In this document: piece by piece, positions 1-37,676 of the stretch
Position numbering within the stretch: the stretch's first letter is position 1
Layout: every line of letters starts with the position of its first letter
The notes under the pieces: generated by a model
What the model was told of the DNA's origin: nothing
What the model saw: only the letters and a program-made list of their open reading frames with translations
The model's database searches: none
Made by a program: the position numbers and the translations under genes
Source: an uncultured Alphaproteobacteria bacterium
Lineage (GTDB): Bacteria > Pseudomonadota > Alphaproteobacteria > Rs-D84
Direction of reading: 5' to 3'
DNA length: 37,676 bases
Assembly: GCA_905234465.1 (NCBI GenBank)
Contig: CAJOHU010000010.1
Span: 396-38,071 of the forward strand

Positions 1-51
1 GCTGCGGTAAACTGGGCACCGCCCTTCGGCGGTGTGACGATTCTCTGGAAT
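1..51. repeat. Right-hand part of another hairpin-chain element, cut by the window edge
   Basis: gctgcggtaaactgggcaccgcccttcggcggtgtgacgattctctggaat matches 37493-37544. Confidence 0.7.
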
Positions 52-85
52 AAAGTTCATAAAGCAGGGTTTCTGCACGGTTGAA

Positions 86-113
86 TGTAACAAAAAGGTA
101 CCTTTTTGTTACA
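86..113. repeat. 28-bp perfect palindrome
   Basis: TGTAACAAAAAGGTACCTTTTTGTTACA; shorter version recurs near 37581. Confidence 0.8.
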
Positions 114-292
114 TCGCGATTCGGGCAAAAATTGGCGAACACAAAAAGTGGCTGCATGCCACGGAATCTGTGACTTTGCGGGAAAAATAAAAAAATTAAA
201 AAAAGTGTAAAAAAGCCTGGACAAAAAGGTGCCCTTTTGGTATACTGAACATATAAGAATTCGGGAATTTTGGGCGCAAGGGGGGCTGATTT

Positions 293-700
293 ATGTCTTT
301 CAGAAATATGTGTTTTTGGGTGATATCCGTTGCGTTTATTTCGCAGGTTTCGTACTCTATTGAATTAAAACAGCGTCAATTTGGTGCGACCCCAAATATG
401 GACGGTACAGTAGTATATTCAGAAGAAGTTCCCGGCACCACGGGCATGGATGAAATGACGGTTGTGCAAACATTGCGTCACGATATTCAGTTGTTGGATG
501 AAGAGATTATGCAATGCGAACGTAAACGCAAGGGTTGGGTTGCGGCGACGGTTGTTGGTGGTGTTGGCGCGCTTGGTACGGGTATTGCGGCATTGGTTCA
601 GCATGATAATATTCAGGACAAGAAATCAGAGCTGCAACGTATTCAATCAGACATAGAATCAACCAAACAGGGCATTCGTGACGCATCAAGCAATCAATAA
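293..700 (+). CDS. Secreted/membrane coiled-coil protein with internal glycine-rich hydrophobic segment, unknown function
   Basis: ORF with N-terminal signal-like segment; QCERKRKGW followed by a Gly/Ala-rich hydrophobic segment and a coiled-coil-like C-terminus; promoter-like tatact upstream; similar architecture to the next ORF. Confidence 0.6.
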   Translation: MSFRNMCFWVISVAFISQVSYSIELKQRQFGATPNMDGTVVYSEEVPGTTGMDEMTVVQTLRHDIQLLDEEIMQCERKRKGWVAATVVGGVGALGTGIAALVQHDNIQDKKSELQRIQSDIESTKQGIRDASSNQ

Positions 701-716
701 ATCCGGGGGCACAAAT

Positions 717-1460
717 ATGAAAAGACCGATATCAATATTATCTATAATGATTGTTGGCATAATGTCTGCGGTTCCATCGGATGGCGTTCAAATGACGGCC
801 CAGATTCGCAGATTATTGGATCAAAAAGAAGAAAAAATAAAGCAATTAGAAGCATGTGAAGGTAAAAAACGCGGGTGGATGATTGCGGGGATATCAACGA
901 TTGGTTTGACGGCGGTTGGTGTTGGTGTAAATATTGCCCAGGCGAGTAAGAGTAATAAATTATCATCAGAAATAGACATCCAAAAACAAACCTTGGAACG
1001 CCAACAAGAGCGTCTTGCCCAAATTCAACAAAACAATACTGCAAATACTAGTGCAGCACAACAGAATTCAACTGAAAAGAAAGGAGAACCTGAATCAAAA
1101 AAGAAAACCTTAGATGCGTCGGTTGCCGGAATTGGTTGGGGTTATCATGAGATTGATGGGGGTGACAAATACGAGGATGGATGCGCGGTATCAAATGCTG
1201 GTGAATGGTGTGTGGTGTTTCCGGATGACGCGGTTATTAAGGGTCAAGCGGTGTGTAATAACATGCCAGAAACAAGTTCATCAGAGCAGATTAATTCAGG
1301 TGGTCAAAACTGTTGGTGCAAGATGACACAACCTTCGGATTCGCGTTGGGTGTTTCGGCACTCGTACTCCGGATCCGACTGTGCGGTCTTCTGTGCGTTC
1401 GGCTGCGCGTCCGGCGCCCGGGACTACCCCGATTTCCGGAGGGCACTGTTCGGGGTATAA
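717..1460 (+). CDS. Secreted coiled-coil / Cys-rich protein, unknown function, paralogous to the preceding ORF in its N-terminal half
   Basis: Start taken at 717 (MKRPISILSIMIVGIMS signal-like); ACEGKKRGW plus Gly-rich hydrophobic segment; Cys-rich C-terminus (CWCKMTQPSDSRWVFRHSYSGSDCAVFCAFGCASGA). Confidence 0.6.
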   Translation: MKRPISILSIMIVGIMSAVPSDGVQMTAQIRRLLDQKEEKIKQLEACEGKKRGWMIAGISTIGLTAVGVGVNIAQASKSNKLSSEIDIQKQTLERQQERLAQIQQNNTANTSAAQQNSTEKKGEPESKKKTLDASVAGIGWGYHEIDGGDKYEDGCAVSNAGEWCVVFPDDAVIKGQAVCNNMPETSSSEQINSGGQNCWCKMTQPSDSRWVFRHSYSGSDCAVFCAFGCASGARDYPDFRRALFGV

Positions 1461-1499
1461 TAATGAATTAGTGGTTAGGGGTTAGTGTAAGTGGTTAGT

Positions 1500-1536
1500 A
1501 AACGGGCGCAATAAAAAATGCGCCCATTTTTCTTCT
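1500..1536 (+). terminator. Rho-independent terminator
   Basis: acgggcgcaataaaaaatgcgcccatttttc hairpin followed by T-run. Confidence 0.65.
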
Positions 1537-1630
1537 AAACATTAATATGAAAAAACACCATCGGCGGTTACCCGCCGATGTGCTCTCCTTCCTTTCCGGA
1601 AACCGGAAACTGTTTGTTTGTGTGTAAAAA

Positions 1631-1966
1631 CTATGCCGCCATAGCCACGTGATTTTCTGATTTTTCTGTGTCTGCGTCCATAATACGTTTTGCTTCGGCA
1701 AAGACCATTTCTTTTACACGCAACGCCAATTCTTTTGTTTCTAAACTTTCCGCCGCAATATCAAAATTGTCAGTGCGTATCTGTAACGAAACATATGCGC
1801 CAACCAAAGATGTGCGTGGCAAATCTTCAATTGAACGCGGCGCGTTGTTGTGACCGATTTGCAATTCATCACTAAGTGATACAATTTGCCTGTCGGCGTT
1901 TACCCACACTGTCGTACTTAGTACTTTGTGCAAGGCTATCATGATTTCTTTGATGTTTTTTGGCAT
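1631..1966 (-). CDS. Hypothetical protein, about 111 aa
   Basis: ORF, start taken at MPKNIKEIMIALHKVL (1966) with upstream gggagg-like RBS on the minus strand. Confidence 0.55.
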   Translation of the reverse strand: MPKNIKEIMIALHKVLSTTVWVNADRQIVSLSDELQIGHNNAPRSIEDLPRTSLVGAYVSLQIRTDNFDIAAESLETKELALRVKEMVFAEAKRIMDADTEKSENHVAMAA

Positions 1967-2227
1967 GTGGTGTTCCCTCCTTGTGGGCGTTGGTTTCAAA
2001 AATCTAAGCCGTTTTTGTATTTACATCATGTATTTACAAAATGCCGATTTAAATTTTCTTTTTGTTTCTTTTTTGTCCCAGAAAACCGCGTTTTTCTTAG
2101 ATTTCTGGGGGTTTTGCTTTTGTTCCCTTTGTCTATACACGGATGATAGAACAAAAACGAATCGGGGGTCAAGAAAAAAATGTAAAAAAAATAAAAAAAT
2201 TTTTATGATGAAACTAATTCATTATAA

Positions 2228-3811
2228 TTAGACGAATTTTTCCGGGATAATTTTTGTAATTTGTTTAAAAATGCGTCTGAAAATTGTTGTGTCAGGGTCA
2301 TGGGTGTATACACGTGGTGCCCCATCGCCCGCACGACGACCACGCCAAATGGTATGCTTTCCGCGGTGTGTGACGCGCCAAGATGTTTGTGTGTCGCGCA
2401 TAATCATATCGCGCACACGTGCGGCAAATTCAGAACTTTCAAAGATTGCAACGTTTTCGGTGTTATAATATGCGCTGCGTGGGTCAAGATTGAAACTGCC
2501 TATCCATGAAATTTTATCATCAAAAACGATAGTTTTGCTGTGCATTACGGAAAAACGGGGCTTTTTCTTGGGGCGACCATTGCGCGAATTTTTTAAATTT
2601 TCCGCAGACATCATAAATTCATATATGTTTGCCCCGGCGTCAATCAATTCATTACGATACTTTTCCCATTTGCCAAACGCCGTCGGTGCGTTTGTGGATG
2701 CCAAAGAATTTGTGACCACAGTAATATTCACCCCAGATTTTGCATCGTCTTTCATCAAATTCATTCCCCCGCGACCGGGTACAAAATATGCCGCCGAAAC
2801 ATACACGTTTTTTTTGGTTTCACGCCACAATCTGTTCAATGCCAATATAATTTCACCAAGATATTTTTCCTTTCGTGCCATCGGCATTTCAACTTTGTCC
2901 GGCGGGTCGGCGATAAAACGCCCACGCCCCCAACAGAAATCAAACATATTATTTTTGAATTCATACATCGCCAAAGATATAATTTTATTATATCGGCGAA
3001 TGTTTTCTGCGCTGCGTCGTGTCAATTCAGAAAATTTCTTTTCCAATTTTTGCATTGCACGATGTGATTTAGCCTTTGGTATAACAGATGCGGGTACCGC
3101 CAAATGATGATTCCAATAATCATTAAAACTGTCTGTGGCGCCACGCGCAATGTCGCCCAAGAATAATACATCTGTGTCTGAAAAGTTTGCAGATGTTTCA
3201 GGCATGAAATAATTACTGCCTACATTGCGGCCGCCGGTAATTAATGCGACATTGTCAACGATAAACAATTTGTTGTGCATGCGCGAATTCAATCTGTTGA
3301 AATCCATAAGAATCTGGGGATAATACAAAACAGGTGAACGGTATTTTACCGCATTAAATATTTTAACTTCTATGTTCGGATGTTGGTTTAATAAAATAAC
3401 ATCTGCAATGTCAGAATTTGTACCGTAATCATCAATCAAGATTCGCACTTTGACCCCGCGGTCTGCGGCGTTTTTTAATTCACCAATTAAAATTTGTGCG
3501 GAAAAATCATTGCTGTAAATATACGTCTGAATATCAATGGTTTTTGTTGCCATGCGTGCAAACGCTGCGCGAATAACAAACGCCGAAAGTCCGTCTTCTA
3601 TAAGACTTGCACCACTGATGTTTTTGCCGCGCGAAAGTTCGGTTTTATACTGTTTGGCAATCGGTGTTGTCATCGGGTCATAATCAAAATCAGATGCAGC
3701 GATTTTTGGATTGTAATTCGCCAATCGCCGGTCGCGTAAACTGGTCGGGATTTTGGTGCAGCCTACAAAAGGCATCGCCAACAGAAAAAAAGAAAGTCTG
3801 GTCCAAATCAT
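2228..3811 (-). CDS. Phospholipase D family lipoprotein (cardiolipin synthase-like)
   Basis: Two HKD motifs: MHNKLFIVDN...GGRNVG and MHSKTIVFDD...GSFNLDPRS; lipobox-like MPFVGC at N-terminus. Confidence 0.85.
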   Translation of the reverse strand: MIWTRLSFFLLAMPFVGCTKIPTSLRDRRLANYNPKIAASDFDYDPMTTPIAKQYKTELSRGKNISGASLIEDGLSAFVIRAAFARMATKTIDIQTYIYSNDFSAQILIGELKNAADRGVKVRILIDDYGTNSDIADVILLNQHPNIEVKIFNAVKYRSPVLYYPQILMDFNRLNSRMHNKLFIVDNVALITGGRNVGSNYFMPETSANFSDTDVLFLGDIARGATDSFNDYWNHHLAVPASVIPKAKSHRAMQKLEKKFSELTRRSAENIRRYNKIISLAMYEFKNNMFDFCWGRGRFIADPPDKVEMPMARKEKYLGEIILALNRLWRETKKNVYVSAAYFVPGRGGMNLMKDDAKSGVNITVVTNSLASTNAPTAFGKWEKYRNELIDAGANIYEFMMSAENLKNSRNGRPKKKPRFSVMHSKTIVFDDKISWIGSFNLDPRSAYYNTENVAIFESSEFAARVRDMIMRDTQTSWRVTHRGKHTIWRGRRAGDGAPRVYTHDPDTTIFRRIFKQITKIIPEKFV

Positions 3812-3982
3812 GCAAACCCTGTATTACATTGCAATTATATTCGCATATATCGTTTTAGCAAGGCGAAAATAACCATGGACAAGATTCCGCATAAAATAAA
3901 AATCGCGTTTTTGGGTGTTTTTCACTTGCGTTAAATGGGGGGCTGATGATAAAATAATATTAACGGAAGGAAAGATTTTACC

Positions 3983-6946
3983 ATGAAGAAACTTGCGATA
4001 TTTTTGGGCGGTCTGTTGATGATGCCCGCTTTTGCCGAAGTGGCACCGATTTTTTATGAAGATGCGATGGAATATTCTGACGCGGAATACGCAGACGAAT
4101 ATGATGCGATTGCGGGTGAAGATGATTACGAAGATACAGAAAATGTGTCCGTGATAAAAACTGTGCCTGTGCGCCAAATAACACCGAATACGCGTACAAA
4201 CGCAAATCGCACAACGGTAAGTCGTGTTGTTCCAACAACGCCGGTTCCAACATCATCGGGACGCGGTACATCGGCAAATGCGTCACGTGCGGTGGCGGCG
4301 CGCACAACATCTGTTTCTTCACCCCGGAATTCGGGTAATTCGCGCAATGTCGCATCACGTACAACCACATCGCGCGTGGTATCTGGCGCGGGGTCGGCGC
4401 GTACGACGGCAACCCGTGCAACCGGTGGGGCGGGACGCTATGTATCTGCAACGCGTGCGGGTGCGAATGGAACCGTTGCGCGTTCGGCAACATCGGGACG
4501 TGCCACGTCTGCGAATGGCGCACGTGTATCGCGAGCGGCAACAACATCTGGGACAACAAATTTGATTCAGTCAGATACAACATATACTTCACTGTATAAT
4601 CCAAACAGTGCACGCGTCAGTGTCCGTGGTGATACAAGTGCAACTTCACGTGCGCCGGTTATTCGTATGGCATCAACCAGTGGTCTGTCCACAGATTCTG
4701 TGTCCACCGCAACAAGTGTAAGCGATATGGATGAATTGGCGGAATTGACCGATTACTGCAAGGCGCAATATGCCGCATGTATGGATAATTATTGCAATGT
4801 ATTGGATGATAATCAGGGTCGTTGCAGTTGCAGCGCGAATATCGCCAATTATGCCAAGGCCGAAGCCGCACTAAAATCTGCCACAGAAGAATTACAAGAT
4901 GTGGCACAAAAAATTCAATACATCGGATTATCGGGACGTGAAGTGGAAACACTGTTCACCCAGACCGAGGCAGAATTAAAAATGCAATCAACCGCCGACA
5001 ACAGTCAGTTGAAAACCAGTTTGGATAAAATCAAAGACATGATAATTGATGTCCAATCGGGTGGTGCATCGTCTTCTGCGACATCGGGGTTGGCGTTTGA
5101 TTTATCTGGATTGCTGGATTTCACTATTGACAGTACGGGTTTTGATTTAACATCTTTCATTGGTGGTTTTACAAATAACACAACCGGGGTCAGCAACCAA
5201 CGTGGCGAAGAATTATTCAAAACCGCAACCAATCAGTGCAAGGCGAATGTATTGCGTGCATGTACCGCCCAAGGGGTTGATGCGTCTATTGTGACGAATG
5301 CGTACGATTTGGAAATTGATAAAGAATGTATCGCATATGAACGCAGTCTGAATGATTCTAATGCCCAAATGACGGCAACGGTGCGTAATGCGAAAAGTGT
5401 TCTGCAACGGGCGCGCCTGGTGGTTGAACAGGCCAAGAATGAATATAAAGATATGCGGTCTTGTATAAACGCGTTGGATTCGTGTATGCAGGATGAATAT
5501 GTTTGCGGGACCGATTATGACAAATGCCTTGACCCATCGGGACGTTATATTGTGAATGGTGCTATTGTGGTTGGTACGGATCCGGGGCGTGCGGTAAACA
5601 ATATATCCGACGGTTCCGCGGGCGTGTTGGACGGCGATATTTGTTCTATGAACCTGTATAATATATGGAACTATTCCCCTTCAACGGCGGGTCAAACCGT
5701 GGCAGGTTGTACAAACGCATGGAACACTTACACCGGCACATCTGGGCGCGGTGGCGATTTGGCAAAATACATAGAAGAAACTGTGACGGCAACCGCCGCC
5801 AAGAACGGCGGATTGGGTGTTTCTGAATTCATCCAAAACAAAATTGGTTGGAACGACGGGGACAAGAATTATGGTATGTGCATGTCGGTATTGAATAAAT
5901 GCCAAGATTACACATATACTGGCACCGGTACATCGCGGAAATATAACCCGCAAAACGATGTTATAAAGCAATACTTGGCGCGCACATTGGTTCAGATTAA
6001 GGCACGACAAGACCAAATCTTGGCAGATTACGCGGAAAGTTGTATAACCGATGTCACATCATGTCTGTCCCAGAACAATTATCCGTTTGACGAAGTGGCG
6101 ACCAATACGGTTCAGGCGAACATTGCAATAAACGCGTGCCGTTCCCAAATTGTGACATGTATGTCTGTAAACGGGTATTCGGTTGCGAACCCCCGTCCGT
6201 CTGATTTATCTTTATGGGTTTGCGGTATAACAGGTCAACCGGGTTGCACAGGTTACGACGGCGAAAGTTACACATACACAATTACGTATGATTGTAATAA
6301 AGAAAACGTATCACATAACACAACATGGCAACAATCTGTGACCGGGACCACGAACGCAATAAGTTTCACGTTTGCAGATGCGGCGACCGTAAATGCCCGG
6401 TGTAATTATACCGGCTTCGTGCCCCGCGGTTATGTGTGCGAGTACACCAATGGGGGTAGTTTTTCACAAAATCTTGGTAGTTCAAAGAACATAACAGGAG
6501 ACGCGACGTGTACGGTTTCTTGGCGTGTGGACTCTGGAAATAATACGTGCAGTGCCGGTAATTTGTCCGCTTGTTTAGGGCAATCAGCGTGCGAGAACGT
6601 CAATGGCACATGGTGTTATGGCAACAGTACTGCCACCAGCCCAAGCTGTATGCAGGCAACCCAATGTAAATGTAATGCAAATGATTTGAATAGGTGTTTG
6701 AACGCAGATAGTTGTAAGGGTTTAGGCAGTAATTACAATTTCTGTACCCAGGACGGACAAACAACAGAATGCATTAGCGGATTAAGTATGGCACGTTCAT
6801 GTTGCTTTGGCGATATCACCAACTGTGATTTAGAAATTAAATGCAAGATAGTTGGTAATTGTTGGAATGGTGAAAATTGTTCTGTCCGCGCCATCGGTGC
6901 AGAATGCCCGATAATTTCACAACAAGGTGAAACGCCCCAAAACTAA
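3983..6946 (+). CDS. Large (987 aa) secreted repetitive/Cys-rich protein, unknown function
   Basis: Signal peptide MKKLAIFLGGLLMMPAFA; Ser/Thr/Arg/Ala-rich low-complexity region; regularly spaced Cys in the C-terminal half. Confidence 0.75.
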   Translation: MKKLAIFLGGLLMMPAFAEVAPIFYEDAMEYSDAEYADEYDAIAGEDDYEDTENVSVIKTVPVRQITPNTRTNANRTTVSRVVPTTPVPTSSGRGTSANASRAVAARTTSVSSPRNSGNSRNVASRTTTSRVVSGAGSARTTATRATGGAGRYVSATRAGANGTVARSATSGRATSANGARVSRAATTSGTTNLIQSDTTYTSLYNPNSARVSVRGDTSATSRAPVIRMASTSGLSTDSVSTATSVSDMDELAELTDYCKAQYAACMDNYCNVLDDNQGRCSCSANIANYAKAEAALKSATEELQDVAQKIQYIGLSGREVETLFTQTEAELKMQSTADNSQLKTSLDKIKDMIIDVQSGGASSSATSGLAFDLSGLLDFTIDSTGFDLTSFIGGFTNNTTGVSNQRGEELFKTATNQCKANVLRACTAQGVDASIVTNAYDLEIDKECIAYERSLNDSNAQMTATVRNAKSVLQRARLVVEQAKNEYKDMRSCINALDSCMQDEYVCGTDYDKCLDPSGRYIVNGAIVVGTDPGRAVNNISDGSAGVLDGDICSMNLYNIWNYSPSTAGQTVAGCTNAWNTYTGTSGRGGDLAKYIEETVTATAAKNGGLGVSEFIQNKIGWNDGDKNYGMCMSVLNKCQDYTYTGTGTSRKYNPQNDVIKQYLARTLVQIKARQDQILADYAESCITDVTSCLSQNNYPFDEVATNTVQANIAINACRSQIVTCMSVNGYSVANPRPSDLSLWVCGITGQPGCTGYDGESYTYTITYDCNKENVSHNTTWQQSVTGTTNAISFTFADAATVNARCNYTGFVPRGYVCEYTNGGSFSQNLGSSKNITGDATCTVSWRVDSGNNTCSAGNLSACLGQSACENVNGTWCYGNSTATSPSCMQATQCKCNANDLNRCLNADSCKGLGSNYNFCTQDGQTTECISGLSMARSCCFGDITNCDLEIKCKIVGNCWNGENCSVRAIGAECPIISQQGETPQN

Positions 6947-6953
6947 TAAACTT

Positions 6954-7289
6954 TTAATGATGTGTGATAATATGTACCACAATGCCTGCGATTGTTAAAA
7001 CGGTTATAAATATCAAAATAATCTTTTGGATGTTGTGATGTTGTGTTTGGTTGCAATGCGTACAATTACAATCATGATTATTAAAATACAGAAACCACGA
7101 CAGGCATAACATTAATCCTGAAAACACAAACAACCATAATTCGGCACTTTCGGGTATAATTTTATGGTCGGCAAAATCAGGGGCAACCATGCCGATAATT
7201 CCCAACACCACCGGTAATACGCAACAAAACAGATGTGGTAATAACCCTGCGATAATTCCGACACCAACGGCACGATTTTTGTTTTTCAT
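6954..7289 (-). CDS. Small membrane protein with intramembrane CC and C-terminal Cys/His-rich tail (possible MerT-like metal transporter)
   Basis: MKNKNRAVGVGIIAGLLPHLFCCVLPVVLG...; HDCNCTHCNQTQHH; start placed at 7289 because the longer ORF start overlaps a tRNA gene. Confidence 0.55.
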   Translation of the reverse strand: MKNKNRAVGVGIIAGLLPHLFCCVLPVVLGIIGMVAPDFADHKIIPESAELWLFVFSGLMLCLSWFLYFNNHDCNCTHCNQTQHHNIQKIILIFITVLTIAGIVVHIITHH

Positions 7290-7310
7290 ACAGTTTCCCA
7301 TTTTTTTTCT

Positions 7311-7386
7311 TGGTATCCCCAGCCGGAATTGAACCAGCATCTAATTCTTAGGAGGAACTTGTTCTATCCATTTGAACTATGGGGAC
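7311..7386 (-). tRNA. tRNA-Arg (anticodon CCT)
   Basis: Cloverleaf on minus strand: gtcccca...agttc-ctCCTaa-gaatt...gctgg-ttcaatt-ccggc...CCA encoded. Confidence 0.9.
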
Positions 7387-7473
7387 ACACATAATCATTT
7401 TAATCCCAGATTTTGATATTGCAAGTTATATTAAAATCTGTATAATATTAAGACACAAAGGGAGTAAATATAA

Positions 7474-7761
7474 ATGGCGACAATAACAAGAAATGATCTA
7501 GCAATGAAACTGCGTGACAAGTTTGGGTTTACCGCGGCGCAGTCCGGAAAGTTGATAGATTTAATTTTTGATGAAATTTGTGAATCTTTGATTAACGGGG
7601 AAGATGTTAAATTTGCTGGATTCGGTACATTTAAAATTCTGGATAAATCGGCGCGTGTTGCACGCAATCCGAAAACAGGTGAATCTGCGATAGTATCTGC
7701 GCGGCGTGTTGCGACATTTCGTCCATGCAGTGAATTTCGCGCCCGCGTATCAAAAAAGTGA
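7474..7761 (+). CDS. ihfA: HU/IHF family DNA-binding protein, probably IHF alpha-like
   Basis: MATITRNDLAMKLRDKFGFTAAQSGKLIDLIFDEI...VKFAGFGTFKILDKSARVARNPKTGE. Confidence 0.85.
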   Translation: MATITRNDLAMKLRDKFGFTAAQSGKLIDLIFDEICESLINGEDVKFAGFGTFKILDKSARVARNPKTGESAIVSARRVATFRPCSEFRARVSKK

Positions 7762-7826
7762 TAGGGGTTAGTGGCTAGTGTAAGTGGTTAGTAAAACGGT
7801 TGCGAATCGCAAGCGTTTTTTTGTTG

Positions 7827-7963
7827 GTATTCCAGATAATCGTCACACCGCAGACCGGGCGGTGCCTAGGCTGAGCGTAGCGAAGACCTGCTCCGCAGGA
7901 GATTTTTCATCGCAACGCGATGAAAAACTTTGGTGTCTGCGGTGTGACGATTATCTGGAATAC
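7827..7963. repeat. MITE-like palindromic element with 29-bp perfect inverted arms and internal hairpins
   Basis: GTATTCCAGATAATCGTCACACCGCAGAC (7827-7855) is the exact reverse complement of 7935-7963; internal CTGCTCCGCAGGAG-type and TTTTTCATCGCAACGCGATGAAAAA hairpins. Confidence 0.85.
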
Positions 7964-8031
7964 TAACCCTTGTTCCACGAAGCCTTGGCAAAGTGGAAAC
8001 TAACACTAACCACTAACACTAACCACTTACA

Positions 8032-8781
8032 CTAATCCTTGCACGCCAAAACTATATTGTCTGTTAATGTCTGTTCGGTTGCACCGCGTGAATTTAATAT
8101 AACTGTATTTTTCCCGCCCATCAAAAAGCACAACGGTTCCCAATTACCTAATACTGATAAAGATTTAAATATCGCATTGCCAGTGTTGATATTGTCTACA
8201 ACAATTATATCTGCAATTTCGCCATTCAAATGTTTTTCTGCCCGTATATCCGCATCCAACGCAACATCCAACTGTTCAATGCGTAATGTGTTCGCAGAAA
8301 AATCGCCAGCATGCGCCATGCACCATTCGTGCAATATCGGTGCAATTTTCGTATTTGTATCCCCGCCTGCAGAAATCAATGATATAAACGGTGCGCGCGC
8401 GTCACCAAAAATCTGTCCAAATAATTTTACCGCGCTTTGTACAATGTGTGTTAATTGATTTTCATCGGGAATCGGTATACACGCCGCGTCTGTTAAAATA
8501 AATGGCGGATGATTTTTTGATTTATCAAAGAAAACCGCACAATGGGTTAGATAAAATTTTTCACCTTTATTTAATTTCTTGTTTATCGCGATAATGCGTC
8601 GCAAGAAATCATCTGAATGAATATCGCACTTCATCAAAACCAAATCTTCATCCGAATTTGGCAATTCGTCATCATCAGGCGCGTATGTCCAACCAGTAAT
8701 ACACGCACATTCGTGCATTGCATTTTCAATCGCGTTTTTGTATTTATCACTAACATCACCAAAACATAAAATCTTTTTCAT
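8032..8781 (-). CDS. Phosphate acetyl/butyryltransferase-like protein (PTA_PTB domain)
   Basis: FISLISAGGDTNTKIAPILHEW and C-terminal IADIIVVDNINTGNAIFKSLSVLGNWEPLCFLMGGKN resemble the PTA_PTB fold core. Confidence 0.65.
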   Translation of the reverse strand: MKKILCFGDVSDKYKNAIENAMHECACITGWTYAPDDDELPNSDEDLVLMKCDIHSDDFLRRIIAINKKLNKGEKFYLTHCAVFFDKSKNHPPFILTDAACIPIPDENQLTHIVQSAVKLFGQIFGDARAPFISLISAGGDTNTKIAPILHEWCMAHAGDFSANTLRIEQLDVALDADIRAEKHLNGEIADIIVVDNINTGNAIFKSLSVLGNWEPLCFLMGGKNTVILNSRGATEQTLTDNIVLACKD

Positions 8782-8890
8782 AATCACATTCCTTAATGTT
8801 CGCATGACAGAAATCCTAACAAAATATAAATGTTTTTATCAAATGTTTTTTTATGGTATAATTACACAGGAAAAATACAGGGGAAAAATC

Positions 8891-9820
8891 ATGAAGATAT
8901 CAATTATTGGTGTTGGTTCGGTTGGTTCTGCAGTGGCAACGTCGGTCAAGAACACTGGACTGGTTCACGAAATTGTTTTATATGACCGCGATGGGGTGCG
9001 CGCGCGCGCCGCCGCCGAAGACCTTGGGCATGCGACTGCGTTCGGTTTTGATGTAAAAATTTCTGCGGCGAATAATTATCGCGGAATTCGCGGTTCGGAT
9101 ATAGTTATTATTTCAGCAGGTGCGAATCAGCGTCCGGGACAAACACGTACAGACCTGTTAGAAAATAATGCAAATGTTATTCGGGATATTGTGCCGCGTG
9201 TTATGGAAAATGTTGATCCAAAACGGGTGATTTTGATTCTGGTGACAAATCCATTGGATGTAATGGTGATGTTGGCGCAAAAACTTTCAAAATTACCACC
9301 TGCGCGTGTTATCGGAACCGGAACAATGTTGGATACGGCGCGGTTGCGTACTATATTGGCACGCGGGTTATCTGTGTCGCCTCAATCAATTCATTCTTAT
9401 GTACTTGGCGAGCATGGCGACAGCAGTGTTATAGATTGGTCTTCTATCACTGTTGGCGGGCTTTCATTGGAAGAATTTTGTCACCAGGCGCGAATTCAAA
9501 TGAACGCGACGATACGCGAAAATATTGAATATCATGTCCGCAATGCCGCATACGAAATTATTCGTGGACGTGGTGCAACATGGGATGGTATCGGCAGTGC
9601 AGTTTCTGATTTATTGCGATGCATCACAAACGATGAACACCGAATATTAACAGTGTCCATTGTTGCGGGTACTGGGGCGCACACATGCGCAATGTCTTTG
9701 CCGCGGGTTATTGGTGCAAATGGTGTGGTAATGACACTTACACCAAAAATGTCACCTGCTGAATCGACGGCACTGCGGCGCAGCGTGAAAATAATTCAGA
9801 AAAACTTTTCGCGCGTTTAG
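8891..9820 (+). CDS. ldh: L-lactate dehydrogenase (LDH/MDH family)
   Basis: GVGSVGSAVA Rossmann motif; SAGANQRPGQTRTDLL (Gln at the LDH/MDH specificity position); GEHGDSS catalytic His; start at 8891 after ggggaaaaatc. Confidence 0.88.
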   Translation: MKISIIGVGSVGSAVATSVKNTGLVHEIVLYDRDGVRARAAAEDLGHATAFGFDVKISAANNYRGIRGSDIVIISAGANQRPGQTRTDLLENNANVIRDIVPRVMENVDPKRVILILVTNPLDVMVMLAQKLSKLPPARVIGTGTMLDTARLRTILARGLSVSPQSIHSYVLGEHGDSSVIDWSSITVGGLSLEEFCHQARIQMNATIRENIEYHVRNAAYEIIRGRGATWDGIGSAVSDLLRCITNDEHRILTVSIVAGTGAHTCAMSLPRVIGANGVVMTLTPKMSPAESTALRRSVKIIQKNFSRV

Positions 9821-9906
9821 TGTCAGGGAAAACATACCCGCGCGTTGGCAAACATTCATATTTATGCACGCATATTTGCGTGCTATTTTATTTGCACAAG
9901 GGAATA

Positions 9907-10215
9907 ATGAATATGCCACAAGATATTGAATATGATGAATTAGAAAACGGCCGCGGTTTTTGGGCACATCGTGGAGATATGCAAATAGGCGAAATTAACA
10001 TCGCCATCGTTGGGGCAAATCGTTTAATAATTGAATCAACACGTGTTGATTCGGAATACGATAACACAGACGTTTGCAAAAATTTAGTGCGGTGTGTCGT
10101 AGAATTGGCGCGCGCTGGCGGACGCAAGATTTTGTGTCTGTGCCCGCGCGCACAATCTGTATTCAATCATTGCCCAGAATTTGATGATGTGCGTCTGATA
10201 CAAATGGCGCGTTAA
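9907..10215 (+). CDS. GNAT-like (YjdJ-type) N-acetyltransferase
   Basis: Short single-domain acetyltransferase pattern: GEINIAIVGANRLIIESTRVDSEYDNTDVCKNLVRCVVELARAGGRKILCLCPRAQSVFNHCPEFDD. Confidence 0.6.
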   Translation: MNMPQDIEYDELENGRGFWAHRGDMQIGEINIAIVGANRLIIESTRVDSEYDNTDVCKNLVRCVVELARAGGRKILCLCPRAQSVFNHCPEFDDVRLIQMAR

Positions 10216-10803
10216 TCACATATTCAAATTATCAACCACAAATTTCCAATCAATTAACCCATCAAGAAAAGTTTCAATAAAATCCGCGCGTCTGTTTTGA
10301 TAATCTAAATAATATGCGTGTTCCCATAAATCAAGTGTAAGCATCGGCGTTTTACCGTGTGCGATTGGTGTGTCTGCATCTTTTGTCGCGATAATTTCAA
10401 ATTTATCGTTATCGCGTATCAACCACACCCATCCCGAACCAAAAACATCATTCGCAACCGCGCGGAATTTTTCTTTGAATTCAGACGACCCGCCAAATGC
10501 ATCAGATATTACATCTGGGATTGCGGTATCACCGCCACGTCCAAGACAATTAAAAAAGAATTCGTGATTAAAGATTTGCGCGGCGTTGTTGAATATTTTT
10601 TGTGCATCAGAATCGCGCGATGAATTTATTATTATTTCACGCAAATCCATGTCTGAATATTTTGTATCTGCGATTAATTTATTCAGGTTCGCGATGTATC
10701 CGCCCAAGTGTTTATCATGATGCAACCGCACAGTTTCAACAGACATATACGGAACCAAATCTGTTTCACGAAAAGGTAATGGAAAATCGTTCAGGTTAAA
10801 CAT
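10216..10803 (-). CDS. sodB: Fe/Mn superoxide dismutase
   Basis: Metal ligands in HHDKHLGGYIANLN, NHEFFFNCL, LDLWEHAYYLDYQNRRADFIE. Confidence 0.92.
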   Translation of the reverse strand: MFNLNDFPLPFRETDLVPYMSVETVRLHHDKHLGGYIANLNKLIADTKYSDMDLREIIINSSRDSDAQKIFNNAAQIFNHEFFFNCLGRGGDTAIPDVISDAFGGSSEFKEKFRAVANDVFGSGWVWLIRDNDKFEIIATKDADTPIAHGKTPMLTLDLWEHAYYLDYQNRRADFIETFLDGLIDWKFVVDNLNM

Positions 10804-10939
10804 ATCTTTAACTCCTTTGCGGATATTTTATCCCATAAAAAATTTTCTGCCACAGGAAAAATAGTTTAATTTTTTGTAAAAACATCTTGCACAGGCGATA
10901 CCATTATTTCTATAATCTTAGTGAAGGAAAGGAGATTAA

Positions 10940-11527
10940 ATGAAAAAATTGTCTGTTTTGATTGGGTTTGTTGGCGCGCTGTTTATCGGTGGGGCGTATG
11001 CGGCGGATATAACAATTTATCATTCACCGTCATGTCCGCATTGTCACCATGCACGTGATTTTATTTCAAATAATTTAATTTACGAATATCCGAATTTAAA
11101 TGTGACATTGGTGAATGTTATGGAATCTGAAAATCGGGATATGTTTTTTGCTGCACTTGAAAAATGCGAATACAAATCTGGTGGTGTGCCGGTTTTGGTG
11201 ATTGGTGAAAAATGTTTCCAGGGATATGGTGATTCAATGGCAGATTCTATTCGCGCTGCGATAGAAGTTGATTTGTCGGACCAAGAAAAATCTGTGGCGG
11301 TGGAAAACAGACGGGCATTGGCGGCGGATGCAGATGCGTTCAAGAAATTACACGCTGACCGGATTGATGCTGTTGTTGAACGCAATGCCGGCGACATCAA
11401 TGGTGATGTGCAAAAAAAAAATAATTCAATAAGGTCATCAAATAAAACGTGGGTGTTTTATGTGATATTGGTTGTGTTGGTATTGGGCTTGGGTTTTGTG
11501 CTGACACGCGGCGGCAACAAAAAATAA
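10940..11527 (+). CDS. Membrane-anchored glutaredoxin/thioredoxin-fold protein
   Basis: Signal peptide; ITIYHSPSCPHCHHARDF (CPHC); GGVPVLVIGEKCFQGY cis-Pro region; C-terminal TM helix. Confidence 0.7.
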   Translation: MKKLSVLIGFVGALFIGGAYAADITIYHSPSCPHCHHARDFISNNLIYEYPNLNVTLVNVMESENRDMFFAALEKCEYKSGGVPVLVIGEKCFQGYGDSMADSIRAAIEVDLSDQEKSVAVENRRALAADADAFKKLHADRIDAVVERNAGDINGDVQKKNNSIRSSNKTWVFYVILVVLVLGLGFVLTRGGNKK

Positions 11528-11537
11528 CGGATAAAAG

Positions 11538-12284
11538 ATGTTTGATTTAACAACTCTTGATTATATTTATGTCGGCGTATTGTTGATATCTACTGTGTGG
11601 GCAACAATTCGTGGGGGAATATATGAAACAGTGGCGACACTATCATGGGTTGTTGCGGCGGTTGCGGCGCGGTTTTTATCGCCTATGTTGGATGGATGGT
11701 TGCAATCTTGGTTTGGTCTGGCAGAATCCACAGTCGGCACATTGGTCGCATCATATTTTATCGTGTTCTTTGTGATTTTGTTAATTGTCGGGTTCTTTAA
11801 TCAAAAACTGCGCGATAAAATTCAAGACAGCATAATGAATGTCACTGACCATACATTGGGCGTTATATTCGGAATTGTTCGCGGTGTGGTGATTATGGGG
11901 GTGGCATATTGGGTGGCACTGTGGTATTATTCTGATGCACCGCATATGCCGCGGTGGATAGAAGATGCGCGCACACGCCCAATTATGCAAATGACCGCGG
12001 TTAAATTAGACGAGTGGTTCATACCTGGCGAAGAAAACAAATTGCTGAAACGTGATGTTGCGGGCACGCACGAATCAAAAAAGATTTTTGATAATTTGAT
12101 AAATCCGCGTGTTGTTGATGATATTATTTCCCAAAAAGATAAAAAAGATGAACCACGTGTGAACGAAGAAACGGGATATAAGAATTCTGAACGCAGCGCA
12201 TTGGAAAATCAATTATTGCAAATTGAAACGGTTGCAAACGCGGTTGAGTCGCGGGAACAAGAACGCGCCAAGAATCAAGAATAA
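11538..12284 (+). CDS. cvpA: CvpA family membrane protein
   Basis: LDYIYVGVLLISTVWATIRGGIYETVATLSWVVAAVAARFLSP... and GVIFGIVRGVVIMGVAYW typical of CvpA. Confidence 0.85.
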   Translation: MFDLTTLDYIYVGVLLISTVWATIRGGIYETVATLSWVVAAVAARFLSPMLDGWLQSWFGLAESTVGTLVASYFIVFFVILLIVGFFNQKLRDKIQDSIMNVTDHTLGVIFGIVRGVVIMGVAYWVALWYYSDAPHMPRWIEDARTRPIMQMTAVKLDEWFIPGEENKLLKRDVAGTHESKKIFDNLINPRVVDDIISQKDKKDEPRVNEETGYKNSERSALENQLLQIETVANAVESREQERAKNQE

Positions 12285-12291
12285 AAAACAA

Positions 12292-12320
12292 AACGGAATC
12301 AAAAGATTCCGTTTTTTTTG
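12292..12320 (+). terminator. Rho-independent terminator after cvpA
   Basis: aaacggaatcaaaagattccgtttttttt. Confidence 0.8.
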
Positions 12321-12324
12321 TTAT

Positions 12325-12353
12325 TTGATTTTTTTCATTTTTTGATGTATTAT
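12325..12353 (+). promoter_or_regulatory. Promoter of structured RNA A
   Basis: TTGATT (12325-12330), 17-nt spacer, TATTAT (12348-12353). Confidence 0.6.
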
Positions 12354-12359
12354 AAACAG

Positions 12360-12536
12360 TGACAAGGCGATGCTTTGTTGGGTGTCAGAACCCATGGTAA
12401 TACTCGGTGTCCGCGGGGACATAAAACACCTCCAGCCGCGTGGGTTGGAGGGCGGCGAATATATTGAATAAGCCCACTATTTTCCGAGTATTATAGTTCT
12501 GAACCTCCAACCACTTGCTTTGTCGGGTGGTTTTTT
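12360..12536 (+). ncRNA. Structured RNA copy A (candidate new family; leader or independent sRNA)
   Basis: Closing stem TAATACTCGG (12398-12407)/CCGAGTATTA (12484-12493); hairpins TGTCC-GCGG-GGACA, CTCCAGCC-GCGTG-GGTTGGAG and GGC-GAATATATTGAATAA-GCC; terminator AACCAC...GTGGTTTTTT; paralogous to copy B. Confidence 0.75.
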
Positions 12537-12553
12537 ATACCAAGGAGGAATTT

Positions 12554-13258
12554 ATGAAGATTTTTCTTGTGTTTATATCATTGTTGTTATCTTTGCCATG
12601 TATGGTATACGCCGCTGAGCAAACAAATCAGCCCTCAGAACAAGATATCGCTGCGGCCGCACAACAAAAATTGGAAGATGCGCGCGAAAAACAAAATTCT
12701 TTGGGTAATCGCTTGGTTAATGCCGGGGCATCTGCGGCAACGGGGTATGGGGCACGAATGGTCGCAACCGCGATGGCAGAACAGTCGGCAGATGCCAAAG
12801 CTGAATCTGATATGCGTGAATGGATTGACACAATGAAATGCGAATATGGTGACGGTCAAGTATTTAATGTTGGCACCGAAACCATTTATTTGCCGGGCGG
12901 CGATGAAATATCAGAATATGCCAAAGAATATAAATACTTAGCAGAAAAATTGAAAAAAACCAAAGCGGCATTGGGGTTAAAACCCGGCATTGAATCTGAA
13001 ACAATTTATGACCGCGCCGATTATGATTTATATTCATATAACCCCGCGGAACACCAAAGCAGTGGTAATGTATCTGTATCACGTGCATTAATGGACAGCA
13101 CCAGTGAAGACGCAATCGCATGGGCAGAACAAAAACAAGAATCTGAACAAGATAAAAACTGGGGTTTGGGTATCACCGCAATAGGCGTTTTTGGCGGTGC
13201 CGCAACAAACATTATTATTAATAACAAAGACAACAAAAATGATGATTCTGAAAAATAA
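12554..13258 (+). CDS. Secreted hypothetical protein with C-terminal Gly-rich hydrophobic segment
   Basis: RBS aaggagg; signal peptide MKIFLVFISLLLSLPCMVYA; NWGLGITAIGVFGGAATNIIINNK. Confidence 0.7.
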   Translation: MKIFLVFISLLLSLPCMVYAAEQTNQPSEQDIAAAAQQKLEDAREKQNSLGNRLVNAGASAATGYGARMVATAMAEQSADAKAESDMREWIDTMKCEYGDGQVFNVGTETIYLPGGDEISEYAKEYKYLAEKLKKTKAALGLKPGIESETIYDRADYDLYSYNPAEHQSSGNVSVSRALMDSTSEDAIAWAEQKQESEQDKNWGLGITAIGVFGGAATNIIINNKDNKNDDSEK

Positions 13259-13287
13259 AACATCTGCGGATGCGCCGCAGAAAATCC

Positions 13288-13363
13288 TGGTGCCGGTTAT
13301 CGGACTTGAACCAATGACCTACTGATTACAAATCAGCCGCTCTACCAACTGAGCTAAACCGGC
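13288..13363 (-). tRNA. tRNA-Thr (anticodon TGT)
   Basis: Minus-strand cloverleaf gccggtttagctcagttggtagagcggctgatttgtaatcagtaggtcattggttcaagtccgataaccggcacca. Confidence 0.93.
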
Positions 13364-13467
13364 AACACCGTGTAATTATACATATCCGCATTACATATGC
13401 AAGCAAAATTTTCTGATTTTTTAAAATAAACCTTGAAAATGCGACATAGTAGGATAACATAGAAAAC

Positions 13468-14712
13468 ATGATTAAATTACCAGAGCTTTTGGCGCCGGCG
13501 GGAACGCTGGATGCTTTTAAGACCGCGATTTTATACGGTGCAGATGCAATTTATGCCGGCCTGCCGGGGTTTTCTATGCGTGCACGCGCAAAAATAACAA
13601 CCGAAGAAGTGAAAACAGGCATAGAATTGGCACATAATGCCGGAAAAAAAGTTTATCTGGCGTTCAATCTGTTCGCACATGATACAGAATATGCAAATAT
13701 GCCGCGTGTGTCGGAAACAATTCGTTATCTGAATCCGGACGCACTGATTATATCTGACCCGGGGGTACTGATGTGGGTACGCAAGAATCATCCCGATATA
13801 CCGATTCATATTTCAACCCAGGCAAATATATGTTCCGCCGAATCTGTTAAATTTTGGCAGAATGCGGGCGCATCGCTGTGCGTTTTGGCGCGCGAAGTCT
13901 CACACCAAGAATTCATATCTATTCGCCGTGCATGCCCAGATATAAAATTGGAAATATTCGTTCATGGGGCAATGTGTATGGCGTATTCTGGGCGATGCCT
14001 GCTGTCTAATTTTATCACAGGGCGACCGGCAAATCGTGGGGCGTGCGCGCAACTGTGCCGGTGGAAATATGATGTTATTTTGCGCGAAGTTGAATCGGGT
14101 ATTGAAATGCCAATCACCGAAGATGAACACGGCGCATATATCATGAATTCCAAAGATTTGTGTTTAATGCCGCGTATCGCCGAAGTTTTAGAATCGGGTC
14201 CCGATTCATTAAAGATTGAAGGTCGTAATCGCAGTGAATACTATGTTGGGTCCGTGGTTCATGCATACAGGTGTGCGATGGATGCGTATGCGCGCGCGCC
14301 AGAAAATTTTGACCCGTCACGATATATGGAAATGTTGAATGTTTTAGAATCGCGCGGGTATACGACGGCATTCTTTGATGGTCCGGTGCCGCCTGATGCA
14401 CATAAATATGATTCTGGGCGGTCTGTATCAGAATACCATGCCGCCGGTGTCGTGACAGAAATTGGCGATGATTATATTACAATGGAATTACGCAACGAGA
14501 TAAAAACCGGCGATAAAATCACATTTGTTTTACCGGGCACGTCCGATAAATTTACGGTTAAAATCAAAAATGTTATAAATGCGACAAATTCCATGCCGCA
14601 ACCAAAAATGTCTGCGGGGCAACATAATGCAATAAAAATTCCGCGGGAATGGATTCCGGCGGAATGTTTTAATAAAATATCACCATTGGTATTGGCGTAT
14701 AAGCATAAATAG
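13468..14712 (+). CDS. trhP: Peptidase U32 family protein (TrhP/YegQ-like)
   Basis: PELLAPAGTLDAFKTAILYGADAIYAGL; HISTQANICSAESVKFWQNAGASLCVLAREVS; EIFVHGAMCMAYSGRCLLSNF..RPANRGACAQLCRWKY; DLCLMPRIAEVLESGPDSLKIEGRNRSEYY. Confidence 0.9.
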   Translation: MIKLPELLAPAGTLDAFKTAILYGADAIYAGLPGFSMRARAKITTEEVKTGIELAHNAGKKVYLAFNLFAHDTEYANMPRVSETIRYLNPDALIISDPGVLMWVRKNHPDIPIHISTQANICSAESVKFWQNAGASLCVLAREVSHQEFISIRRACPDIKLEIFVHGAMCMAYSGRCLLSNFITGRPANRGACAQLCRWKYDVILREVESGIEMPITEDEHGAYIMNSKDLCLMPRIAEVLESGPDSLKIEGRNRSEYYVGSVVHAYRCAMDAYARAPENFDPSRYMEMLNVLESRGYTTAFFDGPVPPDAHKYDSGRSVSEYHAAGVVTEIGDDYITMELRNEIKTGDKITFVLPGTSDKFTVKIKNVINATNSMPQPKMSAGQHNAIKIPREWIPAECFNKISPLVLAYKHK

Positions 14713-14714
14713 AT

Positions 14715-15248
14715 TTATTTGCCGCGCCATTTTTTTTGAAAGATAAACTTTCTGTACGCGCGTTCAAAAGACCGTGGGTCATTTTCTAAATCTACACCTT
14801 GGTTTTCTGGTTGCATATCCAACCATTCATAGAACCCTTTGGGAAAGCCCGCTGTTTTATGCGGTAATTGTATACTGTCACCAACCGCAGACAGCAATGT
14901 TTCTTGAAAATGTTTTATTTCAATTCGTAAATTTTCGGACACATTGGCAATGTTTGATTCTGCGACATCTATAACAGAATCTTTTTTATCATCTGTCATC
15001 ATCTTTTTCGTTTGTGTCTTGCGATGTTCATTATAGAATTTCATTAAATAACTTATTGCTTGGTTTGGTTTGCCCGATTTCTGGGCTTCCAGTATAGAAT
15101 ATATTTCTAGCAACGCATTGTACCAAGATTTTCCCAATGTTAAATGTTGTGATTGATACTTTTTGACCAATGCATCATACAAAGACATATACGCGCGCGC
15201 CAATTTTTCTTTAACATCATTATCAAGTTCAGTAATTTGTTTTGTCAT
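14715..15248 (-). CDS. Hypothetical protein
   Basis: ORF with start at MTKQITELDNDVKEKL and upstream GA-rich RBS. Confidence 0.55.
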   Translation of the reverse strand: MTKQITELDNDVKEKLARAYMSLYDALVKKYQSQHLTLGKSWYNALLEIYSILEAQKSGKPNQAISYLMKFYNEHRKTQTKKMMTDDKKDSVIDVAESNIANVSENLRIEIKHFQETLLSAVGDSIQLPHKTAGFPKGFYEWLDMQPENQGVDLENDPRSFERAYRKFIFQKKWRGK

Positions 15249-15474
15249 GGCACCACCTCTATTTAGGCATTCCAACACACCTACAATGTTATAATAAAAA
15301 CGGTTTTTTTGTCAAGTGTTTATATTTATGCACATTTTTGTTTTGACTTTATTCCGATGTTGGGGCATTATGCTATGGTCGTATTCCTAAGAAAGGGCAG
15401 TTTATTATCGGGATGCGACACCAATCTTGCCAATAATGGGGGTTGGTAGGAAACAAAAAACATAAGGATGATTT

Positions 15475-16479
15475 ATGAAAAAAATTCTAAATATTGCTGT
15501 GGCGACTGCGGCATTTGCGACGTCTGCTGTGGCGGCAAACATGGAAAATCCGTTGTATTTGCCATCATCGGGTGATGTATATTCAAAAACATCTATTGGT
15601 TTGATGTACAAAATTACGGATTCTACTGATAACCAAATATTGCGTCATCATAACGGTCATGCAGAATTTCCTATTTGGCGTCCGGTTCAAGAATTGGGTA
15701 TTGGTATCACTGACCGGTGGGCGGTTCACGGTGTTGTTGGGTACACATATGATCACGATGTTAAACGCAAAGGATTCCACCTTGGACGTTTAGGTTCAAC
15801 ATATCGCGTAATTGATTCTTTGGATGGTTATGTGTGGGATATCTATGGCGATTTGCATATGGGTGGAATTGAAAAAATGCGTGGTTCGTTAAGTATGGTG
15901 GAACCTGGAAAATTTGTTTTCAATTATGACAATTATTCAAATGGTCGTTGGGGCGCCCATCTTGGGACCAGGTTTGGTCGCAGATGGTCAAATTTAACAA
16001 CCAGTGCATTTGTTGAAGTATTGCGTACATGGGGCAACCATAACAACGAAATCGGTGTTGCAGCATTAAGACCGTTGTTGGGTGCGGCTGGCGCATTATT
16101 GCCGGATAAATTGTCGGTTGATATTAAATCTACATGGGAAGTTAATGCTGGTGCCAATGCGTTCTATCAAATGACAGACCGTTGGTCTGGTGGATTGGCG
16201 TTCCAATATAAGTATCACGCAACAAATGGTTTGGACAGTGTTCATTCTTATTTGGCGGCGCCACTTCAGACACCAATCAACAATATGCTTGAACAATACA
16301 AAGATATGGAAGATCACTTTAACGAATACGCACTGACCTTTACATTGGCGTACCAGTTGCGTGATTGGGCGCAGGTTGCGTGGTATATAGAAGACACATA
16401 TGATACTGGTGCACGCCTGTCGGCGAACACAACCGATTTAAAGGTTGAAACAGGTTTCCGTTTGAACTTTGTGTTCTAG
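15475..16479 (+). CDS. Outer-membrane beta-barrel-like protein
   Basis: Signal peptide; alternating amphipathic strands; C-terminal ...ETGFRLNFVF terminal aromatic. Confidence 0.7.
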   Translation: MKKILNIAVATAAFATSAVAANMENPLYLPSSGDVYSKTSIGLMYKITDSTDNQILRHHNGHAEFPIWRPVQELGIGITDRWAVHGVVGYTYDHDVKRKGFHLGRLGSTYRVIDSLDGYVWDIYGDLHMGGIEKMRGSLSMVEPGKFVFNYDNYSNGRWGAHLGTRFGRRWSNLTTSAFVEVLRTWGNHNNEIGVAALRPLLGAAGALLPDKLSVDIKSTWEVNAGANAFYQMTDRWSGGLAFQYKYHATNGLDSVHSYLAAPLQTPINNMLEQYKDMEDHFNEYALTFTLAYQLRDWAQVAWYIEDTYDTGARLSANTTDLKVETGFRLNFVF

Positions 16480-16496
16480 TATTATTATACAAAACT

Positions 16497-16528
16497 GCTA
16501 ACGGGTCCGTTTGGACCCGTTTTGTATT
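16497..16528 (+). terminator. Rho-independent terminator
   Basis: taacgggtccgtttggacccgttttgt. Confidence 0.75.
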
Positions 16529-16587
16529 AAACACTTTTTTTAATGCTTTTTTTATGATATAATGTTCCAAGAAAGGATTTAAAAAGC

Positions 16588-17697
16588 ATGAAAAAGATTG
16601 GATTATCTGCCGCTTTTGTCGGGTTTTCGGTTGCTGTGGTGGGCGCGGCGTCTGCGGCGTACCCCGTGTATCAGCAACAATATCAACAACAATATACACG
16701 TGATGCGAACTATGTGCGGCCTGGCGTGGTTCAATTACCCGCAACGAACAGCACGGTTTTAACTGTGAATTCTGCGGTGGCGGCGCAGCCGACGCGAATT
16801 ACTGGGACTTTGCCACGTGTTGGTGCAGCGGCAACCGCCGCAGGTCGCCAGTATTATCAACCGGCAGATTATGACCGTTTGGCGGACAGCGGTCTGTACG
16901 TTGGTATTTCTGCGGCATACGCCGCCAGCATATCTGGCAGTATGCACGCCGATTATTCCGGCGAACAAGATGCATATGTTGTCCCGGGTGCATTCGCAGA
17001 TGCAGATTTTGAAACGGACACCGTGATACCGTTGCAGGTATCTGTTGGTGCGGCATTAAACAATGATTTTCGTGTAGATTTTTCGTATACGCGGTACAGT
17101 GGACTTAGTTATCCTAATAATGTTTACACATTTAACGAAGAAACTGGTGCCGCGGACATTCTTACATCCGTAGAAGGTGGTGCGATAACCGCCAACACAA
17201 CCATGTTGAATTTATACTATAACCTTGATTCTTATACAGGTTATTTGGCGGGTGGTTCTTTGCGTCCATATCTTGGTGTTGGTGTTGGTATGTCTTTGAA
17301 TACGATTGCAGACTATGTTGTATACGACGGCACGTATTACAGAATTATTCAAGATTTAAGTACAACAATTAATAACGCGGGAAAATTGACCGGTATTTCT
17401 GATGTGTACGCATACCATAATGGTGGCACAAATGAACAGTTGGCGTTCATGGTTGAAGGTGGTATAACAACAGACCTTGGCGGTGGAATTAAGATGGATT
17501 TCTTTGCGCGTTATGCGAACCTTGGGCGTGTCAAGACATCGGGCAGTATCGTTTTGTCACAGACAGAATGGTTGTCTGATGGATACGGTAACGAAGTTCA
17601 GGCAGATTATGACAGTGTATTTCACTATACAAACTGGTATGAAAGTGGTCGTCTGTCTATGATTGATATAGGCGCGCGTTTAAGATTACAGTTCTGA
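16588..17697 (+). CDS. Outer-membrane beta-barrel protein (surface-antigen-like)
   Basis: Signal peptide; YVGISAAYAASISG...; SVGAALNNDFRVDFSYTRYS; GVGVGMSLNTI; C-terminal IDIGARLRLQF. Confidence 0.75.
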   Translation: MKKIGLSAAFVGFSVAVVGAASAAYPVYQQQYQQQYTRDANYVRPGVVQLPATNSTVLTVNSAVAAQPTRITGTLPRVGAAATAAGRQYYQPADYDRLADSGLYVGISAAYAASISGSMHADYSGEQDAYVVPGAFADADFETDTVIPLQVSVGAALNNDFRVDFSYTRYSGLSYPNNVYTFNEETGAADILTSVEGGAITANTTMLNLYYNLDSYTGYLAGGSLRPYLGVGVGMSLNTIADYVVYDGTYYRIIQDLSTTINNAGKLTGISDVYAYHNGGTNEQLAFMVEGGITTDLGGGIKMDFFARYANLGRVKTSGSIVLSQTEWLSDGYGNEVQADYDSVFHYTNWYESGRLSMIDIGARLRLQF

Positions 17698-17726
17698 TTT
17701 TCGTGACTGCAAATCGGGGGATACGG

Positions 17727-19373
17727 ATGAGAGGAAACAGTATAATTTTTTATTCATTGCTTGGCACCATTGTGGCGGGCGATGCCTTGGCGGCCATCCG
17801 TGTTGGCAATCTTTCCCGCAACTATGCGGGCACATACAAGAATGTTGTCGGGCTAGAGCAGCAATACTATAATTCCATTGCGGATACAACCGTGAACGCA
17901 ACAGAACAGGATTTACCTGTTCCGGTGGCAAATGCAGAATTAGCGGATAAAATTCGCGCCGGCGATTCGGGTGCAAATACAGATGTTGATACACTTAACA
18001 AATGCGCGATGATTTATCCCGATGGGGAATTTGTGTGGGACAAACCAACAATCGGGCGTGGTGCTGGTGGGGCGCCAACATGTGTTGCGGTTGTTGAAAT
18101 GCGTGCATTGGGGGCGAATGGCGGTTTGGAATACACAACTGTTGCGCGTGGCAAATTGGCGGCTGGGGATATTTTCAAATGCAATATATCAGACTTTCCA
18201 TCGGGTACATATTTGCCAGAAATGACAACGGTCACATTCCCGTCAGACAACGCGCCGACCCGTGAAGATGTTATAAACGTATTAAATGAAGAACAAAAAA
18301 ACAAAGCCGGACTAAAAATTGCGGCGGCGGCAGTGGCGGCGGGCATCGCGGGGAATATTGTTGGCAAATCAGAAGTTGGCAATGACAGTTTGTTCGGAAC
18401 TAATTCTGAAAAATTAAAGACAACTGCGGCGGGCGCTCTTAGTGGCGCGGCATTAATGACCGCAAGTGTTTATTCTGGCAAAGTGCCGGGGGATGTTATT
18501 TTGCATGCCGGGGTGAATGCAGCGGCGGGTGGAATTATTGGAAATATGATGGCATCTGGCGATTCTGTACTGCGCATAGAAAAATGTAAGTACGAAGGGA
18601 TTGAAACAACGTGTCTTTGGGGGAATATAGTAAAAACAGATAAAACAAATATTCCAAATGTTTATTATGATTTTAATAGTGATGAAATAATTGTCTGTAA
18701 TGCTGAAAATAAAGGGTGTAAGACAGATAATACATTGATACGGAAATCTTATGTTGGACGCGACGGGGGGGCGGTATTGCCATATTCTGTTAAATCTCAG
18801 AATGATTTGAATGACAAAGTTGATACCGCTTATGTCCTTGGAGACGATAAAGAAATGAGAGCGACAGCGACAACCAGCGGCAGATTTTACAAGATAAATG
18901 CAGAAAAACGTTCGGGCGCACCGTTGCCCGCGGTGATTGTAAACTTTAAAGATTCCGCATTTGGTATCAAGTTCAAAGATTGGGATAAATGGCGTGACGT
19001 AAATGGAACAACGGCAACGGTCTGTTTGCGTGATTCGCGTGGCGACCCATATAAATGTGATGCCAAGAATACAGATGGCACACAGACATACGCTATAAAC
19101 GATTTCTATCCGATAAGTATGGATGCCGATGATGGTGGCGTGGTTGATTTTTCAAACAAAGCGCGTCTTGGGTCCACATTAAAGGGTGCCGGTGCGGGCG
19201 GTATAATTGGTGGGTTTTCGGGGTACCAAGGCGCACAGAATGATATAGAGGAACGTTTCGTTCAGGCAACACGGGAATATAATGATTCTTTGGAAAAGTT
19301 CTATTGTGGTACTGGTCGCAAGTTCCTGTCTTTCTATAATGACGATGTAATAATACCAGCGATGAGCAAATAG
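17727..19373 (+). CDS. Secreted protein with glycine-zipper-like segments, unknown function
   Basis: Start at 17727 (MRGNSIIFYSLLGTIVAGDALA); AAAAVAAGIAGNIVGK and GAGAGGIIGGFSGYQGA. Confidence 0.65.
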   Translation: MRGNSIIFYSLLGTIVAGDALAAIRVGNLSRNYAGTYKNVVGLEQQYYNSIADTTVNATEQDLPVPVANAELADKIRAGDSGANTDVDTLNKCAMIYPDGEFVWDKPTIGRGAGGAPTCVAVVEMRALGANGGLEYTTVARGKLAAGDIFKCNISDFPSGTYLPEMTTVTFPSDNAPTREDVINVLNEEQKNKAGLKIAAAAVAAGIAGNIVGKSEVGNDSLFGTNSEKLKTTAAGALSGAALMTASVYSGKVPGDVILHAGVNAAAGGIIGNMMASGDSVLRIEKCKYEGIETTCLWGNIVKTDKTNIPNVYYDFNSDEIIVCNAENKGCKTDNTLIRKSYVGRDGGAVLPYSVKSQNDLNDKVDTAYVLGDDKEMRATATTSGRFYKINAEKRSGAPLPAVIVNFKDSAFGIKFKDWDKWRDVNGTTATVCLRDSRGDPYKCDAKNTDGTQTYAINDFYPISMDADDGGVVDFSNKARLGSTLKGAGAGGIIGGFSGYQGAQNDIEERFVQATREYNDSLEKFYCGTGRKFLSFYNDDVIIPAMSK

Positions 19374-19381
19374 GGGTTAAT

Positions 19382-19418
19382 AAACGGTGGCGAACGCCAC
19401 CGTTTACTAACCACCAGC
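19382..19418. terminator. Rho-independent terminator
   Basis: aaacggtggcgaacgccaccgttta. Confidence 0.65.
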
Positions 19419-19457
19419 CACTAATACTAACCACTATTATAGGTAAGGGGAATTAAA

Positions 19458-19488
19458 AAAACGGTTGCCGTCGCAACCGTTTTTTAAA
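19458..19488. terminator. Bidirectional terminator between convergent genes
   Basis: aaaaaacggttgccgtcgcaaccgttttttaa. Confidence 0.7.
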
Positions 19489-19496
19489 CTATATTT

Positions 19497-20777
19497 TTAT
19501 TTATGCAGAAGTTTTGTGATCGTGTTTTTTACATCTGATACACATGTTTTAATACCAAATTCATTTGGTAATGCGGATGTATCAAAATCATTAACACGAT
19601 ATTTAACTTCTATCACATCGTTATCCAAATTCTTGTTTGATACAATCAGACGAATTGGCGCGGCAATCAAATCTGCATCTGCAAATTTTTCACCTGCGCG
19701 CGCATCACGGTTATCTAATAAAACATCAACACCATCACGTCTTAATTCATCATAGATTTTTTCTGCGATTGGTAAAGCCTTGTTTTCTTTATCAATCAAA
19801 CCGATGATTTCAACCGCAAAAGGCGCGGTTTCCATATTCCAAATCGGACCATTATCATCGGCACTTTCTTCAATAATTGCCGCCATTGTACGACCAACGC
19901 CGATACCATAGCATCCCATAATTGGTGTTTGTTCAGTGCCGTCTGCGGCGGTGTATGTCATGTGCATAGAATCTGTATATTTTTTACCAAGTTGGAAAAT
20001 ATTACCAATTTCAATACCACGAACCTTTTTCAATTCTTTGCCACATTTTGGACATTTGGTTGAATCCGTGTCTTCTAATTCTTTGTTTGCGCGAAAACCA
20101 CAATCGCAGATATACAAAGTGTCTTCGCCCATTTCGTTAATCAATTGGAATTCATGTGCAATCTTGCCCCCCATGTCACCCGTGGACGATAAAACATCGG
20201 TAAAGTCTTTCAAACCACAACGGCGAAAGATTCTGTAATATGCATCAAAACAACGTTGATAATATTGTTCCAAATCTTCTTGGGTTTCGTGGAAGGAATA
20301 CGCGTCTTTCATAATAAATTCACGGGTTCTGATTAACCCCGCACGCACACGCAATTCATCACGGAACTTTGTCTGAATTTGATACAGCATGAATGGCAAC
20401 TGACGATACGATGTCAAAACAGAACGTGCGTAATCTGTGACGACTTCTTCATGTGTTGGACAAATCAAATAATCAGCCCCCGATGCACCTTTGAATTTTG
20501 CAATGACACTCATCGCATCATAACGGCCCGTTTCGCGCCATAAATCTGCGGTACAAACAACCGGCATCAAGATTTCTTGACCATCAATCGCATTCATTTC
20601 TTCACGAATAATATTTTCAATTTTATGAACAACAGACCAACCAAGTGGTGTCAAAGTATACCCACCTTGGAAAGTTTGATATATATAACCGCCTTTGACC
20701 GCGATTTTGTGACCACGTGTTGTTGCACCGGCAACATCGCCAATTAAACGCCGTACACATAAGTTTTCAATTTTCAT
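19497..20777 (-). CDS. proS: Prolyl-tRNA synthetase (short form)
   Basis: TFQGGYTLTPLGWSVVHKIENIIREEM; CPTHEEVVTDYARS; QIQTKFRDELRVRAGLIRTREFIMKDAYSFH; GCYGIGVGRTMAAIIE. Confidence 0.95.
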   Translation of the reverse strand: MKIENLCVRRLIGDVAGATTRGHKIAVKGGYIYQTFQGGYTLTPLGWSVVHKIENIIREEMNAIDGQEILMPVVCTADLWRETGRYDAMSVIAKFKGASGADYLICPTHEEVVTDYARSVLTSYRQLPFMLYQIQTKFRDELRVRAGLIRTREFIMKDAYSFHETQEDLEQYYQRCFDAYYRIFRRCGLKDFTDVLSSTGDMGGKIAHEFQLINEMGEDTLYICDCGFRANKELEDTDSTKCPKCGKELKKVRGIEIGNIFQLGKKYTDSMHMTYTAADGTEQTPIMGCYGIGVGRTMAAIIEESADDNGPIWNMETAPFAVEIIGLIDKENKALPIAEKIYDELRRDGVDVLLDNRDARAGEKFADADLIAAPIRLIVSNKNLDNDVIEVKYRVNDFDTSALPNEFGIKTCVSDVKNTITKLLHK

Positions 20778-21598
20778 TTTTTTATATCCTTGGTTTCCAT
20801 ATATTTATCTGAAATTATTTTGTACATTGTTTGTGCCATTTGTTTTCTGTCCATACCCGCCAAAGGCGGCGGCGGCAACATATACACATTTACGGTAAAA
20901 CCGCCCAAAACCATTACATGAAAGATTTGTCCGAACGCACTGCGTTCACGCGAACATTTGGGACCCCTGTCTTGTTTTGCGTTATCAAAATATGCATAGT
21001 GTTCCGCCAAATCTTCTTCACTTATTGGTGTGCCGTCATGATAACAATAACGTGTCACCACAGGTTGTACCGTGACATCTGTTCCTTCGGCGACATTGAA
21101 CAGACTGCTTTTAAATTCTTTGACATAGGCGCCGTTTGTTGTCGTGCCTTCGGGAAATATATACAGCGGATATGAAATATTTGAAATCGCGTTTTGCACC
21201 TCGGCCAGGGCTTCGGCGGCATGCGAAGGACGACGATCAACAAAAACCACGCCAAACTTATTCGCAATATACCCAACCAACGGCCAACGGCGAACATCGT
21301 TCTTGGAAATAAAACTGCCCCCGAACATTACCGGAAAAGTCGCGATTTCAAATACAGATATATGATTGCCGGCAACCAACAATGGGCGTTTTTTTGATAT
21401 TGTTCCGTGCTTTACAATCTTGATATTCGCCAATATCAACAAAATTTTCATAAACACAGACATATATTTTACCGCCGCGCGGGAACGCGATGGCAAGAAA
21501 ATTATTATCGGTAATTGAACAACAACCATAACCCAGAACGCCGCGAAACGCAATCCCCCGGTTATTGTGTTAAATATGTTTTGTTTACGCACAGCCAT
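20774..21598 (-). CDS. 1-acyl-glycerol-3-phosphate acyltransferase family (PlsC/OlsA-like)
   Basis: VAGNHISVFEI (NHxSxxE variant of NHxxxxD); YIFPEGTTTNGAYVKEFKSSLF. Confidence 0.85.
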   Translation of the reverse strand: MAVRKQNIFNTITGGLRFAAFWVMVVVQLPIIIFLPSRSRAAVKYMSVFMKILLILANIKIVKHGTISKKRPLLVAGNHISVFEIATFPVMFGGSFISKNDVRRWPLVGYIANKFGVVFVDRRPSHAAEALAEVQNAISNISYPLYIFPEGTTTNGAYVKEFKSSLFNVAEGTDVTVQPVVTRYCYHDGTPISEEDLAEHYAYFDNAKQDRGPKCSRERSAFGQIFHVMVLGGFTVNVYMLPPPPLAGMDRKQMAQTMYKIISDKYMETKDIKK

Positions 21599-21600
21599 GT

Positions 21601-22557
21601 CTATTCATCCTCGGTATTCGTGGGGGTTTCATCAATAAATTCTGCATCGGCGGCGTCTTCGCGCAACAGAAATTCAAAAAATGCCCCCAACATATTCAGC
21701 GAGCCCGTAATCGGCATCAGCATTATTTTGCCCAGCGTTTGCATAGGATGTGGTTTTACATCCAAATGTTCCAACGCATTTTCACGACCATAGAAATGTT
21801 TTTGATATGCGGCATCCATATTTTTACTTTGCATCATAACGAATACATCATATGTGTTAAACGGTTTATCAATAAACACGCCCTGGCCAAATGTGGCACC
21901 CATACGTAAATAACCCTTGATAAGCGGTGTCATTTGTTTCTTTGCCATTTCTTCGTCAACAAACGCACGTGGCAATATGTTCATTTTCGCCATACGCGGA
22001 TCTGCGCCATCGGCAAAGTTTTCCGGTATCACACGCGCCCGCAACCGCAGTGGCGACAAATGGTTGTAATACAGATAAGATATTGCCTGGGCAGATTCAA
22101 CAGGTTTTTGACCAACCCAAGACGCGACACCGAACAGCACAGCGATGCGGCGGCGCAGAACATATTCACTTAACCCCGCCCACAGCATACGCATAACCAA
22201 CGCATTTTCACGATATTCGCGCGCAACGCATGCGCGGGACATTTCTGCGATATTATCAGACGCTTTTTTTATCTTGGAAATATTAAATTCTGTTTCGGTA
22301 TAGAAACCGCCCATTTTGTCCGCCGCCCGCTTATCAATAATACGGTATGTGCCAACAACACGCCCATTATGAAACACCGCCATATAGTCGGCATATTTAT
22401 CAAAATCATCAAATTCTTCGTGCAAAGTGTGCTGTTCATCGGTGGCGGATGCACCTTCTTCGGTGACGAACACATCATACCGTAAATTCCGCACCATACG
22501 GCGTTCTTCTTTGTTGCGTGTAAGGCGAACTTCAAAATCACGAACCTTAATAGCCAT
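21601..22557 (-). CDS. OlsB-like ornithine-acyl-ACP N-acyltransferase / GNAT hemolysin-like
   Basis: VRLTRNKEERRMVRNLRYDVFVTEEGA; VVGTYRIIDKRAADKMGGFYTETEFNIS; EMSRACVAREYRENALVMRMLWAGL. Confidence 0.8.
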   Translation of the reverse strand: MAIKVRDFEVRLTRNKEERRMVRNLRYDVFVTEEGASATDEQHTLHEEFDDFDKYADYMAVFHNGRVVGTYRIIDKRAADKMGGFYTETEFNISKIKKASDNIAEMSRACVAREYRENALVMRMLWAGLSEYVLRRRIAVLFGVASWVGQKPVESAQAISYLYYNHLSPLRLRARVIPENFADGADPRMAKMNILPRAFVDEEMAKKQMTPLIKGYLRMGATFGQGVFIDKPFNTYDVFVMMQSKNMDAAYQKHFYGRENALEHLDVKPHPMQTLGKIMLMPITGSLNMLGAFFEFLLREDAADAEFIDETPTNTEDE

Positions 22558-22624
22558 GAAATAATCCCTTGGTTGTTATATATTGTATCAAGGATATCAA
22601 ACAAAGCAAGTTCGCGCAATGAAA

Positions 22625-23653
22625 TTATTTCAATCTGTCCGCTAATTCAGATATTGCAATCGCATACCAATTTGAATTGTTCCACCGTTTTATCCGGTAA
22701 AAATTCGGGTATGTCAAATACGCCACAATTACGGGTCTTGGCGCAACATCGGAATCGGGGGCAAAATCATCCGATGAAAATTCAGGTAAATTTGCAACAT
22801 CTGCAACCAGACCGGCAACCATATTGCCCGTGGGAATTTGCGTGCCATCTGGGTTCAAAACACCAGTTTTCGCCCATTCGGTCAGAGTTTTCTTTGTTTT
22901 GCCGTCCATCAAAGATGTATCAAAATCTGCCGGTAATATAACGCGTCGTGCAATACGTTCGTTTTTGTTCCACCCAAGGTTATTAAGGTAATTCCCCGCA
23001 CTGGCCATGGCATCGCCAACACTGTTTATAATATCAATATGTCCGTCGCCATTGCCGTCAACCCCGTACATGGCAAGTGTTGTTGGAATAAATTGAAAAT
23101 GCCCCATGGCGCCCGCCCAACTGCCGCGTATGTTGTTTATATCCAATTTATTGTCATCGGCGATTTTCATCAGTGCCAATAATTGGTCTGTAAAGAATTT
23201 TTCACGCCGCCCATCGTAAATTAGGGTGAAAAAAGCGTCCACCAAGCGATGGCGCGATTTTATTTCGCCATAGTTTGATTCCATTCCCCAAAACGCCAAA
23301 ATCACATGCGGTGGTACCCCGTATTTACTCTCAATTTTGTTCAGCATGGTTGGATACTTTGTGCCCATCGTCCGTCCGCGTGCGATGCGTGCAGGGTTTA
23401 CGGTTCGTTTCAAGTATTCGTCCAAACTTAATTTAAATTCAGATTGATTTTTGTCGTTGCGCACAATAGACGGAATAAACGCCGGATTGCGCAATGTTGA
23501 TTTTATGGTGTCTTCGGATATGTGTTTTTCCGTTGCAGTATTGCGTACATTTTCAATAACCGAATCCCATCGCGCAATATCAAAAGCCCCTGTGTCGGCA
23601 AACGCCGGTGCCATAATACACAATATCGCGAAAAACACACAGGTGCACCGCAT
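22625..23653 (-). CDS. mltB: Lytic murein transglycosylase, MltB-like
   Basis: FWGMESNYGEIKSRHRLVDAFFTLIYDGRR; GSWAGAMGHFQFIPTTLAMYGVDGNGDGHIDI; ASAGNYLNNLGW. Confidence 0.92.
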   Translation of the reverse strand: MRCTCVFFAILCIMAPAFADTGAFDIARWDSVIENVRNTATEKHISEDTIKSTLRNPAFIPSIVRNDKNQSEFKLSLDEYLKRTVNPARIARGRTMGTKYPTMLNKIESKYGVPPHVILAFWGMESNYGEIKSRHRLVDAFFTLIYDGRREKFFTDQLLALMKIADDNKLDINNIRGSWAGAMGHFQFIPTTLAMYGVDGNGDGHIDIINSVGDAMASAGNYLNNLGWNKNERIARRVILPADFDTSLMDGKTKKTLTEWAKTGVLNPDGTQIPTGNMVAGLVADVANLPEFSSDDFAPDSDVAPRPVIVAYLTYPNFYRIKRWNNSNWYAIAISELADRLK

Positions 23654-23671
23654 AACAATCCCTTGTTAGTG

Positions 23672-25192
23672 TTAAAATGCGAATTTCAATCCAAGATGCA
23701 AACCAAATGATTGCCAGTTGGCTTCTTTCAAAGCGTTGCTGACATGTTCCGTATGGGCAGATACATTTCTTAAATACGGCAGACCATTGTCATCTAATAC
23801 ATACTGACCATTTTCATCCATGACAAATTCTGAATAACTTGCGATGTATAATTTTCCCGGGATGTTGCCAACATGGAACATATTTGTGTCAACCTTTAAC
23901 GCCAACTGAAGACGCGATGATAGACGTAAATTGTATTCTAATTCTGCGGCATACGCATATGCGCCATTGCTGCCTTCGTCCAAGAAACTTGGGCTTTGTT
24001 GCCAATCTGTGCGATTTGGCCATATACCTTCGGATGAATACTTTGGCAAACTGACCTGGAAATAGAAACGCAGTTTATCCGCCAATGTCATCTGTTTTTC
24101 AATCTCAAGACCAAAATAGAATCCACTCCACGTAGTGTTGTATATGTGGGTTGTACCACCAACCTTAATCGGACCATCGCCACCAATGATAACACAATCA
24201 CCCGCCGGTACCCCCCACGGCACAGTACCCATGGATGTTTGATAATCTTCTGTATACAGATAATCACCAAGTTGCGTTATATAACCACTGGTTGTACCCG
24301 ATTGTGTCACCACCTTAATATCTTCGGGACCCATACAAACCTGGTACCAATCGGTCGGTGGGGTGACATCTGTGGGCATAGAATAATAAAAACCGTCTTC
24401 ATCTCCGTAAACATATTCACCCAAATTTGTCATTAATGGCAAATATATGCCCTGATTTGGGTACAAGTGGTCAGACATTTTCAAATCATGCTTAAATATT
24501 TCGTATCCAATAACCGGGGATAATTTCCACCCGCCAATATCCCAAATATGATGCGCACCCAACCCAAACCTTATATGATGCGAACGACCAGATTGGTCAC
24601 CCATAGATATTGTAAAAATGCCTTCGTATGGTTTTGCCCAATCATACGGTTCCAAATCGTAATCCATGGACAATCCACCATGCGACAAGTCACCATAAGT
24701 GTATTCGCCGAACGCAAACATATCAAAATTGCGTAAAGAAAATTTATGACGCGCACCAACGGTTGCTTCATTAAAGACCATGTCATCCCATTCAAGAATG
24801 GAATTTACACCCGTTTTAAATTCAAAATCTGCGAATCTGCGGGAATAATTGGCATATATTTGTGTGGCGCGTTCAATATCATCAGTGGTGGCAATACCGT
24901 TCACCGTCATTGCCCCAGAATTCGCATATGTCATACCATCAACATATTCCACAACATCAGGCGTTTTTTGGCGTTCGTTGCGATACGTATACGTGCGTTT
25001 GCCAACAACCTGTTTAGAACCCGAAGAACCCACATATTTGGTATATCCTTTGGACGCATATTCATCATAATTCAACTGATTAGAATTAGATTTTGCATTT
25101 TTTTGATAATAAACAGGTACACCTTCATTTGCGCCAAACGCCGTCAAATGAACCAAAATCGCCGGTAAAACCGAGATTAAATACTTTTTCAT
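23672..25192 (-). CDS. Outer-membrane beta-barrel-like protein
   Basis: Signal peptide MKKYLISVLPAILVHLTAFGA; aromatic-rich alternating strands; C-terminal GLHLGLKFAF; start choice uncertain (25192/25210/25249). Confidence 0.7.
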   Translation of the reverse strand: MKKYLISVLPAILVHLTAFGANEGVPVYYQKNAKSNSNQLNYDEYASKGYTKYVGSSGSKQVVGKRTYTYRNERQKTPDVVEYVDGMTYANSGAMTVNGIATTDDIERATQIYANYSRRFADFEFKTGVNSILEWDDMVFNEATVGARHKFSLRNFDMFAFGEYTYGDLSHGGLSMDYDLEPYDWAKPYEGIFTISMGDQSGRSHHIRFGLGAHHIWDIGGWKLSPVIGYEIFKHDLKMSDHLYPNQGIYLPLMTNLGEYVYGDEDGFYYSMPTDVTPPTDWYQVCMGPEDIKVVTQSGTTSGYITQLGDYLYTEDYQTSMGTVPWGVPAGDCVIIGGDGPIKVGGTTHIYNTTWSGFYFGLEIEKQMTLADKLRFYFQVSLPKYSSEGIWPNRTDWQQSPSFLDEGSNGAYAYAAELEYNLRLSSRLQLALKVDTNMFHVGNIPGKLYIASYSEFVMDENGQYVLDDNGLPYLRNVSAHTEHVSNALKEANWQSFGLHLGLKFAF

Positions 25193-25286
25193 TCCTTTCA
25201 TGGTTGTCATTATATCACAAATCTTGTCCAAGAAAAAGCAATTTATCACTTGCCAGAAAATAAAAGGGTTGTAATATTGGTCTGAT

Positions 25287-26342
25287 ATGAAAAAGTCTCA
25301 TAATATCTATATTCATGTTCCGTTTTGTGTCGCAAAATGTAATTATTGTGCGTTTTTTTCGCGGGCATGCCGTTCGCCTGATTGGGACGGGTACACCGAC
25401 AGAATCATCAACGAATTAAAATATTTTGGCAATATGTTGGATGCGACCACCGTGCCAACGATTTTCTTTGGTGGTGGAACACCGTCACTTATGCCAAGCG
25501 AATGCTTTGGGCGAATTATTGATGGCGTTAACAGATACTTTGCTGTGGATTCAGACGCAGAAATCACGATAGAGGCGAACCCAGGAACAATAGAGAATAC
25601 AAAACTTGATGATTTTTGTAGGATGGGCGTAAATCGCATATCCATAGGTGTGCAATCTTTTGATGATGAAAAATTGAGATTCTTGGGGCGTATACATAAC
25701 GCAAATGATGCGCGGCGATTAATTGATTACGCATTAAACAAAAATATACGTGTTTCGGCAGATTTTATATATGGATTGCCAAATGATACCACGGTTGATG
25801 TTGTAAATATGTGTCATGAAATAAATAAAATTGGACTTACGCATTGTTCGTTATATGAATTAACTCTGGAACCCGATACACCGTTTGGCAAAATGAATCT
25901 GAATATGCCGGATAATAATGCGATGGCGGAAATGTATATTGCGATTGCACAAAATTTAAATCTGCCACGGTACGAAGTTTCTAATTATGCCACCCCTGGA
26001 TATGAATGTCGTCATAATCAAAATGTATGGGATGGCGGGGCATATATAGGTATTGGAGATGGCGGGGCAGGGCGCGTGTTTTTGAATGATACGTGGTACG
26101 AACAAATGGGTGGTGGAAAACAATTTAATGCAATGACAAATGCTGCGCGTGCAACAGAACGCATAATAACAGGTATGCGTACAATGCGCGGTGTGCGAAT
26201 TGATTCAGATATAGAAAAAATACTGAATATGGAATTTGCAAAAACACATCCAGATATGATAAGGTTTTCGGGTGACCGAATCATTGCTACGGATATGGGG
26301 ATGTTGGTCTTGGATAATTTGATAGAAAATTTGGTGAAATAA
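25287..26342 (+). CDS. hemW: Radical SAM coproporphyrinogen III oxidase-like / heme chaperone HemW
   Basis: YIHVPFCVAKCNYCAFFS; FFGGGTPSLM; RISIGVQSFDDEKLRFLGRIHN; YEVSNYATPGYECRHNQNVWDGGAYIGIGDGG. Confidence 0.93.
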   Translation: MKKSHNIYIHVPFCVAKCNYCAFFSRACRSPDWDGYTDRIINELKYFGNMLDATTVPTIFFGGGTPSLMPSECFGRIIDGVNRYFAVDSDAEITIEANPGTIENTKLDDFCRMGVNRISIGVQSFDDEKLRFLGRIHNANDARRLIDYALNKNIRVSADFIYGLPNDTTVDVVNMCHEINKIGLTHCSLYELTLEPDTPFGKMNLNMPDNNAMAEMYIAIAQNLNLPRYEVSNYATPGYECRHNQNVWDGGAYIGIGDGGAGRVFLNDTWYEQMGGGKQFNAMTNAARATERIITGMRTMRGVRIDSDIEKILNMEFAKTHPDMIRFSGDRIIATDMGMLVLDNLIENLVK

Positions 26343-26343
26343 C

Positions 26344-28332
26344 ATGCGACATACTTGGTTAAATATTTTTGGAATTTTCATGGTTGTTGTTGCAATCATG
26401 TCGGCAATAAAAATCAAAAGGGGTGACATAATGAACACAGGAATAAAAATGAATGAAATAGAAACATCTATTAATCCTGGGAATGATTTTTTTGATTATG
26501 CGACATTGCGTTGGCGGCGTGCGAATCCGATTCCTGATGATTATGTGCGGTATGGCGCATTTGAAATATTAAATGAAACGAATCTTAAACGCGTGCGTGA
26601 AATCGCTGAACAAGACGGTGGAAAAATCGGAACACTGTATCGGGTTATCATGAATGAAGATAAATTAAATCATGATGGTATCGCACCTGTAAGAAAGTAC
26701 TTTGATGAAATTGATAATATAAAATCAAAATCTGAATTGCCGGAATATTTTGGAAAAACGCATGCGTTAATATCTTCTTTTTGGGGCGATTCTGTCGCAC
26801 TGGATGAACGGGACAGTGAACATTACCTGTATAATATTTCCCAGGGTGGAATCGGTCTGCCGCGTGACTATTATTTTGATGATGACGCACGCACGACAGA
26901 TATTCGCAAGAAATATGTTGAATTCATTGCGGCGCAATTAAAGAATTTTGGTGTGCGCGCAGATGCCAAAAAAATATACGCATTGGAAGAGCGTATGGCA
27001 AAAAGTTTTCATACCAAAGAAGTCTTGCGCGACCCGCATGCGAACTATCATAAAATGTCACGTGATGAATTTATTAACAAATTTTCTGGATTTGATTGGA
27101 AAAAATACTTTGATGTACGTGGTGCGAACGCGGCAGAATTTATTAATGTGGGTCAGCCGGATGCGCTGCGCGAATCTGTTGCGATATTGAAAGATACAGA
27201 TTTAGACTTGATAAAATCTTATTTGAAATATCGTGTGATTTTGGCGGCGGACACTTTTTTGGATGATAAAACATACGATATATCTTTTGATTTCTTTAAC
27301 CGCACAATGTCGGGTCAAAAAGAAAAGAAACCGCGTTGGAAACGCGCGATTGGAATATTGGATGGGACGGTTGGCGAAGAAATTGGTCGTTTATATGTCA
27401 AAGAATATTTTCCGGCGGCGGCAAAAAAACGTATGGAACATTTGGTTGAAAATCTGCGCCGCGCATACAGAATGCGGATAGAACGATTAGATTGGATGTC
27501 ATCTGATACGCGCACGCGCGCCATTGAAAAATTAGACGCGTTTCGCGCAAAAATAGGGTACCCGGAAAAATGGCGCGATTATTCAAAATTGCAATTAGAT
27601 GCGAATGAACCTTTGTTTGAAAATATGATGCGTGTCGCAAAATTTGAAGATGATTTTTGGATGGAAAAAATCGGTAAAGAAAAAGACCCGAATATTTGGT
27701 ATATGAACGCACATGAAATAAACGCATATTATGACCCATCTACGAACGAGATATGTTTTCCGGCGGGTATATTGCAATATCCATTCTTTGATATGAATGC
27801 AGATGATGCATTTAATTATGGCGCAATCGGCGCAATTATCGGTCATGAAATGACGCATGGTTTTGACGATATGGGACGGCATTTTGATGCGAATGGAAAT
27901 ATGCGGGATTGGTGGTCTGATTCTGATGCGACGGCGTTTGAATCGCGTGCCGATGTGATGCGAAAATTCTTTGACAACATTTTGGTCGCGCCCGATGTTC
28001 ATGCAAATGGTACATTTACGTTGGGTGAAAATTTGGCTGATTACGGTGGTGTGACGATTTCATATACTGCATATAAAAACTTTGGTCGCCCATCAGAAGT
28101 GGTTGATGGTTTTTCCCCAGAAAAAAGATTCTTTATTGCATATGCGTCCGCATGGGCGGGGCACATCAGACCAGAACAAGTCTTGGTTCAAACGAAAACA
28201 AATGAACATTCATTAAATCGTTGGCGTGTAAACGGAATATTGCCACACATAGACGCGTGGTATGATGCGTTTGATATAAAACCAAATGATAAAATGTATA
28301 TCGCCCCAGAAAAACGTGTGCGGTTGTGGTAA
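26344..28332 (+). CDS. M13 family zinc metallopeptidase (neprilysin/PepO-like), N-terminally membrane anchored
   Basis: NAYYDPSTNEICFPAGILQYPFF; IGAIIGHEMTHGFDDMGRHFDANGNMRDWW; GENLADYGG; one N-terminal TM helix. Confidence 0.92.
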   Translation: MRHTWLNIFGIFMVVVAIMSAIKIKRGDIMNTGIKMNEIETSINPGNDFFDYATLRWRRANPIPDDYVRYGAFEILNETNLKRVREIAEQDGGKIGTLYRVIMNEDKLNHDGIAPVRKYFDEIDNIKSKSELPEYFGKTHALISSFWGDSVALDERDSEHYLYNISQGGIGLPRDYYFDDDARTTDIRKKYVEFIAAQLKNFGVRADAKKIYALEERMAKSFHTKEVLRDPHANYHKMSRDEFINKFSGFDWKKYFDVRGANAAEFINVGQPDALRESVAILKDTDLDLIKSYLKYRVILAADTFLDDKTYDISFDFFNRTMSGQKEKKPRWKRAIGILDGTVGEEIGRLYVKEYFPAAAKKRMEHLVENLRRAYRMRIERLDWMSSDTRTRAIEKLDAFRAKIGYPEKWRDYSKLQLDANEPLFENMMRVAKFEDDFWMEKIGKEKDPNIWYMNAHEINAYYDPSTNEICFPAGILQYPFFDMNADDAFNYGAIGAIIGHEMTHGFDDMGRHFDANGNMRDWWSDSDATAFESRADVMRKFFDNILVAPDVHANGTFTLGENLADYGGVTISYTAYKNFGRPSEVVDGFSPEKRFFIAYASAWAGHIRPEQVLVQTKTNEHSLNRWRVNGILPHIDAWYDAFDIKPNDKMYIAPEKRVRLW

Positions 28333-28380
28333 TAAAAAATGGACGCCATTCGCGCCCGATTTTATAGGTATATTATATAT

Positions 28381-29739
28381 TTATTTCATCAATTCCATCA
28401 ATTTATTCGGAACATCATTCATTAAAACACGTTCTTGTTCCATTGTGTCGCGATAACGAATGGTGACCATGTTGTCTTCCAATGTTTGGTGGTCAACCGT
28501 GATACATATCGGTGTTCCAATTTCGTCATGTCTGCGATAGTTTTTACCGATGTTGCCTGAATTTTCTAATTCAATGCGCCCAATGCCCAGTGCGCGCAAA
28601 TCATTTTCAATGTTTTCGGCAATGCCGACCAATTCCGGCACGTTGCGTGCCAAAGGTATAACCGCCGCTTTAACCGGGGCGAGTTTCGGTTTAAGTTTTA
28701 ATACCGTGCGTGTTTTGCCGTCAGGTAATTGTTCTTCGGTATATGCTTCTATCATTACCGCCATCATCGCACGATTCACCCCCATTGCCGTTTCAATTAC
28801 ATACGGAATAAAACTTTCCCCTGTTTGTGGGTCTGAATACGCCAATTTAATGGTGCTGTCTTTATTTTCCATAACATGCGCCGCAATTTTGAATTCATTC
28901 TGTGATTTAGTATGTGAGCCCAAATCAAAGTCTTGACGATTGTGTACGCCTTCAACTTCGTCAAATCCATCGGGAAATTCGTATTCAATATCGCCTGCGG
29001 CCTTGGCATAGTGTGCCAATTTTTCGTGCGGTGTAAATCGTAATTTATTCGCCGGTATCCCCAACACATTTGTCCACCATGCGATGCGTGTGTTGCGCCA
29101 AGATTCAAAATATTTTTCATCTTCGCCCGGATGCACAAAGTATTGCATTTCCGCCTGTTCAAATTCGCGCATACGGAACACGAATCCACGTGGGGAAATT
29201 TCATTCCTAAACGCCTTGCCAATTTGGGCAATTCCGAACGGCAATTTATGCGGCGTTGAATCCAACACATTTTTAAAATTGATATAAGTTGTTGTTGCGG
29301 TTTCCGGACGCAGGTACGCGTTCACTTCGCCATCAGTGACCGCACCAATAGACAACCCCATCATCAGTTGGTATTCGCGCGGTGGCATCAAATCGGTTGA
29401 ACCGCAATTATCACACTTTGTTTGGTCGCGCATTTTATCTTGGCGCATGCGGGCACCACATTTTTTACATTCAACCAATGGGTCAGAAAATCCGCCTTCG
29501 TGTCCGGAATATTTCCACATCAGACGATTACCAATCAATGATGCATCCAAACCTTCTATATCATTTCTTGAATACACCATTGCGTTCCACCATGCATTGC
29601 GGATATTCTTCATCAGTTCCACGCCGTACGGACCGTAATCGTATGTTCCGCCCAATCCGCCATATATTTCAGACCCAGTAAATATAAACCCGCGCCGTTT
29701 ACACAGTGCCACAATATCATTCACATTTTTTGCCGGCAT
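28381..29739 (-). CDS. glyS: Glycyl-tRNA synthetase, single-chain (alpha2, eukaryote/Firmicutes-type)
   Basis: KRRGFIFTGSEIYGGLGGTYDYGPYGVELMKNIRNAWW; LRPETATTTYINFKNVL; FGIAQIGKAFRNEISPRGFVFRMREFEQAEMQYF. Confidence 0.93.
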   Translation of the reverse strand: MPAKNVNDIVALCKRRGFIFTGSEIYGGLGGTYDYGPYGVELMKNIRNAWWNAMVYSRNDIEGLDASLIGNRLMWKYSGHEGGFSDPLVECKKCGARMRQDKMRDQTKCDNCGSTDLMPPREYQLMMGLSIGAVTDGEVNAYLRPETATTTYINFKNVLDSTPHKLPFGIAQIGKAFRNEISPRGFVFRMREFEQAEMQYFVHPGEDEKYFESWRNTRIAWWTNVLGIPANKLRFTPHEKLAHYAKAAGDIEYEFPDGFDEVEGVHNRQDFDLGSHTKSQNEFKIAAHVMENKDSTIKLAYSDPQTGESFIPYVIETAMGVNRAMMAVMIEAYTEEQLPDGKTRTVLKLKPKLAPVKAAVIPLARNVPELVGIAENIENDLRALGIGRIELENSGNIGKNYRRHDEIGTPICITVDHQTLEDNMVTIRYRDTMEQERVLMNDVPNKLMELMK

Positions 29740-29814
29740 AATACAACCTTTTTTTGTTTTTATTACTATAAGTATTATATTTTATTCTGTATTTTTCAAC
29801 AATTTTTAGAATAA

Positions 29815-29845
29815 AAACGGGGGCGATGCCCCCAAAAAAACAAAA
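29815..29845 (-). terminator. Rho-independent terminator of the ferredoxin gene
   Basis: aaaacgggggcgatgcccccaaaaaaac. Confidence 0.7.
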
Positions 29846-29856
29846 TCTTTCTGCGT

Positions 29857-30048
29857 TTAGTTTGCCGGGGCAATCGCCGAAACAGGGCAAACAGATGCGC
29901 ATGTCCCACAAGACACACACTTTGCCGGGTCAATCACGCATTTGCCGTCTGCACCAACACTGATTGCCATCATGGGGCATGCCGCCATACATGAATGACA
30001 TCCGATACATTTATTTGGGTCAATTTTATAAGCCATCTTTTTCTCCAT
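29857..30048 (-). CDS. 2[4Fe-4S] ferredoxin
   Basis: CIGCHSCMAACP...CVSCGTCASVCP. Confidence 0.93.
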   Translation of the reverse strand: MEKKMAYKIDPNKCIGCHSCMAACPMMAISVGADGKCVIDPAKCVSCGTCASVCPVSAIAPAN

Positions 30049-30056
30049 GTTTTTAA

Positions 30057-30761
30057 TTAGTCTCTGTTTAACAGCCCAAGCAAGTATTGAAACATTGCGA
30101 TAAAAGATATATACAAATGCAATGCGCCCAACACCGCCATTTGATTTTTCTGGGTATCATCGCCCAACACTTCGTATGCCCGTTTCAGTGTTTGCATGTC
30201 GTATGCCGTGAACAGCGCGAACACCAACACCCCAACCGCACAAACGATTGTTGAAAACGTACCACCAAGTGTCCAAATCATAGATACTATTCCTACTAAA
30301 ATCAAGCCAATCATACCCATCATTAAAAATATACCCAAGAACGATAAATCTTTTGCGGTTTTATATCCAAATGCCGCCATAAACCCGAACATAAGTGCGG
30401 CGATAACAAACGCCCAAACTATTGATGCGGGGTTAACCGCCAATCCACCCCAAATGATGGGTGTCAGACCAAATCCAATCATTACTGCGTATAAAAACAA
30501 GAGCACCGCCGCCAACGCTGGTTTCATAGAAAATACACGAACCTGTGCCCATATAGACAACGCCAATCCACCAAATATCATGACATAGAAAAACGGCGTC
30601 ATCCCAGATTCAGACACCAACAATCGTATCCCGCCCATGTAAATAGTCAAGAAAGCGGTTATTGCAGTGACACCAACCGCCGCGAACATTAATGTAAATA
30701 TCTTTTTCAGATACAGGTCAATTCCACCAACATTTCTTGCAGGAACAGATTTTTTTGTCAT
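30057..30761 (-). CDS. Bax inhibitor-1/YccA family membrane protein
   Basis: Multi-TM with FALFTAYDMQTLKRAYE and GALHLYISFIAMFQYLLGLLNRD. Confidence 0.9.
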   Translation of the reverse strand: MTKKSVPARNVGGIDLYLKKIFTLMFAAVGVTAITAFLTIYMGGIRLLVSESGMTPFFYVMIFGGLALSIWAQVRVFSMKPALAAVLLFLYAVMIGFGLTPIIWGGLAVNPASIVWAFVIAALMFGFMAAFGYKTAKDLSFLGIFLMMGMIGLILVGIVSMIWTLGGTFSTIVCAVGVLVFALFTAYDMQTLKRAYEVLGDDTQKNQMAVLGALHLYISFIAMFQYLLGLLNRD

Positions 30762-30846
30762 AACTTTTTTCTCCTTGTTAGTTCACAAAATATATAATAT
30801 AATAGCAACATATTTCAAGGAATAAAAACAACAAAAAGGATAAAAA

Positions 30847-31029
30847 ATGGCTGGTGTAGACCCAATGAAAAGTAAATTCGGTTATAATCCGCAATCGGAT
30901 ACATATGATGAATTGCGCGAAATCACGAAAAATCTTGAACAAACCATTGCCAAAGGCGGGTACAAGATAGTTGGTACAAAAGATGTCGCTTCGGGAATGA
31001 TGAAATACAGTTTAGAAAAAGTGCATTAG
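30847..31029 (+). CDS. Small hypothetical protein, 60 aa
   Basis: RBS aaaagga; ORF directly followed by lgt with near overlap. Confidence 0.6.
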   Translation: MAGVDPMKSKFGYNPQSDTYDELREITKNLEQTIAKGGYKIVGTKDVASGMMKYSLEKVH

Positions 31030-31030
31030 A

Positions 31031-31831
31031 TTGGCAATTATTATAGACCCAATTTCACCCGTCGCGTTTTCGGTTTTAGGTTTGCCAATTCGGTGGTATG
31101 CGTTGGCATATATCGCGGCGTTTGTAATTGGGTATTTTTTATTTCGTCATTTCGCGCACAACCGCAACAGCGGACTGAATATGACGCGACGCGAATTGGA
31201 CGATTTGTTTTCGTGGATAATATTGGGTGTGATTATTGGGGGACGATTGGGTTATGTGCTGTTTTATAACCCGTGGTTCTTTTTATCGCATCCATTGGAA
31301 ATATTCGCAGTATGGCACGGCGGTATGAGTTTCCATGGCGGACTGATTGGTGTTATTGCTGCGACATTTTTGTTTACCCGTTCTTGGACGCGGGGTCTAA
31401 GGGTGCTGGATTTAATATCGGTTGCGGCGCCGATAGGTTTATTTTTTGGACGTATTGCAAACTTTATAAATATAGAGGTCATGGGACGCCCCACAGATTC
31501 ACCGATTGGTGTGTTCTTTCGCGGTGTGTCCGATGTCCCGCGCCACCCAAGTCCGATTTATGAAGCATTAAGCGAAGGCGTATTGTTATTTATAATAATG
31601 TTGTACCTGTATCGGTATACAAAACTGCGTAATTATCCGGGGGCGTTGTGTGGTGCGATGGGTATGCTGTACGCGGTGTTCCGTATAATTTGCGAACAGT
31701 TTCGTTCGCCCGATATTCAGATTGGATTTTTAACATCGTGGGGATTGACAATGGGCGGTCTGTTGTCTGCGATAATGTTTTTATGCGGTGCGGGTCTGTT
31801 TTTTGCGGCGATACGCCGTTTCCATAAGTGA
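31031..31831 (+). CDS. lgt: Prolipoprotein diacylglyceryl transferase (TTG start likely)
   Basis: GGRLGYVLFYNPWFFLSHPLEIFAVWHGGMSFHGGLIG; FFGRIANFINIEVMGRPTD; FRIICEQFRSPD. Confidence 0.95.
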   Translation: MAIIIDPISPVAFSVLGLPIRWYALAYIAAFVIGYFLFRHFAHNRNSGLNMTRRELDDLFSWIILGVIIGGRLGYVLFYNPWFFLSHPLEIFAVWHGGMSFHGGLIGVIAATFLFTRSWTRGLRVLDLISVAAPIGLFFGRIANFINIEVMGRPTDSPIGVFFRGVSDVPRHPSPIYEALSEGVLLFIIMLYLYRYTKLRNYPGALCGAMGMLYAVFRIICEQFRSPDIQIGFLTSWGLTMGGLLSAIMFLCGAGLFFAAIRRFHK

Positions 31832-31966
31832 TTTTTGCGGTTTTTCACTCATTGCCCGGCATGATAACACATAAATAGATGCAAGCAATTCGTTCAGGTC
31901 CGGTTCGTATGCCGGATTTTTTACAAAAAATGTTCTGATAGTATGCAACAGTGCCATACTTGCCAT
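31781..31966 (-). CDS. Possible small protein (61 aa) downstream of structured RNA B
   Basis: ORF with GGAG RBS-like motif 7 nt before ATG; overlaps the lgt 3' end antisense. Confidence 0.35.
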   Translation of the reverse strand: MASMALLHTIRTFFVKNPAYEPDLNELLASIYVLSCRAMSEKPQKSLMETAYRRKKQTRTA

Positions 31967-31993
31967 CTTAAAGCTCCATGGTTATATTATGTT

Positions 31994-32167
31994 AATAAAA
32001 ATAACCACCCGAAATAAATTCAAAGTGGTTGGAGCCTTAACGACAATCAAGTGAATTGTTGTGCTTATTCAGTATATTCGCACACTCCAACCAATGGTTG
32101 GAGATTTAGTGTCTCTCCGGACACACTTGACAGGGCGTTAAGACCCACAGACAGAACACCTGCCTGC
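31994..32167 (-). ncRNA. Structured RNA copy B (candidate new family; leader or independent sRNA)
   Basis: Minus strand: 5' hairpin CAGGCAG-GTGTT-CTGTCTG; closing stem CTTAACG/CGTTAAG plus TCAAGTG/CACTTGA; hairpins GTGTC-CGGAGA-GACAC, CTCCAACC-ATT-GGTTGGAG, TGTGC-GAATATACTGAATAA-GCACA; terminator AACCAC...GTGGTTATTTTT. Confidence 0.75.
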
Positions 32168-32173
32168 GAAAGT

Positions 32174-32202
32174 ATCATAACATTTTATATTGAAAAAGGC
32201 AA
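32174..32202 (-). promoter_or_regulatory. Promoter of structured RNA B
   Basis: Minus-strand TTGCCT (32202-32197), 17-nt spacer, TATGAT (32179-32174). Confidence 0.65.
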
Positions 32203-32269
32203 ATTTATATTTTATTAAAAAATTTCTTGATTTTATTGTTTTTGCATTATAATATATCGTCACGGCATT

Positions 32270-32346
32270 GGGGTGTTAGCTCAGCTGGTTAGAGCGTCTG
32301 CCTGTCACGCAGAAGGTCGAGGGTTCGAGCCCCTTACATCCCGCCA
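32270..32346 (+). tRNA. tRNA-Asp (anticodon GTC)
   Basis: ggggtgttagctcagctggttagagcgtctgcctgtcacgcagaaggtcgagggttcgagccccttacatcccgcca. Confidence 0.95.
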
Positions 32347-32365
32347 GTTTTTTTGTGTCAGTTCC

Positions 32366-32440
32366 GGCCCCATCGTCTAATGGTTAGGACACCGCCCTTT
32401 CAAGGCGAGAATCCCGGTTCAAATCCGAGTGGGGCTGCCA
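32366..32440 (+). tRNA. tRNA-Glu (anticodon TTC)
   Basis: ggccccatcgtctaatggttaggacaccgccctttcaaggcgagaatcccggttcaaatccgagtggggctgcca. Confidence 0.95.
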
Positions 32441-32446
32441 AAATTA

Positions 32447-32481
32447 AAAAATCGGGTATAAACCCGATTTTTTAATTTTGT
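32447..32481 (+). terminator. Terminator after tRNA-Glu
   Basis: aaaaaatcgggtataaacccgattttttaatttt. Confidence 0.8.
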
Positions 32482-32578
32482 TCAACCCCCGGGTTTGAAC
32501 CGCGGTTCACAATGAGTTGGTGTTTGCAAACAAAGTGCAGCGAACGCCAAACGAATGCCCCGCAGGCGTTTAGCCGAG

Positions 32579-32604
32579 GGAAATCCGAGTGGGGCTGCCA
32601 AAAT
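32579..32604 (+). repeat. Duplicate of tRNA-Glu 3' end (att-like)
   Basis: AAATCCGAGTGGGGCTGCCAAAAT identical to the 3' end of tRNA-Glu plus following bases (32421-32444). Confidence 0.8.
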
Positions 32605-32776
32605 AACAAAATCACCCAAGCGGGTGATTTTTTCTTTGTTTTCCAATACTTTCACGAGTTCGAAAGTTGGGTGTCGAAAATATACCCCGTTATGACGATT
32701 TACGAACTATTAAAAAGAAAAGGTTAGAAATATAACCTTTTTCTTAGTTCGTATTTGTTGTGGGTATTTGAACTTT

Positions 32777-33379
32777 TTAATCTCTTTCTATGCTTTTTTG
32801 TGGGATAGAAATTTTTCGGCGACTTCTGTTTATGATGGCATCCATTGTTTTAATTTGTTCTAATTCTTCACCAGAAATAATATCTATTACTTCATAAGAT
32901 TTATCTTTAATTGCATTTAATATATGAAAAACAGGTTTGCCTATTTCAATAGGTTGTTTCAACATTCTTTGAAAATCTTGTCCCATCACATTATGACAAC
33001 GCGGTTCAAAGATATGGTATTGTCCATCGGATAATTTAACGGCTGGCACAACATGACCGATATTGCTTTTACCGGCATTTAAACAATCTGTTTCTGTTGT
33101 TATAACAGCTTTTAAATCCAATCCTGAATCTTTCGCGGCATATAAAAACAATTTTGTCATACCCGTACACGAAGCCAAATCGCCCAGTCTTTGTTCATAA
33201 AATTCTTTCCCTGATATATCAAAACGAACGTCTTTTGTAGACACCCTTTTTGAAATTGCAAGACGAGTTGTTGTTATTCCTTTTGCAAACTTTTTGGCAC
33301 CACGAAACGCACCAGTTTTTGGGTCGTGTATTTTATTGAGAACTTTCTGTAAAGATTCCAAAATTTCTTTATCTGTCAT
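32777..33379 (-). CDS. Transglutaminase-like (papain-like Cys/His) protein
   Basis: LASCTGMTKLFLYAAKDSGLDLKAVITT then GHVVPAVKLSDGQYHIFEPRC; Cys-His-acid arrangement. Confidence 0.55.
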   Translation of the reverse strand: MTDKEILESLQKVLNKIHDPKTGAFRGAKKFAKGITTTRLAISKRVSTKDVRFDISGKEFYEQRLGDLASCTGMTKLFLYAAKDSGLDLKAVITTETDCLNAGKSNIGHVVPAVKLSDGQYHIFEPRCHNVMGQDFQRMLKQPIEIGKPVFHILNAIKDKSYEVIDIISGEELEQIKTMDAIINRSRRKISIPQKSIERD

Positions 33380-33428
33380 GGGTGAAATTATACCATAAAA
33401 TTAACAAATTTGAAGAAATGTTTTTATT

Positions 33429-33495
33429 TCTTTCCCGAACGACAACAAATCACGAATAAAATCAGTTCGTGAATTGCACAGATGACCCTGCCAAA
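33429..33495. repeat. 67-bp direct repeat R1
   Basis: TCTTTCCCGAACGACAACAAATCACGAATAAAATCAGTTCGTGAATTGCACAGATGACCCTGCCAAA; gapless match to R2 at 34775-34841 with 11 mismatches by manual count. Confidence 0.8.
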
Positions 33496-33642
33496 TTTAG
33501 TTAATAAAAAGCGCCGTCAGGCGTTTTTTATTTAGGAAATTTGAGCATCGCGCCGTAGCCACCGCGTTTTCCGAAAGATATTTTATATCAACCGATTGCG
33601 TTTTCAACGCAATTAAGCACCAGCGAAGGCGGATGCCAAAAT

Positions 33643-33668
33643 AAAAAGACCACCGTTTGGTGGTCGTT
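33643..33668 (-). terminator. Terminator downstream of the hydrolase
   Basis: aaagaccaccgtttggtggtcgtttt. Confidence 0.7.
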
Positions 33669-33688
33669 TTGTTTTAATATTTGATTTT

Positions 33689-34703
33689 TTATTTCATATT
33701 TTCACGCAAGAAAGATTCAATCTTATCAAACGGAATAACATCCATATTGTCATATAAATCAACATGGTTTGCACCTGGGATAATCATCAATTCTTTATTA
33801 TCGCCCTTCAGTTTTTTAAAGGCACCTTCGCTGAAATAACGGCTGTGTGCTTTTTCGCCATGAACCAATAATACAGCACTGCGTATTTCGTTTGCACGTT
33901 GTAAAATTGGCATATTGATGAATGACAAACTACTTGTCTTGTTCCATCCACCATTTGAATTCAATGAACGTTTATGATAGCCACGTGGTGTTTTGTAATA
34001 TGCATAATAATCTTTGACAAACTGTGGTGCATCATCTGGTAATGGATCAACTACACCGCCTGCCAAATCATATTTGCCGTTTTTATAGTCAACTGTGCGT
34101 TGTTCGTTTAACGCCTTTTTAGTCGCAAAACGGGCATCAGCATTGTCATCAGCATCAAAATAGCCATTTGCGTTTACACGTGTCATGTCATACATTGTTG
34201 ATGCAACGGTTGCTTTGATTCTGGTGTCCATTGCTGCAGCGTTGATTGCCATTCCACCCCAACCACAGATTCCAATAATACCGATTTTATCAGCATCAAC
34301 GTCTTTGCGATTTGCCAGATAATCAACAGCAGCCGAGAAATCTTCTGTGTTTATATCAGGGGATGCAACATAACGAACTTTGCCACCACTTTCACCAGTA
34401 AAAGATGGATCAAAAGCCAAAGTTATAAATCCACGAGATGCCATTTCTTAAACCAGAAGATTGTTCTTTAACTGCACCAAATGGACCAGATACTGCGATT
34501 GCTGGCATCTTTTCCGCTGTTTTATTTTTAGGCATATACAAATTACCAGTCAATTCGATTCCATATCTGTTGTGGAAATGAACCTTTTGCATGACAACAT
34601 TTGGATTTTTTGGAAATACATTATCCCATTTGTTGCATGGTATAAGAAAATATCCGAGTATTCCTAAAATTGCTACGATTGCGATTATGATGGTTGTTTT
34701 CAT
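33689..34703 (-). pseudogene. Alpha/beta hydrolase, frameshifted (ORFs 34410-34703 and 33689-34444)
   Basis: N-terminal frame ends ...PAIAVSGPFGAVKEQSSGL-; the hydrolase core resumes in another frame as MASRGFITLAFDPSFTGESGG...GICGWGGMAINAA...GANHVDLYD. Confidence 0.75.
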
Positions 34704-34774
34704 TTTTTTACCTCTTTCTGACTATTATATCATGAAATCGTAAAAATCAAACGTTATTCAAAAACATCTTAACA

Positions 34775-34841
34775 TCTTTCCCGAATAACAACAAATCATA
34801 GATAGTATCATCTCGTGAATTGCACAGATGGCCCCGCCAAA
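34775..34841. repeat. 67-bp direct repeat R2
   Basis: TCTTTCCCGAATAACAACAAATCATAGATAGTATCATCTCGTGAATTGCACAGATGGCCCCGCCAAA. Confidence 0.8.
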
Positions 34842-34870
34842 AATAAAAACACCCAAATGGGTGTTTAAAA

Positions 34871-35173
34871 TTAATGTTTTTGTTTCTGGATTTGTTGTTT
34901 CATTTCTGCGCGTCTTTTATTGCAGGCCGCCACAAATGCCTTGTAATCTTTCCGGGTTAAAATGAATTCAAAATATTCTTCTAACCGTGAACCGATTGTA
35001 TAAACATCGCGCATATCAGAATAAACCACACGATCCCCAACAACCCATCTAATAGAACTGTCAACAACTGTGTCTTCATATTCAACCGTATCAACCTGTT
35101 TCGCCACACTGGATACAGGAACCAAATCCATTAGATTTTTGAATTTTAACTTATATTCTTCGGTCTTCCTCAT
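34871..35173 (-). CDS. Hypothetical protein, 100 aa
   Basis: ORF with aaaggat-type RBS upstream on the minus strand and a terminator immediately downstream (aaacacccaaatgggtgttt). Confidence 0.55.
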   Translation of the reverse strand: MRKTEEYKLKFKNLMDLVPVSSVAKQVDTVEYEDTVVDSSIRWVVGDRVVYSDMRDVYTIGSRLEEYFEFILTRKDYKAFVAACNKRRAEMKQQIQKQKH

Positions 35174-35271
35174 TTTTTATCCTTTTTACTATTGTCGCCA
35201 GAATTATAGTACCCATTTCCCGAATGTCAAATTTGTTGATTTTTAGCGTGATTTGTTATACAATATTCAAC

Positions 35272-35388
35272 ATGAAAAAAGTTTTATGGTTTTTAATTTT
35301 TGTATCATTATTGGCAACCGCGGCGTGCGGGGTCAAGTCTGAATTGACACGACCAACCGGACCACTGCGCGATTACCCGGTGTATTAG
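35272..35388 (+). CDS. Small lipoprotein, LptM/YifL-like
   Basis: MKKVLWFLIFVSLLATAACGVKSELTRPTGPLRDYPVY; lipobox ATAAC; not in the ORF track because of its size. Confidence 0.65.
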   Translation: MKKVLWFLIFVSLLATAACGVKSELTRPTGPLRDYPVY

Positions 35389-35398
35389 GGAAAATGCG

Positions 35399-36874
35399 AT
35401 GTCTACGAAAATTGAAATGCTGGTGCGCAGCAATCAGACAGAACAACAAGAATTTCACAGTGCGATGGTTGACCATATTCCTGGGGATGAAGTGTGTGTG
35501 TTATACATTGGTGGAAATGGAACAATAGACACCAGTGAATCTGTGGCAACGCGCAAAGCCAACGGTGATGCCAAAAGAATTAGGTCGGAAATAATCAAAC
35601 CATTTTTTTATGATAAAAATGGTGTTGATATTCCAGTATATGCGGTGGCATACGATTTTGATGGATATGATGCGGGCGTGCGTGATTTATCACGTGACAT
35701 TTCTCGTGGAAATATAGATGGAATCGCCAAAAAACAGTATTTAGTCTTTGAGCCAAAATCAATAAAAAGGCTGTTTCGTGATTATGTAATGGACTGTATT
35801 TCTGAAAACAACGAAAAAATCTCATTGGACGAGGTCAAATACAGGTTAGGCAAATATGACATTTATTTTTCAGACCAAAATTCAGGAAGTTTTTATAAAT
35901 ACATGGATGAAAAATTGCGTGATTTGCGATATAGTGATGGTGAAATTTACGAAATATTTGAATTTATTCAAAATAAATTAAATCAAGAACACATGGAACA
36001 TATTGATAAATTATTCAATATGGTCATATTGCCCCGAATATCAGAAAACGGGGCAAGATTACCCATCACGGATGCTTTGCGCAGAATTCGCAAAATAACA
36101 TTTGTGACACATTGTTATGGCGCATTTGTTGCAAAAAAATTACAAGAAAAGATGAAATATCAAATGCGAATTTTGGGATATTCATCTGCGGAAACAAACG
36201 CGGTTCTTAATCAAATGCTGATTGTAGCGCATGCACCATCGGTTCGCCTGTACGGGCAAACAAATGGGTTTATTAGTTTTATGTCTGGATTTGATGAAGG
36301 TGCCGTAACCCCTAAAAATTGGCTGCGATCGTATATTAAAAAGAATGTTAAACAAGACCGCCAATTAATGGACCAAGAAGAACTGAACAGTATGGAACAT
36401 ACTTGGATTCCACTTGTTTCTGATGATTTTCCGGCACATGTCGCGTTTTTATCAAAAAACATGGGTAATATGTTTATTATTCCACGTGGTTTTGATTATT
36501 CGCCAAGTGGTTCTGCGCATCAAATTGGTGAAGTAAATCCATATGAACATACCAATACAGATTATGTTCGCGCGGGCGCAGAACAGAATGCGGATGGTTT
36601 TGTATTGAACCAAATTGCGCGGAATGTGGTTATAAATGGAATTGAAAATTCATTGAAACAGCGTGCGGAATTTACGCCTTTGCCGGATGTGGCGCAGTTA
36701 ATAAATAAACCAGATGCCACAACGCGCGAACGCGCCACAACGGAGGCTGCATTTGCAATTATGCGTAAAAATGGCAATAAATTGACACAAAACGCGTATG
36801 AATATGCACGTGAAATAATCGGAAATTGGCATGCGCGAATTTCGGGTCAAAAAGACAAAAGTCCTGAAAGATAA
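35399..36874 (+). CDS. Hypothetical 491-aa protein, possible alpha/beta-hydrolase-like core with Cys at the nucleophile position
   Basis: Long ORF; VCVLYIGGNGTID and KITFVTHCYGAFVAKKLQEK resemble a nucleophile-elbow context. Confidence 0.6.
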   Translation: MSTKIEMLVRSNQTEQQEFHSAMVDHIPGDEVCVLYIGGNGTIDTSESVATRKANGDAKRIRSEIIKPFFYDKNGVDIPVYAVAYDFDGYDAGVRDLSRDISRGNIDGIAKKQYLVFEPKSIKRLFRDYVMDCISENNEKISLDEVKYRLGKYDIYFSDQNSGSFYKYMDEKLRDLRYSDGEIYEIFEFIQNKLNQEHMEHIDKLFNMVILPRISENGARLPITDALRRIRKITFVTHCYGAFVAKKLQEKMKYQMRILGYSSAETNAVLNQMLIVAHAPSVRLYGQTNGFISFMSGFDEGAVTPKNWLRSYIKKNVKQDRQLMDQEELNSMEHTWIPLVSDDFPAHVAFLSKNMGNMFIIPRGFDYSPSGSAHQIGEVNPYEHTNTDYVRAGAEQNADGFVLNQIARNVVINGIENSLKQRAEFTPLPDVAQLINKPDATTRERATTEAAFAIMRKNGNKLTQNAYEYAREIIGNWHARISGQKDKSPER

Positions 36875-36883
36875 CAAATAATT

Positions 36884-36968
<85 letters not shown>

Positions 36969-37065
36969 ATCGGAATATAAAACAATGTTATGATAAAAAA
37001 GACTTGATTTCCAGTAAAAAATAACCTAAAATTCCACGCAGTACAAAAAACAAAAGGCAAATAAA

Positions 37066-37239
37066 ATGGCATCCAAGAAAGGCAGCAAAGAAATTATCAA
37101 ACTGGAAAACAAAGAAACCGGTTATTTTTACACTGTGACCAAGAACAATAAAACCGCTACGGGTAAGGTCGGTCGTTATAAATACGACCCAAAATTGCGT
37201 AAGCATGTAAGAATGACAGAAAACAAAATGCCACACTAG
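37066..37239 (+). CDS. rpmG: 50S ribosomal protein L33
   Basis: MASKKGSKEIIKLENKETGYFYTVTKNNKTATGKVGRYKYDPKLRKHVRMTENKMPH. Confidence 0.92.
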   Translation: MASKKGSKEIIKLENKETGYFYTVTKNNKTATGKVGRYKYDPKLRKHVRMTENKMPH

Positions 37240-37298
37240 TGGTTAGGGGTTAGTGATAGTTTCCACTTCGCCAAGGCTTCGTGGAACAAGGGTTAGTA

Positions 37299-37326
37299 AA
37301 CGGGCGCATCTGCGCCCGTTTTTTTG
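37299..37326 (+). terminator. Rho-independent terminator
   Basis: aaacgggcgcatctgcgcccgttttttt. Confidence 0.8.
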
Positions 37327-37362
37327 TTTTACGAATAAGGGGTGGAACCACCGGGGGCGTTG

Positions 37363-37544
37363 ATTCCAGATAATTATCATCCCGCAGAAGTGCGGGAGCC
37401 AGTGCGAACGGATGTGAAGCACTTGCGTCGCAGACAGTAAATGTTTGCCACCGCGTTGCGGTGACAAATCCCCGGCGGGGCATGTTTACCGCGCTGCGGT
37501 AAACTGGGCACCGCGCGTCTGCGGTGTGACGGGTCTTTGGAATA
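37363..37544. repeat. MITE-like hairpin-chain element (diverged arms)
   Basis: ATTCCAGATAATTATCATCCCGCAGA...TCTGCGGTGTGACGGGTCTTTGGAAT; internal gccaccgcgttgcggtgac, ccccggcgggg, ttaccgcgctgcggtaa hairpins. Confidence 0.7.
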
Positions 37545-37676
37545 TGGTTTGCAAAGCAAAGTTTCCGGGCGGTTGAGTGGAACAAAAAGGTACCTTTTTG
37601 TCCACCCTTTTTTTTAACTTTTTTTAATTTTTTTAATTTTTCCCGCAAAGCCACGGATTCCGTGGCATGCAGCAAC

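Follow-up and report, generated by a model that had tools for sequence, protein, structure and literature searches.

Two kinds of small antisense RNA are the described systems to which the RNA considered here is most readily compared. One is sRNA-Xcc1 (Rfam RF02221), an 88-nt RNA as seen by northern blotting along with end mapping (PMC2996969), whose relation to the symE gene that follows it has been noted as unexplained (PMC12444791). The other is the C4 RNA of phages P1 and P7 (RF01695; c4-2, RF02944), in which a closing stem surrounds two hairpins. C4 RNA carries antisense segments, a' and b', and is encoded ahead of the gene that it regulates, i.e., within the same operon, with C4-like RNAs being processed at their 5' ends at a GGW site (PMC5320573, PMC8198154). 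The Group 1 sRNAs of Acinetobacter baumannii are C4-like as well (PMC5320573), and c4-a1b1 has been listed as a C4 variant (PMC2864571).

The RNA in question, RNA B, is found in a 37,676-nt stretch of DNA, the whole of which is referred to here as the 'window'. The host, from the Candidatus Enterousia group, is a gut bacterium whose alphaproteobacterial genome is tiny (0.904 Mb). RNA B, at about 32167-31997 on the minus strand, is rather probably the 5' leader of a 61-aa ORF (31966-31781) and, as such, a transcription attenuator possessing two folds. Most likely, that is, it is a C4- or sRNA-Xcc1-like antisense RNA which has turned into an attenuator of transcription in cis.

RNA B, its copies and its relatives

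A sequence-only reading had proposed a structured RNA on the minus strand, with promoter, stems and loop, and all of these parts were located where it had placed them. As now delimited, the features are as follows.

32174-32202, minus strand: sigma-70-type promoter (TTGCCT at 32202-32197, a 17-nt spacer, TATGAT at 32179-32174, and TG before the -10)
32145-32167, minus strand: 5' hairpin P0, GCAGGCAGG-TGTTC-TGTCTGTGG, from the MFE structure
32124-32143, minus strand: 5' extension, i.e., the target-like strand of P1, with blocks TCTTAACG and TCAAGTG pairing with the P5 region (fold plus duplex energy)
32109-32126, minus strand: P2 hairpin, GTGTGTCC/GGAGAGACAC (fold; copy comparison)
32096-32103, minus strand: strand X, CTCCAACC, the 5' strand of the P3 of the sequence-only reading (fold, covariation)
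32085-32092, minus strand: strand X', GGTTGGAG, partner of X or of X'' (covariation)
32060-32084, minus strand: P4 hairpin, TGTGC-GAATATACTGAATAA-GCACA, with its conserved GAATA..GAATAA loop at 32079-32065
32036-32058, minus strand: P5 or antisense region, hairpin CAATTCACTTGATTG plus TCGTTAAG, which in one state pairs with the 5' extension
32027-32034, minus strand: strand X'', CTCCAACC, pairing with X' or serving as the terminator's 5' arm (covariation)
31997-32030, minus strand: intrinsic terminator, AACCAC...GTGGTT ATTTTT, overlapping X'' by four bases (folding)
31781-31966, minus strand: 61-aa ORF behind the RNA B leader, with GGAG upstream of its ATG and no Pfam family

The promoter, present just as had been described, matches the consensus at 9 of 12 positions, which is weak evidence on its own. 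The fold of RNA B (-65.5 kcal/mol, z = -6.3) is one that 0 of 200 shuffles were as good as. ORF61, noted earlier as lying beside the RNA, does adjoin it, but it is in fact the gene directly downstream, its ATG 60 nt from X'', and this leader position had been missed.

Within the window the loop motif, allowing up to 2 mismatches, occurs 4 times versus 0.48 expected, with only the two exact matches being real copies. A genome-wide motif search, as had been suggested, yields six exact loop matches in the 0.904-Mb genome, whereas the reversed pattern yields none. With these six as its basis, covariance model R1 finds seven clear copies plus a marginal eighth; R3, a broader model made afterwards, confirms a total of eight. 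RNA B and the window's other copy, RNA A or ‘copy A’, had been presented as two copies of one RNA, and both are genuine; given the R1 and R3 searches, they are not a pair but instead two of eight. The parts of copy A are these.

12384-12536, plus strand: copy A, with 5' extension at 12384-12407, X at 12430-12437, X' at 12443-12450 and loop at 12457-12471
12477-12496, 12505-12512 and 12509-12536, plus strand: P5, X'' and terminator, respectively, of copy A
12554-13258, plus strand: 234-aa ORF behind copy A, with a signal-peptide-like start and no confident Pfam family

The six best copies of the genome share a common order of parts. That order is promoter, small 5' hairpin, variable strand, optional P2 (missing from copies c3 and c6), short A-rich stretch, X (CTCCAACC), X' (GGTTGGAG), P4 with loop GAATATAYTGAATAA, variable P5, X'' (CTCCAACC), intrinsic terminator beginning within X'', ribosome site, and ORF. 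A leader peptide within the loop region was also considered but dropped on inspection, the frames being broken and differing among copies. Matches with a single mismatch, GAATATATTGAATCA (L008-L013), are unrelated, belonging to protein-coding repeats (LEYIESTGTQYIDTG). That is, a repeated protein segment of this genome, YTQLEYIESTGTQYIDTG, encodes GAATATATTGAATCA and so mimics the motif at one mismatch; these loci are mostly near contig ends, several copies lying <500 nt from one.

Absence of the motif from relatives had been named as the outcome that would speak against a selected RNA, and the RNA was instead refound in them. Of 34 congeners sampled, 32 have the element by R1, which detects it in further genera of the order too (up to 42 copies per genome), and R3 finds it in 177 of the order's 201 genomes and in 19 of 23 genera, the genomes surveyed being largely metagenome assemblies. 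Most genomes of the order, that is, have the family, frequently with dozens of copies each. In a sample of the class, isolated members turn up in further families, and named records with the motif include Candidatus Enterousia, other gut Alphaproteobacteria, and some labelled Rickettsiales. Three IMG/VR contigs filed as viral (L254-L256) possess the motif too. The inspected stretches of this set hold no phage genes, and a viral origin of L254 and L256 was rejected as both carry the same chromosomal-looking secreted-protein locus that looks like host DNA.

Altogether 88 units were collected and aligned. Behind 64 of these an ORF is found within 80 nt, the arrangement being promoter, RNA, intrinsic terminator and then gene (median 50 nt); X'' lies 41-56 nt ahead of the start codon (10th-90th percentile, units with an ORF). 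No ORF was detected within 80 nt for the other 24. Some ORF-less units are found in tandem arrays, lacking both terminator and 5' pairing, with X':X'' as their sole predicted fold; part of the family therefore is not of the leader type, stand-alone RNAs being included. The arrays consist of 3-6 units, spaced ~200-250 nt where adjacent, in which leader-type units are mixed with stand-alone units without 5' pairing and terminator (L114:1400-3000, L121:1200-2500, L098:1200-2100). In L114 and L121 there are also sibling units, GGGTTGGGAG...CTCCCGCCCC, that have a different hairpin (e.g., GACGGTTGCTTGCAACCGAC) in place of the GAATA..GAATAA loop and that escape detection by the model.

Exclusive pairings and the variable closing stem

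The stem P3 had been described as CTCCAACC (32103-32096) with GGTTGGAG (32092-32085). That stem stands, but a third strand, CTCCAACC at 32034-32027, went unseen, one which can replace the P3 partner of GGTTGGAG and which also starts the terminator hairpin (32030-31997). As read from covariation, these stems form a switch, X/X'/X'' (CTCCAACC / GGTTGGAG / CTCCAACC), in which X:X' and X':X'' are mutually exclusive and both covary. Over the 88 units, 96.6% of cells are paired for X:X', with two-sided changes at all 8 pairs, and 98.1% for X':X'', with compensatory changes. Neither value was reached by any of 500 shuffles, and with one side slid the pairing of whole structures falls to 31-48%. As the alignment was fitted to X:X' plus P4, the counts for these lean in their favour, with the X':X'' helix lying outside of that model; the core structure was entered manually because automatic consensus gave just one helix. 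The compensatory changes that had been claimed are, by this alignment, real.

Distant leaders (L292, L293, L137, L040) have very different X sequences, with all three strands nonetheless still in register, e.g., ATCCGTCC/GGGCGGAT/ATCCGTCC in L292 and CCTCTCGC/GGCGAGAGG/CCTCTCGCC in L293. P5 as found in the second fold is a covarying hairpin too, and P4 covaries as well. TGTGC/GCACA does indeed close the loop GAATATACTGAATAA at 32079-32065 of the minus strand. This P4 loop is strongly conserved though strand exchange does not need it, and its conservation has no explanation in a strand-exchange model. The earlier proposal, of a structured RNA under selection whose loop is conserved and whose stems covary, is borne out both by covariation and by relatives, but leader with terminator, three-strand switch, two-block closing stem and kinship to sRNA-Xcc1 were not part of that picture.

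The closing stem, TCTTAACG (32143-32136) with CGTTAAG, was correctly identified except that its second block, TCAAGTG/CACTTGA, was overlooked. Judged across the aligned units, this covarying stem is a two-block match, found family-wide, of the 5' extension to the antisense loop. The 5' extension pairs with its own P5 at a mean of -16.8 kcal/mol versus -10.1 for mismatched units (z = -25.6), with the RNA B pairing, at -18.6 kcal/mol, ranking 2 of 87 candidate partners. In an energy test with local controls, 69 of 81 units are among the best 5% of local windows, and exact two-block matching of P5 within B's lineage succeeds upstream in 69/80 units versus downstream in 5/80. Pairing of P5 with the downstream ribosome site is, in B's lineage, weak overall (p = 0.04) and real only in a few copies, e.g., c1; for RNA B itself, TTAAGGCTCC against ribosome-site GGAGCTTTAA has a local percentile of 0.107. 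When array siblings were tested for trans pairing with leaders, the outcome was negative except for L121:1383 with L121:2174, which is suggestive (rank 5 of 81).

Equilibrium folding, which leaves transcription kinetics outside of the model, predicts P(X:X') of 0.90 and P(terminator) of 0.82 for RNAs with the 5' extension, and P(X':X'') of 0.81 and P(terminator) of 0.29 for RNAs starting at X'. The corresponding predictions for RNA B are 1.00 and 0.99 with the extension and 0.98 and 0.15 without it, the core alone being predicted to fold as X':X''. What covariation together with predicted folding thus provides is what one looks for in an attenuator, conserved exclusive helices of which one removes the terminator.

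Switching of termination in RNA B may, on these modelled folds, be envisaged as follows. When OFF, the 5' extension would pair with the antisense region (P1) and X with X' (P3), with a free X'' then building the terminator (32030-31997) and transcription ending ~30 nt ahead of the gene. When ON, X' would instead pair with X'' around P4 and P5, removing the terminator's 5' arm and resulting in read-through into the gene, and this ON fold is the one that sRNA-Xcc1 has, itself a C4-like antisense RNA found in phages and mobile elements. The OFF fold is predicted to be very stable, so that ON would require a strong trigger or kinetic control. The preferred trigger would be something keeping the 5' extension or X unpaired. 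Candidates are an RNA whose antisense loop matches, a protein bound to the conserved GAATA..GAATAA loop, and 5' processing at X'.

Probable kinship with sRNA-Xcc1 and C4-type RNAs

The RNA family is matched by no Rfam model at cut-off. With gathering cut-offs of 53 bits for RF02221 and 45 bits for RF01695, a direct Rfam scan gave no match for RNA B and solely a sub-threshold sRNA-Xcc1 match for copy A. The best RF02221 scores in the host genome are 33.4 bits (whole-genome E of 1.8e-4) and 32.1, with copy A at 28.4 bits and a congener at 39.7 bits, all of them below the cut-off. Sub-threshold RF02221 matches have the same boundaries in five separate loci and, among 4227 Rfam families, only sRNA-Xcc1 repeatedly matches these loci with the right boundaries, if always sub-threshold. 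From the other direction, R3, which was built from the present elements with no sRNA-Xcc1 sequence included, finds 6 of 30 true sRNA-Xcc1 loci at the annotated position (E of 1.2e-5 to 0.003). The core, X'-P4-P5-X'', is on these searches reciprocally related to Rfam's sRNA-Xcc1. The C4 model reaches at best 14.8 bits in the host genome, below cut-off and elsewhere in that genome. As the Rfam cut-offs were tested and not reached, RNA B is not filed here as a member of either family.

The sRNA-Xcc1 and B families are alike in having a closing helix X':X'' around two hairpins, a GAATA..GAATAA internal loop, and a single-stranded TTTCTAG/TTCTGAA-type segment before CCTCC. To the same loop the sRNA-Xcc1 loci add an apical hairpin in P4, which is missing from B and the other own-genome copies inspected; it is present in L136, L139 and L291, relatives which are intermediate in form. 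RNA B, unlike sRNA-Xcc1, has the 5' extension, strand X and the terminator. They differ too in what P5 is complementary to, which with sRNA-Xcc1 is downstream, the ribosome site, whereas in B's lineage it is upstream, the 5' extension; the complementarity in B's lineage, that is, appears to have shifted from the one to the other. By exact two-block matching, 19/30 true sRNA-Xcc1 loci have a P5 that matches the downstream ribosome site, versus 1/30 with an upstream match. Base composition confounded the first sRNA-Xcc1 duplex tests, in which the upstream control scored too, and an energy test with local controls was weaker (6/30); it was exact two-block matching which separated downstream from upstream. 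In these 30 sRNA-Xcc1 loci, from other Pseudomonadota (L257-L286), the 19 matches are made by the P5 loop plus the segment after it, which are complementary to the next gene in two blocks around its Shine-Dalgarno sequence.

Several true sRNA-Xcc1 loci precede Bro-N, KilA-N, P22-type antirepressor, Rha or SymE genes, and the matches to ribosome sites suggest a C4-like control, by sRNA-Xcc1, of antirepressor, Rha and SymE genes. The comparison offers a testable mechanism for sRNA-Xcc1 as found ahead of symE (PMC12444791). One sRNA-Xcc1 locus (L266) also has, ~1.3 kb away, a c4-2 RNA, sub-threshold at 34.8 bits versus a cut-off of 41, as found by Rfam search:

1501-1585 and 2890-2958 of L266, same strand: the two RNAs of this pair

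With C4 RNA, RNA B shares the closing stem and the two hairpins, as well as a position ahead of a gene. X' starts with a GGW-type GGT, and X'' mostly has ACC/ACT/GCC/GCT after it, which is compatible with RNase P processing where the closing stem starts. The c4-a1b1 motif we take to carry upstream target strands complementary to its a' and b' segments, and upstream strands of this sort are seen in the B family (z = -25.6; 69/80 units); no model of the c4-a1b1 motif matched. B's alternative X' pairings and its terminator overlapping X'' are not among C4 features in the literature compared. The A. baumannii Group 1 RNAs, like B, are a multi-copy chromosomal family in one genome, but they are processed sRNAs with presumed trans targets rather than terminator-bearing leaders, and are of another lineage and sequence (PMC5320573). 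A distant relationship of RNA B to sRNA-Xcc1 and C4-type RNAs is probable and, given antisense loops, closing stem and a pre-antirepressor position, RNA B would be expected to work as they do.

Downstream genes and competing readings

The largest cluster of genes behind the leaders consists of small HTH-like proteins (19 units; by sequence similarity, with Pfam HTH for some members). Other genes so positioned encode secreted-protein families (10 and 5 units), small uncharacterised proteins, and a few larger proteins. The 61-aa protein has neither a Pfam family nor a toxin family match, and its predicted fold, of moderate confidence (8-sequence alignment), is two helices. A relative in another species is found behind a tandem leader pair (L122), and the 61-aa protein also resembles other K/R-N/H-P-x-Y-like small proteins, one of which is behind the host genome's own eighth copy (L040). 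Such proteins, of ~50-90 aa and with no Pfam match among those scanned, are repeatedly found behind the leader (31781-31966, L040, L122, L127, L075, L091, L104, L098).

No single-stranded part is more conserved than the P4 loop, even though it lies outside of the strand exchange, as could be expected of a classical sensing leader, i.e., a riboswitch or protein-binding attenuator in which a metabolite or protein bound to the GAATA..GAATAA loop would decide which of the two folds above forms. The many copies in a genome would then make one regulon. This is unlikely, as a switch responding to a common ligand needs no gene-specific P1/P5 pairing and there is no Rfam riboswitch match at either gathering or permissive thresholds; a riboswitch in particular was rejected since the downstream genes have no obvious pathway in common. 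Array units without ORF, terminator or 5' pairing (L114, L121, L098), along with detection of sRNA-Xcc1 as an 88-nt RNA (PMC2996969), might alternatively point to an sRNA that stands alone, acts in trans and has its 3' end at the terminator, with the downstream gene having its own promoter or being expressed by leakage. The tight 41-56 nt spacing of ORFs behind 64/88 units makes that quite unlikely, as do both the recurrence of related small proteins behind the leader in different species and the little room left for a promoter by the ~20-30 nt between terminator and start codon.

In its order of promoter, RNA, terminator and small gene, the locus also resembles type III toxin-antitoxin systems. 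RNA B accordingly could be viewed as the RNA antitoxin of a type I or III pair, with the 61-aa protein as toxin, and relatives of RNA B do precede SymE-type toxins (PMC12444791). This is very improbable as RNA B is without the internal tandem repeats of type III, the two-helix protein (8-sequence alignment) matches no toxin family, and an antisense match to the ORF's ribosome site is absent from most units (5/80 having one). A functionless mobile repeat that has recently multiplied would account for the many copies, some of them tandem, and for several of these adjoining tRNA genes (B, copy c2, copy A's gene). There is next to no chance of this, however, as the copies are alike in little beyond loop and X strands, pairings are kept by compensatory changes, with the covariation counts contradicting such a repeat, and the boundaries are promoter and terminator in an element spread over genera and families.

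To return to the two-fold attenuator, a broader reading, conceivable though doubtful, is that a phage-type antisense immunity RNA has been domesticated across the order and multiplied to tens of copies per megabase, serving as largely orthogonal, self-contained transcription switches, each having an internal copy of its antisense target. Array siblings, being without the inhibitory 5' extension, would then act as trans keys, opening matching leaders. If the attenuator reading is right, most genomes of a genome-reduced gut order (~1 Mb of DNA) would carry a large regulatory RNA family controlling small DNA-binding-like, surface and uncharacterised proteins. There would, as well, be a route from antisense RNA to cis switch, with complementarity moved upstream from the neighbour's ribosome site. 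As a separate observation, in the alphaproteobacterial family f171 (L291, L292) the three-strand leader, with changed X, is found ahead of prepilin-like genes (GRSMxEMLGxLAI).
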